Shown piece after piece: positions 1 through 64,000 of a stretch of 64,000 nt of DNA. Every line of letters starts with the position of its first letter. Within the stretch, counting starts at the first letter, position 1. The DNA is from Coleofasciculus sp. FACHB-T130. GTDB lineage: Bacteria > Cyanobacteriota > Cyanobacteriia > Cyanobacteriales > FACHB-T130. The DNA lies in the NCBI RefSeq assembly GCF_014695375.1, contig NZ_JACJOG010000028.1, positions 62,001-126,000 of the forward strand, in the 5' to 3' direction. The notes beneath the pieces were generated by a model. The model did no database searches. It was not told the origin of the DNA and was given only the letters and a program-made list of their open reading frames with translations. Position numbers and translations under genes: made by a program.

Positions 1-2
1 GA

Positions 3-560
3 ACTGGAACAGCTTACTTGTTCATCTACCTAATTTTGACCGTATTTCTGACCGGCTTGATGGTGGGAAGAACCCCAGAATTTTTGGGGCGAAAAGTTGA
101 GAAAAAAGAAATCGTTCTTGCCAGCGTCGTGCTACTCATCCACCCGATAGCAGTATTAATTCCCTCAGCCATTACTCTTTCTTTTCCTAACACCCTCGCT
201 GGAATCAGCAATCCCGGCTTTCACGGCATCTCCCAAGTCGTCTACGAGTACACTTCAGCCGCTGCCAACAACGGATCGGGCTTTGAAGGATTGGGCGACA
301 CTACCCTGTGGTGGAACTTGAGTACCTGTTTCAGCCTCTTACTCGGTCGCTATATCCCGATTATCGCCATGCTGCTGTTAGCTGACAGCATGGCTCACAA
401 ACAACCAGTACCCGAAACTACCGGAACCCTCCGCACCGATACGCTTCTATTTACCGCCGTCACCGCGGGAATCCTCTTGATTTTAGGCGCGTTAACCTTC
501 TTCCCAGTTTTAGCACTTGGTCCGATAGCCGAAGCCTTCCAAATTGCTAAAGGAGGATAA
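3..560 (+). CDS. kdpA: Potassium-transporting ATPase subunit KdpA, C-terminal part
   Basis: This is the C-terminal third of KdpA, the channel-like subunit of the high-affinity P-type K+ pump KdpFABC in the cytoplasmic membrane. The frame is open from the first bases of the window, so the gene starts upstream and the TTG at 18 is internal. The segment [14 protein letters not shown] and the stretch [18 protein letters not shown] are typical of the last selectivity-filter repeat and of the loops near the KdpA C-terminus, and three or more hydrophobic helices follow. It is the first visible gene of a kdpA-B-F/G-C-D operon, with 60 bases to kdpB. The promoter lies outside the window. Family assignment is secure; only completeness is unknown. 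Confidence 0.95.
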
Positions 561-620
561 ATAAACCCTACTTTCCTCCTCTGTGTGCGTTCTCTGCGGT
601 TAGTTTCTCCCTGACTACTT

Positions 621-2723
621 ATGACATCTGAAAATTCGACTTCGCCTCAACAGATTCGCCAACCACGCCAACCACGTTCTTCGCGTAAACATACCTCCAA
701 GGTAAATACCAAAGGGCTTTATCAGAGAGCCTTCCGGGATGCTTTTGTCAAGCTCAACCCACGAATGATGCTGAAAAATCCAGTCATGTTTCTAGTGTGG
801 GTTGGTACCATCATCACTGCACTGGTAACAATTGACCCAAATTTGTTTGGCACAGTACCGGGCGAAAACCAGCGCCTATTTAATGGTCTAATTACCGTAA
901 TTCTGCTATTTACCCTGCTATTTGCTAATTTTGCGGAAGCGGTGGCAGAAGGACGCGGTAAGGCACAAGCTGACTCGATGCGGGCAACAAAATCCGACAC
1001 AACTGCTCGGAAATTATTGCCCGATGGCTCAATTGAAGAAGTCTCTTCAACTAATTTAAGGCAAGGCGATCGCATAAAAGTGATTGCTGGTGACACCATC
1101 CCCGCCGATGGGGAAGTAATTGCGGGTGTCGCCTCCGTTGATGAATCGGCAATTACTGGGGAATCTGCGCCAGTGTTGAAAGAACCCGGCTCAGATATTG
1201 CGAGTTCTGTTACCGGCGGCACGAAAATTATCTCTGATCAACTAACTCTGCGAGTAACATCCGACCCAGGTAAGGGATTTTTAGACCGGATGATTGCTTT
1301 AGTGGAAGGCGCAGAACGTAGCAAAACACCCAACGAAATCGCCTTGACGGTATTGCTGGCAGTTCTGACTCAGGTGTTTCTGATTGTCGTAGCAACGCTG
1401 CCATCATACGGAAACTACGTTAATAATCCGGTGGGCGTAGCCACGCTGATTGCTCTGTTAGTGGCGCTGATTCCTACCACGATTGGCGGCTTGCTGAGTG
1501 CGATCGGGATTGCCGGGATGGACAGAGTAGCCCAGTTTAACGTGGTAGCGACATCTGGACGAGCCGTAGAAGCGTGTGGCGATGTCAATACCCTGATTTT
1601 GGACAAAACGGGCACGATTACCTTAGGAAACCGTTTAGCTGAGGAATTCATCCCAGTTAACGGTCATTCGATGGATGAGATTGCCAAAGTTGCTCTGGCT
1701 GCCAGCGTATTTGATGAGACGCCAGAAGGCAAGTCAATTGTCAGACTCGCAGAGAAGTTAGGGTCAACAGTAGATTTTGACCGCAATGCAGCTGAAGCAA
1801 TCGAATTTTCTGCCAAAACACGCATGAGCGGTACGGATTTGCCCGATGGTCGTGAAGTCCGTAAGGGTGCGGTAGATGCGATCAAGGGATTTGTGCGTTC
1901 CCGTGGCGGTAATCTGGCACCAGACCTCGATGCCGCCTACGAAAAAGTTTCCCGGCTCGGTGGTACACCTCTAGCCGTTTGTCAAGGCAGCGACATCTAC
2001 GGCATCATTTACCTGAAAGATGTCATTAAACCAGGAATACGCGATCGCTTTGACCAACTGCGGCGGATGGGCGTTCGCACCGTGATGTTAACTGGCGACA
2101 ACCGAATCACCGCTTCCGTTATCGCCCAAGAAGCCGGAGTCGATGACTTCATCGCCGAAGCTACGCCAGAAGACAAAATCGCCGTGATTCAGCGCGAACA
2201 AGCAGCAGGTAAATTGGTTGCCATGACTGGCGATGGCACCAACGATGCCCCAGCCTTGGCTCAAGCGAATGTGGGTGTAGCGATGAACTCTGGCACTCAG
2301 GCGGCGAAAGAAGCGGCGAATATGGTGGATTTGGATTCTGACCCCACCAAGTTAATCGACTTAGTGACAATCGGCAAACAACTGTTAATTACTCGCGGGG
2401 CGCTGACTACTTTTTCCCTTTCAAATGATATAGCCAAATACTTCGCGATCATCCCCGCGATATTTGCTTCATCTGGAATTAATAGTCTCAATCTTATGGG
2501 ATTAGCGAGTGCCAAATCGGCGGTTTTATCAGCTCTGATTTACAACGCTTTGATTATTCCCGCTTTGATTCCTTTGGCGCTGACTGGAGTTAAATTCAGA
2601 CCGCTCACGGCTAATCAATTGCTGCAACGAAATATCCTAATTTATGGCTTGGGTGGAGTGATTGCGCCGTTTATTGCAATTAAAGTAATTGATGTTTTGA
2701 TTGCTGCTGTGGGTTTAGCTTAA
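621..2723 (+). CDS. kdpB: Potassium-transporting ATPase ATP-binding subunit KdpB
   Basis: KdpB is the catalytic P-type ATPase subunit that couples ATP hydrolysis to K+ uptake through KdpA. The protein has 700 residues, the usual length. It shows the actuator motif TGES, the phosphorylation motif DKTGT with the aspartate at about residue 328, the TGDN motif, and the hinge motif GDGTNDAP. Hydrophobic helices lie near residues 50-100, 240-300 and 600-700. A Ser/Arg/Gln-rich N-terminal extension of about 35 residues precedes the first helix. The gene sits 60 bases after kdpA and 47 before the small subunit gene, consistent with one transcript. It is normally induced by K+ limitation or osmotic stress; no operator is visible here. 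Confidence 0.97.
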
Positions 2724-2770
2724 AAAGAACCGCTCCAGAACACAAAGAGAAGGAGCGAACACGGAGATTT

Positions 2771-3037
2771 ATGAAGCGATTTAATTTGAGTGAGATATTT
2801 TCGGTGGAAATGGTTCAGAGTATTGATTTGTTGAAGGCGCAATGGCGCAAGCAACCTTTGCTGCGGCAACTATTTATTCTGTTGTGCTTGAATCTGCTGA
2901 TAACGCCAGCTGTGCAAGCCGCAACCGGAGGAACTCTTTCTTCAGGACAAACTTTCTGGTTGATGGCACTCGGTCTACTAACGATAACCTTGTCGATTTA
3001 CCTGTTTGTGGTTATTTTCCAACCGGAACGCTTCTAA
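2771..3037 (+). CDS. Small Kdp membrane subunit (KdpF/KdpG-like)
   Basis: An 88-residue protein with two hydrophobic segments, near residues 35-52 and 63-83. The last 13 residues (IYLFVVIFQPERF) look like KdpF, the short subunit that stabilises the Kdp complex, while the N-terminal 55 residues are extra. In Anabaena kdp operons a gene named kdpG occupies this place between kdpB and kdpC; equating this gene with kdpG rests on position and size. A purine-rich AAGGAGCG about 14 bases upstream may serve as ribosome binding site, though AACACGGAG lies closer to the ATG. The gap to kdpC is under 100 bases. Function as a pump subunit is inferred from context and the KdpF-like end. Confidence 0.8.
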   Translation: MKRFNLSEIFSVEMVQSIDLLKAQWRKQPLLRQLFILLCLNLLITPAVQAATGGTLSSGQTFWLMALGLLTITLSIYLFVVIFQPERF

Positions 3038-3133
3038 AAAACATTTTTGAGGTTTGAATTTTCAATAAAACTCAAAGCTCTGCAAGGGCAGGGTATCCCG
3101 GCTCCTACAAAACTCCCATTTTTTAGGTCTTTT

Positions 3134-3742
3134 ATGCGAGAAACTATTAAAGCAATTCGAGTCGCCTTAGTTCTCTGGATACTAACAGCAATCATTTATC
3201 CCTTGTTCACGATAATAGTTGGGCAAGTTTTGTTTTCCTATCAGGCAAATGGCAGCATCATCGAAAATCAAGGACGAGTCTATGGCTCTGCCTTAATAGG
3301 TCAACCCTTCTCTTCTCCTCAATATTTCACAAGTCGTCCTAGCACGACGAACTACAGCAGCTTTACAGCCGCAGAACGCGATCCAAAGAATATAAGTCAA
3401 ATCACTGGTGTATCTGGTGCCAGCAACCTTGCTCCTACCAATCCAGATTTACTCAAGCGAGTAGAAGCGACAACCCAACAATTGAAAGCGTCTGGTATCC
3501 AGCCCACAGCCGATATAGTTTACACCTCTGGCTCTAGCTTAGATCCTCATATCAGCGTAGAAACTGCCTATAACCAAGCCGCAAGGGTGGCGGCGGCTCG
3601 CTCTTTATCAGCAGATCGAGTTCAAGCATTAATTCCCAAATACACTGATGGTAGATTTTTGGGGATTTTCGGAGAACCTGGGGTGAATGTCCTCAAGTTG
3701 AATTTAGCGTTAGATAATTTACAATCTGCCAGTAATTTATAG
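3134..3742 (+). CDS. kdpC: Potassium-transporting ATPase subunit KdpC
   Basis: KdpC is the single-span subunit that supports ATP binding by KdpB and complex assembly. From the ATG at 3134 it has 202 residues: a membrane helix near residues 9-32, then a periplasmic domain with the family signatures GSALIGQPFSSPQYFTSRPS and DPHIS. A TTG at 3047 would add 29 residues without similarity to the usual MRETIKAIR-like start; the ATG is preferred because the helix then begins at the normal distance and TAGG precedes it by a few bases. It ends 47 bases before kdpD, a gap mostly filled with heptamer repeats. Confidence 0.93.
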   Translation: MRETIKAIRVALVLWILTAIIYPLFTIIVGQVLFSYQANGSIIENQGRVYGSALIGQPFSSPQYFTSRPSTTNYSSFTAAERDPKNISQITGVSGASNLAPTNPDLLKRVEATTQQLKASGIQPTADIVYTSGSSLDPHISVETAYNQAARVAAARSLSADRVQALIPKYTDGRFLGIFGEPGVNVLKLNLALDNLQSASNL

Positions 3743-3756
3743 TTCATCGTGAAAGG

Positions 3757-3789
3757 CAATGAACAATGAACAATTAACATCTAACAATT
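3757..3789 (+). repeat. Heptamer tandem repeat in the kdpC-kdpD gap
   Basis: Read in steps of seven the sequence is CAATGAA, CAATGAA, CAATTAA, CATCTAA, CAATT, ending at the kdpD ATG. It belongs with the other heptamer tracts of this window in showing the seven-base period and an intergenic position. The repeat occupies the place where the kdpD ribosome binding site would lie, so that site is poor. Confidence 0.6.
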
Positions 3790-4923
3790 ATGATTCCTAA
3801 AAGTGAGTTTTCAGGAGCGCTGAATTCTAACATTCGTCCCGCCCGACGAGGCAACCACAAAATATACATTGGCATGGCTCCCGGTGTCGGCAAAACTTAC
3901 CGGATGCTGGAAGAAGCCCACCAACTTAAACAGGAAGGGATTGATGTTGTTATCGGGTTGCTGGAAACCCACGGGCGAAAGGAGACGGCTCAAAAAGCTC
4001 AGGGGCTGGAGATAATACCCCGTAAAACAATTATTAGAGGCGGGATGACTCTGACAGAAATGGATACAGATACCATTTTGGAGCGTCAGCCGCAGTTGGT
4101 GTTAGTAGATGAACTGGCGCATACAAATGTCCCCGGTTCCGTACGGGAAAAGCGCTACCAAGATGTTGAGGTAATTTTGGATGCGGGAATTGATGTCAAT
4201 TCTACGGTAAATATCCAGCATCTAGAAAGTCTCAATGATTTGGTGGCGCGAATTACTGGCGTTGTGGTACGAGAACGCATTCCAGATCGGTTGTTGGATG
4301 AAGCAACGCAAGTAGTGGTGATTGACGTTACGCCGGAAACTTTGGAAGAAAGGCTAGTGGAGGGAAAAATCTACGCGCCGGATAAGATAGATCGGGCGCT
4401 ACAAAATTTCTTTCAACGGCGTCATTTAGTAGCGTTGCGAGAGCTGGCACTACGCGAGGTGGCGGACAACGTTGAAGAGGACGCGATTACTTCTACACCC
4501 AGTGATGGATTTTGCTCAGTTCACGAACGGGTGCTGGTGTGTATTTCGACTTATCCAAATTCGGTACAACTGTTGCGACGCGGGGCGCGAATTGCTGATT
4601 ATATGAGGGGTCGCCTGTATGCGGTGTTTGTGTCCCATCCGGAACGCTTTTTGACTAAGGAAGAAAGTTTATATATTGAAACTTGCGAGAAGCTAACTTT
4701 GGAATTTGGCGGGGAATTTTTAAGAGTAACTAATCTTGACGTACCGCAGGCGATTGCCTCTGTTGCTCAACAGTATCGGATTACTCAAGTGGTGCTTGGG
4801 CATTCTCAAAAATCTCGTTGGGAGTTATTCTGGAAGGGGTCTTTTGTCCAGAAGTTGATGCGCTATCTCAAAAATATCGATTTGCACATCATTGCAGCTG
4901 AACAAACCTCATCTAAGCAATAA
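3790..4923 (+). CDS. kdpD: Short KdpD: N-terminal sensor domain plus USP, no histidine kinase
   Basis: This 377-residue protein corresponds to the N-terminal half of the KdpD sensor. Residues about 25-235 form the KdpD domain with Walker A PGVGKT (residues 31-36) and a Walker B-like segment LVLVDELAHTNVPG. Residues about 245-370 resemble the universal stress protein domain. The four membrane helices, GAF, HisKA and ATPase domains of the roughly 900-residue enterobacterial KdpD are absent, and the stop is followed by an unrelated gene, so this is a genuine short form and not a frameshift product. Short KdpD proteins at the end of kdp operons are known from Anabaena. No kdpE response regulator is in the window, so the partner kinase must be elsewhere or the protein acts by another route. 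Confidence 0.93.
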   Translation: MIPKSEFSGALNSNIRPARRGNHKIYIGMAPGVGKTYRMLEEAHQLKQEGIDVVIGLLETHGRKETAQKAQGLEIIPRKTIIRGGMTLTEMDTDTILERQPQLVLVDELAHTNVPGSVREKRYQDVEVILDAGIDVNSTVNIQHLESLNDLVARITGVVVRERIPDRLLDEATQVVVIDVTPETLEERLVEGKIYAPDKIDRALQNFFQRRHLVALRELALREVADNVEEDAITSTPSDGFCSVHERVLVCISTYPNSVQLLRRGARIADYMRGRLYAVFVSHPERFLTKEESLYIETCEKLTLEFGGEFLRVTNLDVPQAIASVAQQYRITQVVLGHSQKSRWELFWKGSFVQKLMRYLKNIDLHIIAAEQTSSKQ

Positions 4924-4966
4924 ATACAACTAATTAAGTTTTCAGGGTTAATTTTTAATTACTAAA

Positions 4967-6235
4967 ATGATGCGCGTAATTGGTTTGATAAGCGGCACGT
5001 CGGTAGATGGTATTGACGCCGCTTTAGTAGAAATTTCTGGTAAAGACTTAGATATAAAAGTGACTCTGCTAGCAGGAGCCACCTATCCTTATCCAGATGC
5101 GCTCTCAAAGCAAATTCTAGAAGTTTGTGGCGGGTCATCCTTGTCAATGGAAGAATTTGCCCAATTAGATGATGCGATCGCTTACACCTTCGCACAAGCA
5201 GCCCAAAACATTCAAAACAGCAACCCCCCAGCCGAGTTAATTGGCTCTCACGGACAAACTGTTTTTCATCGCCCGCCCACAGAGCAGGGGAGAGAGGGAA
5301 AAGAAGAGACTTCATCTTTTATCCTCAATCCTTCACTCAGTCCTCAGTCCTCAGTCCTCGACCCTTCACTCAGTCCTCAGTCATCCGTCCTCAGCACTCC
5401 TTTAGGTTACAGTCTGCAATTAGGTCGGGGTGCCTTAATTGCCCATCTGACAGGTATTCCCACAGTAAGTAATTTCCGGGCGGCGGATATTGCCGCCGGT
5501 GGACAAGGTGCGCCTATGGTGCCAGCAGTAGATGCTTATTTATTGAGCCACCCTGACAAGTACCGATGTGTCCAAAATATTGGCGGTATCGGGAATGTCA
5601 CTTACCTCCCAGCGCGTCGGGACAGCTGGCTAGAAGAGATCCGAGGCTGGGACACCGGGCCGGGAAATGCGCTTCTAGACCTGGCGGTGCAGTATTTAAC
5701 GAATGGAGCCAAAACCTACGATCAAGATGGAGCTTGGGCGGCAGCAGGCACAATCTGCCACGATTTAGTAGAGCAATGGCTCCAGCAAGATTACTTCCAG
5801 CAGCAACCGCCCAAATCAACGGGTCGAGAGCTATTTAGCTACACCTATCTCCGGCAGTGTATCGCAGATGCCTCTGCTTATGAGTTGAGTAGCGCTGATC
5901 TGCTGGCAACGCTGACTGAACTCACTGCTGCGTCAATTGTTCATAGTTACCGCACTTTCCTGCCGCAGATGCCTGACGAGGTGTTATTGTGTGGCGGTGG
6001 TAGCCGCAATCTCTACTTAAAACAGCGCCTACAAGCGACTTTACAACCCGTGCCAGTGTTGACAACGGATGAAGCAGGTGTGAATGCTGATTTCAAAGAA
6101 GCGATCGCTTTCGCTGTTTTGGCATATTGGCGTCAGTTAGGCATCCCTGGCAATCTTCCCCAAGTGACCGGCGCAACTTCTGCCGTACTACTTGGAGAAG
6201 TTTATTTTCCTACAAATCTCAAAGCTCTGCAGTGA
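4967..6235 (+). CDS. anmK: Anhydro-N-acetylmuramic acid kinase
   Basis: AnmK phosphorylates 1,6-anhydro-N-acetylmuramic acid during recycling of cell-wall fragments in the cytoplasm. The N-terminus has the phosphate-binding motif [30 protein letters not shown] and LCGGGSRN follow in the usual order. The protein is 422 residues, roughly 40 longer than typical members. The excess lies between HRPP and [10 protein letters not shown] (about residues 107-147) and is Ser/Pro-rich; it is encoded largely by heptamer repeat DNA at 5321-5397 and contains two near-copies of [10 protein letters not shown]. The reading frame is intact across it. The insertion is in a loop before the conserved LGRG region, so activity may survive; this is inference. 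Confidence 0.95.
5321..5397 (+). repeat. Heptamer-type repeat embedded in anmK
   Basis: The tract contains repeated CCTCAGT/CTCAGTC units and two near-copies of CCTTCACTCAGTCCTCAGTC (starting near 5330 and 5363). The same units make up the non-coding tract at 56611-56737. Inside anmK it is translated as Ser/Pro-rich sequence and keeps the frame. Confidence 0.8.
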
Positions 6236-6316
6236 ATGCGTTTCAGCTATTTCTTCATATTAATTTTAGAAATGAAATGGCTAGAATGGCGTGAACGGTT
6301 TTGAAAAAGGGCTGCT

Positions 6317-9300
6317 ATGACGACCTTCCCGCCTCAAAAAAACACAGCTCACGATCGGCGTCGGTGTTATTGCCTAAATCCTAATTGTCAGCAGCCAGAA
6401 AATCCTGGAAATGCCGCAATCTGCGAAAGTTGCGGATCGCAATTACTGCTGAGCGATCGCTATCGTGCGATTAAACCGATTGGTCAAGGAGGTATGGGGA
6501 GAACTTTCCTGGCTGTGGATATATCCCAGCCATCGGAACCGCGCTGTGTCATTAAACAGTTTTTTCCTCAACAACAAGGAACTAATAATCGCCAAAAAGC
6601 AGCAGAGTTATTCCGTCAAGAAGCAACTCGCTTAGAGGTTGTTGGGAAACATCATCAAATTCCCGAACTGCTTGCATATTTTGAGCAAGATGACCATCAG
6701 TATTTAGTGCAACAGTTTATCGATGGAGAAAACTTAGCTCAAGAATTAGCCAAAAAAGGACCGTTTAAAGAAATAGAAATTCGGCAACTCCTGCAAAGTT
6801 TGCTGCCAGTGTTGCAATTTGTCCACAGTCAACAGATGATTCACCGGGATATTAAACCCGAAAACATCATCCGCAACCGTCGAGATGGCAAACTCGTGTT
6901 AGTCGATTTTGGCGCAGCAAAGTATGCGACTGAGACGATGCTAGGCAGAACCGGAACGGTTATTGGTTCTGCTGCGTATACGGCTCCCGAACAAGTAAAA
7001 GGGAAAGCGATTTTTGCCAGCGATGTGTATAGTTTGGGTGTTACTTGTATCCATTTGCTCACCCAAATTCCTCCTTTCGATCTAAGCGATACGAGTGAAG
7101 ATACCTGGGTTTGGCGGGATTTCTTGAAGACGCCAGTCAGTAAACAGTTTGGTAGCATTCTCGACAAAATGCTGCAAACAGGTACGAAGCGGCGCTATCA
7201 ATCAGCAGATGAAGTATTGCAAGATTTGAATGGGCGATCGCTCCCAACTACTAAACGTAATTCTAAGAAAAAATGGCTGATAGCCGGTGCCTTCCTATTG
7301 TTTGGATATGCGGGAGTGCGGTACTTAGCTTCGCCTGTGGTAGAGATGGTGACTCAGGAAGTTGAGAGGCAAGCATCTCTGACGGAAGGCAGCTTATTCG
7401 CGATTGTGGATGGACAGGAGCGAGTGTTTCCGTTGAAACATACGGAAGTTGTGGCGAAAGTCACAGGGAATGTGTCGCGGGTGGAGGTAACGCAGACCTT
7501 TGAAAATCCCTTTAACAATCCTTTAGAAGCGGTCTATAAATTTCCACTCCCCGATGAAGCGGCAGTGGATGACATGGAAATAAAAGTAGGCAATCGCATC
7601 ATCCGAGGCGTTATCAAAAAACGCGAAGAAGCAAAGCAAATTTACGAACAAGCCAAACAAGAAGGAAAAACTGCTGCCTTATTAGACCAAGAACGAGACA
7701 ATATTTTTACTCAGTCCTTGGCTAACATCAAACCAGGCGAAAAAATCGATGTCACAATTCGCTACAGTGAAAGCCTGAAGTTTGAAAAAGGTAGCTATGA
7801 ATTTGTCTTTCCTATGGTGGTAGGGCCACGCTATATCTCAGGACCTTCAACGAATAGCAACAGCAATACAAACTCAGTTACCGACACTTCGCAAATCAAT
7901 CCGCCGACTTTACCAGCCGGAAGCCGTTCTGGACAAAATATTGGCGTAACCGTTGAAATCGAAGCCGGGGTGCCAGTCAAAGAAGTGCGATCGCCTTCTC
8001 ATCAAATCCGTACCACTCAAGATGGTCGCATCATGCGGGTTGAATTGAGCAAGGAAAACGCAATTCCGAATAAAGACCTGATTTTACGTTATCAGGTATC
8101 GAGTGCCCAAACCCAGTCCACAGTATTATCAGAGGCGGATGAACGCGGCGGTCACTTTGCCACCTATTTAATTCCAGCCGTGGAATATCAAAGTAATGAG
8201 ATTGTACCCAAAGATGTGGTATTTCTCATGGATACTTCTGGCTCTCAAAGTGGACCGCCAATTGAGCAATCAAAGGAACTGATGCGCCGGTTTATCAATG
8301 GACTCAATCCCGGCGATACCTTTAATGTTGTTGACTTTTCCGATAGCGCGACGCAGCTATCTCCTATACCTTTACCGAATACGCCGCAAAACCGTGAGAA
8401 AGCCCTAAATTATATCAATCGCCTAGATGCTAACGGTGGCACCGAGTTATTTAATGGCATTCAAACTGTGTTGAATTTCCCCGCCGCGCCAGAAGGACGC
8501 CTGCGGAGTATTGTCTTGATTACTGACGGTTTGATCGATCAAGACCAGCAAGCGATCGCAGAAATTAAAAAGAGGCTGAAGCCGGGAAATCGTCTTTATA
8601 GTTTCGGTGTTGGCCCTTCAGTGAACCGCTTCTTGATCGATCGTTTAGCAGAGGAAGGACGGGGCACTTCAGAAGTCGTTCCCCCTAGAGAATCCGCCCA
8701 AAAAGTCGTCGAAAAGTTCTCCCAACAGATCAATAATCCCGTACTTACGAATATCGAAGTGAACTGGGAAGGGAGTGGAAAAGCACCGCAAATCTATCCG
8801 ATCAAACCCCCTGATTTGTTTGCCAATCAGCCTTTGGTGTTATTTGGACGTAAAGGCGATCGCGCTAAAGGAACTTTGCGAATTACTGGAATCGTCGCCG
8901 GTGGTAAACGCTATGAGAAGAAGTTACCGATTGAATTTGATGGCGGTGGCAATAGCGCGATCGCTCAACTTTGGGGACGCGCCCGGATTAAAGATTTGAT
9001 GAATGAAATCTATGCTGGCGAAAACCCAAATAATGTCAAAGCCGTTACCGATACCGCGCTAGCTTATCGGTTGTTGTCGCAATACACCTCCTTTGTTGCT
9101 GTCACGGAAGAAGTGCGAGTCGATTCCAAGAAAACTCAGCAGGTGCAAGTGCCGGTAGAAACGCCAGAGGGTATGAACGCCGAAGCAACGTCTAGCCAAA
9201 ACGGTAACGTGCCTTCACTCAGCCAAGCGCCACCACCTAGCAAAGCGTTAGTTGCTAGCAAACCTACTGCTAGCAAAATGCCGTCAGCACCGTCAGCACC

Positions 9301-9481
9301 GTCAGCAGCGAACAGCCAGCCGCTATCTAGCTCAGCACAGCCATCCAGCCAATCGTTAAATCCCGATCCAGTGCCCGAACCCAGCCAAATCTTAGGCAAC
9401 ATCTTGGCTGTTCTCTTGCTGGGAATGTACTTTGCCTGGAAGCGGTTGAAGGGTTTGAAAAGCACTCCGCCTGGAAACTAA
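6317..9481 (+). CDS. Zinc-ribbon Ser/Thr kinase fused to VIT and VWA domains with a PEP-CTERM-like end
   Basis: A 1054-residue multidomain protein. Residues 17-39 hold five cysteines (C17, C19, C24, C36, C39) like a zinc ribbon. Residues about 50-305 are a Hanks-type kinase: GQGGMGRT loop (57-64), candidate ATP lysine K80, HRDIKPEN (H176) and DFG (197-199). A membrane helix spans about 320-338. Residues about 355-490 match a VIT domain, and 630-800 a VWA domain with the metal site DTSGS (D639). A Ser/Pro/Ala-rich linker follows, then PEP (1020-1022), a hydrophobic helix and a basic cluster KRLKGLK. The predicted topology is kinase inside, VIT-VWA outside. AAAAGGG precedes the ATG. The convergent neighbour is a cyanoexosortase. 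Substrates are unknown. Confidence 0.93.
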   Translation: MTTFPPQKNTAHDRRRCYCLNPNCQQPENPGNAAICESCGSQLLLSDRYRAIKPIGQGGMGRTFLAVDISQPSEPRCVIKQFFPQQQGTNNRQKAAELFRQEATRLEVVGKHHQIPELLAYFEQDDHQYLVQQFIDGENLAQELAKKGPFKEIEIRQLLQSLLPVLQFVHSQQMIHRDIKPENIIRNRRDGKLVLVDFGAAKYATETMLGRTGTVIGSAAYTAPEQVKGKAIFASDVYSLGVTCIHLLTQIPPFDLSDTSEDTWVWRDFLKTPVSKQFGSILDKMLQTGTKRRYQSADEVLQDLNGRSLPTTKRNSKKKWLIAGAFLLFGYAGVRYLASPVVEMVTQEVERQASLTEGSLFAIVDGQERVFPLKHTEVVAKVTGNVSRVEVTQTFENPFNNPLEAVYKFPLPDEAAVDDMEIKVGNRIIRGVIKKREEAKQIYEQAKQEGKTAALLDQERDNIFTQSLANIKPGEKIDVTIRYSESLKFEKGSYEFVFPMVVGPRYISGPSTNSNSNTNSVTDTSQINPPTLPAGSRSGQNIGVTVEIEAGVPVKEVRSPSHQIRTTQDGRIMRVELSKENAIPNKDLILRYQVSSAQTQSTVLSEADERGGHFATYLIPAVEYQSNEIVPKDVVFLMDTSGSQSGPPIEQSKELMRRFINGLNPGDTFNVVDFSDSATQLSPIPLPNTPQNREKALNYINRLDANGGTELFNGIQTVLNFPAAPEGRLRSIVLITDGLIDQDQQAIAEIKKRLKPGNRLYSFGVGPSVNRFLIDRLAEEGRGTSEVVPPRESAQKVVEKFSQQINNPVLTNIEVNWEGSGKAPQIYPIKPPDLFANQPLVLFGRKGDRAKGTLRITGIVAGGKRYEKKLPIEFDGGGNSAIAQLWGRARIKDLMNEIYAGENPNNVKAVTDTALAYRLLSQYTSFVAVTEEVRVDSKKTQQVQVPVETPEGMNAEATSSQNGNVPSLSQAPPPSKALVASKPTASKMPSAPSAPSAANSQPLSSSAQPSSQSLNPDPVPEPSQILGNILAVLLLGMYFAWKRLKGLKSTPPGN
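9374..9460 (+). other. PEP-CTERM-like sorting signal at the end of the kinase-VIT-VWA protein
   Basis: The codons give P-E-P-S-Q, then a hydrophobic stretch of about 17 residues, then FAWKRLKGLK. A PEP motif, a membrane helix and a basic tail within the last 35 residues is the layout recognised by exosortases. It is preceded by a long low-complexity linker, also typical of such proteins. About six residues follow the basic cluster, which is slightly longer than most signals. Confidence 0.65.
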
Positions 9482-9568
9482 TCCCAGTCCACTTTTTTAC
9501 CGCTATATTAAACTTCATCAGTCAAAAATATAGCAATCCTGTTTTAATTGTGAGCTTCCAGCCTTTCC

Positions 9569-9600
9569 GCTCCCCGACTTCGTAAAAGTTGTCGGGGAGC
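9569..9600. terminator. Hairpin between convergent kinase and exosortase genes
   Basis: GCTCCCCGAC at 9569-9578 pairs perfectly with GTCGGGGAGC at 9591-9600, with a 12-base loop. It lies between two convergent genes, so it can serve as a terminator for either; the following T tract is interrupted. Confidence 0.65.
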
Positions 9601-9638
9601 TTGCTTTCACGCATCCTTTAAGAGTGCTATAGGTGCAA

Positions 9639-10478
9639 TTAAAATTCTACGGAATTCTCATTTTTGCTGCCTGGTTTTAACAGCCAAAATCGACAAATTA
9701 ATCCGAAAATAAATACAGAAATCATAGAAAAGATTACAGAACCATCACCAAGATGCCAATATTCAAAAGCTTCTTTATTTGATAACCCTGCCAAAACCGT
9801 CATCAAAGCCACCCGTATCCCATTTAGCGTAAAGGCTACGATGACAGCAACGAATGGTAATAAAATCTTTTCCTTTAATTTAGTTGGAAAAATGAGTAAA
9901 ACAACTAAAGCTAACCCCAATAGCTGAAGGATAGTACCTACACCGGCACAAGCTCCGCCAATTTGTACAGACCCAGTTGGCAAACTTAAAATCTCCCCTT
10001 GCTGCACAACGGGGAATCCTAAAAACCAAAGAATAACAGATGTAAGTTTAGCGGTTAATAAAGATACATTAAAAAATTTCAATATTAATTCTTGATTTAA
10101 GACGAAAAAAGCCAGTAGCAGCAATTCCCGCCAATACTGCTTTAATCCTTTAACCCCAGAGGCAATTAAACCCAAGCCCAGCATTGAAATCAAAGGTGTA
10201 ACGTGAAGGGTAAAACCATAGCCGGGGTAAAGACTTTTAAAGAGTACCAAACTAATCAGTGCGAACCCAAAAATGCTAGAAAAATCATCGCTTTTCAGCT
10301 CTAATCCGTCCCGTTTCTGCCAAAGTAGGGATGATACCGCAGCCCAAAATAAGAAGCTTGTACTCAGCAGTTCAGTATTGCCACTCCTCCAAGTCAAAGT
10401 AAGATGAATTGTAATTAAGCCTGCCGCGATCGCTATCAACCAGAGTTTCAAGTCTTTGACAAGTTTTAGCCTGCTCAT
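9639..10478 (-). CDS. Cyanoexosortase (exosortase/archaeosortase family)
   Basis: A polytopic membrane protein of 279 residues (290 from the upstream GTG at 10511) with about seven hydrophobic helices. It shows the exosortase catalytic set in order: Cys in GGACAGVG (C188 counted from the GTG), Arg in NGIRVALM (R233) and His in EYWHLGDG (H253). Exosortases cleave C-terminal PEP-CTERM signals at the outer face of the inner membrane and are linked with exopolysaccharide production. The ATG at 10478 is preferred over the GTG because the extra 11 residues carry no recognisable feature. The convergent neighbour ends in a PEP-CTERM-like signal, so the two may be enzyme and substrate. The exact cyanoexosortase subtype is not decided. 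Confidence 0.85.
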   Translation of the reverse strand: MSRLKLVKDLKLWLIAIAAGLITIHLTLTWRSGNTELLSTSFLFWAAVSSLLWQKRDGLELKSDDFSSIFGFALISLVLFKSLYPGYGFTLHVTPLISMLGLGLIASGVKGLKQYWRELLLLAFFVLNQELILKFFNVSLLTAKLTSVILWFLGFPVVQQGEILSLPTGSVQIGGACAGVGTILQLLGLALVVLLIFPTKLKEKILLPFVAVIVAFTLNGIRVALMTVLAGLSNKEAFEYWHLGDGSVIFSMISVFIFGLICRFWLLKPGSKNENSVEF

Positions 10479-10524
10479 GATTCGATAAAAGTTTTGCTCG
10501 GTAGGACACACCCGCTGGCTGCGG

Positions 10525-11100
10525 CTATACTAAAGAACACCGACGCTGCAACGCTTTCCGTAATAGGACTTGATATTGTGGATCGTCAATGATGTAAGCA
10601 CCAAAGCGCTCTAAATGGGGGTTCATCATTTGGGCGTCAAAGAAAGCAAAATTGCGCGATCGCAATCTTTCCACCAACTTCACCATCGCCACCTTTGACC
10701 CCTCTGGAATCCGGTAGAACATAGATTCCCCAATAAACGCACCCCCGATGACAAGTCCTAAAATTCCTCCAGCCAGTTCCTCTCCCTGCCAAGTCTCGAA
10801 GCTATAAGCCCAACCCTCTTCATAGAGTGCCAAATAAATCTCTTGTAGTTCTGGGGAAATCCACGTTGTTTCTCGATCCGCACACCCAGCCACTACACCC
10901 TGGAAATCCCGATTGACAGCAACAGTAAAGCGTTCTTGGTTGAGAACACGCCGCAGTGACTTCGGGTAGCGAAACTGCCCATCGAGGGGAACGAGTGTTC
11001 TCTGACGGCTGGAATACCATCCCAAGCCATTGTCGTCATCCGCCATCAGGAAGTAGCCTTGGGCATACCCCTGAATAATGGTGGGAATATCAAACTCCAT
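10525..11100 (-). CDS. aat: Leucyl/phenylalanyl-tRNA--protein transferase
   Basis: Aat adds Leu or Phe to N-terminal Arg or Lys of proteins, marking them for ClpS-ClpAP degradation. At 191 residues it is the compact bacterial form. Signatures seen: GYFLMADDDNGLGWYSSRQRTLVPLD near the N-terminus is the entry to the fold (given here only as the family start), then TWISPELQEIYLALYEEGWA, the core GGAFIGESMFYR, SKVAMVKLVERL, and DAQMMNPHLERFGA. Order and spacing match the family. The gene follows the exosortase in the same direction by only 46 bases, so co-transcription is possible although the functions look unrelated. Confidence 0.93.
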   Translation of the reverse strand: MEFDIPTIIQGYAQGYFLMADDDNGLGWYSSRQRTLVPLDGQFRYPKSLRRVLNQERFTVAVNRDFQGVVAGCADRETTWISPELQEIYLALYEEGWAYSFETWQGEELAGGILGLVIGGAFIGESMFYRIPEGSKVAMVKLVERLRSRNFAFFDAQMMNPHLERFGAYIIDDPQYQVLLRKALQRRCSLV

Positions 11101-11286
11101 GCACTCAATCCAAGCGGGTTAATGACGTATTATCCGATCTATGTATATCTCTAACAGCCACAAATGGCTGCATAGATGTCCTGATGAGATACCACCTTAA
11201 TATCTAAAATACTGCCCCAACTTTTAGAATCATTGAGTCGGCATCTGAAATTTAAAAGCTGAGAAGCGAAAAGCTGATACGTGAAA

Positions 11287-11616
11287 ATGTCTCAACCCAT
11301 CCCACCGATCACCTTACCACCAGCCGAAAATCCTCAACAGGAGGGCAAATGGCTGCAAAGCGCATTGCACAAGTGGCTCGATGAAGAGTTTATTCCAGAG
11401 GCTGTCAATCAAGAGATTGCCCAACGAGCTTCCCAGATTTATGTCCGCCAGCGGATGGAAGGGGAAAACGACCTGGGTTCTCTGGTGATTGCCATTCTGA
11501 CAGAGATGCAGGCGTTTGATTTTTCCAGAAGTTTTTATAGCGAGTTTGCGATCGCGAATGCGGTCAGTGAATTGCTCTTAGACAGTCTTGGCATCGACCG
11601 CTGTTGCGGTCAATAG
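11287..11616 (+). CDS. Conserved cyanobacterial hypothetical protein
   Basis: A 109-residue soluble acidic protein with no signal peptide or membrane segment. The N-terminus is Pro-rich (SQPIPPITLPPAENPQ), followed by helices rich in Glu, Gln and Ala, and it ends in DRCCGQ. The ATG at 11287 is preferred to the in-frame GTG at 11281. I do not recognise a domain; the composition resembles small single-domain proteins common among cyanobacteria. It stands alone on the plus strand, divergent from aat and convergent with rpsN, and its last codons run into a heptamer tract. Confidence 0.75.
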   Translation: MSQPIPPITLPPAENPQQEGKWLQSALHKWLDEEFIPEAVNQEIAQRASQIYVRQRMEGENDLGSLVIAILTEMQAFDFSRSFYSEFAIANAVSELLLDSLGIDRCCGQ

Positions 11617-11680
11617 TCAATAGTCAATAGTCATTGGTCAAACGCAATCAACTAAAGACTAAAGACTAAAGACTAAAGAC
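11611..11680 (+). repeat. Heptamer tandem repeat, ten units
   Basis: Read in sevens: CAATAGT three times, CATTGGT, CAAACGC, AATCAAC, then TAAAGAC four times, ending on the first base of the rpsN stop codon complement. The first unit overlaps the stop of the upstream plus-strand gene. The tract fills the gap between the two convergent genes. Confidence 0.85.
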
Positions 11681-11982
11681 TACCAGCTAGACTTGACAAC
11701 TCCCGGCAACAGGCCTTGGTGTGCCCATTCCCGCATAACGTTGCGAGACAGACCAAAATCCCGGTATACGCCTCTAGGACGCCCAGTCACCCAGCAGCGA
11801 TTCCGCAGTCGTGTGGGCGCACTGTTGCGCGGCAGTTGCTGTATCTGCCGATGAATCGTCAGCTTCTGTTGTTGGGTTGTTGCATTCTCAAATGCTTCCT
11901 GCAACGTTTCACGCTTAGCGGCATACTTATCTACCAGCTTCTGGCGTTTTTTCTCCCGCTCAATCATGCTCTTTTTAGCCAT
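11680..11982 (-). CDS. rpsN: 30S ribosomal protein S14
   Basis: S14 is a late-assembling protein of the 30S head near the decoding region. The 100-residue length and sequence ([20 protein letters not shown] at the start; [21 protein letters not shown] near the end) identify the longer, zinc-free form: only one cysteine is present, without the paired CxxC motifs. TAGGA lies about seven bases before the ATG. As in other cyanobacteria the gene stands alone, outside the main ribosomal protein operon. Confidence 0.97.
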
Positions 11983-12040
11983 GAATTATCCTACTTTGTT
12001 CCAGCAATAAAGACACCATTCTCCATTCTAGCGGATGGTA

Positions 12041-12757
12041 TCAATTAGAAGCTTCCACAATTTGAGGAGATGTGGCGAGGCTAATATTCACAGAATCTGA
12101 GGGCGACAAATTAGCAGAAGGACACAAATCCGCAAGGACACAAGCATGGCACACCGGATTTTTGGCTTTACAAATTGCCCGACCATGATAGACCAACCGA
12201 ATTGACCAGTTTTCCCAATCCTCTAGGGGCAATAGTCTCATTAAATCTCGCTCTATCCGCACTGGGTCTGTATATTCTGTCAAACCCAATCGGTAGCTGA
12301 GGCGCTTCACATGAGTATCCACTGTTACGCCTTGATTGATGCCGTAAGCGTGAGCCAGAACGACATTCGCCGTCTTTCGCGCTACTCCTGGTAATTCCAG
12401 CAACAATTCCATTCGTTTTGGCACCTGTCCTTTAAATTTCTCCACAATCAGGACGCAGGCACCTTGAATATTTTTAGCTTTATTGCGATAAAAGCCGGTT
12501 GAACGGATCAGGGTTTCCAACTCGGCAATATCAGCGTTTGCCAAAGCTGGGGCGTCGGGAAACCGAGAAAATAAGGAGGGGGTTACTTGATTCACCCGTT
12601 CATCGGTACATTGAGCGGAGAGAATGGTTGCGACCAATAACTGTACCGGCGTCTCGTAGTTCAGCGTACAGGGTGCATCTGGATACAATCGCTTCAGGCG
12701 AATCAAAATCTCCAAAGCACGCTGCTGCTTAGCTGACCATGTACGGGTAATGTTCAT
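12041..12757 (-). CDS. nth: Endonuclease III (DNA glycosylase/AP lyase)
   Basis: Nth removes oxidised pyrimidines from DNA and cleaves the abasic site. The 238-residue protein has the helix-hairpin-helix segment LPGVARKTANVVLAHAYG with the catalytic lysine, the catalytic aspartate in TVDTHVKRL, and the 4Fe-4S loop C-x6-C-x2-C-x5-C (CKAKNPVCHACVLADLC). A roughly 25-residue tail follows the cluster. In the hairpin the usual second glycine is alanine (GVARK). It shares direction with rpsN and rseP but sits 58 bases from rpsN, with no sign of functional coupling. Confidence 0.96.
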   Translation of the reverse strand: MNITRTWSAKQQRALEILIRLKRLYPDAPCTLNYETPVQLLVATILSAQCTDERVNQVTPSLFSRFPDAPALANADIAELETLIRSTGFYRNKAKNIQGACVLIVEKFKGQVPKRMELLLELPGVARKTANVVLAHAYGINQGVTVDTHVKRLSYRLGLTEYTDPVRIERDLMRLLPLEDWENWSIRLVYHGRAICKAKNPVCHACVLADLCPSANLSPSDSVNISLATSPQIVEASN

Positions 12758-12782
12758 AAATCGTCAATTGTCTAGTTGGTAG

Positions 12783-12802
12783 GGGCGCATGACCCTGCGC
12801 CC
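12783..12802. repeat. Short GC-rich hairpin between rseP and nth
   Basis: GGGCGCA (12783-12789) pairs with TGCGCCC (12796-12802). The surrounding TAGGGGCGCATGACCCTGCG style is a mobile palindrome type common between cyanobacterial genes. It could end rseP transcription but has no T run on either side. Confidence 0.5.
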
Positions 12803-12846
12803 GTACAGGTCAGTTATCCATTGTTAAAAACGATAGACAACTGCGT

Positions 12847-13938
12847 TCATTGCAAGAGTTTTTGAACCCACTCCAGGTTAGCAGTGTCTCGAACAATCAA
12901 GAAAATTCCCAAACCCAGAAGCAACATCAAACCAGTTTGCATAATGCCATCTTGGATTTGAGTCGGCAAAGGTTTACCCCGCAAGCCTTCAATCAATAAG
13001 AAAGCTAGTTGACCACCATCGAGAGCCGGTAGCGGCAATATGTTGATAATCGCAAGGTTAATGCTGATCAAGGCAGCAAACTGAAACAGATTCGCTGCGT
13101 CTGACTTGGCAATACTGGCACCAAGTTCCACAATTTTAACCGGCCCAGCAACCTGATCGGCTGTTTCGCCAAAGTTACTGATCAGTTGTACAAAGCCCTG
13201 AGCCGTTAAAACGACAAATTCTTGGTACTTTGTAGCCGCAGTGGTCAAAACTTCTACAGGATTCTTGAGGTGCCGACGCACTACTTTGCCGCTAGGAGCT
13301 AGCTGGACACCGATGCGACCTTTCCCATCGCTTCCGGGTTGCGGTGTCACGGTCAGGGAAATGATTTGACCTTGACGTTCAACGCTCAGGGGGACCGGCT
13401 GGTTGGGATTATTTTGAATGACCTCCATAAGCTTTGGAATGGCTTCCTTGGAGGCTTTCAGTGGTTGACCGTCTGCTAAGAGAATAATGTCTCCTGCTTT
13501 GATGCCAGCCTTGAGTGCAGCCGAACTTACGTCTGAGGCGACTTGGGGAACCAAGACACCAGGCTGATAATTAAATTCCTGAACGCCTACGAGACCCAGT
13601 TGAGTCGCTAGCAGCAAGTAAGCAAATAGCAAGTTGGCGATGACACCAGCGCTAATGACAATGGCTCTGTCGAGAATGGGTCGGTTGCGTAATAGATTGG
13701 GGTCTTCTGGAGGAATATCACTGTCGGGGTCATCATCAGGGAAACCGACAAATCCGCCTAAGGGAAAAGCCCGGATGGCATATTCGGTTTCCGGTCCCTG
13801 GTACTTCCAGAGGATCGGCCCAAAGCCGAGGGAGAAGCGGTTGACGTGAATTCCTTGAAGACGAGCTGCCATGAAATGACCCAGCTCATGTACCACAATC
13901 AAAAGCGCCAAGACTGCGATCGCCGCAAAAACAGGCAT
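12847..13938 (-). CDS. rseP: RseP-type site-2 metalloprotease with PDZ domain
   Basis: An intramembrane zinc protease of 363 residues. The first helix carries HELGH (residues 17-21), the third metal ligand region is LPALDGGQLAF near the C-terminus, and a PDZ domain lies between (about residues 120-200, LKAGIKAGDIILLADG). Four hydrophobic helices are visible. In bacteria such proteins release anti-sigma factors or clear signal peptides; in cyanobacteria targets are poorly known. It is upstream of nth on the same strand, 89 bases apart. A second, different site-2 protease lies at 51261-52760. Confidence 0.93.
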   Translation of the reverse strand: MPVFAAIAVLALLIVVHELGHFMAARLQGIHVNRFSLGFGPILWKYQGPETEYAIRAFPLGGFVGFPDDDPDSDIPPEDPNLLRNRPILDRAIVISAGVIANLLFAYLLLATQLGLVGVQEFNYQPGVLVPQVASDVSSAALKAGIKAGDIILLADGQPLKASKEAIPKLMEVIQNNPNQPVPLSVERQGQIISLTVTPQPGSDGKGRIGVQLAPSGKVVRRHLKNPVEVLTTAATKYQEFVVLTAQGFVQLISNFGETADQVAGPVKIVELGASIAKSDAANLFQFAALISINLAIINILPLPALDGGQLAFLLIEGLRGKPLPTQIQDGIMQTGLMLLLGLGIFLIVRDTANLEWVQKLLQ

Positions 13939-14152
13939 ATTAATAATTAATTCAACTAACTACATACTTCTTCATTCTACGGTGTTGCGTCCGGAAGCTG
14001 GGTGAGTTCAGGGAAGAGGAGCCGGAAAGCATCAAAATACAGAGTGAGGAATTCCTTCTTCGCCTCCCCGCAGAAATCGCTTCACCAAGCGCTCCCACTC
14101 TCGCCAACTTCAAATTTCATCGGGTGGTTAATGAAATGATTAAAAAAGATAG

Positions 14153-14186
14153 TTGACAGATGCTGAAAATTTTGAGAATCTAGATA
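14153..14186 (+). promoter_or_regulatory. Possible promoter of tRNA-Gly
   Basis: TTGACA at 14153-14158 matches a -35 box. Candidate -10 sequences are GAATCT at 17 bases spacing (weak) or TAGATA at 14181-14186 (spacing too long at 22). The position just before the tRNA supports a promoter, but the -10 is not convincing. Confidence 0.35.
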
Positions 14187-14199
14187 AAGATAAAGTTTT

Positions 14200-14271
14200 G
14201 CGGGTATAGCTCAGTGGTAGAGCGTCACCTTGCCAAGGTGAATGTCGCGCGTTCGAATCGCGTTACCCGCT
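14200..14271 (+). tRNA. tRNA-Gly (anticodon GCC)
   Basis: A 72-base cloverleaf. The acceptor stem GCGGGTA pairs with TACCCGC and the discriminator is T. The anticodon stem TCACC/GGTGA encloses loop TTGCCAA with anticodon GCC at 14232-14234. The T arm contains GTTCGAATC. The D arm contains the usual AGCTCAGTGGTAGAGC. CCA is not encoded. It decodes GGC and GGT glycine codons. Confidence 0.97.
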
Positions 14272-14551
14272 CTTCTGGTTAAAATCATATAAGAAGTAGC
14301 CCTTTCTTCAGGCATAGGTCTTCAGAGGTACAGAGGATAAATCTGATTATCTATAAGTCGGAGCATTTCTAGGCAAAGGTTTACAGTGTTAAAATTCGCC
14401 TAGATTGTCTGTGTCTTTAAAGGCATTCATTCAGTAGTACCCAGTCCGAAGAAAGGCGGTTGCTAGGTGCAAACTAAAAAAAGTCTAACAGACGAACCCG
14501 GTTCCGAAAATCTTAAGTTAACACTTTCATATCTTTGTTTAAATAGCGCTT

Positions 14552-14968
14552 GTGCCATCTCAGAAAGATCAGAAGATTGACTTAAATAACGATTACCCGT
14601 GCCCATGCCGACGTAGAGGGCGTTTAGTACCGATTACGCTGACAGAAGCGTTTGGCTGCGATCGCTGTCAGCAAATCTTCGTGGTTGAAGAGAGTGGGTA
14701 TGCGATCGAACAACTGTCTACAAGCTATCCCTACAAGCGATCGTGGCGGTGGACGGGTCATCGCTGGAGTACTGCTCATCCAGGGCTTGGGGACAGCTAC
14801 CTACCTGTTTCCTTAGGAATCATTGCGGTGGTACTGATCGCAGGGCTTTGCTTAGCTCAGATTTCACCTCCCGCCCCTCCTGGTATCATTATTGTGCTGT
14901 GTGCGATGGTGAGCGTGTTGGCGCTATTGGTGCCAGCGCTGATCATCTGGCTGACTCACCGACGTTAG
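14552..14968 (+). CDS. Zinc-ribbon-like two-helix membrane protein, hypothetical
   Basis: A 138-residue protein beginning with GTG. Residues about 17-45 carry two cysteine pairs (CPC and CDRC), suggesting a metal-binding ribbon; residues about 85-103 and 108-133 are hydrophobic helices separated by a Pro-rich turn. The protein would place the ribbon in the cytoplasm. It ends 4 bases before the proA ATG, so the two genes are probably co-transcribed and translationally close. I do not recognise the family beyond cyanobacterial occurrence; a role in proline synthesis is not implied. Confidence 0.75.
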   Translation: MPSQKDQKIDLNNDYPCPCRRRGRLVPITLTEAFGCDRCQQIFVVEESGYAIEQLSTSYPYKRSWRWTGHRWSTAHPGLGDSYLPVSLGIIAVVLIAGLCLAQISPPAPPGIIIVLCAMVSVLALLVPALIIWLTHRR

Positions 14969-14972
14969 CCCA

Positions 14973-16232
14973 ATGGCAATCAACGATATTACTCCGACCC
15001 CCGACCCAATGAACGCTGTTCGTCGCGCTTATGAAGCTTCCCTGGAATTGGCAACTACCAAGGGAGTAGAGCGCAGCCGTGCTGTCGCCGCAATGGCGCA
15101 GGCACTTCAGAGATCCTTAGACGATATTTTGGAAGCAAACACCCTGGATCTGGAAGCCAGTCGCGAAATGGCAGCACATGAGCTGATTTTAGATTGGCTG
15201 AAGCTGACACCTGAGCGGCTGCAAACCACCATCCACATTTTGCAACGGTTAGCTGAGTTGTCCGATCCGATCCGGCGGGTGATGAACGCGACTTATCAGC
15301 TAGAACACTCGCAAACTTACTCCCAGCTAATGCCGCTGGGGGTCATTGCATTGATTTACGAAGCCTTTCCGGAGCTAGGAGCGATCGCTGCCGGGATGTG
15401 TCTGAAAACTGGTAACAGCCTGATTCTCCGAGGTGGAAGTGAAGCTAGCCACTCGAATACGGTCATTGCCCAAGTTCTACAATCAGCCTTAGAACGAGCA
15501 GGTATGCCACCGGGTTGTCTGGAGCTACTACCATCAGAGCAAGGCGCTTCCATTCGGGATTTAGTCATTCAAGACCGATACATTAATTTGGTGATTCCCT
15601 ATGGTCGCCCTAGTTTAGTCCAAAAAGTGATCCAGCTCTCAACTGCACCCGTCTTAAAGTCGGCGATGGGAAACTGCTACCTCTATTGGTCGCCTACGGG
15701 TAGCTTAGAGATGGCTCGGAACGCAATTTTAGACAGTCATCAAAGCGAGCCAGACCCTGTTAATGCGATTGAAAAGGTTTTGATTCATCCAGCTTGCAAA
15801 CCTTCTTCTCTAACAATGCTTTGGAACAGTCTTAAGGAAAAAGGGTTTCAACTCAGAGGAGATAGGGATTTGGTGACACAATTTCCAGATTTGAAACTAG
15901 CTAATGAATTAGAGTGGAGTCAAGCCTATCTTGATAAGATTGTGGCTTTTAAACTGGTAGAGAGTATCGAGGAAGCCATTATTTGCATTAATCAATACAG
16001 CAGCGGTCACGCCGACTGTCTAGTTTCTGAATCCTATCAAGAAAGCCGCCAATTTGCTCTCGGCGTTAATAGTGCCTCAGTCTATCTCAATTCTTCTCCC
16101 CGATTTTCGCGTAACCCCAAGGGCGGAGACTCCTTATTTCTGGGAATGTCTAACCAAAAAGGACATCGCCGAGGGCCAATTGGCTTAGAATCTTTTACCA
16201 CCGTTAAGCACGTCGTGCAGGGACACAACTAA
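14973..16232 (+). CDS. proA: Glutamate-5-semialdehyde dehydrogenase
   Basis: ProA reduces glutamyl-5-phosphate to glutamate semialdehyde with NADPH, the second step of proline synthesis. The 419-residue protein has the aldehyde dehydrogenase-like fold: LGVIALIYEAFPEL in the cofactor domain, LKTGNSLILRGGSEASHSN, and the GADSVYLN-like late segment FALGVNSASVYLNSSPRF. The C-terminal half lacks the exact catalytic stretch of classical ProA: where most enzymes have GICHxY, this protein has GNCYLYW, so the catalytic cysteine is preserved. Some cyanobacteria have two ProA-like proteins and this may be the divergent one. A long hairpin follows the stop. Confidence 0.9.
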   Translation: MAINDITPTPDPMNAVRRAYEASLELATTKGVERSRAVAAMAQALQRSLDDILEANTLDLEASREMAAHELILDWLKLTPERLQTTIHILQRLAELSDPIRRVMNATYQLEHSQTYSQLMPLGVIALIYEAFPELGAIAAGMCLKTGNSLILRGGSEASHSNTVIAQVLQSALERAGMPPGCLELLPSEQGASIRDLVIQDRYINLVIPYGRPSLVQKVIQLSTAPVLKSAMGNCYLYWSPTGSLEMARNAILDSHQSEPDPVNAIEKVLIHPACKPSSLTMLWNSLKEKGFQLRGDRDLVTQFPDLKLANELEWSQAYLDKIVAFKLVESIEEAIICINQYSSGHADCLVSESYQESRQFALGVNSASVYLNSSPRFSRNPKGGDSLFLGMSNQKGHRRGPIGLESFTTVKHVVQGHN

Positions 16233-16307
16233 AAAGGCAAAAGAGAGAAGGATGAAGGGAAAACTGCTTCATCCTTCATCCTTTCTTTCCGCTCTCTTTT
16301 GCCTTTT
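16231..16307. terminator. Long inverted repeat between convergent proA and desaturase
   Basis: AAAAAGGCAAAAGAGAG and AAGGATGAAGG on the left find complements CCTTCATCCTT and CTCTCTTTTGCCTTTT on the right, with small mismatched inner segments. The right arm ends in T-rich sequence and the left begins with A, so it can terminate both convergent genes. Confidence 0.8.
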
Positions 16308-16313
16308 AACTAT

Positions 16314-17165
16314 TTATTGTTTACTCTCTTCGACCAGTTTTACCTTTGAGGCTAAACCGAGCGACTGAAGAAATTGAATGGTCATCCACGTTAGGTCAAT
16401 TTCCCACCACTTTAAGCCATGTCGAGCGGAATATTGAAAAGCATGGTGGTTGTTGTGCCAACCTTCGCCATAGGTGAGTAAAGCCACCCACCAACAATTA
16501 GTCGAGCGATCCTCAGATTCGTAAGTGCGATAGCCAAATTTATGCGTTGCACTGTTGACAAACCAAGTGCAGTGAAACACTGCAACGATCCGAACAAAAA
16601 TTCCCCAAACCACAAAAGGCCAACCGCCCAAGGCGTAAAGAATTAAACCTAAGACAACCTGAATGGGAATGAAATAGTTTTGTAAAAACTGATAGACCGG
16701 ATCGCCAGAAATATCTTTAGTAACCCGAGGGATGTCTGTATCCGCAGGGTTTTGATAAAGCATCCAGCCCATGTGACTCCACCAAAAGCCTTTGTTGGAA
16801 TCATGAGGATCTAAGTTTTCATCCGAGTGCAAATGATGGAGGCGATGTATGCCTATCCAGTTAATCGGACCTCCTTGGCAGGAAAGGGTGCCGCAGAGAA
16901 CAAAGAAGTATTCTAACCACTTAGGCGTTTGGAAACTACGATGCGTTACCAGACGATGAAATCCCAGCGTAATTCCCAAGCCACCCGTTACCCAGTGGAA
17001 AAAGACGGCGACACCAACCGCAGCCCAACTGAAGTTACTGGGAAATAGGGCGAAAAGCGCTGCGATGTGTAACGCAGCCATGTAGATAATAATGACCCAA
17101 TCAGGACGGAGAGGCGAGTCTTGTCTCACCTGTTCTTGATCTTTAGTTGTGGTCGCAACAGTCAT
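16314..17165 (-). CDS. desC: Acyl-lipid/acyl-CoA delta-9-type fatty acid desaturase
   Basis: A membrane di-iron desaturase of 283 residues. The three histidine boxes are HRLVTH, HRLHHLH and EGWHNNHH; four hydrophobic helices flank them. Cyanobacterial DesC introduces the first double bond at C9 of stearoyl chains bound to lipids, using ferredoxin. The second box reads HRLHH, fitting the delta-9 group. The gene is alone on the minus strand and divergent from the PLP enzyme gene, with about 170 bases between the starts. Some paralogues act on other chain positions, so regiospecificity is not proven. Confidence 0.92.
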   Translation of the reverse strand: MTVATTTKDQEQVRQDSPLRPDWVIIIYMAALHIAALFALFPSNFSWAAVGVAVFFHWVTGGLGITLGFHRLVTHRSFQTPKWLEYFFVLCGTLSCQGGPINWIGIHRLHHLHSDENLDPHDSNKGFWWSHMGWMLYQNPADTDIPRVTKDISGDPVYQFLQNYFIPIQVVLGLILYALGGWPFVVWGIFVRIVAVFHCTWFVNSATHKFGYRTYESEDRSTNCWWVALLTYGEGWHNNHHAFQYSARHGLKWWEIDLTWMTIQFLQSLGLASKVKLVEESKQ

Positions 17166-17337
17166 GCAGTAACCTTGATAAAAATTGTGCAGCCCAACCT
17201 GCTATTGGATTTGGGATTTTGATCTTGGTCTTGTAAGGGCGGCTTGTTTGCCCTGCTTTTACTGGAAATGCAAATTTTTACATTGCCAAAAGCTCCAAAA
17301 TCTAAAATAAATAAGAAATCTCTTTCTCCAGGTATTG

Positions 17338-18567
17338 ATGAACAGCTTTCAACAGCTACAGGAAGCAGAAAAGGTACTGTTTCCGATTTTTTCCGCAATT
17401 GACGCAACAGTCAAGCAAAATCTCAAACGAGTGCTGGAAGCCTTTCGTCACCATCGGGTGGGGGCGCACCATTTCGCTGGTGTCACCGGCTACGGTCACG
17501 ATGATTTAGGGCGTCAGACGCTCGATCGGGTATTTGCGGACGTGATGGGTGCCGAAGCTGCTGCGGTTCGAGTGCAGTTTGTGTCCGGTACTCATGCGAT
17601 CGCCTGTGCCTTATTTGGCGTTCTTCGTCCTGGAGATGAAATGCTGGCAGTGGTCGGTGCCCCCTATGACACGCTAGAAGAAGTTATTGGTTTGCGTGGG
17701 CAAGGCCAAGGCTCCTTACTTGATTTTGGCGTTAGTTACAAAGAATTGGCTCTTACGGAAGAAGGAATTATTGATTGGCAAGCGCTGGCGACAGCAGTTA
17801 GCGATCGCACCCGTCTCGTCTTAATCCAGCGTTCCTGCGGCTATTCCTGGCGTCCCAGTCTTTCGATTACCGACATCGAAAAGATTGTTTTCCTGGTTAA
17901 ACAACAAAATCCCAACACAGTTTGCTTTGTCGATAATTGTTACGGGGAATTTATTGAAGAACAGGAACCCACCGCTATCGGTGCCGATCTAATGGCTGGT
18001 TCTTTGATTAAAAATCCTGGTGGTACTATCGTAACCGCTGGCGGCTATGTTGCGGGGCGGGCAGACTTAGTAGAAGCCGCTGCCTGTCGTTTGACTGCAC
18101 CAGGGATTGGCAGTAGTGGCGGTGCCAGTTTCGATCAACATCGCCTGATGTTCCAAGGATTGTTCCTCGCACCGCAAATGGTCGGGGAAGCCATGAAAGG
18201 AAATCACCTGACGGCTTACGTTTTCGATCGGCTGGGTTATGCAGTGAATCCTTTACCAATGGCACCCCGTCGAGATGTGATTCAAGCCATCAAATTGGGT
18301 TCGCGTGAGAAGATGATTGCCTTTTGTCGAGCCATTCAACAGCACTCGCCCATCGATTCCTATGTCGATCCCATACCCGGTGATATGCCGGGATATGAGA
18401 GCCAGCTAGTGATGGCTGGAGGTACGTTTATTGAAGGCAGCACCTCTGAATTGTCATCCGATGGGCCGCTGCGAGAGCCATACGTTGTATTTTGTCAAGG
18501 CGGAACCCATTGGACTCATGTAGCGATCGCGCTAGAAGCCGCAATTGAAGCTGTGGGGCCAGCTTAG
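17338..18567 (+). CDS. PLP-dependent enzyme of the methionine gamma-lyase/aluminium-resistance family
   Basis: A 409-residue fold-type I PLP enzyme. It starts at the ATG at 17338; the TTG three bases before is in frame but unnecessary. The segment FAGVTGYGHDDLGRQTLDRV and the cofactor lysine in GSLIKNPGGTI are typical of the family annotated as aluminium resistance protein or methionine gamma-lyase family. FVDNCYGEF supplies the aspartate that contacts the pyridine nitrogen. The true substrate in cyanobacteria is not established; related enzymes cleave sulfur amino acids. The gene ends shortly before a perfect inverted repeat shared with convergent bciB. Confidence 0.88.
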   Translation: MNSFQQLQEAEKVLFPIFSAIDATVKQNLKRVLEAFRHHRVGAHHFAGVTGYGHDDLGRQTLDRVFADVMGAEAAAVRVQFVSGTHAIACALFGVLRPGDEMLAVVGAPYDTLEEVIGLRGQGQGSLLDFGVSYKELALTEEGIIDWQALATAVSDRTRLVLIQRSCGYSWRPSLSITDIEKIVFLVKQQNPNTVCFVDNCYGEFIEEQEPTAIGADLMAGSLIKNPGGTIVTAGGYVAGRADLVEAAACRLTAPGIGSSGGASFDQHRLMFQGLFLAPQMVGEAMKGNHLTAYVFDRLGYAVNPLPMAPRRDVIQAIKLGSREKMIAFCRAIQQHSPIDSYVDPIPGDMPGYESQLVMAGGTFIEGSTSELSSDGPLREPYVVFCQGGTHWTHVAIALEAAIEAVGPA

Positions 18568-18572
18568 AATAA

Positions 18573-18625
18573 TTTCGCGCCAAGACGCCAAGAAAAACTT
18601 TGCGCTTTTGCGTCTTGGCGCGAAA
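18573..18625. terminator. Perfect 16-bp inverted repeat between convergent genes
   Basis: TTTCGCGCCAAGACGC (18573-18588) is the exact complement of GCGTCTTGGCGCGAAA (18610-18625), with a 21-base loop. It lies between the PLP enzyme and bciB stops and probably ends transcription from both sides. The core words resemble those in the inverted repeat at 48017-48066. Confidence 0.75.
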
Positions 18626-18628
18626 GCT

Positions 18629-19825
18629 TCAAGATTCCGGCAATTTATACTGCCCGACAATCCGCTTGGCATATTCTGGTACGTGCGCCTCTAACTTCTC
18701 TGGATGATTGCGCTTCACATACAAATAATTGCGGGTGAAGTGGGAATCAATGGAGAAACGGGCATACTCTAAACCTTTGGGGCCAATTTTTTCTATCACG
18801 ACTCCCATCAGCTTTGCCGCCCACATCGGGAGAGTGACGCCTTTATCGTAGGCGGGGATACTTTGTTGTACAGCTTCTTTGCGGTTTCCTTGGGACATCA
18901 CTGGCTGCGTATCTATCTGATCTTGCACCAAATCCAGCATTTCTTTGCCAGTGTCATTCCGCACCACAATCCACTGCCAGCCAAAAGGTGCGCCCATGTA
19001 GCCTACGACTAAATCTGCCAGAGAATTCACATAATCAAAGCAGCTCATGCAAGAAGGAGCAAAAACATCCTTTAACTGGTTTGTCTTCAGTCCAAAGAAA
19101 GGCACCATTTCCATAGAGCCATCTTCGTGCTTGAAGTGAACCCGGAAATCTTGCATAAACTCGTAATGGACAACTGTATCCGGGGAACGGCTGGTGGTTT
19201 CCAAGAATTTTTGCAACCCAGCGCGGTTAACGTTATCCACACAGGGCGTACCCAAAACGTAGAGCTTTTCGAGTCCCAGTTCCTTCTCAACGGCTCGTAA
19301 TGCTTGAATTTGGCAACCAACACCAATTACCAACAGCCGCTTCATCCCAGATTGCTCAATTTGCTCCAATACCGAGAGATTAGGCGACAGCGTTGGTTTA
19401 TTCACTCGTGCTGCCAGAATTTCCTCTGGAGTCCGAGCAATTATCGGCATTGGCTGAAATCTGTCTTCCTTCGTATTCTGGACGCAGACGACACCTTCAA
19501 CCATGCCGCGATTGAGCATTTCGATGGCAATGGTGCTGACAATTCCCGTCCACTGCGCCCCCTCAATTGGCTCAGTTTTCCGCGCCGCCATCATCTCTTG
19601 ACTAACCCCAAAGTACCAATCATCGGGATTATCTAGATTGCGGCTTCTTCCGTGGATTTGTTCTTCCAGTTCCGCTATCTGCTGATTAAGAAATGCACAC
19701 GCTTCCTTGACATAGTGAATATAGTAGGTGTCGCATAGCCCGCACTCGCTACAGAGTTCTTTAGCAGGGCGACGACTAGAAGGTTTGAGGGCTTTGGCTT
19801 TATCGTGAGGGCGCACCGAAGTCAT
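18629..19825 (-). CDS. bciB: Ferredoxin-dependent divinyl (proto)chlorophyllide 8-vinyl reductase, BciB/FrhB family
   Basis: A 398-residue iron-sulfur flavoprotein of the F420-hydrogenase beta subunit family. Near the N-terminus CSECGLC (C25, C28, C31) binds a cluster; GVGCQIQALRAVEKELGL and APSCMSCFDYVN carry further cysteines. Cyanobacterial members like slr1923 reduce the 8-vinyl group in chlorophyll synthesis; related plant HCAR reduces hydroxymethyl chlorophyll a. The ATG at 19825 (MTSVRPHDK) is preferred over the one at 19855 because the conserved part begins soon after and the extra ten residues are hydrophobic without sense. The gene is monocistronic and divergent from the PspA-like gene. 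Confidence 0.88.
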   Translation of the reverse strand: MTSVRPHDKAKALKPSSRRPAKELCSECGLCDTYYIHYVKEACAFLNQQIAELEEQIHGRSRNLDNPDDWYFGVSQEMMAARKTEPIEGAQWTGIVSTIAIEMLNRGMVEGVVCVQNTKEDRFQPMPIIARTPEEILAARVNKPTLSPNLSVLEQIEQSGMKRLLVIGVGCQIQALRAVEKELGLEKLYVLGTPCVDNVNRAGLQKFLETTSRSPDTVVHYEFMQDFRVHFKHEDGSMEMVPFFGLKTNQLKDVFAPSCMSCFDYVNSLADLVVGYMGAPFGWQWIVVRNDTGKEMLDLVQDQIDTQPVMSQGNRKEAVQQSIPAYDKGVTLPMWAAKLMGVVIEKIGPKGLEYARFSIDSHFTRNYLYVKRNHPEKLEAHVPEYAKRIVGQYKLPES

Positions 19826-20018
19826 AATTAAGGGCAGTTTATTAACTAAAAACATCTATCTGAGCAAGATAGCTCAAAGCTTACTTTTACATAAAAACTG
19901 AGAGAGGTGATAAGGATTTCAGTAATTATTACGAAGACGCAACAAGTAACTTTTTCTATGCTTATGAGGGTGCAGACTGCTTAATAGAAAGTTAATAAGC
20001 AAACGGGAACATATAGCT

Positions 20019-21164
20019 ATGGGATTATTTGAGCGCATCAGCCGCATAGTCAGAGCTGAGATTAACCATATTAACCGTGAAAACTATACAGGTAACTTCG
20101 GAGATGGTACAGCATTTGCGGCTGGAGGGGCTACATCTGGTGCTGCCATAGGCAAAATTGGAATAGTCGCAAAAGGCGGTGGTTTTAGCGTTGGCGCAGT
20201 TCCCTTAGGTGCGGCTGGAGCATTAACTGGTCTTGCCCTTTATGAAGCAATAAGAGCAATAGCAGAGCGAAATACTCGGTCTCTTGGTGCGGCAGCAGCA
20301 GGAGCAGCAGCAGGTGCGGGTATTTCAGGTGCTATTGGCGGCGTAGGAGTAGCTGCTGGGGGAACTGCATTTGCTGTTGGTATGGCTCCTATGGCAGCTG
20401 CTGGAGCTGTAGCTGGGCTTGGTATCGCTAGCTTGGCTCGGCTCATTCAACAAGGAATTGACCCCGAAAAGCTGCTAGAGCTAGCTATTGAGGATATGCA
20501 CGAAGACTTGGTGAAGTTGCGTAAAGCTGTTGTTCCAGTCATAGTCGCTCAAAAACGCCTCCTGCAACAGTACAACCAAGCTCAAACCGAAGTGAACAAC
20601 TGGCATCAACGCGCTCAGTTGGCTCTCCAAAAAGAGGATGAGAATTTGGCTCGTGAAGCGATCTTGAGGAAAAAGATTCACGCTGAAACCGCAAGCACTC
20701 TAAAAGCCCAAATAGACCAGGGAACAGCTCAGGTAGATACGCTCAAGCGCAATTTAGCTGTTTTTGAAAGTAAGGTTTCTGAAGCCAAAGCGTACAAGCC
20801 CATCCTTAAGGCACGAATACAAGCTGCCAAGGCTCAAGAGCAGCTGCAAAACACAGTCGGTCGGCTGAATACCAGCGGATCGATGGCAGCCTTTGAGCGG
20901 ATGGAAGAAAAAGTGTTGGAACTAGAAGCTCGTTCCACAGCAGCAGCCGAGCTTACTGGCAATAATTTAGATCAGCAATTTGCCATGCTCGAATCCGGCA
21001 ATGACGTTGATGATGAATTGGCAGCAATGAAAGCGCAGTTGACTGGTTCTTCCACCACCCAAGCGCAACTACCGGCAGCTAACCCAACTACTACTTCCTC
21101 TAAATCTAATTTAGCAGTTGATAACGAATTAGAAGACTTAAAAAAGCAACTAGATAACCTTTAA
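20019..21164 (+). CDS. PspA/IM30-like protein interrupted by a duplicated Gly/Ala-rich hydrophobic module
   Basis: A 381-residue protein. Residues 1-18 (MGLFERISRIVRAEINHI) look like the membrane-binding amphipathic helix of PspA/Vipp1. Residues about 146-330 resemble the coiled-coil body: DPEKLLELAIEDMHEDLVK, then AVVPVIVAQKRLL and a long heptad-rich helix to LEARSTAAAEL. In ordinary PspA these parts are nearly adjacent; here about 120 residues, almost all Gly, Ala, Val and Ile, lie between. The insert contains two similar units (about 39-80 and 100-143), each with GxxxG-type spacing. The C-terminus (LAAMKAQL, DLKKQLDNL) resembles the extra helix of Vipp1. No operon partner is visible. It may be a membrane-inserted relative of the ESCRT-III-like family; function is unknown. 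Confidence 0.85.
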   Translation: MGLFERISRIVRAEINHINRENYTGNFGDGTAFAAGGATSGAAIGKIGIVAKGGGFSVGAVPLGAAGALTGLALYEAIRAIAERNTRSLGAAAAGAAAGAGISGAIGGVGVAAGGTAFAVGMAPMAAAGAVAGLGIASLARLIQQGIDPEKLLELAIEDMHEDLVKLRKAVVPVIVAQKRLLQQYNQAQTEVNNWHQRAQLALQKEDENLAREAILRKKIHAETASTLKAQIDQGTAQVDTLKRNLAVFESKVSEAKAYKPILKARIQAAKAQEQLQNTVGRLNTSGSMAAFERMEEKVLELEARSTAAAELTGNNLDQQFAMLESGNDVDDELAAMKAQLTGSSTTQAQLPAANPTTTSSKSNLAVDNELEDLKKQLDNL

Positions 21165-21217
21165 AAGGCAGACTGTCGCATAGGAAATAGACTCGCTTAC
21201 CCTGCTTCATTATTTAG

Positions 21218-21350
21218 GGCAGACGGGGAAAGGAAAAAGCGCGATCGCTCTTTATTTCTCTTCCTTCGCGTCCTTAGCATCTTCAGCATCTTCGCGGTTC
21301 AACTTCTTAAATCTTTACTTTTGGCAGATGGGAAAAAGCGCGATCGCTCT
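21218..21350 (+). repeat. Direct repeat containing HIP1 octamers
   Basis: GGCAGACGGGGAAAGGAAAA followed by AGCGCGATCGCTCT (21218-21251) recurs in shorter form as GGCAGATGGGAAAA plus AGCGCGATCGCTCT (21323-21350). Between the copies is a CTTCGCGTCCTTAGC-type word run of the kind seen near other gene ends. No gene lies here. Confidence 0.6.
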
Positions 21351-21372
21351 CCCACCTTCCACTAAAACGCGA

Positions 21373-21399
21373 AACCCAGCTAGTTTTGGTAGCTGGGTT
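21373..21399. terminator. Hairpin at the end of the GerMN lipoprotein gene
   Basis: AACCCAGCTA (21373-21382) pairs perfectly with TAGCTGGGTT (21390-21399) around a 7-base loop. It is 24 bases beyond the stop of the minus-strand lipoprotein gene and also downstream of the plus-strand PspA-like gene. The loop side lacks a strong T run. Confidence 0.7.
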
Positions 21400-21422
21400 A
21401 ACAAATTTACACTAAAACCCTA

Positions 21423-22571
21423 TCAACCAGGGCGAACATCAAGACAGCCTTCTGCATAATTAACTTCTGGAACTTTACCAGCAATCATGCGCGATACAGT
21501 CTCGCCATTCGGAGAGACAAAAACGAGACGGAAGTCTTTGTTAGCAAAGCTGCTTGGTTGAACGACCCAGGCTTTACCTTTTTCGCTGTTGAGAAGACGA
21601 CTTACCTGAATTTGTCCGGGATAGGCAGACTTAATCGTGCTTTCTGTATCGTCAACTTTGATACCATGAACAGTGGTAATTTTATTGGTTTCAATTTCTA
21701 CCGTAGCGATACGACCTTGAGTGACCATGAAAGTAACACCCTCAGGCCCATTTGCTGGCTTGTAATAGTCACAGACGCGATTGGGATTTTGCCGGGATGG
21801 CACGATTGGAGTCCCAGCAACGCCTGATGCCTCAGCAACAGTCATGTTAATTTTAACTGACCCAAGTCCGTCAATCGATAGCCCCGATTCAGTTGTCAGT
21901 TTTTCGGCTTTCTTTAGGCAAGTATTCTCGCCACTTTGATCGTTTAAGCATTTGCCGTTTCTATCCAGAATAATAACTGAGTTGACAGTTGGAAATTGCT
22001 TAAGGGTGGTATTAATAGAGAATTTTTGACGAGCATCATCTCCAGTACCTCCTGAAATTACCGACTTACAGAATTTCAGTTTAGCAATTCCATTCGTGAT
22101 GGAAATCGTAAAATCTTTGCCGCAGTTGGAACTGCCCTTGAATTCAATAGGGTCGATAAAACCACGAGCTTTTTCCTGACTTGTAGGCCCTGCGATTAAT
22201 TGCTCAATGGCAAACTGGGCTGTACTCGGACTGTTTGTTGTTCGCCAAACTGGCTCAACATAAGTGAAATCTTGCCCGCTTTGGGGGTTTTTAGGAAAAA
22301 AGATTTTTACCTTTTTTGGAGTTGCTTTCACCGGCTCGAAGCTGCTTTGAACAGCTTGTTTAGTTTGAGCGTTTTTTTCTGAAGAAGATACCTCTAAGCT
22401 TGATTGGGGCTGAGTTGGTTCGGTCGAGGGTTTGGTTGATGATTCGGTTACGACTTTGGGTGTTTCTGAGGAGGGTGCGGCATCTGTAACTTGAGTGTCA
22501 CAAGCACTGATACCCGAAACTATTAATAACAAGCAAAAAGAAAATAAAGCTGATTTACGGATGCGGTGCAT
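21423..22571 (-). CDS. GerMN-domain lipoprotein
   Basis: A 382-residue exported protein. The N-terminus has a basic start, a hydrophobic segment and the lipobox SGISAC, predicting lipid attachment at the Cys. A Ser/Thr/Pro-rich linker of about 70 residues follows. Residues about 90-210 match a GerMN domain (VKIFFPKN at the start, IEQLIAGPT, TISITNGIAKLKF). The C-terminal 150 residues hold further periplasmic sequence with conserved Cys (RVCDYYKP). GerMN domains occur in spore germination and in cell-envelope proteins; in cyanobacteria the role is unknown. It faces away from rsmB and is followed by a hairpin terminator. Confidence 0.82.
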   Translation of the reverse strand: MHRIRKSALFSFCLLLIVSGISACDTQVTDAAPSSETPKVVTESSTKPSTEPTQPQSSLEVSSSEKNAQTKQAVQSSFEPVKATPKKVKIFFPKNPQSGQDFTYVEPVWRTTNSPSTAQFAIEQLIAGPTSQEKARGFIDPIEFKGSSNCGKDFTISITNGIAKLKFCKSVISGGTGDDARQKFSINTTLKQFPTVNSVIILDRNGKCLNDQSGENTCLKKAEKLTTESGLSIDGLGSVKINMTVAEASGVAGTPIVPSRQNPNRVCDYYKPANGPEGVTFMVTQGRIATVEIETNKITTVHGIKVDDTESTIKSAYPGQIQVSRLLNSEKGKAWVVQPSSFANKDFRLVFVSPNGETVSRMIAGKVPEVNYAEGCLDVRPG

Positions 22572-22937
22572 TTTGTTTCTGAGATGGATGAATGACTAAT
22601 TACTTACGTTCTCTACTGTATAAAACCGTCAGCAGAAAACTGATGAGGTGGTGTGTCAATACTTGGAGTGACATTAAGTGGAAACAAGCCCTTGTGAGTT
22701 GTTTCCAGAAAAAGCACAGACGTTCTGTCAGGGAAAAAATAGGGTTTGACGGACTAAGAGAAGTTTTCTGAGTCTCCTGAAGCCTTCTGGCGGTCGCTGG
22801 GACAATTAAGAGAGTGACACAGACAGTTGAAGAGAACGTGTAAATCGTTGTTTTAATGAAAACATAAAGAGAAACCGGCTGAGTCAAAGTGAGACAGCAA
22901 TGCTTCCAAATGTATCTGCTAACGCATACTATTTAGT
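22572..22937. other. Intergenic region between divergent GerMN lipoprotein gene and rsmB
   Basis: 366 bases that must hold promoters for both genes. An open frame of 95 codons on the minus strand (22600-22887) has no recognisable domain, poor codon use and no good start signal, so I do not call it. I see no strong hairpin or repeat. Confidence 0.5.
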
Positions 22938-24323
22938 ATGCAAAATCCTCGTCAAATAGCATTTCTGGCACTTCGGGATGTCCACCGTAAAGGCGCTTTT
23001 GCTGACGTGGCACTCGACCGACTGCTGCGCCAAGCAGACTTAAGTGCTACCGATCGGCGCTTAGTGACAGAGTTAGTTTATGGGAGTGTGAGAAGACAGC
23101 GATCGCTCGATGCACTCATCGACCATCTAGGTAAAAAGAAAGCCCACCAACAACCCCTAGACCTCCGCGCAATTCTGCATCTAGGCTTATATCAGCTTCG
23201 TTATCAAGACCGAATTCCTGTGTCGGCAGCTGTGAATACTACCGTGCAATTAGCCAAAGACAACGGATTTTCTGGGCTTTCCGGCTTTATCAATGGTCTA
23301 TTGCGACAGTATATTCGTCTAGCGGAAGGCAAAAAGCAGGGGAACCGGGGAGGGGAAGTTCAGAACTTAGAATCTGACCCGCTACATCTGCCAAAAAACC
23401 CAGTTGAACGATTAGGCATCTTACACAGCTATCCCGACTGGATTATTGAAGTATGGCTAGAACGTCTGGGTTTAGAAGAAACGGAACATCTGTGTGAATG
23501 GATGAACCAAACCCCAGCAATTGACCTGCGGGTAAATCCCCTTCGCGCTGAGATAGAGAAAGTTGAGGCAGCACTGCAAGCTGCGGGTATCTCAGTGAGT
23601 CGCGTCCCCCATCTACCCCAAGCTTTGAGGCTAACTGGTGGCACAGGCGCAATTCAAAATTTACCTGGTTTTAGCGAAGGTTGGTGGACGGTACAAGATA
23701 GTAGTGCCCAGCTAGTCAGTTATCTGCTAGATCCCCAACCGGGCGAAGTAGTCATTGATGCCTGTGCAGCACCAGGGGGAAAGACAACGCACATCGCAGA
23801 ATTGATGGAAGATCGGGGAACTGTTTGGGCGTGTGACAAGACTGCTTCCCGTCTCCGGAAACTGCAAGAAAATGCCAAAAGGTTAAGTTTGCACTCGATT
23901 CAAATTCAGGAGGGGGACAGCCGCAACCTACCCCAGTTTATCAATCAAGCTGATAGGGTATTACTCGATGCCCCCTGCTCTGGACTGGGGACGCTGCATC
24001 GTCATGCTGACGCCCGTTGGCGGCAAACTCTACAGACAGTTCAGGAACTTTCAATTCTGCAAGGCGAACTATTAGATCGAGTGGCTACCTGGGTTAAACC
24101 GAATGGCATTCTGGTTTATGCAACTTGTACCTTGCATCCATTAGAGAATGAAGGTGTTGTTCGCGCCTTTTTAGAGCGTTACCCCCAGTGGCAGATTTTG
24201 CCCCCCAACCCCAATTCACCAGCGGCAGCTTATACTACCCCTGCTGGATGGATCGAAGTCTGGCCCCACCGGCATCAAATGGATGGATTCTTTATGGTGC
24301 GGCTACAGAAGAAAAATAGCTAA
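22938..24323 (+). CDS. rsmB: 16S rRNA (cytosine-967-C5)-methyltransferase
   Basis: RsmB methylates C967 of 16S rRNA. The 461-residue protein has an N-terminal NusB-like RNA-binding domain (about 1-135) and a C-terminal SAM methyltransferase domain. The cofactor motif is VIDACAAPGGKT; the two cysteines of m5C enzymes are in DAPCSGLGTL (motif IV) and YATCTLHPLENE (motif VI). A short Gly/Asn/Glu-rich stretch near residue 135 links the domains. TerB-like gene follows 72 bases later on the same strand. Confidence 0.95.
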   Translation: MQNPRQIAFLALRDVHRKGAFADVALDRLLRQADLSATDRRLVTELVYGSVRRQRSLDALIDHLGKKKAHQQPLDLRAILHLGLYQLRYQDRIPVSAAVNTTVQLAKDNGFSGLSGFINGLLRQYIRLAEGKKQGNRGGEVQNLESDPLHLPKNPVERLGILHSYPDWIIEVWLERLGLEETEHLCEWMNQTPAIDLRVNPLRAEIEKVEAALQAAGISVSRVPHLPQALRLTGGTGAIQNLPGFSEGWWTVQDSSAQLVSYLLDPQPGEVVIDACAAPGGKTTHIAELMEDRGTVWACDKTASRLRKLQENAKRLSLHSIQIQEGDSRNLPQFINQADRVLLDAPCSGLGTLHRHADARWRQTLQTVQELSILQGELLDRVATWVKPNGILVYATCTLHPLENEGVVRAFLERYPQWQILPPNPNSPAAAYTTPAGWIEVWPHRHQMDGFFMVRLQKKNS

Positions 24324-24395
24324 ACCTCTATGGTAGTTGTGGTTGCAGAAATCTGTTGATGGATTAATCTGTTAGGGGAAATAAGGGAAAAGCCA

Positions 24396-24818
24396 ATGGT
24401 AGCCAATTCTAGTGTTAAACAGCTTGTTAAAATTCTCATCGGCGCAGCTTGGATTGATGGCAAAATTCAGTCAGAGGAACGGCAATATCTTCAGCGAGTG
24501 GCGAAGGAAAAGGGCATTGCTGACGATCCAGAGATTCAGCCTTTGTTGTATGAACTCGTCGCTGTAAGCCCAAGCGAGGTCTACAATTGGGTGCAAGATT
24601 ATTTAGGCGATCGCCCCAGCACCGACGATTACCAGCGCCTCATCGAAGCCCTCAGCGCTTTAATTTATAGCGATGGCGAGGTAGCGATTGAGGAAGCTAA
24701 ACTCCTAACTCGATTACAGCTTCTAGATCCCAACAGTGCCTCTCAGAAGTCAGCCCCTAGTCCTGTCCTCAAAGCGATTCAAAAACTCTACCGTCGGTGG
24801 GTTGACCATCAGAACTAG
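24396..24818 (+). CDS. TerB-family protein
   Basis: A 140-residue all-helical protein with the TerB arrangement: LVKILIGAAWIDGKIQSEER and LIEALSALIYSDGEVAIEEA form two similar acidic helix-turn-helix units (each with an acidic D-G-x-x motif), as in the metal-binding tellurite-resistance protein TerB. The last 20 residues are basic (LYRRWVDHQN). Cyanobacterial TerB-like proteins occur without other ter genes; no ter partner is visible here, so tellurite resistance should not be assumed. A strong terminator follows. Confidence 0.87.
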   Translation: MVANSSVKQLVKILIGAAWIDGKIQSEERQYLQRVAKEKGIADDPEIQPLLYELVAVSPSEVYNWVQDYLGDRPSTDDYQRLIEALSALIYSDGEVAIEEAKLLTRLQLLDPNSASQKSAPSPVLKAIQKLYRRWVDHQN

Positions 24819-24873
24819 CTTTAAGACTAATAGATAAAGACCCGAATTTTGACATCATCATTCCACAAGTTAG

Positions 24874-24903
24874 GGCACGCTACGCATAGCGTGCCTTTTT
24901 TTT
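24874..24903 (+). terminator. Rho-independent terminator after the TerB-like gene
   Basis: GGCACGCTA (24874-24882) pairs with TAGCGTGCC (24887-24895) around CGCA, followed by eight T (24896-24903). This is a textbook intrinsic terminator in plus orientation. Confidence 0.93.
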
Positions 24904-25130
24904 GCATTCCCAATCTATATTGTGATCGGCTTCTAGAGGCTCCGGAAGCCAATTTTTTCTACAACAAGCAACTATTTTTGCAAAATATGCGTCTTTCCTT
25001 CTTAGGCAGTCCAGAACTTTCCGCTGAAACTGTCTATATCTCTATAATCTGTCACGGCAGTAAATAAATTTGTTGAGATTGAAATTTCTAGGAACCTATC
25101 AGGTAATCTTAGGTCTAAATAATCAAAGGA

Positions 25131-26405
25131 ATGCGAAAAGTGGAGAAGTTCTCAATGTCTAACTTAAAGCGCTTGAAATCTGGAACAGCTTTACTACTAA
25201 TGCTGGGAATGTCGGCAGGTTCGATGGCTCCCCTAGTAGAAACAATTATGTCACCGGCACCAGCTGTTGCTCAAGCTATCAATTTTAGTGATGTATCCTC
25301 AAGCTACTGGGCTGCTAGTTTTATTCAAGAACTGGCACAACGTGATGTAATTGCCGGGTTCCCCGATGGTACGTTTCGACCCAACGATCCGGTGACTCGT
25401 GCCCAATTCGCGGCGATGGTTCGTAAGGCCTTCAACAAGAATAAAATCCGCAATGCTGTTAATTTTGTGGATCTTTCATCGACCTACTGGGCATACTCGG
25501 CTATCCGTGAAGCTTACGAAATGGGATTTTTGTCGGGTTATCCCGGTAACGTCTTTAGACCTACACAAAATATTCCCCGGGAACAAGTTCTAGTTTCCTT
25601 GGCGAATGGCTTGAATTACACTGCCAGCAATCCCGTATCGGCTGATTTGCAAGTGTATAACGATGCTTCTTCCATCTCTACCTATGCTCGCAGTAGCATT
25701 GCTGCGGCAACAGAAAAGAGCATTGTGGTGAACTATCCGACTCTCCAGACGCTGAATCCAACTCGGAATGCCACCAGAGCGGAGGTAGCAGCTTTCATCT
25801 ATCAGGCATTGGTGAGTTCTGGACAAGTAGCGGCAATTAATTCGCCCTATATTGTCTCTCTCAACGACACACCGCCAGAGGACACGACAGTCGCGATTCC
25901 GGCTGGAACCACCATCCCAGTTAGGTACGAGAAAGAAAAAATTCTGGTTACAAAGGACGAAAGGGCACCGCTGACGCTAACGGTGGCAGCAAATATCACC
26001 ACATCTGATGGAACGGTGCTAATCCCCTCTGGCAGCCAAGTGGTCGGTGAACTGCAACCGGCTCAGGGAGGCTCTCAGTTTGTGGCGAAGGAACTGGTTT
26101 TCACGAACGGTCAACGGGTGGCTATCGATGCTACTTCTCAAACCATTACCAAAACCGAATCCGTTACCAAGGGTACTAGCGTTGGTGGGATCCTCAAGAA
26201 TGCCGCATTAGGTGCTGCTGCTGCTGCTGCGGTTTCTGCTGTGACGGGTGACAAAGCGATCGCTACCGAAGAAGTCTTGGGTGGTCTGGGAATTGGTGGA
26301 CTCATTGGACTGTTCCTCGGTCGGGATAGAGTCGATCTGATTGCGATTGACCCGGATACGGATCTGAATCTGCGGTTAAATGATGAGTTAGTGCTAGAGC
26401 AGTAA
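25131..26405 (+). CDS. S-layer homology domain protein, exported
   Basis: A 424-residue exported protein. After an N-terminal signal peptide (hydrophobic LLLMLGMSAGSMAPL, cleavage likely after AVAQA) come three SLH repeats (about 48-235) with signatures FSDVSSSYWA, FVDLSSTYWA and a more divergent third. The C-terminal part (about 250-424) contains TVAIPAGTTIPVRY and a Gly/Ala-rich stretch with one hydrophobic segment, then GLFLGRDRVDLIAI. Cyanobacterial SLH proteins commonly anchor to peptidoglycan or its secondary polymers, or precede OprB-like porins; no porin domain is present here. The ATG at 25155 (MSNLKRL) is an alternative start that gives a more usual signal peptide. It is monocistronic. 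Confidence 0.9.
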   Translation: MRKVEKFSMSNLKRLKSGTALLLMLGMSAGSMAPLVETIMSPAPAVAQAINFSDVSSSYWAASFIQELAQRDVIAGFPDGTFRPNDPVTRAQFAAMVRKAFNKNKIRNAVNFVDLSSTYWAYSAIREAYEMGFLSGYPGNVFRPTQNIPREQVLVSLANGLNYTASNPVSADLQVYNDASSISTYARSSIAAATEKSIVVNYPTLQTLNPTRNATRAEVAAFIYQALVSSGQVAAINSPYIVSLNDTPPEDTTVAIPAGTTIPVRYEKEKILVTKDERAPLTLTVAANITTSDGTVLIPSGSQVVGELQPAQGGSQFVAKELVFTNGQRVAIDATSQTITKTESVTKGTSVGGILKNAALGAAAAAAVSAVTGDKAIATEEVLGGLGIGGLIGLFLGRDRVDLIAIDPDTDLNLRLNDELVLEQ

Positions 26406-26492
26406 TATTTGCAGAATGAAGCGTGCAATTCTGTTTGACTAGCGATCGCTTCATTCTCTAAGCAGATAGGCACCAAGAAATAAGCATTTTCT

Positions 26493-26523
26493 AAACCCGG
26501 TTTCTAGAAGAAACCGGGTTTTT
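26493..26523 (+). terminator. Terminator hairpin after the SLH gene
   Basis: AACCCGGTTTCT (26494-26505) pairs with AGAAACCGGGTT (26509-26520) around AGA, followed by TTT. It lies about 90 bases after the SLH stop and 30 bases before the insertion sequence. Confidence 0.88.
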
Positions 26524-26553
26524 AATTCTAAATGGCGTCTTATCGCAATCCTA

Positions 26554-27604
26554 CAGGAGTTACGCAGTTGAGAAAAAAGGGTCGGTGCGGTAGAACCAAA
26601 GAATGAACCCACCCAAGGTCAATGAATACGATTACATCAACTTTTTAATCGCTGCGCAGAAGGCATATACCTGCACGGAAGCTGAACGAGTGCAACCGGA
26701 ATCGGATAATGCTGCTGCCCATGATGCAATTACTCGGTTGTTGCATCGGATGGAGCCGTCCAGCGACCAACTGTGGCAAGAAGCACAGTCGCAAGTGCAG
26801 TTGAAGCAGGGGATATTGGTAGTCGATGATTCCACTCTTGATAAGCTGTATGCCGAGAAGATGGAATTGGTGACACGGCACTGGTCCGGCAAGCATGGAC
26901 GAGTCGTGCAGGGCATCAACCTCATAACCCTGTTGTGGACAGAAGGCGACCGTCACATCCCGTTAGACTATCGGTTTTACGAAAAGAGTGTTGATGGGGC
27001 AACTAAGAACGATCACTTTCGTGCCATGCTCACGCGGGCGAAGGAACGGGGATTTGCTCCCGAATGCGTGGTATTTGATAGTTGGTACAGCAGCCTGGAC
27101 AACCTCAAGTTGATTCGAGAGTATGGTTGGATTTGGTTGACTCGACTCAAGCGCAATCGACACGTTAACCCAGACAACACCGGGAACCGCCCGCTCCATG
27201 AGGTTGAGATTGCCGCCACTGGTACGGTGGTTCACCTCAAAGGCTATGGATTCGTCAAAGTCTTCAAGATTGCCACTCCAGACGGTGACATTGATTACTG
27301 GGCGACCAATGACCTCCACTTAAGTGAACTGCAACGGCTCCAGTTTGCCGAATTCGCCTGGGCAATTGAGGAGTACCATCGGGGACTCAAGCAGTGTTGT
27401 GGAGCCGAACGTGCTCAAGTTCGTTCCAGCCGTGCCCAACGCAACCATATCGGTTTAGCGATTCGTGCGTTCCTACGTTTGGAACTGCATTGGTTCGCCA
27501 CGGGCATCAGTTGGTATGAGGCAAAATTAACGATTGTCCGCGATGCCATACGTACCTACTTGGCGGCTCCCCGTTTCGTTCTCGCTCCAACTGCGTAACT
27601 CCTG
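26554..27604 (+). mobile_element. Intact insertion sequence with 17-bp inverted repeats and 5-bp target duplication
   Basis: The left end CAGGAGTTACGCAGTTG (26554-26570) is the exact inverted complement of CAACTGCGTAACTCCTG (27588-27604). Both ends are flanked by TCCTA (26549-26553 and 27605-27609), a five-base target duplication. The element is 1051 bases and holds one transposase gene. It landed between the SLH gene and the histidine kinase and breaks no gene that I can recognise. Perfect ends and an intact reading frame point to a recent insertion. The family is probably IS701-like, by resemblance of the transposase only. Confidence 0.93.
26603..27598 (+). CDS. DDE transposase (IS701-like)
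   Basis: A 331-residue transposase filling the element. It has the N-terminal helical part, then LVVDDSTLDKLYAEK with the first catalytic aspartate, CVVFDSWYSSLDNLKLI with the second, and AIEEYHRGLKQCCGAERAQV with the glutamate late in the chain. Together they fit a DDE-type enzyme that cuts and pastes its element. The last codons overlap the right inverted repeat, with stop at 27598. The same protein type is very common in filamentous cyanobacteria. It starts at ATG 26603. Confidence 0.92.
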   Translation: MNPPKVNEYDYINFLIAAQKAYTCTEAERVQPESDNAAAHDAITRLLHRMEPSSDQLWQEAQSQVQLKQGILVVDDSTLDKLYAEKMELVTRHWSGKHGRVVQGINLITLLWTEGDRHIPLDYRFYEKSVDGATKNDHFRAMLTRAKERGFAPECVVFDSWYSSLDNLKLIREYGWIWLTRLKRNRHVNPDNTGNRPLHEVEIAATGTVVHLKGYGFVKVFKIATPDGDIDYWATNDLHLSELQRLQFAEFAWAIEEYHRGLKQCCGAERAQVRSSRAQRNHIGLAIRAFLRLELHWFATGISWYEAKLTIVRDAIRTYLAAPRFVLAPTA

Positions 27605-27752
27605 TCCTATTTGAGTGGTGAGATGCCAGCAGTTCAGATGCCCGACTTCAAGAATCATTGATGATTGCTATACCATGCAGACTTATTACCCCAGATAAGT
27701 AATCGTATTACCGATTACCAGCTTTAATACAAATAAATGGAAGAGCAACTTA

Positions 27753-29252
27753 TCAAACTTCATCTTCGCCCTTTAAGGCTTCAGTTAGTAACCAGACAAT
27801 AAAGGTCGTTCCGGGTCCTTGAGTGTGGGGAATACTGCGATCGAGCCAGTTGCGTTCGGCGGGGCTAATGACTTCAATTTCGCCCTGCATTTGTTCTACT
27901 AAATCTCTCGCGATCGCTAAACCCAATCCACTCCCCGGAATCTCAGTTTCTGCCTGGACGCCTCGGTAATGTCGCTCAAACAAATGCTCTTTATCTTGCA
28001 CGGGAATGCCAGGGCCAGTATCGCTAATTGCGATCGCCTGAAAATCTCCTTGAGAAGTATGTCGTCGATTTCCTGCCTGAATGTAAACTTGCCCACCCGC
28101 CGGGGTATATTTCAAAGCATTGTCAATCAGATTGCTTAACACTTCGCGCAGCACTTTGGCATTGGCTTGTACTGGCGGCAAATTCGGAGGAATTTCTGCT
28201 AATAAAGCCAGATTTTTTTCTTGGGCGATCGCGCTGGATGTCACCACTAGCGGTTCCAAAACTTTCGCCACCGAGCAGGATTCCAACGCCAGCGCTCTCG
28301 TCGGAATTGTCTGAGGCTCCAATCCCAAGGGAGAGTAGAGATTTCCTAAATCTTCACCTTTTGGAGGAAGCGGACAAGACGGCGCAATCGGCATGGGAAC
28401 TGCATCGTAAGCGCGATCCGCGATTTGCCCGTACAAAGGCACTAACTCTCCTTCGTCCATATCCACTGCCCGATCGAACTGTAGAAGCAACTCTTGCAAG
28501 CGATCGCTTTCACGCACGATGCTGTTGGCAACTTCGCGGTTCGCATCTCCGGGTACCAATCGTCTGAGGAGCAACTTGCCAAACGTCCGTAAGGCGGTCA
28601 TGGGATTGCGAAATTGGTGTATCAGATCGTCCATGAGATCGCGCTGTTGAGCCTGGAGATGACGTTGCTGACTCAGTTGCTGCTCAAACCATTGGGAACG
28701 CCGATCCAGAATACAAGCGCTCGCCAGTGTATCGGCAATCCGTTCAATCGCGGTTCGTTCTCGCTGGTTCCAAGGTCTATCTTCACGAGCTGTCACCAGC
28801 AACCCCATCACCACACCTTCATGCAACAAAGGCACCACAATTTGGCGTGAGGAGCTACTCAGGTCAGCATCGGCGAAGAGCGATCGCTGGAGGGGCGATG
28901 TCCCCGTTTTTGCCTGCAACTCATCAATCGTTTCTGCTTTCTCGACTTCAGCCGCCGATTCCGTTGAACCCGTCTCAGAAACCGCATCGGACTCCTGAGG
29001 AACCGGAGATGCCGCTGACAGTAACCGAGGAATGGATGCCAATGGTCGATCGGAAAATCCCAGAGCCGAAATCTCATCCGTTTCCCATTCCACCGCTGTC
29101 TGTGGGTAAGCAACAACCGGCCTTAGCTTAGTTGGGACGCCCTCTACCAGTTCTTCCGTTAAATACACAACACTCAAGGCAGCTTCCAGTCCTTGAGTTA
29201 ATAGTGCTACTTGTGATTGGCACAAAGTTATAAATTCTGAACTGGTAGACAT
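27753..29252 (-). CDS. GAF-domain sensor histidine kinase, Hik2/CSK-like
   Basis: A soluble 499-residue kinase (ATG at 29252; a GTG two codons upstream is also open). Residues 1-190 resemble a GAF domain and contain a cysteine at residue 11, interrupted by a variable Ser/Glu-rich stretch (about 80-135). The phospho-acceptor box is LIHQFRNPMTALRTFGKLLL, the N box LSNLIDNALKYTP, then ISDTGPGIP and GSGLGLAIARD. The HQFRNP box and the N-terminal layout recall Hik2 and the plastid CSK, which sense redox state of the photosynthetic chain; that identity is a resemblance judged by eye. No response regulator is adjacent. The gene's 3' side faces the insertion sequence. Confidence 0.88.
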   Translation of the reverse strand: MSTSSEFITLCQSQVALLTQGLEAALSVVYLTEELVEGVPTKLRPVVAYPQTAVEWETDEISALGFSDRPLASIPRLLSAASPVPQESDAVSETGSTESAAEVEKAETIDELQAKTGTSPLQRSLFADADLSSSSRQIVVPLLHEGVVMGLLVTAREDRPWNQRERTAIERIADTLASACILDRRSQWFEQQLSQQRHLQAQQRDLMDDLIHQFRNPMTALRTFGKLLLRRLVPGDANREVANSIVRESDRLQELLLQFDRAVDMDEGELVPLYGQIADRAYDAVPMPIAPSCPLPPKGEDLGNLYSPLGLEPQTIPTRALALESCSVAKVLEPLVVTSSAIAQEKNLALLAEIPPNLPPVQANAKVLREVLSNLIDNALKYTPAGGQVYIQAGNRRHTSQGDFQAIAISDTGPGIPVQDKEHLFERHYRGVQAETEIPGSGLGLAIARDLVEQMQGEIEVISPAERNWLDRSIPHTQGPGTTFIVWLLTEALKGEDEV

Positions 29253-29258
29253 AGACAC

Positions 29259-29696
29259 ATTCGCTTATACTTGGGTACTTGACAGCGAGGAAAATTGCAT
29301 TCAGCGGATCGGGTTTTCTTCTGTCGATCCTGACACGCAATTGCGCTGAAGCGGCAAAGGTCGTGCAAAGACCTCATTTTTGTTTCTTTTTATTACAAAA
29401 ATTTTAGCGAGCTTTCATGATAGTTTGGTTAGGAAACTGCTTCCAAACTGGCTAAATTTTGTCAAGGTCGAATAAATATAGCCCTTTATACGCTATACCT
29501 AGGCTCTATTTTGGACAAGCTTGCATATATAGCGTTTATTGCCCGTTCTGCTGCTGTTGATTTTAATTTCTGAGGTCTGTAATGTTTGTATCAATCGGTA
29601 AAAAGCGGTTGATATTTTGAACTCAAACCGATATACTTGCGACGGTTTTTGTATCTATCATTACAACTGTTCAGAATTAAAGGGGAGGTAAGGAGG
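29259..29696. other. Divergent intergenic region between histidine kinase and DUF3155 genes
   Basis: About 440 AT-rich bases. AGGTCGTGCAAAGACCT near 29356 forms a small hairpin, and TATACGCTATACCTAGGC around 29490 looks palindromic in part. GGTTGATATTTTGAACTCAAACC near 29607 also pairs weakly. The region must contain promoters for both genes, and the DUF3155 transcript may have a long leader. No protein-coding stretch is visible. Confidence 0.45.
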
Positions 29697-30017
29697 TTGG
29701 CTAGAAGACGCAAGCGGAAAAGTCGCCGTCGCCAGGAAGGACGTAGAATTTTAGAGCATGTCCCTCAGTATAGTATTGAAAGTGGCGAAGATAAACCAGT
29801 CACCGCCGCGCGAAAGTTTATTCAAACCGAAGGAATCCTTCCGCCTGCTTTGCTGCTCGTGAAGCGGAACGAACACACCACAGATCGGTACTTTTGGGCG
29901 GAAAAAGGGCTATTTGGTGCCCAATACGTTGAAGAAAATCATTTTCTGTTTCCTAGCCTTAGGATAATCGACAATCCTGTGGAAAAGCCTACCCTCGCCG
30001 CTGTTCGTAGCAGCTGA
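29697..30017 (+). CDS. DUF3155-family protein
   Basis: A basic 106-residue protein. The N-terminus ARRRKRKSRRRQEGRRIL is strongly basic and is followed by a compact domain (PVTAARKFIQTEGILPPALL, then RYFWAEKGLFGAQYVEENHF) typical of the cyanobacterial DUF3155 family. The start chosen is TTG at 29697, after purine-rich GGGGAGG at 29682-29688; an earlier TTG at 29637 would add 20 residues not typical of the family. The basic tail suggests contact with RNA or ribosomes, which is inference. A perfect palindrome follows 32 bases downstream. Confidence 0.88.
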   Translation: MARRRKRKSRRRQEGRRILEHVPQYSIESGEDKPVTAARKFIQTEGILPPALLLVKRNEHTTDRYFWAEKGLFGAQYVEENHFLFPSLRIIDNPVEKPTLAAVRSS

Positions 30018-30048
30018 AGTTTTAGGCATTAAACGTGAAAACTCGGTT

Positions 30049-30080
30049 ATAGGGGCGGTTCGCGAACCGCCCCTATTGTT
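30049..30080 (+). terminator. 28-bp perfect palindrome, likely terminator and mobile repeat type
   Basis: ATAGGGGCGGTTCG (30049-30062) is directly followed by its exact complement to 30076, then TGTTTTA. The palindrome lies 32 bases after the DUF3155 stop. The GGGGCGGTTCGCGAACCGCCCC motif is a frequent intergenic palindrome in cyanobacteria. Confidence 0.82.
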
Positions 30081-30181
30081 TTATAGGAGGAATTTTGAAT
30101 TTTTCCTCATAATTAAAATTCTTTTGGATTCACAAACTGACCAGGTTTTAGAATTTTTTAAGATTTTTAGCCAGAGAGTTG

Positions 30182-30715
30182 TCATTCGCAAGGCTTTAAT
30201 TGCAGTTCCTGTTGCAATTGAGCCAATTCATCACGATGGGCGATGACAGTTATTAAACTTCTGGTCTCTTTTTCGACACCTGCAAATGTTTCCACCTTCA
30301 GGGAAACTTGTTCGCTGCGTCCAGCTTTTTTCCAGTAAAAAACGCCAGCGGCTGGTGAAAGGAGAACCAAACCTAGAAAAATTTTAGCGAATTGGGGAAA
30401 TAGGATTGCTAAAACCAGCGCCAAACAAAGAAAGCCACAAAAAGCTAACAAGCTCAGAAAAATTGCCAAAAACCAGCTGGGGCGGACAAAGCCTTGAAAT
30501 GTAACTTGATTTTGCTTTGCATCCACCGCCGCAATCCGGTAAGCACGCCGATCGAAATATTGTTGCAATTGAATTAAGATTGATTCTTCTGGTTGCTCCG
30601 CAATCAGTTTCACTTGTTGCGTTCGATCTTTAGCGGAGGCTCGGATAAAGAAAAATAGACCGACTGCTAACAACAGTGTTAGCAGAAATGTTGAAGAGAG
30701 AATTGTCGTATTCAC
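30182..30715 (-). CDS. CCB1-like cofactor-assembly protein for cytochrome b6 (DUF3529)
   Basis: A 177-residue protein with an N-terminal hydrophobic helix (residues 6-24), a short soluble stretch (LQQYFDRRAYRIAAVD), two more helices (about 80-110 and 112-130) and a C-terminal soluble domain ending LQQELQLKPCE. This layout fits the CCB1 family, needed to attach haem cn to a cytochrome b6 cysteine on the stromal side. The match is from the pattern I recall and not from a search. petB itself is at 58158-58826 in this window. The gene follows divergently upstream of PadR-like gene in the same direction. Confidence 0.7.
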   Translation of the reverse strand: MNTTILSSTFLLTLLLAVGLFFFIRASAKDRTQQVKLIAEQPEESILIQLQQYFDRRAYRIAAVDAKQNQVTFQGFVRPSWFLAIFLSLLAFCGFLCLALVLAILFPQFAKIFLGLVLLSPAAGVFYWKKAGRSEQVSLKVETFAGVEKETRSLITVIAHRDELAQLQQELQLKPCE

Positions 30716-30815
30716 GAATTTCTAGATAGGGCAATGGAAAATAGGCTCTTGTCCAAGAGATACAAGATCGCCTATAACCTATAGCCTATCGCAAGAGACC
30801 TTCTTTGGGATTGGC

Positions 30816-31175
30816 TCAGATGGCTTGAGATTCTCTCATTGTGTATTCATCCCAAAGGCGAGCCAGGTCATGAGCCTGTTCCAGACACTCTGGGCGAATT
30901 TGATACATTCGACGAGGTCTTCCTCTCCCTTCCACTTTTTTCCAATACCCCGTGATAGCGGCTTGGTCTTCCAGAAATTTTAAGGCGCTGTATAAGACGG
31001 TATCAGAAAGCCGATAGGTAGGATATTCACTCTCTAGTCGCCCGATGAGTTCTGTCCCATAGGATTCTCCACTCATCAAAACTGAAAGGACATAACACAC
31101 CGCTAGTTCCTTGTTGAGATAAGTGGGAGGTGGGTCTTGAAAAAACTGATAAATATCCTCAAATTTCATCTGCAT
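30816..31175 (-). CDS. PadR-family transcriptional regulator
   Basis: A 119-residue winged-helix protein. The DNA-binding part has ELAVCYVLSVLMSGESYGTELIG, then YRLSDTVLYSALKFLED, with the wing in GRGRPRRMYQI. There is no long C-terminal dimer helix beyond the last 25 residues. PadR proteins act as repressors of stress or transport genes; the effector is unknown. The ATG at 31169 is an alternative start two codons on. It is on the same strand as the CCB1-like gene (100 bases downstream), which might be its partner in a transcript. A short hydrophobic open frame ends 3 bases before the start, see findings. Confidence 0.9.
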   Translation of the reverse strand: MQMKFEDIYQFFQDPPPTYLNKELAVCYVLSVLMSGESYGTELIGRLESEYPTYRLSDTVLYSALKFLEDQAAITGYWKKVEGRGRPRRMYQIRPECLEQAHDLARLWDEYTMRESQAI

Positions 31176-31357
31176 AATTCACTGAACTCCCAGCCAAAGA
31201 AATTGGATTAGGATCGGTTTCCCCAAACTAACGATGCCTTTATCAATCAGAAAACACACCCCAAACAAGGCTGCTATCACTGCTGTATTAAGACCGCGAA
31301 CGATCGAAAGCAGCGCATGATGTCAGCTAGCAAAATGACAGAACGATACCATCAATT

Positions 31358-31825
31358 TTAGACACTCAATTCTGGGTTGGCCTGCCAGACTTCACGGATG
31401 ATTTTGCCATCCTTATCAAATTGCACCTGGTAGGAAAGCGACAGAACAACAGGGGTTCCGTACTTGGACTTGGCGTAGATCGTGATGACTGCTTCGACAG
31501 CGCGATCGCGTTGCTGTTGTTTAACAACCTGGAAATCTTGAATTTTGTACTTCGAGAAGAATTCTTCCCAGGCTGGGTAGATGGATTTACCCTGGTAAAC
31601 TTCGTCCAGAGCGCCATAGGAGCGCATTAAAATGGCATTGTTACTGTATTGGGTGATTGTACGCTCCGGGTTTTCCGTAGCGATCGCTGCCCAATGTTTT
31701 TGCGCTACCGAAAGCGGTTTCGGTATCACCGTCCTTTGATAGGCTGCCAAACTACCTACCAAAGCAACTGCATAAGCGACGGAGAGTAAATGCTTCCTGA
31801 GATTTGGTTGCAGGAATTTCATCAT
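31358..31825 (-). CDS. NTF2-like exported or anchored hypothetical protein
   Basis: A 155-residue protein if it starts at ATG 31825. Residues about 9-25 form a hydrophobic anchor or signal (LLSVAYAVALVGSLAAY). The rest resembles an NTF2-like fold: AQKHWAAIATENPERTITQYSNNAILM, then a beta-rich end with VVLSLSYQVQFDKDGKIIREVW. These cone-shaped folds bind small ligands or act as subunits of enzymes; none is implied. An ATG at 31972 would add 49 residues rich in Gln, Phe and Pro that lack a sensible feature, and GAGG lies too near that ATG; I prefer the shorter protein. It stands alone between PadR and DUF3611. Confidence 0.72.
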   Translation of the reverse strand: MMKFLQPNLRKHLLSVAYAVALVGSLAAYQRTVIPKPLSVAQKHWAAIATENPERTITQYSNNAILMRSYGALDEVYQGKSIYPAWEEFFSKYKIQDFQVVKQQQRDRAVEAVITIYAKSKYGTPVVLSLSYQVQFDKDGKIIREVWQANPELSV

Positions 31826-32087
31826 GCTGCTTCCACTTCGAGAGGGCTGCTCTGGAAATGGCAGGCCGTCATCAAAGCCAAGTAAATTAGAAGCCTGCTC
31901 TCGAAAGAAAGACGGCTCCATTGGGTTAAAAGTTCTCCAGAGGTTAAACATCTTTGAATTTTGCTGCCCCATTGCCTCAAACTGGTGGTTAGGAAGATTA
32001 CCGTATAAATTTGGGATTGCATTACTTGTTCAACAAAACGCTCTGTTTATAGATAAATCCGGAATTAAACCGATTTAAAATCAATTT

Positions 32088-32681
32088 ATGCGAGAACAGT
32101 TCGATTCATCTCCCGTTCCTTCAGCTCTACAGCGAATCGCTGGCTCTTTTCGGATCGCTGGCTGGGCTGGCTTCTGGGTTCAGTTAGTCCTAGCCGTTGT
32201 TTCGAGCATAATTTTCTTGTTTGCCATCCCCGCCGCCCAGCCGCGTGCCAGTGGCGCTGCCGCTGCTAGCCCAGGGACGGGTGGCAGTATCTTTTTTGCA
32301 GTTTGCGGTCTTTTAGTGCTGTATTTCAGTGTTTATCAAGCTTGGCGTTACACCCGTTTGGGCATACAGCTAAAAGATCCTAATCCCAACCTCCGCCCGA
32401 AAAAGGCAGATACGATTAAAGTTTTAAGGTTTGGATTACTCGTTAGTTTAGGGGGATTATTATTAGCAGTTCTGGGCGCAGAAGCGATTACCGGCACTCT
32501 GCTGGCAAAGTCGCTGGCTCAGGCTCAAGGTGGGGTAGCCATCTACGATCCCCAATTTATTAATCGGTTGATTCAACCTTTAGATATTTTTGTGGTGCTG
32601 GCGAATACACATACAATTACCGCTCATTTTGCCGGGATTGTTGTTTCCTTGTGGTTGTATAGTCGCATCAACCGACAGTAA
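32088..32681 (+). CDS. DUF3611-family membrane protein
   Basis: A 197-residue protein with four hydrophobic helices (about 25-47, 67-86, 113-135 and 170-192). The start REQFDSSPVPSALQRIAGSF and the motif AWRYTRLGIQLKDPNPNLRPKK between helix 2 and 3 are typical of the DUF3611 family found in cyanobacteria and plastids. A Gly/Ala-rich loop (about 50-65) links helices 1 and 2. The biochemical role is not known. It precedes serS by 135 bases on the same strand. Confidence 0.87.
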   Translation: MREQFDSSPVPSALQRIAGSFRIAGWAGFWVQLVLAVVSSIIFLFAIPAAQPRASGAAAASPGTGGSIFFAVCGLLVLYFSVYQAWRYTRLGIQLKDPNPNLRPKKADTIKVLRFGLLVSLGGLLLAVLGAEAITGTLLAKSLAQAQGGVAIYDPQFINRLIQPLDIFVVLANTHTITAHFAGIVVSLWLYSRINRQ

Positions 32682-32786
32682 TGGAGGCAAAGGGTCGAAT
32701 TGCGGCATCAGCAAGTAAAGAAGGCTGAGAGCGCATACAGACTCTCGGCTGTATCATCGCGATCGCGCGATCGCAGTGTATCCTGA

Positions 32787-34109
<1,323 letters not shown>

Positions 34110-34196
34110 AGGATGTCCGGCTTTGCCCTTCCCAAAGGGTGGCATGAAAGACGAGAGATCAATCTTTCTAAATTCGCGGCCTAAATTCGCAGCTCT

Positions 34197-34215
34197 GGGC
34201 GGGAAAACCCCGCCC
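34197..34215. terminator. Hairpin between convergent serS and ribH
   Basis: GGGCGGG (34197-34203) pairs with CCCGCCC (34209-34215) around AAAAC. Located between two convergent genes, 88 bases from the serS stop and 35 from the ribH stop. No clear T run. Confidence 0.55.
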
Positions 34216-34249
34216 TAGCTCTCAGCGCACCCGACTCACAGTGCAACGA

Positions 34250-34855
34250 TCAAAGAGAATCAGATGCGTTGCGCTCAACTGCTGACTCTGGAGAAATCGC
34301 CAGGTTCGGCGAAACTGGCAGTGCTTGAGTAGTCACTGTATGAACCGCATTGTTACCGTAGGATGCGCCACCGGCATTCCCTTTGAGCTGCTGCATCAAG
34401 CTTGCCATCTCAAGAGCATTCATCGCATAGCCCCAGCCGTTGTTACTCTTGATGCCAGCTCTTTCCAAGGCTTGTTGCATCGTATCTACTGTCAAAATGC
34501 CAAAAATGATCGGCACACCCGTTTGAAACCCAGCATTGGCAATCCCCTTGGAGACTTCCGAGGAGACATAATCAAAATGGGGAGTTTGACCCCGAATGAC
34601 TGCACCCAGGCAAATTACAGCATCATATCGGCGCGTGAGTGCCAACTGGTGAGCCACCAAAGGCACCTCAAAACTCCCAGGAACCCAAGCATAGTCCACT
34701 TGAGTGCCTTGAGGATTGACATCAATGCCGTGGCGTTTCAGACAATCTTGACACCCCTCCAATAGTTTAGTCGTCACCAAATCGTTGAAGCGACCGATGA
34801 CGATCGCAAACCGTAGGGGTTGAGTCTGAGTAAACGTTCCCTCGAAAACTGCCAT
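34250..34855 (-). CDS. ribH: 6,7-dimethyl-8-ribityllumazine synthase
   Basis: RibH condenses the pyrimidine and the butanone phosphate to lumazine, the penultimate step of riboflavin synthesis. The core has [20 protein letters not shown], the substrate-binding [14 protein letters not shown] and the catalytic histidine in that stretch, then [20 protein letters not shown]. The protein has 201 residues, some 45 more than the usual core; the additional C-terminus is Gly/Asn/Ser-rich and probably disordered. Subunits form a 60-mer or pentamer. The gene has no rib neighbours. Its upstream side is a heptamer tract shared with psbZ. Confidence 0.96.
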
Positions 34856-34889
34856 GATTTTAGATATAAGAAGCTTTTTGTCAGTTGTT

Positions 34890-34980
34890 TTGAGTCATCA
34901 GTCATTTGTCTTTAGTCCTGAGTCGGGTGCAGTGGACTGATGACCATCGAACCCTGACCGATGACTGACTCTGACTATCC
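34890..34980 (+). repeat. Heptamer-type tract between ribH and psbZ
   Basis: Read in sevens: TTGAGTC, ATCAGTC, ATTTGTC, TTTAGTC, CTGAGTC, then more degenerate units including GATGACC and GATGACT up to the psbZ stop. Five consecutive units end in GTC. The tract fills the gap up to the psbZ gene end. Confidence 0.7.
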
Positions 34981-35169
34981 TTAAACTACCAAATAGCTTA
35001 GGGCACCTGTCAGAAATACCAGAGCAATCCAAACTCCAGATCCTAAAAGAAGGAGGCGCTTAGACTGATCCCAGTTCTGAGGAGTGGCATAGGCAACTGG
35101 AACCCCAATGACCATGACGAATGATAAAAAGACTAAAGCACCTAGTACCAACTGAAATAAAATTGTCAT
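34981..35169 (-). CDS. psbZ: Photosystem II protein PsbZ (Ycf9)
   Basis: PsbZ is a two-helix subunit at the photosystem II periphery. The 62-residue protein from ATG 35169 has helices at residues 3-27 and 39-60, joined by a turn with [12 protein letters not shown], as in all known PsbZ. GGGAG precedes the ATG by about nine bases. The longer frame to 35184 adds five residues and is not supported. It lies divergently beside the DHH-CBS fusion gene and between two heptamer tracts. Confidence 0.97.
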
Positions 35170-35255
35170 TTTCTCTTCTCCCAAGACAGCAATGGGCTGG
35201 ATAGAAATAGTTCAGCCGCAATTCTATACAGTAGTACCGTATCAAAAATCGACAC

Positions 35256-35318
35256 TCATTGGTCATTCGTCATGGGTCATTGGTTATGGGTCATGGGCAA
35301 AGGACTAATGACTAAGGA
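35256..35318 (+). repeat. Heptamer tandem repeat, nine units
   Basis: In strict register: TCATTGG, TCATTCG, TCATGGG, TCATTGG, TTATGGG, TCATGGG, CAAAGGA, CTAATGA, CTAAGGA. The last unit ends six bases before the start codon at 35325, so it includes the expected ribosome binding site (CTAAGGA supplies AAGGA). Confidence 0.9.
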
Positions 35319-35324
35319 CTCATA

Positions 35325-38063
35325 ATGATGAATGTGATTTTGTGCCATACAACAGCGGACTTTGACACCTTGGGTGCAGCGGTGGGGCTAACCCGTCTCC
35401 AGCCGGGATCTAGGGTCGTGCTGACCGGCGGTTGCCATCCAGCGGTGCGGGATTTTTTGGCGTTGCACCGAGATGAGTATGCGCTGATTGAGCGTCGCGC
35501 TGTGAACCCAGAGCAGATTCGGTCGATTGCCGTTGTGGATACTCAAAAACGCGATCGCGTGGGAAAGGCGTCTGAATGGCTGGATTTACCGGATTTATGG
35601 GAAGTTGTCGTCTACGACCATCACCCAGACGGGGACGGAGATATTCCCGCTACCCGCACCCAAGTTGAGCCTGTCGGAGCAACTACGACTCTGATTGCCG
35701 AACAACTCCAGCAAGAAGGCATCCAGTTGACACCTTCTGAGGCAACCGTGATGGCGTTGGGAATTCATGTGGATACAGGATCGTTAACTTATGAAGGGGC
35801 GACGGCAAGAGATGCGATCGCGTTGGCTTGGTTAATGGAACAGGGGGCAAGCTTGCGCTTAATTGCCGATTATATTGAGCCGGGTTTATCGCCTCAATTG
35901 CAGGAACTCTTGACAGAAGCGCTGGACCATTTACAAAGAGCGACAACGTGCGGCTATACCGTTTCTTGGGTGCTGCTCAAAACCTCTGACTACGTTCCCG
36001 GCTTGTCAACGCTTGCGACTCGACTTCTGGATCTGGGCGAAAGCGATGCTTTGCTACTCGCTACGGCGTATCCAGTGGGGGATGGAGGTGAAGAGCGATT
36101 TACGGTCATTGGGCGATCGCGCATTGAAGGCACCAATCTCAATGAATTATTTCAACCGCTGGGTGGCGGGGGGCATTCCCAGGCAGCGTCGGTGACACTT
36201 CGCGGCGTCGATTCCCAGGCAACCCTGGAGCAGCTCGTCAGTCAGCTAAAACATCAAATTCCCCAGCCGCTGAAAGCTCGGGAACTGATGTCATCGCCAG
36301 TGCGAACAATTCGCCCGGACACGACTATTGAGCAAGCCCAGAGAATTTTATTACGTTATGGGCATTCTGGTCTTTCGGTCGTGAGTTCCGAAGACCAACT
36401 GGTGGGGATTGTTTCCCGGCGGGATATCGATCTGGCATTGCATCATGGCTTTAGTCATGCGCCGGTAAAAGGCTACATGGCTAACAATCTAAAGACGATT
36501 ACCCCGGATACGTCCTTGCCAGAGATTGAATCGATTATGGTGACTTACGATATCGGGCGGTTGCCAGTATTGCAAGATGGGCAACTTGTCGGAATGGTGA
36601 CGCGCACCGATGTCTTACGGCAGCTGCATCAGGGAAGAGGGAATGGAGGATATGTTACAGATGACGAGAGAAAAAATCCCCTTCCCAATTCCCGATTATC
36701 AATTCCAAATGCTCATCAAACCCTAACCGATATTTTGCGCGATCGCCTTGCTCCTCCCTTGTGGGAATTCCTCACTAGAGCCTCCCAGCAGGCAGAACAA
36801 CGCGGCTGGCATCTCTATTTGGTCGGCGGAGGGGTGCGGGATTTACTGCTCGCCAATCTCCATGAAACCTTGATGCTTTCAGATATTGACTTGGTAGTAG
36901 ATGGCTTTCACCGTTCGGCGGATGTCGGTGCTGGAGTAGAACTGGCGAAAGCACTTCAACAAACCTATCCAAATGCTCGTCTGGAAGTTCACGGTCAATT
37001 TCAAACAGCCGCGCTACTGTGGCACAATGACCCAGTTTTAGACTCTCTTTGGGTAGATATTGCGACGGCTCGAACTGAGTTTTATCCTTACCCAGCGGCG
37101 AATCCAGAAGTCGAAGCAAGTTCGATTCGCCAAGATTTGTATCGGCGAGATTTCACTATTAACGCCTTGGCGATGCGACTGACGCCACCCCGCGCGGGTG
37201 AATTATTAGATTTCTTTGGCGGAATGCTAGATTTGCGATCGCGCCAAATCCGCGTCCTCCATGCCAATAGCTTTATCGAAGATCCGACGCGCATTTATCG
37301 CGCCGTGCGGTTTGCAGTGCGCCTGGGATTTCAGATTGAGCCACAGACGGAAGGATATATCCGCTATGCGCTAGAGAGTGGAATTTACGAGCGATCGCTC
37401 TCTGAAAATAGCAAAGCCCCAGCGCTACAAACACGGCTGAAAGCAGAACTCAAATACATCCTCCAAGCGCCCTACTGGAAACCCGCGTTGCAGTTACTTG
37501 CCGATCTGGGGGCGTTGCGGTGCCTCCATCCCACGCTAGAGTTAGATGAGCCATTATGGAAGCAGGTGCGTTTACTAGATCGGTGTCTGCGCCGATTTGA
37601 TCCTCAGAAAACCCTCGATCATTGGCAGATGCGGCTAGAAATTTTAATTGCCTACCTCGCTGGCGAATATCGCGCGAAAGTGGCAATCAATCTTCAATTA
37701 CCGACAGACAGTATCGAACGATTAGATCAACTCGATCGGGATCGAGCGGATGTGGTGAAATTTTTGCCCGAATGTCACCGACCGAGTCAAATTGTCGTGT
37801 TGCTGAGACGGTACGAATTGCCTACGTTGATTTTGATTGCTGTCAAAAATTCGCGTCTGATTCGGCGGCTAATTTGGCGATATCTCACTATCTGGGCGAA
37901 TATTCAACCGATATTAAACGGCAATGATTTGAAAGCCCTCGGCTACAAACCGGGGCGTGAATTCAAACCCATGTTAGATCGTCTGTTGGCAGCAACGCTG
38001 GATGGAGAAATCCGCGATCGCGCTGATGCTGAAAAATTTTTGGCAGAGTATTATCCACTTTGA
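35325..38063 (+). CDS. DHH phosphoesterase - CBS - CBS - tRNA nucleotidyltransferase fusion
   Basis: A 912-residue fusion. Residues about 1-310 are a DHH/DHHA1 phosphoesterase of the NrnA/exopolyphosphatase type: an early TADFDTLG metal motif, [10 protein letters not shown] near residue 98, and the C-terminal GGGHSQAAS. Two CBS domains follow (about 315-445), with [11 protein letters not shown] and [12 protein letters not shown]. The last part (about 470-912) is a tRNA nucleotidyltransferase/poly(A) polymerase: [11 protein letters not shown] near 497, DIDLVVDG near 520 with catalytic aspartates, then [16 protein letters not shown] domains may bind adenosine nucleotides and tune the enzyme. 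Fusions of this kind are known in cyanobacteria and Aquifex relatives. Whether it adds CCA or A tails is not decidable here. Confidence 0.92.
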
Positions 38064-38202
38064 AGCGGCTAAGAGTCAAATCCAGGAGCGGAAACACCCG
38101 CCCTAAGCAAGCCCGGTAATCAACCGCCGCTTCCCTCCCTCCTGGGACTCAAAATTCGTACCAAGACGGTAGCATAGTTGGGAAAACTGTAACAAATCTT
38201 TA

Positions 38203-39651
38203 ATGAACTTAACGGCTGGAGCAGTCCTGAAGAACGGCAAATACGTCCTCGACGCCCCACTGGGTCAAGGTATCTTTGGGATCACCTACCGGGCGACTCA
38301 TACTCAGTCGGGGAAAGCGGTCGTCATCAAAACCCTCAACGACAGTCTGCGGACTCATCCTGATTTTGAGCGGTTTGGGCAGCAATTTCTCACCCAGGCA
38401 CGTCGCCTTGCTCGCTGCAAGCATCCTCACCTGGTTCGGGTTCTCGACTTGTTTGAGGAATCCCGGCGATGTTTCATCGTCATGGAGTTCATACCGGGGC
38501 AGACGCTGGCTGAATCGCTGCCAGCGGGTCAGATTTTGCCAGAAGCCCAAGCCCTTGGCTATATTCGTCAAATTGGCAGTGCCTTAACGGTTATCCACAA
38601 GACAGGGTTACTGCACCGAGATGTCAAACCCCAAAACATCATCCGGCATCAAGGAACTGATGATGTTGTGCTGATTGACGTTGGTTTTTGTGCTGAATTG
38701 ACGGCGGGAGTGACGCAAACCCAAGCCAGTTTACTAAATCCCGGATATGCGCCAATCGAACAATATTTTTCCCAGGAAAAACTCACCCCAGCGACAGATG
38801 TCTATGCTTTAGCAGCAAGTTTGTATTGCTTGCTGACAGGTCAACCGCCGGTTCCGGCACCGCTACGAGATCGCATCCCTCTGCCAAATTTACGGGAAAT
38901 TCAACCCAAACTCAGCCCGACTGCGATCGCTGCGATTTTGTGTGGCTTAGAAATCAAAGCCGAGAAGCGTCCCCAAAAAGTAGAAGATTGGCTCTCCCTG
39001 TTGCCAGCTAGTAAGGCTCCACAGGCTCCCCGCGCGACCCAAACGGCTCGTCGCCCTGTAATCCCCAAATCTCAGCCTGCCCCCCAAAAGCCGCAACCAG
39101 CCAGCAACACGAAACCGAAGATATCGCTTGCTAGCGGAGTGAACTGGAATCTTAGTCAGGATGTGAAGCGACCGGGCAAAACCCGCCCCTACAAAACTCA
39201 GCTAGCCAAAGTGAGTGCTGCCCCGAAAAAACTCAAAACAGCGATACGAGCAAACTTCCCGATTGCCTTTGCCAAACTGAAAATCTCGCTAGAGAGTTTC
39301 AAGATTCCAGAGGCGATGAATCGCGTCTCTACAAAGCTTGGCTCGTCAGCGAACCTTCCTAGCTTACAAAACTTAAAGTTTCCCAAACTGACACTAGGCA
39401 GAGGGTTGATGATGACCGCTGCGATCGCTACCTGTACGGGTGCTGGATTCGGCTTGGCAGTTCGCTTGAACGGAGCAATGGGACCGGGATCTTCTATCCT
39501 GCATACCGAACAATCCTTTCCACCCCGCGACGACTGGCCCATCTCAGACACCCCCGATCCCATGTCCAACGCTAACCTGCTATCACCCCCCGCTGCTGTT
39601 GTCGCACCCGTACCACCTTCCTCAGGTACACTGCCAAAGCCTAAGCTGTAA
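38203..39651 (+). CDS. Ser/Thr protein kinase with DVG motif and C-terminal membrane helix
   Basis: A 482-residue Hanks-type kinase. The Gly loop is GQGIFGITY (residues 21-29), the ATP lysine is K43, and the catalytic loop reads LLHRDVKPQNII. In place of DFG it has DVG (VLIDVGFCAEL), an atypical but still metal-competent form. The kinase domain ends near residue 270. A Pro/Gln/Lys-rich basic linker of about 120 residues follows, then a hydrophobic helix around 405-425 and a Pro/Ser-rich tail. The topology is kinase in the cytoplasm. It stands before a small conserved gene and the ABC1 kinase; no partner phosphatase other than PphA-like (41985) is near. Confidence 0.93.
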   Translation: MNLTAGAVLKNGKYVLDAPLGQGIFGITYRATHTQSGKAVVIKTLNDSLRTHPDFERFGQQFLTQARRLARCKHPHLVRVLDLFEESRRCFIVMEFIPGQTLAESLPAGQILPEAQALGYIRQIGSALTVIHKTGLLHRDVKPQNIIRHQGTDDVVLIDVGFCAELTAGVTQTQASLLNPGYAPIEQYFSQEKLTPATDVYALAASLYCLLTGQPPVPAPLRDRIPLPNLREIQPKLSPTAIAAILCGLEIKAEKRPQKVEDWLSLLPASKAPQAPRATQTARRPVIPKSQPAPQKPQPASNTKPKISLASGVNWNLSQDVKRPGKTRPYKTQLAKVSAAPKKLKTAIRANFPIAFAKLKISLESFKIPEAMNRVSTKLGSSANLPSLQNLKFPKLTLGRGLMMTAAIATCTGAGFGLAVRLNGAMGPGSSILHTEQSFPPRDDWPISDTPDPMSNANLLSPPAAVVAPVPPSSGTLPKPKL

Positions 39652-39720
39652 CCTAGGCTGTATGTAGTATCGAGAGCAAGCAAGTTATAATTTGTTTCGG
39701 ACGCACAAATAGATTTTTTC

Positions 39721-40047
39721 ATGACAAATCCTGTAGTTCATGCCTTTTTTGTCGGCAGAGCGGTTGCAGAAGCTCTCAATGAACAGGTAGAAAACGCCGT
39801 CACCAATGCTCTCTCAGAACTCGGCAAATTTGATGCTGAACAACGAGAGTCTTTGCGGCACTTCACCTCACGAGTAGCCGAACGCTCTAACACCCAAGCT
39901 GAAACGGTGATGCGGGGGCGAACCACTACCAGCATTGTGCCTCAAGGCACCCAAACAACAGATTTGCAAGCGACGATTGATGAACTTCGGGCAGAAGTCG
40001 CTCGCTTTCGCGCCGAATTACAACGCTATCGCAGCAGCTCAGTATAA
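39721..40047 (+). CDS. Small conserved hypothetical protein with C-terminal coiled coil
   Basis: A 108-residue soluble protein. The N-terminal half (NPVVHAFFVGRAVAEALNEQ) is helical and Ala-rich; the middle is Arg/Thr-rich and likely disordered (TVMRGRTTTSIVPQGTQ); the last 30 residues (IDELRAEVARFRAELQRYR) form a short coiled coil. Proteins of this type are conserved among cyanobacteria, to my recollection, but I know no function. ATG at 39721 lacks a clear Shine-Dalgarno. A palindrome AGAGCGCAGCGCTCT follows at 40054-40068. Confidence 0.75.
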   Translation: MTNPVVHAFFVGRAVAEALNEQVENAVTNALSELGKFDAEQRESLRHFTSRVAERSNTQAETVMRGRTTTSIVPQGTQTTDLQATIDELRAEVARFRAELQRYRSSSV

Positions 40048-40187
40048 ATTCTGAGAGCGCAGCGCTCTGTTCGCGTGCTGAGGGGGAATTCAGTTAAAAG
40101 TTCAGTTGTGAGTTGTTAGTTATCCAAAACTCACGCACTCAACTGCGATCGCGCCAACTACTTGAAAAAACAGACTTAGGAATCCGA

Positions 40188-41945
40188 GTGTCAGCCTATC
40201 CTAATGACTCTAAACTGAAGCGATACGCGGCTAGCACGCCGAGTGCCCAGCGTGCCGCTGATAAAGCCCGTAAGGATAAGGCTTATCGGTGGAACCGCGA
40301 ACGTTACTCCCATCAACGGCGCTTCGTAGATATTTGGGGGTTTGTTTTAACCTTATTGTTTAAGCTCTGGCGCTACAACAAATCTTGGAGCTATCCGGGC
40401 GGAGTTACAGAGGAAAAACAAGCCCACAGACGCAGAGCACAAGCGATTTGGATTCGAGAGACGTTCTTAGACCTAGGGCCGACTTTTATTAAAGTTGGGC
40501 AGCTGTTCTCCACCCGTGCCGATTTATTCCCTGTGGAGTATGTGGAGGAACTTTCTAAGCTGCAAGACAAAGTGCCTGCTTTTAGCTACGAACAAGCTGA
40601 GGTGTTGATTGAGAAGGACTTCAGCAAGAAAGTTTCGCAGCTTTACCGCACTTTTGACCCGATTCCCCTGGCGGCTGCTAGCTTGGGACAGGTACATAAA
40701 GCAACTCTCCACAGCGGCGAAGAAGTCGTGGTCAAGGTACAACGACCCGGACTGCGGCAGCTGTTTACGGTTGATTTGCAAATTCTTAGAGGAATTGCCC
40801 GTTTCTTTCAAAACCATCCCGACTGGGGTCGGGGTCGTGACTGGCTGGGAATCTATGAGGAGTGCAGCCGAATTCTTTGGGAAGAAATTGATTACCTGAA
40901 TGAAGGCAGCAATGCCGATACGTTTCGCCGCAACTTCCGCGCCTATGATTGGGTAAAAGTGCCGCGTGTCTACTGGCGATATACGTCGCCACGGGTTGTC
41001 ACTCTTGAGTACATTCCGGGCATCAAAATTAGTCACTATGAAGCGCTAGAAGCAGCAGGGCTAGATCGAAAGGAACTGGCTCATCTGGGTGCTAAAGCTT
41101 ACCTGCAACAATTGCTCAACGATGGCTTCTTCCACGCCGACCCGCATCCTGGCAATATCGCAGTCAGTCCCGAAGGTGCCCTAATTTTCTATGATTTCGG
41201 CATGATGGGGCGGATTAAGTCCAACATTCGCGAGCAACTAATGGAAACGCTGTTTGGCATTGCCCAAAAAGATGGCGACCGAGTGATGCATTCGCTCGTC
41301 GAAATGGGAGCGCTGGCAGCGGTTGATGATATGGGACCCGTACGGCGATCGATTCAGTATATGCTGGATCACTTTATGGACAAGCCGTTTGAAAACCAAT
41401 CGGTGAGTCAGATTAGTGAAGACCTTTATGAAATTGCTTACGACCAACCTTTTCGGTTTCCGGCGACTTTTACCTTTGTGATGCGAGCCTTCTCAACTTT
41501 AGAAGGGGTTGGAAAAGGCTTAGACCCGGAATTTAACTTTATGGAGGTTGCAAAACCCTTTGCAATGCAGCTTATGGCAGATAGTAATGGCAGTAATAGT
41601 AGTAGTAGCTTCTTGAATGAATTAGGACGGCAAGCGGCTCAAGTTAGCAGTACGGCTTTGAGTTTGCCCAGGCGGATTGAGGATACGATTGAGAAATTAG
41701 AGCAGGGCGACCTGCGAATTCGAGTGCGCTCTATTGAGAGCGATCGCATTCTCCGGCGGATGAGTAGCATTCAGTTGGGAACTAACTATACTCTGCTCAT
41801 CAGTGCTTTCACCCTATCAGCCACTATCCTCTTTGTTCAGGGTTATGTTGCGCTGGCAGTCGTGGTTGCTCTGGGGGCATCTGCCCTAGCTTTTGTCCTC
41901 ATTCGCTTGCTCATGCGCCTCGACCGATTTGATCGGATGTTTTGA
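40188..41945 (+). CDS. ABC1/UbiB-family atypical kinase
   Basis: A 585-residue protein from the GTG at 40188 (TAGGA six bases before); a TTG at 40113 would add 25 residues lying in repetitive DNA. ABC1 signatures are present: KVGQLFSTRADLFPVEYVEE (the KxGQ segment), AAASLGQVHKA in place of a Gly loop, HADPHPGNIAV in the catalytic loop and FYDFGMMGRI. Two hydrophobic helices occur at the C-terminus (about 535-575). Related proteins guard quinone biosynthesis or plastoglobule lipids. In Synechocystis an ABC1 gene lies beside pphA, as seen here, supporting conserved context. Substrate unknown. Confidence 0.92.
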   Translation: MSAYPNDSKLKRYAASTPSAQRAADKARKDKAYRWNRERYSHQRRFVDIWGFVLTLLFKLWRYNKSWSYPGGVTEEKQAHRRRAQAIWIRETFLDLGPTFIKVGQLFSTRADLFPVEYVEELSKLQDKVPAFSYEQAEVLIEKDFSKKVSQLYRTFDPIPLAAASLGQVHKATLHSGEEVVVKVQRPGLRQLFTVDLQILRGIARFFQNHPDWGRGRDWLGIYEECSRILWEEIDYLNEGSNADTFRRNFRAYDWVKVPRVYWRYTSPRVVTLEYIPGIKISHYEALEAAGLDRKELAHLGAKAYLQQLLNDGFFHADPHPGNIAVSPEGALIFYDFGMMGRIKSNIREQLMETLFGIAQKDGDRVMHSLVEMGALAAVDDMGPVRRSIQYMLDHFMDKPFENQSVSQISEDLYEIAYDQPFRFPATFTFVMRAFSTLEGVGKGLDPEFNFMEVAKPFAMQLMADSNGSNSSSSFLNELGRQAAQVSSTALSLPRRIEDTIEKLEQGDLRIRVRSIESDRILRRMSSIQLGTNYTLLISAFTLSATILFVQGYVALAVVVALGASALAFVLIRLLMRLDRFDRMF

Positions 41946-41984
41946 TTCGGGTAAAGTAAAGTTGCTGTTGCCAGCAGACAATAT

Positions 41985-42713
41985 ATGATTCCTCGCTCCA
42001 CGGGCCTCTCTGATGCGGGACTTCTTCGTTCCGTCAACCAAGATGACTACCATATCGACCCTGATGGGCGATTTTTTATAGTTGCTGATGGCATGGGAGG
42101 ACATGCAGGAGGCCAGGAGGCAAGCCAAATCGCCACTCAGGCTATCTACACCTATCTAGATGAGCATTGGCATTCCGACGAGACTTGCCCAGCGTTATTA
42201 GAAAAAGCCTTCTTGGATGCAAATCAGGCGATTTTACAAGATCAAGCGAATCATCCAGAACGCTCAGATATGGGCACGACAGGCGTTGTAGTGATGTTTC
42301 GCCAACAGCAGCCTTGGGTCGCTCATGTGGGGGACTCTCGCCTTTATCGAATGCGAGGGGCAACTCTAGAGCAAATCACTGAGGATCATACTTGGGTGGC
42401 ACGGGCGATGAAAGCCGGGGAGCTGACTTCCGAACAAGCTAAAATGCACCCGTGGCGTCACGTATTGTCTCAGTGTCTGGGTCGTAAAGATTTGCGTCTG
42501 ATTGAGATCCAACCGCTGGATGTGCAAGCAGGCGACAGACTGCTGCTGTGTAGCGATGGACTTACAGAAGAACTCTCGGATCAGTTGATTGCAACTCACC
42601 TCAAGGTTACTTCCTTGGAAAAGGCAGCCGACGCCCTTGTCGAGTCCGCTAAAGATAAAGGGGGCAGAGACAATATTACAGTGGTGCTGGTAGCGATTGA
42701 GGGGGGCGACTGA
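41985..42713 (+). CDS. pphA: PP2C-type protein phosphatase, PphA-like
   Basis: A 242-residue soluble PPM phosphatase. Metal-binding motifs are seen: SVNQDDYHI, VADGMGGHAGG, VAHVGDSRLY, LLLCSDGLTEEL and GGRDNITVVLV. Length matches single-domain cyanobacterial PphA, which removes phosphate from the nitrogen-signalling protein PII and other targets. The flap segment ITEDHTWVARAMKAGELT is present. The gene is 39 bases after the ABC1 kinase, the arrangement known from Synechocystis sll1770-sll1771, so co-transcription is likely. The PII assignment is inferred from this synteny. Confidence 0.9.
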   Translation: MIPRSTGLSDAGLLRSVNQDDYHIDPDGRFFIVADGMGGHAGGQEASQIATQAIYTYLDEHWHSDETCPALLEKAFLDANQAILQDQANHPERSDMGTTGVVVMFRQQQPWVAHVGDSRLYRMRGATLEQITEDHTWVARAMKAGELTSEQAKMHPWRHVLSQCLGRKDLRLIEIQPLDVQAGDRLLLCSDGLTEELSDQLIATHLKVTSLEKAADALVESAKDKGGRDNITVVLVAIEGGD

Positions 42714-42784
42714 GCAGGAATAGCGGTCAGGTGATTCCCCGTCCTTAAAAAACTCACGCCACCATCGCCTGCGGCTCCCTGCCC

Positions 42785-42808
42785 CTAATCCCCGCCAATG
42801 GGGATTAG
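42785..42808. repeat. Hairpin after pphA
   Basis: CTAATCCCC (42785-42793) pairs with GGGGATTAG (42800-42808) around six bases. It lies about 75 bases after the pphA stop. No T run follows, so it may be an intergenic repeat instead of a terminator. Confidence 0.5.
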
Positions 42809-43003
42809 CTGTCTCATTCCGTTGAGCGCTGAATAACTCGTTCGCAGAAAGGGAATAAGATCCTGGGTTTTTCAAATTTTTCCTGAATTAAACGAAATCC
42901 CTCTAGGTTAGACAAAACGTTAAGGGAATCAGATTCACAACTGAGCGATCGCATTTTAGACTTTAGACTTTAAACAGTCCTAGTAGCAATCCTTTATAGT
43001 CCC

Positions 43004-44224
43004 TTGAGACGTCTTCTTTTTCTCACGGAACGGTTTCCCCCAGATATTGGTGGGTTAGCGAGTAGCGCCGGACGCATCGCCGCTGCCCTCTGCCAGTTGG
43101 GTATTGAAGTAGACGTGGTGGCGTGGAGTCGTTACTTGCAACCGGGAGAAGTCCGGAGTTCAGATGTTGCCAGAGGGGGAGCAACCGGGCACGCTGAAAG
43201 TCAAGATTTCCAAACTATCAAACATCTCAAAGTCTATCGGGTGGGGCTATATCGCCACTGGGATATGACGATGCCCCATACGCTTAACGTCCTCGACTGG
43301 CTGCATCAGTGCCGTGGGTACGATGCTGTTTGGGGGCACTATGTCTTCCCCAGTGGGTTCTTAGCTACTTGGTTTGCAGCGACAAATGGCCTTCCCAGCA
43401 CGGTAAGCGCCCGTGGGAATGATATCGATCGAGCCATGTTTCCACCGGGGGATTTTGCGCGACTGCAATGGACGTTGTTAAATGCCGGTTTGATTACGGC
43501 GGTGAGTGCTGATATGGCCCGAAAGATTCAGCTACTCGCCCAGGGGGATGATGTGATGGTTTTGAAAAATGGCGTCAACGAGCGGGTATTTTCGCCCCCC
43601 ATTATTGGTGCAACTCATGAATCATCCCTTCTGAGAGCATCTTTAGGCATTGCTCCTGATGAAGCGGTACTGGGATTTTCCGGGGAATTACGAGAAAAGA
43701 AGGGGCAGCAGTTTCTTCTGAATGCCTTAACCACAGTCCGCGCCCAACGTCCTGCCTGTTTGTTAATTATCGGGGAAGTGCGGGCGTCCCAAGAAGCGGC
43801 ACTACAACTCTATGCGACTCAGCATCCAGAAAACGCCAAGCGGGTTATTGTCACCGGACATTTAGCGAGTCCTGCGGCGGTAGCGGGGCATCTGCGGCTG
43901 TGTGATGTGTATCTGCAACCGTCGGTATGGGAGGGAATGCCGAATGCGCTGCTAGAAGCGATCGCCTGTGGTTGTTGCTGTATTGCTAGCGATGCGGGTG
44001 GGATTCCAGAGATCATTGAGCATGGAAAAAGTGGATTTTTGCTTCCTCGTTCCCAGTTACATCGACTGGGTGAGGCGGTGCTGGAGTGTTTAGATTTAGA
44101 GCCAAGTGCTAGGCGTCAGATTGGGATGGCAGGGCGCGATCGCATTCTCGCTGAATTTTCTCTAAAACATGAAAATCAGCGGCTTCAGACTGTTATCGAT
44201 CGTTTAATCCCAATTTCCTCATAA
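43004..44224 (+). CDS. GT4-family glycosyltransferase
   Basis: A 406-residue GT-B glycosyltransferase starting with TTG. The N-terminal Rossmann domain opens with RRLLFLTERFPPDIGGLASS, and the C-terminal domain has VLGFSGELREKKGQQFLLNAL and the donor-binding E-x7-E segment VWEGMPNALLEAIACG. This is a GT4 retaining enzyme for polysaccharide or glycolipid synthesis; sugar and acceptor are unknown. The last 40 bases overlap the 3' end of the convergent glycosyltransferase at 44185. Start choice rests on the conserved opening, since no better codon is nearby. Confidence 0.92.
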   Translation: MRRLLFLTERFPPDIGGLASSAGRIAAALCQLGIEVDVVAWSRYLQPGEVRSSDVARGGATGHAESQDFQTIKHLKVYRVGLYRHWDMTMPHTLNVLDWLHQCRGYDAVWGHYVFPSGFLATWFAATNGLPSTVSARGNDIDRAMFPPGDFARLQWTLLNAGLITAVSADMARKIQLLAQGDDVMVLKNGVNERVFSPPIIGATHESSLLRASLGIAPDEAVLGFSGELREKKGQQFLLNALTTVRAQRPACLLIIGEVRASQEAALQLYATQHPENAKRVIVTGHLASPAAVAGHLRLCDVYLQPSVWEGMPNALLEAIACGCCCIASDAGGIPEIIEHGKSGFLLPRSQLHRLGEAVLECLDLEPSARRQIGMAGRDRILAEFSLKHENQRLQTVIDRLIPISS

Positions 44225-45453
44225 GCTGCCACCAAAGCATCACCCGCGTGTTTCCACGTGTAATAATTTTCGATCTGCTGACGGGCATTCCTCGCCAAAT
44301 TTCTTGCCAATTCTGGTTCTGTTTTCAACCTGAGTAAAGCATCTTTAATTGCCTTTGCAGAACCCGGTTTCACGAGCAGAAAATGCACCCCATCCTCACC
44401 CAATTCTCTCGCTACTGGTAAATCGCTAGCAATCACCGGCGTACCTGTCGCCATTCCTTCCAAAATCTTTAAAGGACAACAACCCTGAACCAGATTTCGG
44501 TCATTGGGCGTCAACGGAGCCAAAATTACATCAGATGCATGAATTTTTTGGACGAGTTCCGCTTGCGATACAGGGTCTAAAATCGTGAGAGACTCTGCTA
44601 CTCCTAGTTTTAAAGCTAGCTGTTTTAAGGCTAAAATCTGAAAGTCGCGACCTTGTCCAATGACTGTTAATTGAGTAGGAAAATCCCGGTCAGCAAGTGC
44701 CAGTGCTTCAACAGCAAGATTAATCCCTTGCCAAGGGGAAAATGTCCCAAAATATAACACCTGAAATCGAGGCTGAGTCTTTATTGAATCATTTTCAATC
44801 TGTAGGGGTGGCGTTTCCTTGTCCTGATAGGGAAGATTTGGATACTCGACATCCCTAAACTTTGAAAGACGATAAGTAAATATATCTAAATCAACTCCAT
44901 TGGGAATGACGCGGATTTTTGATCCAGGAACTCCTCTTGTTTGGAGATAGTCTCTGGTTACGGAACTAGGCGTTAAAATTAAATCTGATGCTTCTAAACA
45001 AATTTTTTCTTGTGCCTTTAATTTGTGCAATAATTCCCGATCTTCTGCCACTGCTGGATAGCGATATTTGAGTTCAATGGATGGCAATCCATTAACTTCA
45101 AAAATTAAATACTTACATAATTTTTCTTTGCTCAGGGCAATGGGAAATCCTTCATAAATAGAACGGATATGCACTGTCTCAAACCACTGATTCTGCCACC
45201 AATTGCCCAGCATCGTGCGAAAATAAAGCACTCGATTAATTAACGTATCTCCTAGCGCAGGTAACATGGATTGGATAACATGGGGTGATTCCCTCTGATT
45301 TACTGCGTAGGCTGTCGGGGAAACTGTCACTAGCTGAATGTCGCCAAAAGCATCTGCCAAAGCTTGAGTAAAAGCAGAAATATGAATTGCGGCTCCCTTG
45401 GGCGCTGGTACGGTATCAAAAGAAACGTAAACTATTCTAGAATCGTTCATCAA
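44185..45453 (-). CDS. GT4-family glycosyltransferase
   Basis: A 422-residue GT-B enzyme. The N-terminal domain starts RIVYVSFDTVPAPKGAAIHI, and the C-terminal domain shows VLYFGTFSPWQGINLAVEAL and the acidic loop PLKILEGMATGTPVIASD. A variable stretch (about 190-230) is rich in Glu and Lys. It shares the 3' overlap of 40 bases with the plus-strand glycosyltransferase. Sugar specificity is unknown. Convergent pairing with another GT4 suggests a small glycan locus. Confidence 0.92.
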   Translation of the reverse strand: MMNDSRIVYVSFDTVPAPKGAAIHISAFTQALADAFGDIQLVTVSPTAYAVNQRESPHVIQSMLPALGDTLINRVLYFRTMLGNWWQNQWFETVHIRSIYEGFPIALSKEKLCKYLIFEVNGLPSIELKYRYPAVAEDRELLHKLKAQEKICLEASDLILTPSSVTRDYLQTRGVPGSKIRVIPNGVDLDIFTYRLSKFRDVEYPNLPYQDKETPPLQIENDSIKTQPRFQVLYFGTFSPWQGINLAVEALALADRDFPTQLTVIGQGRDFQILALKQLALKLGVAESLTILDPVSQAELVQKIHASDVILAPLTPNDRNLVQGCCPLKILEGMATGTPVIASDLPVARELGEDGVHFLLVKPGSAKAIKDALLRLKTEPELARNLARNARQQIENYYTWKHAGDALVAAYEEIGIKRSITV

Positions 45454-45614
45454 CTAAACTATGACTCAATTTTGCCCTAAGATTCTAACTTTTTGTAACG
45501 ATAATTCCCACTTCCGAGAACGTATCTGTTATCAAAGCGTTTGAGTGTGATTTTAGGTAAGCGATCGCTACCTTCCGTAATTCCCGATTCATTGATATTG
45601 AATTTTTATTACAA

Positions 45615-46538
45615 ATGTCAATAAATTTAGAAACCTTTCGCAAATCTCTGACTTATTCGGTGACGGCTGCTGTTTCTGATATTGTCAAAGACTTAAGGGA
45701 AATGGCAACCCTAGATAGAGCCTCGGAGGCAAAGCAAACAGAGTTTGGAAGTTTAGCAACCAAATGTGTTATTGGTGCGATTACTTCAATTGTTATAGCG
45801 TTCATTTTAATGATAGTTGTAGGAGAGATGGGAGATGGGCTTCAATTATTTGGAAATATTGTAACTATTTTATTATTGTTTGTTGGATTAGGATGTACGA
45901 TCGTAGCGATTTATGCAGGAATAAGGAGGAGTAAATATAGCCGATTAAATTTACCAAATCATCGCTATGCATTAACGGAAAAAATTTTGGAAATGCTGGA
46001 GCGAGATATGGATAAGGAAGCTAAGGTCAGTGTTCATTTAGATCTCAGTCCAGCCCATCAAAAATCTAAGCAGATTAAAACAGTTGCCCATCCCTCGAAA
46101 TCAGGATTTAAAATAGATATTTTCCAAGATGATTGGCTAAAAATGGAAGGACAATTTTTAGATAAAACTCGTTTTGTATTAACAACTTCTGAGCTAAATC
46201 AGACCGCTTATGGATGGAAAACTTCTAGAAGCGGCAAATCAAAATACAAAACGAAATCGAAAGCCAAGGGATTAGATATCAGTCTGGATTTAACTTATCC
46301 GCAACGACGGTACGGGGCAATCAAAGTTCTGAACAATGAAGCTGTGAATGCAGTAAAAATTCCAAAACTGACTAAGGTAAAACGGATGAGAGTGACGGAT
46401 AAGGGAATAAACTTAGTCGTGAAAATGCCACCTTCGATGCCTTGGAACGAAGAAACATTGTATCAAACTATCACGATGATGTTTCTCAGCCTGTATCAAG
46501 TTCTAAATTTAGCTCGGATGTTATCTAAGGCAAAGTAA
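45615..46538 (+). CDS. Two-helix membrane protein, hypothetical
   Basis: A 307-residue protein with two hydrophobic helices (about 53-72 and 79-102) after an N-terminal amphipathic region (TYSVTAAVSDIVKDLREMA). The remaining 200 residues are soluble and basic, beta-rich in the middle (YKTKSKAKGLDISLDLTYP) with a hydrophobic end (ETLYQTITMMFLSLYQVLNL). No known domain is recognised. It is the first of three plus-strand genes with gaps of 100 and 3 bases, so a cassette with the lipoprotein and the FHA protein is likely. AT-rich codon use is higher than that of neighbours. Confidence 0.75.
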   Translation: MSINLETFRKSLTYSVTAAVSDIVKDLREMATLDRASEAKQTEFGSLATKCVIGAITSIVIAFILMIVVGEMGDGLQLFGNIVTILLLFVGLGCTIVAIYAGIRRSKYSRLNLPNHRYALTEKILEMLERDMDKEAKVSVHLDLSPAHQKSKQIKTVAHPSKSGFKIDIFQDDWLKMEGQFLDKTRFVLTTSELNQTAYGWKTSRSGKSKYKTKSKAKGLDISLDLTYPQRRYGAIKVLNNEAVNAVKIPKLTKVKRMRVTDKGINLVVKMPPSMPWNEETLYQTITMMFLSLYQVLNLARMLSKAK

Positions 46539-46638
46539 GTAAAAGTAAAAACATATTTAGTCTGTTTGCAAAAATCCGGAACATTAATTATGCAAACTGT
46601 TACTAAATAAAGAAAGGATTTTGGTGGAAACTTGAACA

Positions 46639-47331
46639 ATGAATAACATGAATAAAACATTTTTTTCCGGCTTAGCTTTGGCAGCGGTAATCCTGCTAGG
46701 TTCTTGTAGTAATTCTGTTAAGCGGGCACCAGAAGTATCTACAACATCTAACCCGCAAACATCTCCAATTGCCCAAAATAATCCGTCAGCGGTGGCGACT
46801 AATACCGAGAAGATAAAATTTAAACAAGAGGGGGGTGCGGAAGATTTTGCCTTGAAACCAGAGGCGGATGGGGCTAAATACCTTGATGGGAAAGACAAAG
46901 AGTTAGCTCGATTTAATGTTGATGGTGGGGGGAAAGTAAAAATCAAGAATCCTGCCGATAAAGTTTTAGGCTACGTTGTAACCAAAGAGGGTTACTGGAA
47001 GATTGAGGATGCAGATCAAACAAAAGAATTGTATGTTTTGCGAAGACAGAATGATGGAGATTACAAGTTAGAAGATGCGACAGATAAAGAAATTTACAGA
47101 ATTAAAGCGCGAGATTACGGTTTTGAGGTTGAGTCACCGGATAAACAGTCGCTTTACAAGGTGAAAGTAAAGAATGGTAAAACTTCTCTGATCAATGCAG
47201 CCGACAAACCAGTTTTTTCTACAAAATCTCAGGTAAGCCCAATTGCGATCGCTAGCTTCGGATTCGACGTTTTAAGCAAAGAACAACAAGCCGCTTTAGC
47301 TTATGCAGTTAATCGTTCGGGAGGGAAATAA
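46639..47331 (+). CDS. Lipoprotein, hypothetical
   Basis: A 230-residue exported protein. The signal LALAAVILLGSC ends in a lipobox, so lipid attachment at the Cys at about residue 23 is predicted. A Ser/Thr/Asn-rich linker follows, then a beta-rich domain built of repeated short Lys/Asp/Tyr units (LYVLRRQNDGDYKLEDATDK, EIYRIKARDYGFEVESPDKQ, LYKVKVKNGK) that resemble a repeated two-strand module of about 20 residues. No family is recognised. The stop is 3 bases before the FHA gene start, a strong sign of coupled translation. Confidence 0.8.
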   Translation: MNNMNKTFFSGLALAAVILLGSCSNSVKRAPEVSTTSNPQTSPIAQNNPSAVATNTEKIKFKQEGGAEDFALKPEADGAKYLDGKDKELARFNVDGGGKVKIKNPADKVLGYVVTKEGYWKIEDADQTKELYVLRRQNDGDYKLEDATDKEIYRIKARDYGFEVESPDKQSLYKVKVKNGKTSLINAADKPVFSTKSQVSPIAIASFGFDVLSKEQQAALAYAVNRSGGK

Positions 47332-47334
47332 TCC

Positions 47335-47988
47335 TTGCAAATTCAACTGAGTTGGATAGATCTAGCCACCGGCGAAAGACGAGAACCCATGTTAGAAACG
47401 CCTGTCGCCTTGGGTCGAGAATTTGCCTCAATGCCGCAGGAAATTGATGGTAATCGGGTTGCTAGAATTGTGCTAGCCAACGAGCAAGTGGCTGAATACC
47501 ATGCTCTAATTGATGTAGCGAATGGCGAGTTAATCGTAGTCGATCAAAATAGCAGTACTGGCACCTTAATTAACAGCGTCCGGTTGCCCAGTAGTACGCT
47601 AATAGATGGCGATCGCTTGCAAATTGGCCCCTACGAAATTCAACTCAATCCCAGCAGCAGTCAGGCTACCAGTTCATCGGGGATGGCTGCAAGTGGAGAA
47701 TGCGATCGCATGGTGGGATTTCTCTTCAAACGTCGCTGCGGACGCACTACAAACATTGGCTGTCCTTATTGTAGTTACCCAGATAATAACCCCTATTACT
47801 ACGATTATTCCTATTACTCTGGATATGGTAACTACAATCGCGGTTATTGGGGCAGCAACTACTATGACAACCGCGATCGCTATGATTATGACCCGGAAAC
47901 TGGCAATGTCGATTTCACCGAAGCAGACAATATGAGTCTAGAAGGAGAAATGGATGCCGATTTTGAGATGGATATGGGGGCAAGTTAA
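47335..47988 (+). CDS. FHA-domain protein with Cys and Tyr-rich tail
   Basis: A 217-residue protein starting with TTG, three bases after the lipoprotein stop. Residues 20-105 are an FHA domain (VALGREFA, VAEYHALIDV, VVDQNSSTGTLINS), which binds phosphothreonine peptides. A Ser-rich linker then leads to a Cys cluster (CGRTTNIGCPYC) and a stretch about 50 residues long very rich in Tyr, Asn, Gly and Asp. The last 40 residues are acidic. The FHA module could read the Ser/Thr kinases of this window, but no direct link is shown. The order membrane protein, lipoprotein, FHA protein suggests a phospho-regulated envelope system. Confidence 0.87.
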   Translation: MQIQLSWIDLATGERREPMLETPVALGREFASMPQEIDGNRVARIVLANEQVAEYHALIDVANGELIVVDQNSSTGTLINSVRLPSSTLIDGDRLQIGPYEIQLNPSSSQATSSSGMAASGECDRMVGFLFKRRCGRTTNIGCPYCSYPDNNPYYYDYSYYSGYGNYNRGYWGSNYYDNRDRYDYDPETGNVDFTEADNMSLEGEMDADFEMDMGAS

Positions 47989-48016
47989 ATTTTTAACGCA
48001 GAAGTACGCCAAGGAT

Positions 48017-48066
48017 AACGCAAAGGAACGCTAAGAAAAAAGGATTCCTTAGCGTTCCTTTGCGTT
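48017..48066. repeat. 19-bp perfect inverted repeat
   Basis: AACGCAAAGGAACGCTAAG (48017-48035) is the exact complement of CTTAGCGTTCCTTTGCGTT (48048-48066), with a 12-base loop. It follows the FHA gene by 29 bases and precedes the next gene by 35. It can act as terminator and belongs to the same word family as the 18573 repeat. Confidence 0.8.
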
Positions 48067-48100
48067 TACCTTTGTATTCTTTGCGTTGAAAACTCCGAAA

Positions 48101-49156
48101 ATGTCAACTTGGTTAATTTATGCTTTGGGAGGCGGTTGGGGACATCTTACCCGTAGCTTATCTCTCGGACGAATGGCTACCCGTTACCATAACGTCAAAA
48201 TTCTTACGAATAGCCCTTATGCAACTTACTTGCGCGGGGAAGATTGCGATGTGCAAATCATTGCACCTGACGCTGGTTTTGGGGCGACTTGCGAACAAGT
48301 GCGGGATGTTTTATTAAACACCCGGTACGACTGTTTAATTGTCGATACTTTTCCTCGCGGGTTGGGTGGTGAGTTGGCAGATATTTTGCCCCAGTTAAAA
48401 CACATCCCCCGAATTTTAATTCACCGCGATATCAGCCCAGTTTATATTCACCGCTTCGCGTTGCGCTCTTTTGTTAAAGAAAACTTCGATGCGATTATTG
48501 TGCCGGGAGAAGGAGAAGATTCACTGCTAGCAGATTTACCAATTGTGCGTTACACCAGTCCCTGGCTAATTCGCAATGCTGAGGAACTGCCAGATAGAAT
48601 GAAGGCGCGATCGCTACTAGGTTTTGATGCATTGTGTCATAAACCTGGCAACTGTAAATCGCAGCTATACAAACAAAGTCCACCTGCGGGGGTTAGAAAA
48701 AAGATTATCCTCGTCTGTGCCGCCGGACAAGCTTCCGAATTATCTTTCTTTAGTCAGTTATCAACTTACCTGAATGCAGCGTTTCCAGACGCAGCGGTGC
48801 GTGTCTTAGCACCTGTCTGTCCAGATGGATGTCCGCCGCAGTTGTGGGTGTCTCACTCGCCAGGAATCGAATGCCTCCTAGCGGCTGATGTCGTTGTCGG
48901 CGGCGCTGGTTATAACACGGTTTATGAATGTGCTGCGGTGGGCGTCCCGTTAGTCGCTTTTGCCTTTAAGCGACTATATGACCGTCAAAAAGTTAGGGCT
49001 TTACGATGCGCCTACTGTGTTGAAGAGATTGAGGACGCGATCGCAACTGTGGCAATGCTGCAAAATCAGGTATCTAGTCGCCCTTTAGATTATCGCCCTC
49101 TCGATTATCCGAATGGTGCTGTGGAAGCAGTTCGGCTAATTGAGCAATTTACCTAA
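48101..49156 (+). CDS. MurG/GT28-like glycosyltransferase
   Basis: A 351-residue GT-B fold enzyme. It opens with STWLIYALGGGWGHLTRSLS, the Gly-rich acceptor loop of MurG-like and related enzymes, and later has VVVGGAGYNTVYECAAVGVP, the nucleotide-sugar binding segment. ATG 48101 is used; a TTG at 48086 would add five residues and overlaps the inverted repeat. Two conserved Cys pairs occur (CHKPGNC, CPDGCPP). Sugar and acceptor are unknown. It is separated from the FHA cassette by the inverted repeat. Confidence 0.82.
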   Translation: MSTWLIYALGGGWGHLTRSLSLGRMATRYHNVKILTNSPYATYLRGEDCDVQIIAPDAGFGATCEQVRDVLLNTRYDCLIVDTFPRGLGGELADILPQLKHIPRILIHRDISPVYIHRFALRSFVKENFDAIIVPGEGEDSLLADLPIVRYTSPWLIRNAEELPDRMKARSLLGFDALCHKPGNCKSQLYKQSPPAGVRKKIILVCAAGQASELSFFSQLSTYLNAAFPDAAVRVLAPVCPDGCPPQLWVSHSPGIECLLAADVVVGGAGYNTVYECAAVGVPLVAFAFKRLYDRQKVRALRCAYCVEEIEDAIATVAMLQNQVSSRPLDYRPLDYPNGAVEAVRLIEQFT

Positions 49157-49415
49157 ACGCACAGATTTTCATTATAAAAAAATACCATAAAAAAATGATT
49201 TATACAAGCTGTTTCAGAAATTCAAAGCCAAAAAAAGCTTCGTAAAAAGATGATTAAAGTTCATTTTTAAGTAAGATCCAGTTCTGTTTGCCATAACCCG
49301 ATGATGAAGCTACTCAGTATCGCTGTACACCTTTTTTTGATAAACCTTAAGTTAGATGAAGTTTCTGGCAGTTGTAGCAAACTGGGTAATAAATAACCAT
49401 AAACCATTAACAACC

Positions 49416-49583
49416 ATGAAAACTAACGAAGCAACCAATCGTGGGGCTGCTACTGAGCAAGGTGAAGCCAAACAGGAGCTGAATCAAAAAACCTCTAAGC
49501 AATTTATTATCAGTACGACGATCGGAGTATTAACAATTCTCGGTGTTGCAGCAAGTTATTATTTCGGATTGATCGGTTCTTAA
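49416..49583 (+). CDS. Small single-helix membrane protein
   Basis: A 55-residue peptide from ATG 49416: a Glu/Gln/Asn-rich hydrophilic half followed by one hydrophobic helix (FIISTTIGVLTILGVAASYYF) ending GLIGS. No family is recognised. A start at 49356 would add 20 residues and is less likely. No good Shine-Dalgarno precedes either start, so this call is tentative. Helix composition and the clean stop support a real product. Confidence 0.5.
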   Translation: MKTNEATNRGAATEQGEAKQELNQKTSKQFIISTTIGVLTILGVAASYYFGLIGS

Positions 49584-49634
49584 TGCGATTGAGGAAGGCC
49601 GATTAAATAGATTAAACTCATTCACATTTTGCTG

Positions 49635-49675
49635 GGGGCATGGCATTTTCTAGAGGCATGGTAGTGCCATGCCCC
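49635..49675. repeat. GGGGCATGGCA palindromic repeat
   Basis: GGGGCATGGCA (49635-49645) pairs exactly with TGCCATGCCCC (49665-49675), with a 19-base loop. Such elements are common between cyanobacterial genes. It lies 50 bases after the small gene and 36 before the trmFO stop. Confidence 0.7.
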
Positions 49676-49711
49676 TACGCAAGAATGGGAGGTTAATCAA
49701 TCTCCCTTTTT

Positions 49712-51112
49712 TTATTCAATGGAAGCACTTGTTGCTTCTCGTTCCAGGCTTAGCTTGGGAACGAGCAAATTAGCCGCAGCTTTCCAACTCGCTAAATCGG
49801 CAAAAGAGCGATCGCGATAAACTCCATATCGCTCTTGCTTATTGCGAATCCGAGTCGGGAGTTCCGGCAAAATTCCGAAATTAGGTGGCATTGGTTGAAA
49901 ATGCTTTGATGACGCCGAACTAATAAATTCAAACAACGCCCCCATCATCGTCGTTCCTGGTAGCGTTAGCGGATCTTTGCCCAAAGCCAGCCGCGCCGCA
50001 TTCGTCCCTGCCAGCCAGCCACCCGCCGCCGCTGCTGTATAGCCCTCAGTCCCCACCAATTGCCCCGCCGCAAGCAACGTGGCGCGTTTGTGGAATTGCA
50101 AAGAAGGCTTTAACAGTTGGGGCGCATTAATAAACGTGTTGCGGTGCATCACACCCAGCCGCACAAACTCAGCATTTTCCAACCCTGGAATCAACCCAAA
50201 CACTCTCTTTTGTTCGCCCCAGCGCAAATTCGTCTGAAATCCGACTAGATTCCACAACTGTCCCGCCTTATCTTCTTGGCGCAACTGCACCACCGCATAA
50301 GGACGTTGCGACTGATTTTCTGGGGCGCGGAAATCCCCTTTGCGGGCATCAAACAAGCCCACCGGCTTCAACGGGCCATAACGCATCGTATCTTCCCCCC
50401 GCTGCGCCAGTTCTTCAATCGGCAGACAAGCTTCAAAAAACTTAGCCGTTTCCCGCTCAAAGTCTTTCAGTTCCGTTTGTTCAGCCTTACAAAGTTCCTG
50501 CCTAAAGTGGAGATATTGCTCCCGATTCATCGGGCAATTGAGATAAGCCGCATCTCCCTTGTCGTAACGAGAAGCCAAGAAAGCCACATCCCGGTTAATC
50601 GATTCTCCCACCACAATCGGGCTGGCGGCATCGAAAAAGCTCATGTATTCCATACCCGTGAACTGCTGCAAATCTTCAGCCAAATCGGGACTGGTTAGCG
50701 GGCCACTGGTGAGGACGACAATGCCTTCTGTGGGGATTTGGCGCAATTCACCGCGTCGTAACTCAATTAGGGGATGATTCGCGAGGATTTCTGTCAATTC
50801 GCGGCTAAATACGCCCCTATCCACCGCCAAGGCACCCCCAGCGGGAACCGCGTGTTCGTCGGCTTTACTAATAATCATTGAGCCAAGACGACGCAATTCT
50901 TCATGCAAAAGACCGGCTGCGCGATCGCTCGACATTGCTCCAAAGGAATTACTGCACACCAGTTCTGCCAGGTGTTCGGAGTGATGGGCGGGGCTAAACC
51001 GCAGCGGTCGCATTTCGTGCAGCACTACCGGCACACCCGCATTCGCAATTTGCCACGCCGCTTCCGTCCCCGCTAAACCACCACCTATCACCTGAATCGG
51101 CTGTTTTTCCAT
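49712..51112 (-). CDS. trmFO: FADH2-dependent tRNA m5U54 methyltransferase TrmFO
   Basis: TrmFO methylates U54 of tRNA using methylenetetrahydrofolate and FADH2. The 466-residue protein has the dinucleotide motif [13 protein letters not shown] at the start, [20 protein letters not shown] with the conserved Cys, and [20 protein letters not shown] towards the C-terminus. Length and order fit the family closely. It is the first of two minus-strand genes with the site-2 protease upstream; the gap of 148 bases argues against an operon. Start at ATG 51112. Confidence 0.96.
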
Positions 51113-51260
51113 TGTTCTTATTCCTTTGCGAATGGCTAATGAGAGTGATGAGTTCCAAGAAAATTCTTGGATTCACAACTCATAACTCAGACACGATTAA
51201 TCGCGTCTCCCCTTAAAACTTTTTACCAATGCCCAATTACCTTTTACTCAATTATCTGAA

Positions 51261-52760
51261 TCAAACCTTCAACAACTGCGCGAGATTTCCTGGCACTGGC
51301 AATAGAATGCTCACTAAAAGCGCCAAAACTAACAATCCCCAGAAATCGCGCTTGTTGTCAAGTTCGCTCACATCATTCAGCGCCGGTTCATCAGAAACTG
51401 GCATCAAGAATAAGAATATTGCCCAAATAAACAAATCTGGCTGAACTAAAGACAATCCCAGCATCAGCAGTCTGCTAATTTGACCAATCATCGCCCCATT
51501 TCGTTGCCCAAACATGGCATGGACAATGTGACCGCCATCCAGATGTCCTACCGGCATCAACTTAAACGCTGTCCAGATAAAACCGATATAAGCCGCCACT
51601 CCCACTGGGTGAAGCTTGATTGCCGTGTTTGCTGTCAGTTCAGATCCCAGGGCCCCTTTACTTAGCAAAGTTAATAACAGGGAAAACCGGGGATTCAAAG
51701 AAGTGAAGTTTAAGATACTCGACTGCTCCGACACAGCAACCACATCCGAGTGCGCTAATCCCCAAAACAATAGCGGTAACGTCACCAAAAAACCAGCAAC
51801 GGAACTAGCAATGCCCAAATCGAATAACGCTTTGCGACTGGGTACGGGCGATCGCCGCCCAATGAACGCTCCAAATGTGCCCAAGAAAAAAGGAACGGGG
51901 ATAAAGTAAGGCAGCGTGGTGCGAATTTTGTAATATTGGGCACTCAGGTAATGACCGAGTTCGTGGATGCCTAAGATAGCCACCAATGCCAAAGCATAGG
52001 GCAGTCCTTTTAACAGCAAAGCTGGGTTAGATTGCAGTGCGGCGTTAGAAACTTCTGAAATTTCCACCCCGACTAAAGTAGTGGTAAACAAAGTTACGAG
52101 CAGCAGCCCTAAGGCTAAAGCCGGTCGTTTTAAAGGTTCGGTTTGCTGCTGTGCCTGCGAGTGAGCTTGGGGATTGGGAACCAGCGCAAAGAACGGACTC
52201 CCATTCAAACCTTCTTGAAAGACAACAAAGAAGCGATCGCCAAATAATTTCTCAATATTCTCCCGAATTGTCTGGTACGCCACCTCCGGATTCGTTCGCA
52301 ACTTCCCGCGACAAATCACCGCTTGGGGTCGGTAATCGATGTTTTGGAGGTAATAGATAGACCAGGGAAAGCAATTGCGAAGATTTGTTTCCTCCGTTTT
52401 ATCAATCGGACGGACGGTACTCCCTGCATCGCCCGCAGAAACAGGCTGTACCTCAGATGGATTCTGAGCTTGTTCCGCCACCATTTCTTGCGGTTTTGGC
52501 GGCGGGGTAAAATCTCGACGCCCCCACTGAATCAGCAGCCAGTACAATATCGGGCAAATGATAAACGGGGCAATCTCCAAAGCTGGCGGCATTCGCTTAT
52601 CTTCACCGTAGACCAAAATCCAGGCACTCCAAATGAATGCCGGTGTCATCATCACCATCCACAAAAGCCAGATTGGGGTTCGGGTGATGCTGGCAACACT
52701 GCGCTTCACGATGAAGTAAGTAAACAGTCCTAGTAACAGTAGGAGCAACCAGAGTTCCAT
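51261..52760 (-). CDS. Site-2 protease family membrane protein (EGY-like)
   Basis: A 499-residue intramembrane metalloprotease. Two hydrophobic helices near the N-terminus (about 1-17 and 33-50) are followed by a soluble stretch (about 80-210), then at least six helices. The metal motif HELGH (266-270) and the late LDGGHI segment are present. A Pro/Glu/Gln-rich stretch lies near 90-120. It resembles plastid EGY1/EGY2 proteases needed for chloroplast development and their cyanobacterial homologues. Substrates are unknown. The downstream neighbour trmFO is unrelated. Confidence 0.9.
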   Translation of the reverse strand: MELWLLLLLLGLFTYFIVKRSVASITRTPIWLLWMVMMTPAFIWSAWILVYGEDKRMPPALEIAPFIICPILYWLLIQWGRRDFTPPPKPQEMVAEQAQNPSEVQPVSAGDAGSTVRPIDKTEETNLRNCFPWSIYYLQNIDYRPQAVICRGKLRTNPEVAYQTIRENIEKLFGDRFFVVFQEGLNGSPFFALVPNPQAHSQAQQQTEPLKRPALALGLLLVTLFTTTLVGVEISEVSNAALQSNPALLLKGLPYALALVAILGIHELGHYLSAQYYKIRTTLPYFIPVPFFLGTFGAFIGRRSPVPSRKALFDLGIASSVAGFLVTLPLLFWGLAHSDVVAVSEQSSILNFTSLNPRFSLLLTLLSKGALGSELTANTAIKLHPVGVAAYIGFIWTAFKLMPVGHLDGGHIVHAMFGQRNGAMIGQISRLLMLGLSLVQPDLFIWAIFLFLMPVSDEPALNDVSELDNKRDFWGLLVLALLVSILLPVPGNLAQLLKV

Positions 52761-53135
52761 GATCTAAATCTGAATTGGTCTACAGGAGAATTAACTGGCT
52801 AGCAATTAGCCATTCCAGATTGGCAATTAACGTGCCAGCCAATTGCTTAAAAGAGCAAAGTGCAAGCAGATTCTCCAGAATACAGCGCCACCATCCCGAC
52901 TTATAACCCCTCGAAGGAACAGCCGCATCCAGCACGTAAAACTTCAACTGGCTGTTCTTATCCTTAACACCATTTGTGCATCTCCACCCAATCGGGACAC
53001 ATCGGATGGAACACCCCATTTCATTGTAGAAAACCCAGGGGATATCCCGACCGATTGTTTTGAAGGTTTGCCAAAAACAAAGTCGGGAGTCGCTAGATTT
53101 TATTTATTCTTTGCGACCGATTCTCCCTCACCCCT
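52761..53135. other. Intergenic region between site-2 protease and histidine kinase
   Basis: About 375 bases. TGGCTAGCAATTAGCCA near 52796 is a small hairpin, and the sequence has more degenerate repeats. Open frames of 79 and 106 codons across this region lack start signals and recognisable content, so I call none. No strong promoter is visible by eye. Confidence 0.5.
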
Positions 53136-56100
53136 TCACTTTGGATTTTGGGCTAGAAGATAAACCACGAATACCGTTCCCGCATCTACCTCTGAATGGA
53201 AGCTAATCGTGCCGCCATGCATCTCCACCAACTGGCGAGTTAAAGCCAATCCCAACCCAGTCCCTTCGTGCTGCCGATGCAGAGAGCTATCAATTTGTTG
53301 AAACGCCTCAAACAAAAGATGCTGTTTCTCCATCGGAATCCCAATTCCCGTGTCTGCCACCTCAATCATCGCCTGGTTACTTTCACACTGCATCCGCAGC
53401 CATACCTCACCCCCTGGTGGTGTGAACTTTACCGCATTCGAGAGTAGATTCAGCAAGATTTGCCGCACGCGCCGTTCATCCCCCCAAAATTCATCGGCGG
53501 GAGGCAACTCAGCGAAATCCCCTGTTAGCTTCACCTGTTGGACTTGAGCCTTTTCTTGCAGCAGTTCCAAACTTTCAATCCCTACCTGACGCAGAGAAAA
53601 CTGACTGAGGGTTAAAGACGCCTTACCGGATTCAATCTTAGATAAATCGAGAATATCGTTAATCAGCTGCAACAGGTGCTGTCCGCTATTGTGAATAATC
53701 TTGAGATATTCTTTCTGTTTTCCGCTCAGTTCGCCAAAATACGGTTGCATTAAAGCGGAGGACATCCCAATCACAGATGTGAGCGGTGTCCGCAATTCAT
53801 GACTCATGGTTGCTAGAAACTCAGTTTTCGCCTGAGAAGCTGCATTCGCAGCAGTCAAGGCATCTTGCAACTGCTCGGTTCTCAGAGATAGCGCCTGCTT
53901 CGTCTCCACTAGCTCCGTAATTTCACGGAAAGTCCCCAAGCAAGCATAAACCTCACCATTAGAGTGCTTCAACGGCACTCTGGAAGTGTCGAAGTGGTGA
54001 ATCCCATCTGGGAAAACTAGGGTTTCCTGTTCGTGTAGCGTTTCTCCCGATTCAAAAACCCGCAAATTTTGTTTGGCAAACGACTTAGCAATCAGAGGCG
54101 GGAAGCATTCTAGAATCGACCGATCCTGAACGGCATATCGGTTGTCAAACCCCATCCTTTGAGCAAAAGCATGATTGCAAAAGCGCAGACGCAGATTCTC
54201 GCGCTCGACCACAAAAATGTAGTCTGGGTGAGCATCAAAGAAACTTTCCAGCTCAGCGGTGCGTTCTCGTACCAAGGCTTCTAGGGTTTGGTTTTGCGCC
54301 TGAATTTGTTGGTAAAGGGTTGCTTGGTAGATAGCGATCGCTAGTTGGTCGGCAACGGTCGTGATAAATCTTAACTCCGACTCGTGCCAGTAACGGGGAA
54401 ATTGATCCTGAGCGAAGGTTAAGCAGCCCCAAATCTTTTGCTGTCGGTGAATTGGCACCATTAACCAAGCGCCCGGATATTTTGCCGCCAAAGAGCGATT
54501 CATCGGGTCATCCACTAAGCGCGTATCGCTCACCTGGACAACCTGTAGATTTCGCAGCGTTCTGGAACAACAGTTTTTTTGATCGGGAACGATCAAGTTC
54601 ATGGCTGTGAGGATATCAGCATGAGCGCGATATTCAGTCAGCGGCTTCCAACACTGCTGTTCCTCTAAATACTGAAAAATCAAACATCGATCTGCCACCA
54701 AAAGATGACCCAGTTCCAGCGTCACCGTTTCAAAGATATGAGACAGTTCTAAAGAAGCCCGGATTTGGGCAACCAGCCGATTTAATAGCGCCGCATGAGT
54801 AATTCGTTCCTCCGCTTGCTGGTAAAGCGTCGCCAGGTTGTGTCCTCGCTCTACCAATTGCAGCGCCAGATGCAGTAATTGCCGCTCTCCCGGTTGCCAC
54901 TCCCGCTTCTCATCCCATTGCTCAAGCAGTAGCAAACCAACCAGTCCAGACGCACCGTGTAGAGATGCCATCTCTCGCGGCTCGATTTTCTGCGGGTGTG
55001 TATGCAACCAGGTCAAAAAGATAGATTCGGCAGCCGTTGAGCCAATGTTTCGCTCAGTTGCCCAAGGATTGCCCTGATGATGTTTGAGAAGGCACTGTTC
55101 GATGTTTGCCCATTCAGGATCGTGAGTTTGCCGAGCCGAAAGGGGGATAGATGAATCGTGGGCGATCGCACTCCACAAGGTACGCTCATCTTTGGCGCTA
55201 TAGAACGCAATTAAACACCGACTAACCCCAAAAGTCTCTTGAATCAACACCGCCGAACGCTGCAAAATTACCTGCGCTCCCTGGCTTGACCAGCTAATTC
55301 GTAGCAGTTCTTGGAGTAACTTTTCTGGCTGTTGCCAACTCGGCACTACAGCCTGGGGAATGGGGGGTTGGACAAGGTGCGCCTGGATTCCCGGCTCCCT
55401 CAACAAGGCTGTTTTAATCTGAATGTCGGTTGTAGGGTTGCCGATTAAACTCGCCCCAGCACTGCTACAAGCATTTGTATCTGCTTTTTCTGGAGTCTGA
55501 GTGCTAATTTGACTGGTTAAGATAGCACTCACCAGCGTTGATGTGAATTCGCTCTGCAAAGCTGGGAGATTGGGTTGAGGGAACCAATCGGCAATGGCTC
55601 GCTCGAAAAGAGGGGAGATTTCTGGGGTTAAGTGCAACCCGCGAGAAATTTCGGCGCAAATACTGCCCACAATCGCCGGATCGAAGCCAAAACACAGCTC
55701 GTAATGATTGGCGTTTAGTTCAGAATTCTCAGTGGTTTTGTAGCTGTGCAACATCACATTGAAGCGATCGCCCAGTCCCAAAATTACCAACGAGGGCACC
55801 TTGCTTTGAGTCTCTGGAGTTGAGCTAAGGGTTCGAGTTAACTTCCGCAGCTTCAACGAACAAGGCAACCATCTGTGTTGATTCTCACATTTATTCTCGC
55901 AATGGGTTGCTGATGGCTTCCCCATTGCCAGATTCAAAAAACAGTTGGGCGGGGTCAGCAGCTCTGGCAAGCCCAAAGCACCTGCTTCTGGGGATGCATA
56001 CCCGCACCGCGCTCCTTTTGATTGTCTCTCCGGGCACAGGTCGCTCGGAGTAAAATCAGACTTACCCCCGGCGATGAGTACCACTCTGGAATCTGGTTGT

Positions 56101-56189
56101 GAAGCTAAAAACTTCAGCAATGAGTGGGCAACAGATAAAACTGTTGACCGACTGATAGAGTATCTAAGATCGTTTGCCAGGAAAACCAT
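53136..56189 (-). CDS. Large sensor histidine kinase (N-terminal sensory region, two GAF, PAS, HisKA, HATPase)
   Basis: A 1017-residue cytoplasmic kinase. Residues 1-180 resemble a DICT-like sensory module but contain an unusual stretch (about 48-115) with six cysteines (C52, C62, C83, C97, C101, C110). GAF-like domains lie around 300-450 and 470-640, the second with VADRCLIFQYLEEQQCW. A PAS domain follows (about 660-780; FFDAHPDYIFVVE). The kinase core has the H box MSHELRTPLTSVIGM, the N box LLNLLSNAVKFTPPGGEV, then VADTGIGIP and GTGLGLALTRQLVEMHGG. No response regulator is adjacent. The signal is unknown; GAF domains with Cys may bind bilins, but the usual chromophore motif is not obvious. 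Confidence 0.93.
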   Translation of the reverse strand: MVFLANDLRYSISRSTVLSVAHSLLKFLASQPDSRVVLIAGGKSDFTPSDLCPERQSKGARCGYASPEAGALGLPELLTPPNCFLNLAMGKPSATHCENKCENQHRWLPCSLKLRKLTRTLSSTPETQSKVPSLVILGLGDRFNVMLHSYKTTENSELNANHYELCFGFDPAIVGSICAEISRGLHLTPEISPLFERAIADWFPQPNLPALQSEFTSTLVSAILTSQISTQTPEKADTNACSSAGASLIGNPTTDIQIKTALLREPGIQAHLVQPPIPQAVVPSWQQPEKLLQELLRISWSSQGAQVILQRSAVLIQETFGVSRCLIAFYSAKDERTLWSAIAHDSSIPLSARQTHDPEWANIEQCLLKHHQGNPWATERNIGSTAAESIFLTWLHTHPQKIEPREMASLHGASGLVGLLLLEQWDEKREWQPGERQLLHLALQLVERGHNLATLYQQAEERITHAALLNRLVAQIRASLELSHIFETVTLELGHLLVADRCLIFQYLEEQQCWKPLTEYRAHADILTAMNLIVPDQKNCCSRTLRNLQVVQVSDTRLVDDPMNRSLAAKYPGAWLMVPIHRQQKIWGCLTFAQDQFPRYWHESELRFITTVADQLAIAIYQATLYQQIQAQNQTLEALVRERTAELESFFDAHPDYIFVVERENLRLRFCNHAFAQRMGFDNRYAVQDRSILECFPPLIAKSFAKQNLRVFESGETLHEQETLVFPDGIHHFDTSRVPLKHSNGEVYACLGTFREITELVETKQALSLRTEQLQDALTAANAASQAKTEFLATMSHELRTPLTSVIGMSSALMQPYFGELSGKQKEYLKIIHNSGQHLLQLINDILDLSKIESGKASLTLSQFSLRQVGIESLELLQEKAQVQQVKLTGDFAELPPADEFWGDERRVRQILLNLLSNAVKFTPPGGEVWLRMQCESNQAMIEVADTGIGIPMEKQHLLFEAFQQIDSSLHRQHEGTGLGLALTRQLVEMHGGTISFHSEVDAGTVFVVYLLAQNPK

Positions 56190-56235
56190 GAGCGCGATCG
56201 CTATATTTAGGGGTAAAAACTCTCACCAGTGGTAG

Positions 56236-56610
56236 GCGTGCCTTAAAAATTAAGCAATCGCATGGGCCCGTGCGATCGCAGTTAAAACTCACTCAGCCTC
56301 AGATTTTTCTAGAATCTATTTCCACTCAAGCCGAGCATTGCTTGATTCCCAATTTACACTGCTCTTTCATTGTGGAATCAAACTTACTGCACTCGCTTCG
56401 GTAAATGCACTATTAAGTTTTATCTAGATTTTCTTTTTTTGCGATTTTGGTATTACTCACAACAGAAATCAAAGAACTGAAGGCTGTTATTATCAGCCGT
56501 TAGGCGATATCCGTTAATGTTTATAGTCGTTGTGTTCGGTGCGAAGCACGGACTAAGCACTAAGCAAGAATTCTCTCAATCCATCTGCCCCTGAAGCACC
56601 TGTGCCTCTT
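56236..56610. other. Non-coding region with near-palindrome upstream of the large histidine kinase
   Basis: The region between the divergent kinase start and the heptamer tract holds GCAATCGCATGGGCCC followed by GTGCGATCGC (56254-56279), a 26-base palindrome with two mismatches containing a HIP1 copy. No protein-coding stretch is visible. The kinase promoter must lie here. Confidence 0.55.
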
Positions 56611-56737
56611 CAGTTCCTCAGTCCTAACTCCTAACTCCTCAGCCCTCAGCCCTAACTCCTCAGCCCTCAGCCCTCAGTCCTCAGTCCTAACTCCTCAGCC
56701 CTCAGTCCTCAGCCCTCAGTCCTCAGTCCTGACTCCT
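56611..56737 (+). repeat. Heptamer tandem tract, about eighteen units
   Basis: Units CCTCAGC, CCTCAGT, CCTAACT and variants run almost without break in steps of seven up to the ctpA stop. The same units recur inside anmK at 5321-5397. The tract is about 127 bases, the longest in the window. Confidence 0.9.
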
Positions 56738-56740
56738 GAA

Positions 56741-57976
56741 TCAAGCCGCATCCGCAACGACCGCATTAGCGGTTAACACCTCCAACGCCGTTTTGTATTG
56801 CTGGTCTGCTTCCGTACCCACCTGGTCAAGCGTAATTGGCTCCAGAGGCACTTCCCGATCTGGCGTAATGCCAAGCTTGTTGATATCGTGATGGTTTGGC
56901 GTTTCGTACTTGGCAACCGTCACCGCCAATCCTGACCCATCTGAGAGGTCAAACAAAGATTGAATTAGGCCTTTGCCAAAAGTTCGAGCGCCTACCAATT
57001 GGGCACGACCATTGTCTTGAAGTGCCCCAGCCAGAATCTCGCTAGCACTGGCGCTTCCCTGATTCACTAAAACAACGAGAGGAGCGTGGGTAAGAGCTGG
57101 TGCAGACGCCTCAAAACTGCCCAGAATGCCTTGTCGGTTGACCGTATAGACAATCGTGCCTTCATCCAACCACATCCGCGCAATCTCAATGCCTGCCTGC
57201 AAAAGCCCTCCTGGATTATTTCTCAAATCGAGCAGATAAGCTTGTGCCCCTTGTTTCTCCAACTTGGTGACGGCATTCGCCAGCTCAGTTGGGGCATTGG
57301 CACTAAACTGACTCAGGCGAATGTAACCCACCGGGAGGCGAGAACTGCTGGAATCTAAGACTGCATAAACGGGGTTGAGGGCAATTCGCGATCGCACTAG
57401 CGTAATTTCTTCAGGCGTTTTTGTCTCCCGTTGCATCAGGAGCCTCACCTCTGTGCCCGCAGCGCCCCGCATCCTTGCGGCGGCTTCATCGAGGGTCAGT
57501 TGGGCACTCTGGATGCCATCAATTTCCAGGATGCGATCGCGCGCTCGGATTCCCGCCTTCGCAGCAGGCGAACCGTCAATCGGTGCCACCACTTGCAACT
57601 CGCCCGTCTCGGCATCAAGAGCAATTTGCAGTCCCACCCCTTGAAGCTCTCCGGAAGTATTCACCTGTAAACTTCGGTACTGGTCGGGTTTTAAAAACCG
57701 CGTGAACGGATCTTCCAGAGTTTTGAGCATATTTTGAATTGCCGTGTAAGTCGCCTCACGATTAGACAGAGGCTGCTTGATCGCCTTCTGACGAGCCATC
57801 CACCAGTTTTGTTGATTGAAACTGTCATCCACGTAAGCATAGTTGACAATTCGCCATGCTTCCGATAAAAGCTGCTGTTCCTCCGTTAAAGCGATCGCTG
57901 GCGAAGTCCACCAACTTAACGTAAAGATAGTTTGTATGATTAGTACGAATACAACCCTTAACACTCGTTTGTGCAT
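56741..57976 (-). CDS. ctpA: C-terminal processing peptidase CtpA (S41)
   Basis: CtpA trims the C-terminal extension of the photosystem II D1 precursor in the thylakoid lumen, needed to assemble the manganese cluster. The 411-residue protein has a signal sequence (hydrophobic VVFVLIIQTIFTLSWW, cleavage after SPAIA), a PDZ domain (about 100-190; LQGVGLQIAL), and an S41 core with the catalytic Ser in GSASASEI and Lys in TFGKGLIQ. It is divergent from petB with about 180 bases between, an order conserved in several cyanobacteria. The stop is directly at the heptamer tract. Confidence 0.95.
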   Translation of the reverse strand: MHKRVLRVVFVLIIQTIFTLSWWTSPAIALTEEQQLLSEAWRIVNYAYVDDSFNQQNWWMARQKAIKQPLSNREATYTAIQNMLKTLEDPFTRFLKPDQYRSLQVNTSGELQGVGLQIALDAETGELQVVAPIDGSPAAKAGIRARDRILEIDGIQSAQLTLDEAAARMRGAAGTEVRLLMQRETKTPEEITLVRSRIALNPVYAVLDSSSSRLPVGYIRLSQFSANAPTELANAVTKLEKQGAQAYLLDLRNNPGGLLQAGIEIARMWLDEGTIVYTVNRQGILGSFEASAPALTHAPLVVLVNQGSASASEILAGALQDNGRAQLVGARTFGKGLIQSLFDLSDGSGLAVTVAKYETPNHHDINKLGITPDREVPLEPITLDQVGTEADQQYKTALEVLTANAVVADAA

Positions 57977-58157
57977 GACACAGAATCCCCCTTTCGGGCT
58001 ATGTTACATTTTTTGTAGAGGCTACGCCTAGACTTCTCTCTATCGCGGTGTCTACCGATCCCCATTGCAGCTTCATGCCCCCGAAAAGAGCGGAAAACTG
58101 TCTCATGGGGTTGGCTCGTGTCAAAAACAGCAATAAATTTTTAGGAACTCTGGGTTC

Positions 58158-58826
58158 ATGTTTTCTAAGCAGGTAACTGATTCAAAAGCCTACAACTGGT
58201 TTGAGGAGCGTCTGGAGATTCAGGCGCTTGCCGATGACGTCAGCAGCAAGTATGTGCCTCCCCACGTAAATATCTTCTACTGCCTGGGTGGAATTACACT
58301 GACTTGCTTTTTGATCCAGTTTGCCACTGGATTCGCCATGACGTTTTACTACAAGCCGACCGTCACCGAGGCTTTTTCCTCCATCCAGTACCTGATGACG
58401 GACGTCAACTTCGGTTGGCTGATTCGCTCCATCCACCGCTGGTCTGCCAGCATGATGGTGCTGATGATGATTTTGCACACCTTTCGGGTTTACCTCACCG
58501 GCGGTTTCAAAAAGCCCCGCGAGTTGACCTGGGTAACGGGTGTCACTCTGGCTGTGATCACCGTTTCTTTCGGCGTCACCGGCTATTCACTTCCTTGGGA
58601 TCAGGTTGGTTACTGGGCCGTTAAGATTGTCTCTGGCGTCCCTGCTGCGATTCCCTTGGTCGGCGATCAAATCGTCGAGCTGATGCGCGGGAGTTCCAGC
58701 GTTGGACAAGCCACTCTGACACGCTTCTACAGCCTGCATACCTTTGTGCTGCCCTGGCTGATTGCCGTCTTCATGTTGCTACACTTCTTGATGATTCGCA
58801 AGCAAGGCATCTCTGGCCCATTGTAA
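58158..58826 (+). CDS. petB: Cytochrome b6
   Basis: PetB is the four-helix b-type cytochrome of the b6f complex. Length is 222 residues, about seven more than usual because of the N-terminus [27 protein letters not shown] carries C42, equal to the Cys that binds haem cn covalently in shorter proteins. The haem-ligating histidines lie in [11 protein letters not shown] and in [31 protein letters not shown] is a family signature. petD follows after 211 bases, so they are probably one transcript. The ATG at 58158 follows no strong Shine-Dalgarno; an internal start is possible but the extension is in frame and clean. Confidence 0.97.
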
Positions 58827-58837
58827 AAAGTACTGAG

Positions 58838-58873
58838 TGCTGTAGAGACGGGATATCTTCCGTCCCTACAGCA
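58838..58873 (+). repeat. Hairpin in the petB-petD gap
   Basis: TGCTGTAG (58838-58845) pairs with CTACAGCA (58866-58873), and inner GACGG with CCGTC. The unit GCTGTAGAGACGG resembles a widespread cyanobacterial palindrome. It lies 11 bases after the petB stop and may influence petD transcript levels. Confidence 0.65.
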
Positions 58874-59037
58874 GGGCAGGAGATATCCAGCCCCTGTCCA
58901 ACGCCCAATGGGGAGAGGAGAGAAAGTGGGAAAGTCATTTTTCTTCCCTGCATCATCTATCCCCCTATTACCCCCTGACCACTTTGCCTCTTGCTTAGCT
59001 CAAAGCTTTCAAAACGCATAGGAGAACACATAGAACG

Positions 59038-59520
59038 ATGGGAACCCAAAAAAAGCCGGATCTAACCGATCCGCAGTTACGTGAAAAACTTGCCAAAGGC
59101 ATGGGTCATAACTACTATGGCGAACCCGCTTGGCCCAACGACCTACTCTACATTTTCCCTGTAGTAATTATGGGGACTATTGCACTGTGTACGGGTCTGG
59201 CTGTGCTTGACCCAGCGATGATTGGCGAACCGGCAAACCCCTTTGCCACTCCTCTGGAAATTCTCCCAGAATGGTACTTCTGGCCTGTTTTCCAAATTCT
59301 GCGGATTCTACCCAATAAACTGCTGGGTATCGCCTGCATGGCAGGGATTCCTTTGGGCTTGATTCTCGTTCCCTTCATTGAGAACGTCAACAAATTCCAA
59401 AATCCCTTCCGTCGCCCAGTCGCCACGGCGGTTTTCCTGTTTGGAACTTTCTTTACCCTCTGGTTGGGTATCGGTGCCACCTTCCCCATTGACAAATCTC
59501 TGACATTGGGTCTGTTTTAA
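59038..59520 (+). CDS. petD: Cytochrome b6f complex subunit IV
   Basis: PetD is the three-helix partner of cytochrome b6 and helps form the quinol site. The 160-residue protein opens [20 protein letters not shown] and includes the PEWY motif ([14 protein letters not shown]), which lines the plastoquinol oxidation site. Three hydrophobic helices lie near 40-58, 96-114 and 130-150. It is part of petBD, with a hairpin in the gap. GGAGAA precedes the ATG. A strong inverted repeat follows. Confidence 0.98.
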
Positions 59521-59541
59521 GACAATCATTTGTTACCTTTG

Positions 59542-59599
59542 ACGCCTGTGGGTTTCAAAAGCAGTGCTTTTGTGCTGCTTTTGAAGCATCTACAGGCGT
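59542..59599 (+). terminator. Inverted repeat after petD
   Basis: ACGCCTGT (59542-59549) pairs with ACAGGCGT (59592-59599), and inner TTCAAAAGCAG (59554-59564) pairs with CTGCTTTTGAA (59575-59585). The two stems form one long hairpin with a small bulge. It lies 22 bases after the petD stop; there is no T run, so termination strength is uncertain. Confidence 0.7.
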
Positions 59600-59709
59600 T
59601 AAGTATTATCTGGTCGCTTCCGAAAAAGCAAAGTATAAAAGAACAGAGGATGTAGCTGCCTGAACCCAACTCCAGCCCCAACGCAACATTAAGTGGTTAA
59701 ACTCAACTC

Positions 59710-60711
59710 ATGGCCAAGACAGCGCTAATTACAGGAATCACTGGGCAAGACGGCTACTATCTCAGCCGTTTACTTTTGGAACGGGGTTATCGGGTGGCTG
59801 GGTTGGTACCGCTGCACCGCCAATCCAGTCTGGCTAAACTGGGTTCCCTCGCCAGCCAGATTGAGGTTTGTGCGGTTGACATGAGGGATAGCGCGACTCT
59901 GTTGGAAGTAGTGGAACAACTACAGCCTCAAGAAATTTATAATTTAGCCGCTCCCAGTTTCGTCCCAGATTCGTGGCAAGACCCGCTGGGAACGCTGGAC
60001 TTGGTAACGGGTACGGCGACCAGGCTGTTAGATGCAGTGCGTCTGGCTGGATTGAACACGCGGTTTTATCAAGCCAGCAGTTCCGAGATGTTTGGGCAGG
60101 TGGATCGGTCGCCTCAAGATGAGAATACACCTTTTCGCCCGATGAACCCTTACGCAGCGGCAAAGTTGCACGCTCATTGGACGATGGTACATCACCGACA
60201 GCGCTACGGTTGGTTTGCCTGTAGCGGTATTTTATACAACCACGAGTCATCGAGACGACCTCCAAATTTTGTCACGCGGAAGGTGTCTTTAGCGGCAGCA
60301 TCGATTAAATTGGGGTTAAGCGATCGCCTGGAAATGGGCAACCTGGACGCCAAACGCGACTGGGGTTATGCTGGCGATCATGTGGAAGCAATGTGGCGGA
60401 TGTTGCAGGCAGATGAACCAGAAGACTACGTGATTGGGACGGGTCAGTTACACAGCGTTCGGGAATTGGTGGCGACTGCTTTTGAGTGTGTGGGGCTAGA
60501 TTGGACTCGTTATGTCGTTGTCGATCCCAAGTTTCTGCGATCGGATGAACATTTCCATCTGGTGGCAAATCCAGAAAAAGCCAAGCGCCAACTCAACTGG
60601 GAACCGCAAGTTAGCTTCGAGGGTCTTTTGGAAAAAATGGTGTTGAAGGACTTGGAACGTTTACAAAGTGCTGAGGTGCCGTCCATCGCCCAGATGGAAC
60701 AAAACTCCTAA
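59710..60711 (+). CDS. gmd: GDP-mannose 4,6-dehydratase
   Basis: Gmd converts GDP-mannose to GDP-4-keto-6-deoxymannose, precursor of fucose and rhamnose. The 333-residue protein has the NAD(P) motif ALITGITGQDGYYLSRLLL, the catalytic S/TYxxxK in YAAAKLHAHW (the PYAAAK triad segment) and FNHESSRR-like LYNHESSRRPPNFVTRKV. Order and length fit the short-chain dehydrogenase/epimerase family. It is followed by a glycosyltransferase 18 bases later, so the two likely form a transcript that builds a deoxyhexose-containing glycan. Confidence 0.95.
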   Translation: MAKTALITGITGQDGYYLSRLLLERGYRVAGLVPLHRQSSLAKLGSLASQIEVCAVDMRDSATLLEVVEQLQPQEIYNLAAPSFVPDSWQDPLGTLDLVTGTATRLLDAVRLAGLNTRFYQASSSEMFGQVDRSPQDENTPFRPMNPYAAAKLHAHWTMVHHRQRYGWFACSGILYNHESSRRPPNFVTRKVSLAAASIKLGLSDRLEMGNLDAKRDWGYAGDHVEAMWRMLQADEPEDYVIGTGQLHSVRELVATAFECVGLDWTRYVVVDPKFLRSDEHFHLVANPEKAKRQLNWEPQVSFEGLLEKMVLKDLERLQSAEVPSIAQMEQNS

Positions 60712-60729
60712 AATTCAGGGATTATTGAA

Positions 60730-61878
60730 GTGGGAGAAAAGATAGATTATTTAGAGCCGACTGTTAAACCAGTCGCAAACCATATATTTATTTTTCTGGA
60801 AGTTTTTGGATGCGAAGGGGGCATCCAATCCTACGTTAAGGATATTTTGCAGTCTTATACCTCATTGGGAAATCAAGCCAAAGGCGAGGTATTTTTGCTA
60901 CGGGATGGCGTTGGCTGCCCAAATCCCTTTGAGGGAAAAAACCTCAAATTTCATTATCTCAAAAACCAAAATCCCCAAAAGGGACGCTTAAGGCTAGCAA
61001 CTTCACTGCTAGCTTGTCTGTTACAACGCCGTCCCCACCATGTTTTTTGTGGTCATATTAATCTGTCACCGTTGGTAAGGCTGCTGTGTCAGCCGCTGGG
61101 GATTCCCTATACGGTGCTGACTTACGGAAAAGAATTTTGGGAACCCTTAGCCAATCAAGAACGAAGGGCACTCAAGCAGGCGGAGGGAATTTGGACAATT
61201 AGTCGCTATAGCCGCGATCGCGCCTGCGCGGTGAATGACCTAGACCCCAAGAAAGTGCAAATGCTACCCTGTGCGGTGGATGGGAATTACTTTACTCCAG
61301 GCCCGAAGCCACCCGCATTGATCGAACGGTATAATCTTGGCGGTGCCAAAGTTTTGATGACTGTAGCGCGGCTGTGGTCGGGCGATATCTACAAAGGCGT
61401 AGACGTTACCATTCGAGCCATCCCTGCGATCGCTCAAGTATTCCCAGAAGTCAAATATTTGGTGATCGGTCGCGGCGACGATCAACCCCGACTAGCACAG
61501 CTTGCCCAAGATTTAGGAGTTGCCGACCGGGTTATCTTTGCTGGGTTCGTTCCCACCGAAGACCTGGTAGACCATTACCGCGTCGCTGATGCTTACATCA
61601 TGCCTTCCCAAGAAGGCTTTGGCATTGTCTATTTAGAGGCAATGGCTTGTGGCATCCCCGTCCTATCCGGTAACGATGATGGCTCTGCTGACCCCCTTCA
61701 GGATGGACGTTTAGGCTGGCGCGTCCCCCATCGCAATCCAGAAGCCGTGGCAAATGCCTGTATTGAAATCCTCAAAGGGGACGACCAGCGCTGCGACCCT
61801 CAGTGGTTGCGAGAACAAAGCCTCGCTTTGTTTGGAAAAGATGCCCTTGCCCAGCAATTAAAACAGCTGCTTGTTTGA
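60730..61878 (+). CDS. GT4-family glycosyltransferase
   Basis: A 382-residue GT-B enzyme with GTG start. The C-terminal domain has VLMTVARLWSGDIYKGVDVT and the E-x7-E loop PSQEGFGIVYLEAMACGIPV. The N-terminal domain is less conserved but has HIFIFLEVFGCEGGIQSYV. It lies 18 bases after gmd, suggesting use of a GDP-deoxyhexose donor, which is an inference from context. Acceptor unknown. Confidence 0.92.
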   Translation: MGEKIDYLEPTVKPVANHIFIFLEVFGCEGGIQSYVKDILQSYTSLGNQAKGEVFLLRDGVGCPNPFEGKNLKFHYLKNQNPQKGRLRLATSLLACLLQRRPHHVFCGHINLSPLVRLLCQPLGIPYTVLTYGKEFWEPLANQERRALKQAEGIWTISRYSRDRACAVNDLDPKKVQMLPCAVDGNYFTPGPKPPALIERYNLGGAKVLMTVARLWSGDIYKGVDVTIRAIPAIAQVFPEVKYLVIGRGDDQPRLAQLAQDLGVADRVIFAGFVPTEDLVDHYRVADAYIMPSQEGFGIVYLEAMACGIPVLSGNDDGSADPLQDGRLGWRVPHRNPEAVANACIEILKGDDQRCDPQWLREQSLALFGKDALAQQLKQLLV

Positions 61879-61997
61879 ATTGAATGCGATTAGGCACGTT
61901 TGAAAATCAATACTGAACGGCCTCTGTTCTCAGAGAGAATCGATTCTGATTTAGGATGGAAGTAGTCCATACTACCTTGCTTTTGTTGGAGACTGCC

Positions 61998-62378
61998 GTG
62001 AACCAGAACAGCCCCAATTCCTTTCAATTCAAGCTTTCTGGCGTCGGCTCTTGGCTTACCCTGGTGCTAATCATTTGGTTGCTAGGGTCGATTGGGCTTG
62101 GCTGGTTGGTGAAATCTTTTCTGATTCTGATAGGTTTAATCCTCGTTGCACCAGTCCTTGCTTTCCTAGGCTTTCGCTGGTGGTTGCAACGCAACCTCAT
62201 TGCCGACCAATGTCCCGTCTGTAGCTATGAATTTACAGCTTTGAATCGAACCGAGTGCCAGTGCCCCAATTGTGGCGAGTCGCTCAAAATCGAACAGGGA
62301 CACTTTAACCGTTTGACGCCTCCCGGAACGATTGACGTTGAAGCCGTTGAGGTATCTGCCCGCTCTTTGGAAGACTAG
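61998..62378 (+). CDS. Membrane protein with C-terminal zinc ribbon
   Basis: A 126-residue protein from the GTG at 61998 (TGGAG six bases before). One long hydrophobic region (about 18-66) probably makes two helices. The soluble C-terminus has CPVC and CPNC pairs, about 16 residues apart, a probable zinc ribbon, followed by an acidic tail. An ATG at 61956 adds 14 residues of uncertain sense. I recognise no family. It resembles the ribbon-plus-helices gene at 14552 in general plan but in reversed order. Confidence 0.77.
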   Translation: MNQNSPNSFQFKLSGVGSWLTLVLIIWLLGSIGLGWLVKSFLILIGLILVAPVLAFLGFRWWLQRNLIADQCPVCSYEFTALNRTECQCPNCGESLKIEQGHFNRLTPPGTIDVEAVEVSARSLED

Positions 62379-62436
62379 AACAAAATCAAGTTATTCGTCA
62401 CTCGTTTTTGATTAATTACGACTGACGAATGACTGA

Positions 62437-62871
62437 TTATTTAGTCTGTCCAGTAATCGATAGAGTATAAGGATGGGTGCCACCCGCGCGATCGCCGACA
62501 TAAACGTTATAATCCCCCCGAAGCCAAACTCCTGAAATCTCCGGCTTATCTCCAGAAACACTATCTGCCAACACGCAGAATCGTCCTCCTGGGCCATCAA
62601 CCAGAAGCGTAGGCTCGCCACTGCTTTGGATACTCAACCGCAAGTAATCGATCCGATCTGCCGTTACCCGAACAACTTGATTCGGGGTTTGGGAGATATA
62701 ACCGCAATTACTACTTGTTTGACCGCCAGAAGCCCCGTTGAGGACGACCGGATCGTTCGACAACTTCGACGACAGTTCTAACACTGGGGCATCACTACGA
62801 GCCGCCCCAGCGCCTGTTAAGATTAACGCCAAGGTTGTGGGAATAACTATCCATTTGCGAAGCATCTTCAT
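62437..62871 (-). CDS. Exported hypothetical protein, possibly PPC-like
   Basis: A 144-residue exported protein with a signal peptide (basic start, then LALILTGAGA, cleavage after ARSDA or nearby). The mature part is beta-rich with two cysteines (SSNCGYI, GRFCVLAD) that may form a disulfide. The end (GDYNVYVGDRAGGTHPYTLSI) resembles bacterial pre-peptidase C-terminal domains. The role is unknown. It is convergent with the ribbon gene and alone on the minus strand. Confidence 0.8.
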   Translation of the reverse strand: MKMLRKWIVIPTTLALILTGAGAARSDAPVLELSSKLSNDPVVLNGASGGQTSSNCGYISQTPNQVVRVTADRIDYLRLSIQSSGEPTLLVDGPGGRFCVLADSVSGDKPEISGVWLRGDYNVYVGDRAGGTHPYTLSITGQTK

Positions 62872-63117
62872 TTCGTCATCCCCTTGCCTTTTTAAGGAAG
62901 TCTTACTATAAGTGTCCTACAGAAGTAAATAAAGGTGTTTCGAGTGTGTTCCTTTTCTTAAAGTGTCACGTATCTGAGAGGGCGCTAAAATTTCTTCTTT
63001 TTTAAGTCATGGTGTTGCTAAAACAAACTTTTGTTTAAATCACCAAGACAATACATGCTTGACTGTCAGTTTTTCATTTGTAACCGTCATTTTCGTCACT
63101 CACTATAAAAACAAAAG

Positions 63118-63468
63118 ATGAATCCTCAAGAAAATCAAGACTGGGAGCGTAAACTCCAAGAACTAGATGCTCAAATCAATCAGAGCAACCCTCCCGCGCC
63201 AATGATAGAAACCGAACCGGGGAAACCTCTCCAGGTTCAACCTAAAGAATCTCAATCAATTCAGTCTCTGTTCAACAAAATTGCTAACTGGTTTCAAGGG
63301 CTTCCTGGTGCTGGTAAAGTTGCTGTTGTCGCCGTCGCGGCTTTGGTTGGTTTTGGGCTAATCAGAAGCGTTTTGTATCTAGTTGCATCCCTGATTAGTC
63401 TCGGCATCTTGGCAGGGTTAGTGTATTTGGCGTACAAACTGTTTATTGCCCCCAAGTCCCCCGATTAG
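63118..63468 (+). CDS. Hypothetical membrane protein
   Basis: A 116-residue protein. The first 60 residues are hydrophilic and helical, with a coiled-coil-like opening (DWERKLQELDAQINQ). Two hydrophobic helices follow (about 66-82 and 86-108), and the end is KSPD. No family is recognised; such proteins are frequent in cyanobacteria. ATG at 63118 is in an AT-rich context without a clear Shine-Dalgarno. The 246-base upstream gap shows only short self-complementary sequences. Confidence 0.78.
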   Translation: MNPQENQDWERKLQELDAQINQSNPPAPMIETEPGKPLQVQPKESQSIQSLFNKIANWFQGLPGAGKVAVVAVAALVGFGLIRSVLYLVASLISLGILAGLVYLAYKLFIAPKSPD

Positions 63469-63644
63469 CAAGTCTTAATTTTTTGGGTAGCAATGAGGAC
63501 TATGGACTCCGGACGGGTATAGTCGTCTAAGGACGTAGGGCAGGTTCATTACTAATGCGGATCTTTACCAGCAAAATAAGGGTTGCCTGCCCGGACAAAA
63601 TTTGCTAGAAGCGAACAGCTAACTGCTATTTGTGGAATGCTCGA

Positions 63645-64000
63645 ATGGCTACCCAAAGCGTGAAAAAAAGCTCGAATCGCAAAAGCCCGTCTTGGCGGAT
63701 ACAGATGCACCGACTACCACTGGGTACCCGACGGGGTGCTGCCACGATTGTGGAAGTCTCGCTGGTGGTTGCGAGTGCTTTAGTTCCCTATAGCATCGGT
63801 CTTGCCGCCAAGTTTTGTACGAATGCTGGCGCGTGTGTCTCTCAGGAAACCGTTCCTCTCAACCCAGTGCTAGCAACCACCGAGGATGCGATCGCTCAAA
63901 CGTTGGCAATTCCCCGACGCGCAAGCAACCAACGAGTTGCTCCACTCACCAATTTGTTTTGGTGCGGGGCGCTGGTGGCTCCTGTCCTGGTCGTAGGCTG
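63645..64000 (+). CDS. N-terminal part of a membrane protein cut by the window end
   Basis: From ATG 63645 the frame is open to the end, giving 118 residues. A basic N-terminus (KKSSNRKSPSWRIQMHRLPL) leads to a hydrophobic helix (IVEVSLVVASALVPYSIGLA), a loop with cysteines (FCTNAGACVSQ) and PLNPVLATTEDAIAQTLAIP, then a second helix begins at LFWCGALVAPVLVVG. The pattern recalls cyanobacterial RDD-family or kinase-associated membrane proteins, but I am not sure. An ATG eight bases earlier is closed by a stop soon. Confidence 0.7.
   Translation, partial: MATQSVKKSSNRKSPSWRIQMHRLPLGTRRGAATIVEVSLVVASALVPYSIGLAAKFCTNAGACVSQETVPLNPVLATTEDAIAQTLAIPRRASNQRVAPLTNLFWCGALVAPVLVVG

Follow-up and report, generated by a model that had tools for sequence, protein, structure and literature searches.

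The window, a 64,000-nucleotide stretch of Coleofasciculus sp. FACHB-T130 DNA, contains a gene encoding a protein of 1054 residues in a single open reading frame (6317..9481, plus strand), in which a Hanks-type kinase is fused to a membrane helix, a VIT-VWA ectodomain and a PEP-type C-terminal tail, and which converges on a gene for cyanoexosortase A (CrtA). Its best explanation, to which we give a probability of roughly 0.7, is a receptor kinase with a tail processed by an exosortase, the kinase itself staying anchored; from sequence we can demonstrate the architecture, the pattern of topology, the conservation of the tail and the recurrent gene pairing, and we infer the cleavage, the acceptor, the signal and the kinase output. 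The C-terminal tag belongs to the type believed to be recognised by exosortases; together with the adjoining exosortase gene, this suggests that a receptor kinase may have its outer part processed in the same way as the cell's surface proteins.

The protein begins with a prefix bearing four cysteines (residues 18-43, 6368..6445; NF045510, 37.3 bits against a cut-off of 24), followed by the kinase domain (residues 49-302, 6461..7222; Pkinase PF00069, 135.8 bits), a first membrane helix recognised by hydropathy and flanking charge (residues 321-337, 7277..7327), the VIT domain (residues 373-483, 7433..7765; PF08487, 133.9 bits) and the VWA domain (residues 633-786, 8213..8674; VWA_3 PF13768, 73.5 bits). 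A Pro/Ser/Ala-rich spacer (residues 946-1018, 9152..9370), delimited in alignment A1, of low pLDDT and devoid of secondary structure, is of very variable length among the homologues in that alignment. It leads to the PEP motif (residues 1020-1022, 9374..9382), a C-terminal helix predicted from hydropathy (residues 1025-1041, 9389..9439) and the basic cluster KRLKGLK, evident from the sequence and the flanking charge (residues 1042-1048, 9440..9460), so that the C-terminus has the complete PEP, helix and basic arrangement. The architecture given in the preliminary description is thereby confirmed. In alignment A4, of 12 sequences, K80, HRD 176-178 and DFG 197-199 of the kinase are invariant, as are the metal-site residues of the VWA domain, DTSGS 639-643, T709 and D737, which suggests that selection acts on both ends of the protein. 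The kinase domain has the Lys/HRD/DFG motifs of an active Hanks kinase, and activity is predicted; its match to NF033483 reaches 146.2 bits against a cut-off of 450. The match to the sortase-target family TIGR03788 (493.6 bits over residues 376-958) lies under the cut-off of 551.65.

The fusion was detected in 36 genomes of cyanobacteria, one main copy being counted for each; the second copies G367b, G403b and G379b are treated separately. In a FastTree phylogeny 37 fused copies form one clade, separated from 24 standalone VIT-VWA proteins with a local support of 1.0.

Two segments of the window's protein exceed the hydropathy threshold, 321-337 and 1025-1041; counted over 15 residues on either side, the net charge goes from +6 to -2 across the former and from -2 to +4 across the latter. 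Since these charges match expectation at both segments, the kinase is predicted to lie inside, the VIT-VWA part outside and the basic tail inside, in agreement with the topology proposed earlier. Among the 31 of 37 fused sequences left by a motif and length filter, 28 have an over-threshold segment at the first-helix position and 29 have one at the C-terminus; in the PEPSF tail group the charge bias round the C-terminal segment is weak. By the hydropathy threshold no N-terminal signal peptide is seen, the first hydrophobic segment being that at 321-337, after the prefix and the kinase. An AlphaFold model built from 12 sequences (mean pLDDT 58.2, low confidence) was too weak for a fold search and was used, with caution, only for the unstructured spacer and for the positions of the helices, 317-334 and 1022-1048.

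The PEP motif lies directly ahead of the helix in 35 of the 36 main copies, one of the 35 being known only in pieces, and for this reason the tail is more than a chance resemblance. Its profile scores are nevertheless modest, and they favour an improbable alternative in which the tail is a second membrane anchor and nothing else, the VIT-VWA part forming a periplasmic loop, with no exosortase action and with CrtA adjacent by coincidence. The last 40-42 residues of the window's protein score 15.0-15.1 bits with TIGR02595 (cut-off 16) and 13.1-13.2 bits with PF07589 (cut-off 20.7), and PEP-CTERM is absent among the families shown for it by the whole-protein profile scan. Within the family, single scans of 31 tails with TIGR02595 put 12 over the cut-off and gave 24 a match at E up to 10, and with PF07589 8 tails out of 19 gave a match (best E 0.0066); failure of the profiles in every homologue, which the preliminary description had named as refuting, was therefore not encountered. 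Most of the passing tails come from loci without a neighbouring exosortase, such a neighbour being absent in 22 of the 36 fused genomes, and just two of the 13 tails scanned from the 14 CrtA-linked loci pass (G295 and G307), with three more lacking any TIGR02595 match (G359, G299 and G434). One main copy, G391, has PEG in place of PEP and keeps the helix, the very combination that the preliminary description had regarded as refuting; occurring in one of 36 main copies, it was judged not to strike. Against a plain anchor speaks the PEP itself, which such an anchor would not need and which occupies the same place in 35 divergent copies. Furthermore, among 87 distinct related kinase ORFs a PEP with a hydrophobic stretch occurs in the four fused ones only and in none of the 83 others from relatives. 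As a control, TIGR02595 matches none of 10 standalone VIT-VWA tails, all 10 of which match part of the after-VIT domain, and none of 24 standalone VIT-VWA proteins has PEP in its last 60 residues. The second copies G403b and G379b are without the tail.

The convergent gene (9639..10511, minus strand, with a GTG start at 10511 or an ATG start at 10478, the latter being the limit given in the preliminary description) encodes a cyanoexosortase A by its scores with TIGR03763 (266.8 bits, cut-off 150) and PF09721 (146.6 bits) and by its active site. Counted from the GTG, the predicted catalytic residues are Cys 188 (9948..9950), Arg 233 (9813..9815) and His 253 (9753..9755), all encoded on the minus strand; the Cys is present in 49 of 49 aligned exosortases and the Arg and the His each in 48, one sequence being truncated and one gene having been entered twice, which bears out the triad noticed previously. 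Between the two genes, an 81-nt stretch folds with a z of -4.58, none of 200 shuffles being as stable, and its hairpin at 9569..9600 is probably a terminator shared by both. No match to the CrtA-associated protein TIGR04153 occurs in the window's genome, G000 and G294 both lacking one; of the homologous loci, seven candidates for the partner were scanned and all seven pass this profile. CrtA, TIGR04153 or both are convergent with the fusion at a distance of up to 5 kb in 14 of the 36 genomes, and immediately adjacent in 12. The convergent exosortase neighbour recurs in several families, and, as judged by eye, the kinase/CrtA pair is retained while the outer neighbours vary among loci. At the syntenic place in G296 CrtA is lost and so is nearly all of the kinase gene, of which a 27-residue scrap persists beside aat; this joint loss and the recurrent pairing argue further against coincidental adjacency.

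An exosortase is present in all 36 fused genomes, so the lack of co-occurrence that would have spoken against the proposal was not encountered, and the window's genome has both CrtA and cyanoexosortase B (CrtB). Co-occurrence alone is weak, because exosortases are found in 342 of the 388 genomes of the order (88%); for the 33 of 33 fused genomes of the order the p value is 0.013 with kinship ignored, and TIGR04153 (E up to 0.001) is hardly enriched, at 20 of 33 against 193 of 388 overall. Genome-level co-occurrence was therefore rejected as a main argument.

CrtA is present in each of the 21 genomes whose tail is of the PEPxxxxGN kind (exceeding the cut-off in 18 and scoring 138-146 bits against 150 in three), compared with 8 of the 15 genomes with other tails; the seven fused genomes without CrtA all fall in the latter group and all possess CrtB. 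For this class, defined post hoc after the tails had been inspected, the association with CrtA gives a Fisher p of 0.0008 with the three near-CrtA genes counted and 0.058 without them, kinship being ignored in both, and it supports, at the level of sequence, the view that the class of tail follows that of the exosortase. These counts bear on a second alternative, also quite improbable, by which the general CrtB processes the tail and CrtA is close by as an inherited neighbourhood with no substrate relation. CrtB exceeds its cut-off in 30 of the 36 fused genomes, including the seven just mentioned, and according to the available part of PMC12188702 its loss alters PEP-CTERM proteins of the Nostoc exoproteome. 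The six genomes without CrtB over the cut-off (G340, G381, G357, G434, G211 and G494), however, all have CrtA or near-CrtA, and this reading would explain neither the restriction of the GN tails to genomes with a CrtA-type enzyme nor a pair kept among differing outer neighbours.

In the preferred reading, that of an anchored kinase with a processed tail, a receptor-like Ser/Thr kinase would cross the inner membrane twice, with the kinase inside and the VIT-VWA part in the periplasm, and the PEP-helix-basic tail would form the second anchor at the C-terminus. CrtA, or CrtB in relatives without CrtA, would recognise this tail and cut between PEP and helix, so that the VIT-VWA ectodomain would have its end free of the membrane and might be passed on to an acceptor, either an envelope component or exopolysaccharide. 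The kinase would remain anchored through its first helix, and the outcome would be a one-pass kinase that reports the binding or attachment partner of its processed ectodomain. A bolder version, which we regard as tentative and on balance doubtful, makes CrtA and the kinase a dedicated one-enzyme, one-substrate receptor, the enzyme cutting the VIT-VWA part and linking the C-terminus so created to an exopolysaccharide or envelope polymer, and the kinase, covalently tethered across the envelope, sensing matrix attachment or tension. That the exosortase step is mere quality control or turnover (folding, sorting or degradation) with no signalling meaning appears very improbable given the invariant catalytic and metal-site residues in the 12 aligned sequences, a conservation that in itself cannot tell signalling from turnover. 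A role of the kinase as a target of diversity-generating retroelements, considered in view of the available part of PMC7517822, which treats these elements and cyanobacterial kinases, was set aside.

A sorting substrate whose kinase lies in the cytoplasm and which has no apparent N-terminal signal peptide looks new. Among the titles and beginnings of abstracts listed from the open-access literature no publication describing a PEP-CTERM tail on a kinase was found, nor, among the open-access papers listed on cyanoexosortase, a study of a CrtA substrate. The kinase-architecture survey PMC1262709, in its available part, reports a kinase with VWA in a Pseudomonas protein, and no kinase with VIT or PEP-CTERM was seen there. 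If the protein is such a substrate, the exosortase system, and perhaps exopolysaccharide as well, would be connected to phosphorylation signalling, and CrtA would have, in the product of the adjoining gene, a specific candidate substrate with which it could be tested as a pair.

The closest published parallels are bacterial VIT-VWA proteins with sorting tails (PMC3237569; TIGR03788), which share with the window's protein the VIT-VWA module, a tail of motif, helix and basic cluster and, sometimes, an adjacent gene for the sorting enzyme. The preliminary description had placed VIT-VWA proteins with sortase signals in some proteobacteria; such proteins do exist, and their range is broader, since the available part of PMC3237569 describes PEP-CTERM, LPXTG and GlyGly-CTERM tails, the LPXTG proteins having a dedicated adjacent sortase, TIGR03784, and the PEP-CTERM form occurring in Verrucomicrobium spinosum. 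Unlike the proteins described there, that of the window has a cytoplasmic kinase and a signal anchor on its N-terminal side, and the neighbouring enzyme is an exosortase. It resembles the cyanobacterial PEP-CTERM/exosortase system of CrtB in Nostoc punctiforme in its PEP-helix-basic tail and in having an exosortase in the same genome; the targets in the available part of PMC12188702 are described with an N-terminal signal sequence, whereas the window's protein is predicted to keep its kinase in the cytoplasm, and its neighbour is CrtA. Some loci of the fused family also have the TIGR04153 partner of CrtA, as do cyanobacterial PEP-CTERM/exosortase systems. A VIT domain with a PEP tail is likewise found in the integral-membrane PEP-CTERM protein TIGR02921, of which the window's genome has a copy, L244 (695.1 bits to profile positions 402-922; VIT 34 bits), differing from the window's protein in having no kinase in the part scanned and a tail of the general PEPS type.

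With transmembrane Hanks kinases of the PknB/StkP type the protein shares its kinase domain, StkP and PknB being among its solved relatives. In PknB and StkP the kinase lies inside, followed by one helix and a sensor outside, and the ectodomain consists of PASTA repeats; in the window's protein its place is taken by VIT-VWA with a sorting tail. The solved relatives of this ectodomain are the animal VIT-VWA proteins PARP4 (E 5e-44) and inter-alpha-trypsin inhibitor heavy chain H4, ITIH4 (E 5.5e-36), which sit in an unrelated setting; the heavy chains of the inhibitor are linked through their C-termini to hyaluronan.

The fused gene (window 6317-9481, + strand) is a single ORF for a protein of 1054 residues, in which the four-cysteine prefix, Pkinase, VIT and VWA domains all exceed their profile cut-offs. 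Its hydrophobic segments, located by hydropathy at residues 321-337 and 1025-1041, show the expected charge bias, and the C-terminal tail reads VPEPSQILGNILAVLLLGMYFAWKRLKGLK. Convergent to it lies the gene for cyanoexosortase A, CrtA (9639-10511; TIGR03763, 266.8 bits versus 150). The kinase-VIT-VWA architecture, the C-terminal tail and the convergent exosortase reported in the preliminary description are real. The window's tail falls slightly below the cut-offs of the PEP-CTERM profiles TIGR02595 (cut-off 16) and PF07589, and relatives were therefore needed to decide on its nature. A strong hairpin (9569-9600; z -4.58), probably a terminator common to both, separates the two convergent genes. 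Upstream of the fused gene, at 621-4923, kdpB-like and kdpC-like genes were recognized by eye, together with part of a KdpD-like sensor that lacks a histidine kinase domain.

The fusion was found in at least 3 of 292 genomes in the phylum survey (the window's own, G229 and G211), in five of six in the family survey, and in at least 33 of 388 in the order survey; the phylum and order totals are lower bounds, as scoring was restricted to the top two candidates of each genome and the lists were capped. Three added genomes, G477, G299 and G307, bring the total to 36; G477 belongs to the order set, and its fused gene is broken in the MAG, hence missed by that survey. Genomes with identical contig coordinates were taken as the same and entered once. 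Among 80 of 529 loci, which do not amount to a census, named carriers of the fusion include Microseira wollei, Oscillatoria princeps, and MAGs of Symploca and Okeania. The kinase and tail halves of the G307 gene sit on separate contigs (L081 and L203) overlapping with 96% identity over 165 residues, which points to two copies or mixed strains in this MAG, so that its tail may come from a near copy of the fused gene. A cyanobacterial-type kinase also occurs in a record titled as a Rhodobacteraceae MAG (L122), probably a misbinned contig.

All main copies but one (35 of 36, G307 included) carry PEP immediately ahead of the helix; loss of PEP with retention of the helix, envisaged earlier as evidence against a sorting tail, is confined to G391, with PEG. 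Second fused copies in three genomes comprise one with PEP and two without the tail; the tailless ones, at L330 and L331, come from two genomes, and one is reported to contain an internal TAG. When 31 of the 37 PEP or PEG tails were scanned singly with TIGR02595, 12 passed, 12 gave matches below the cut-off and seven gave none; the other six tails comprise one with the same residues as a scanned tail, four near copies and the PEG tail. The suggested profile check thus succeeded for part of the homologues, with the window's tail just under the threshold, and this result cuts both ways for the sorting-tail reading. Thirteen of the 14 tails from CrtA-linked loci were scanned and only those of G295 and G307 passed. 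The others reached 11-15 bits or had no match, which makes the tails at these loci a divergent group barely recognized by the general profile. A profile built from 13 tails of the PEPxxxxGN type detected the fused gene in 14 of 18 genomes at no worse than 1e-16, and no other protein in the 18 fell below 4e-4; because a profile necessarily recovers the sequences it was built from, the information lies only in its separation from other proteins. The remaining four genomes comprise G296, which lacks a fused gene, and three with PEPSF tails.

In the sequences compared, the tail goes with the fusion, and not with standalone VIT-VWA proteins or other kinase ORFs. PEP is absent from the final 60 residues of all 24 standalone VIT-VWA proteins compared. 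In ten of ten, the last 45 residues match part of the after-VIT domain NF033769 (above cut-off in two scanned whole) and none matches a PEP-CTERM profile. A FastTree phylogeny of the VIT-VWA region groups 37 fused copies in a single clade (local support 1.0), with the 24 standalone proteins outside it. Among 90 kinase ORFs (87 distinct) at relatives' loci, only four, all fused, combine PEP with a hydrophobic stretch.

The adjacency to an exosortase held in part: in 14 of the 36 genomes, the fused gene has a convergent CrtA, its partner protein TIGR04153 or both at a distance of up to 5 kb. In the remaining 22, no exosortase neighbours it (downstream stretches of 0.5-10 kb inspected; in G376, G468 and G519 the contig ends within 3 kb), and all CrtA and CrtB (cyanoexosortase B) matches listed are located elsewhere. 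Direct neighbours, with no intervening ORF of at least 100 residues judged to be a gene, occur in G000 (the window's genome), G294, G295, G293, G403, G379, G367, G359, G299, G458, G434 and G307; other ORFs intervene in G315 and G477. In G458 only the partner is visible before the contig end, and the linkage in G307 is seen on the contig that carries the tail half. For genomes of stated kinship, the direct cases span four families (f1, f47, f55, f12) and all 14 span six, with f46 and f11. All seven partner proteins scanned passed TIGR04153, which has no match in the window's genome or its nearest relative, G294, although CrtA is present. The unit is lost in G296, a congener of G295: what remains of the kinase gene is a scrap of 27 residues adjoining aat (L336 7446-7526), followed by a transposase-like ORF at the contig end (by eye), and CrtA is gone from the syntenic place, with another CrtA and CrtB retained in the genome.

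Tails were divided into PEPxxxxGN and others after inspection. CrtA exceeds its cut-off in 18 of the 21 genomes with GN tails, G381, G357 and G211 having near-CrtA genes (138-146 bits), and occurs in 8 of 15 with other tails (Fisher p 0.0008 with near-CrtA genes, 0.058 without; kinship ignored, split post hoc). All seven fused genomes without CrtA have CrtB, five of them carrying PEPSF tails (Okeania and kin). The expected co-occurrence is complete, an exosortase being present in 33 of 33 fused survey genomes (p 0.013), but lends weak support, since nearly all genomes of the order (342 of 388) have one. TIGR04153 is found in 20 of these 33 versus 193 of 388 overall.

From sequence, there is a good case that the fused kinase carries a sorting-type tail, and a fair to good one that CrtA is its cognate enzyme. 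According to the 2006 paper defining PEP-CTERM, re-analysis points to a signal-peptide site in 97% of cases and, save for one three-member integral membrane family, members have no helix separating the signal from the tail (PMC1569441); that family may be TIGR02921. The window's genome has a member of TIGR02921 (L244 1-1596), a PEP-CTERM protein that also contains a VIT domain. A role of CrtB in a Nostoc has been published (PMC12188702), and the main text of that study mentions neither kinase, CrtA nor VIT. Among the papers listed in searches of the open-access literature, titles and opening lines of abstracts contain no report of a kinase as exosortase substrate. As a candidate substrate, a kinase thus appears new to the exosortase literature, and VIT-VWA proteins with sorting tails are already published: homologues with LPXTG and a dedicated adjacent sortase, GlyGly-CTERM or PEP-CTERM tails are described in the accessible part of PMC3237569.
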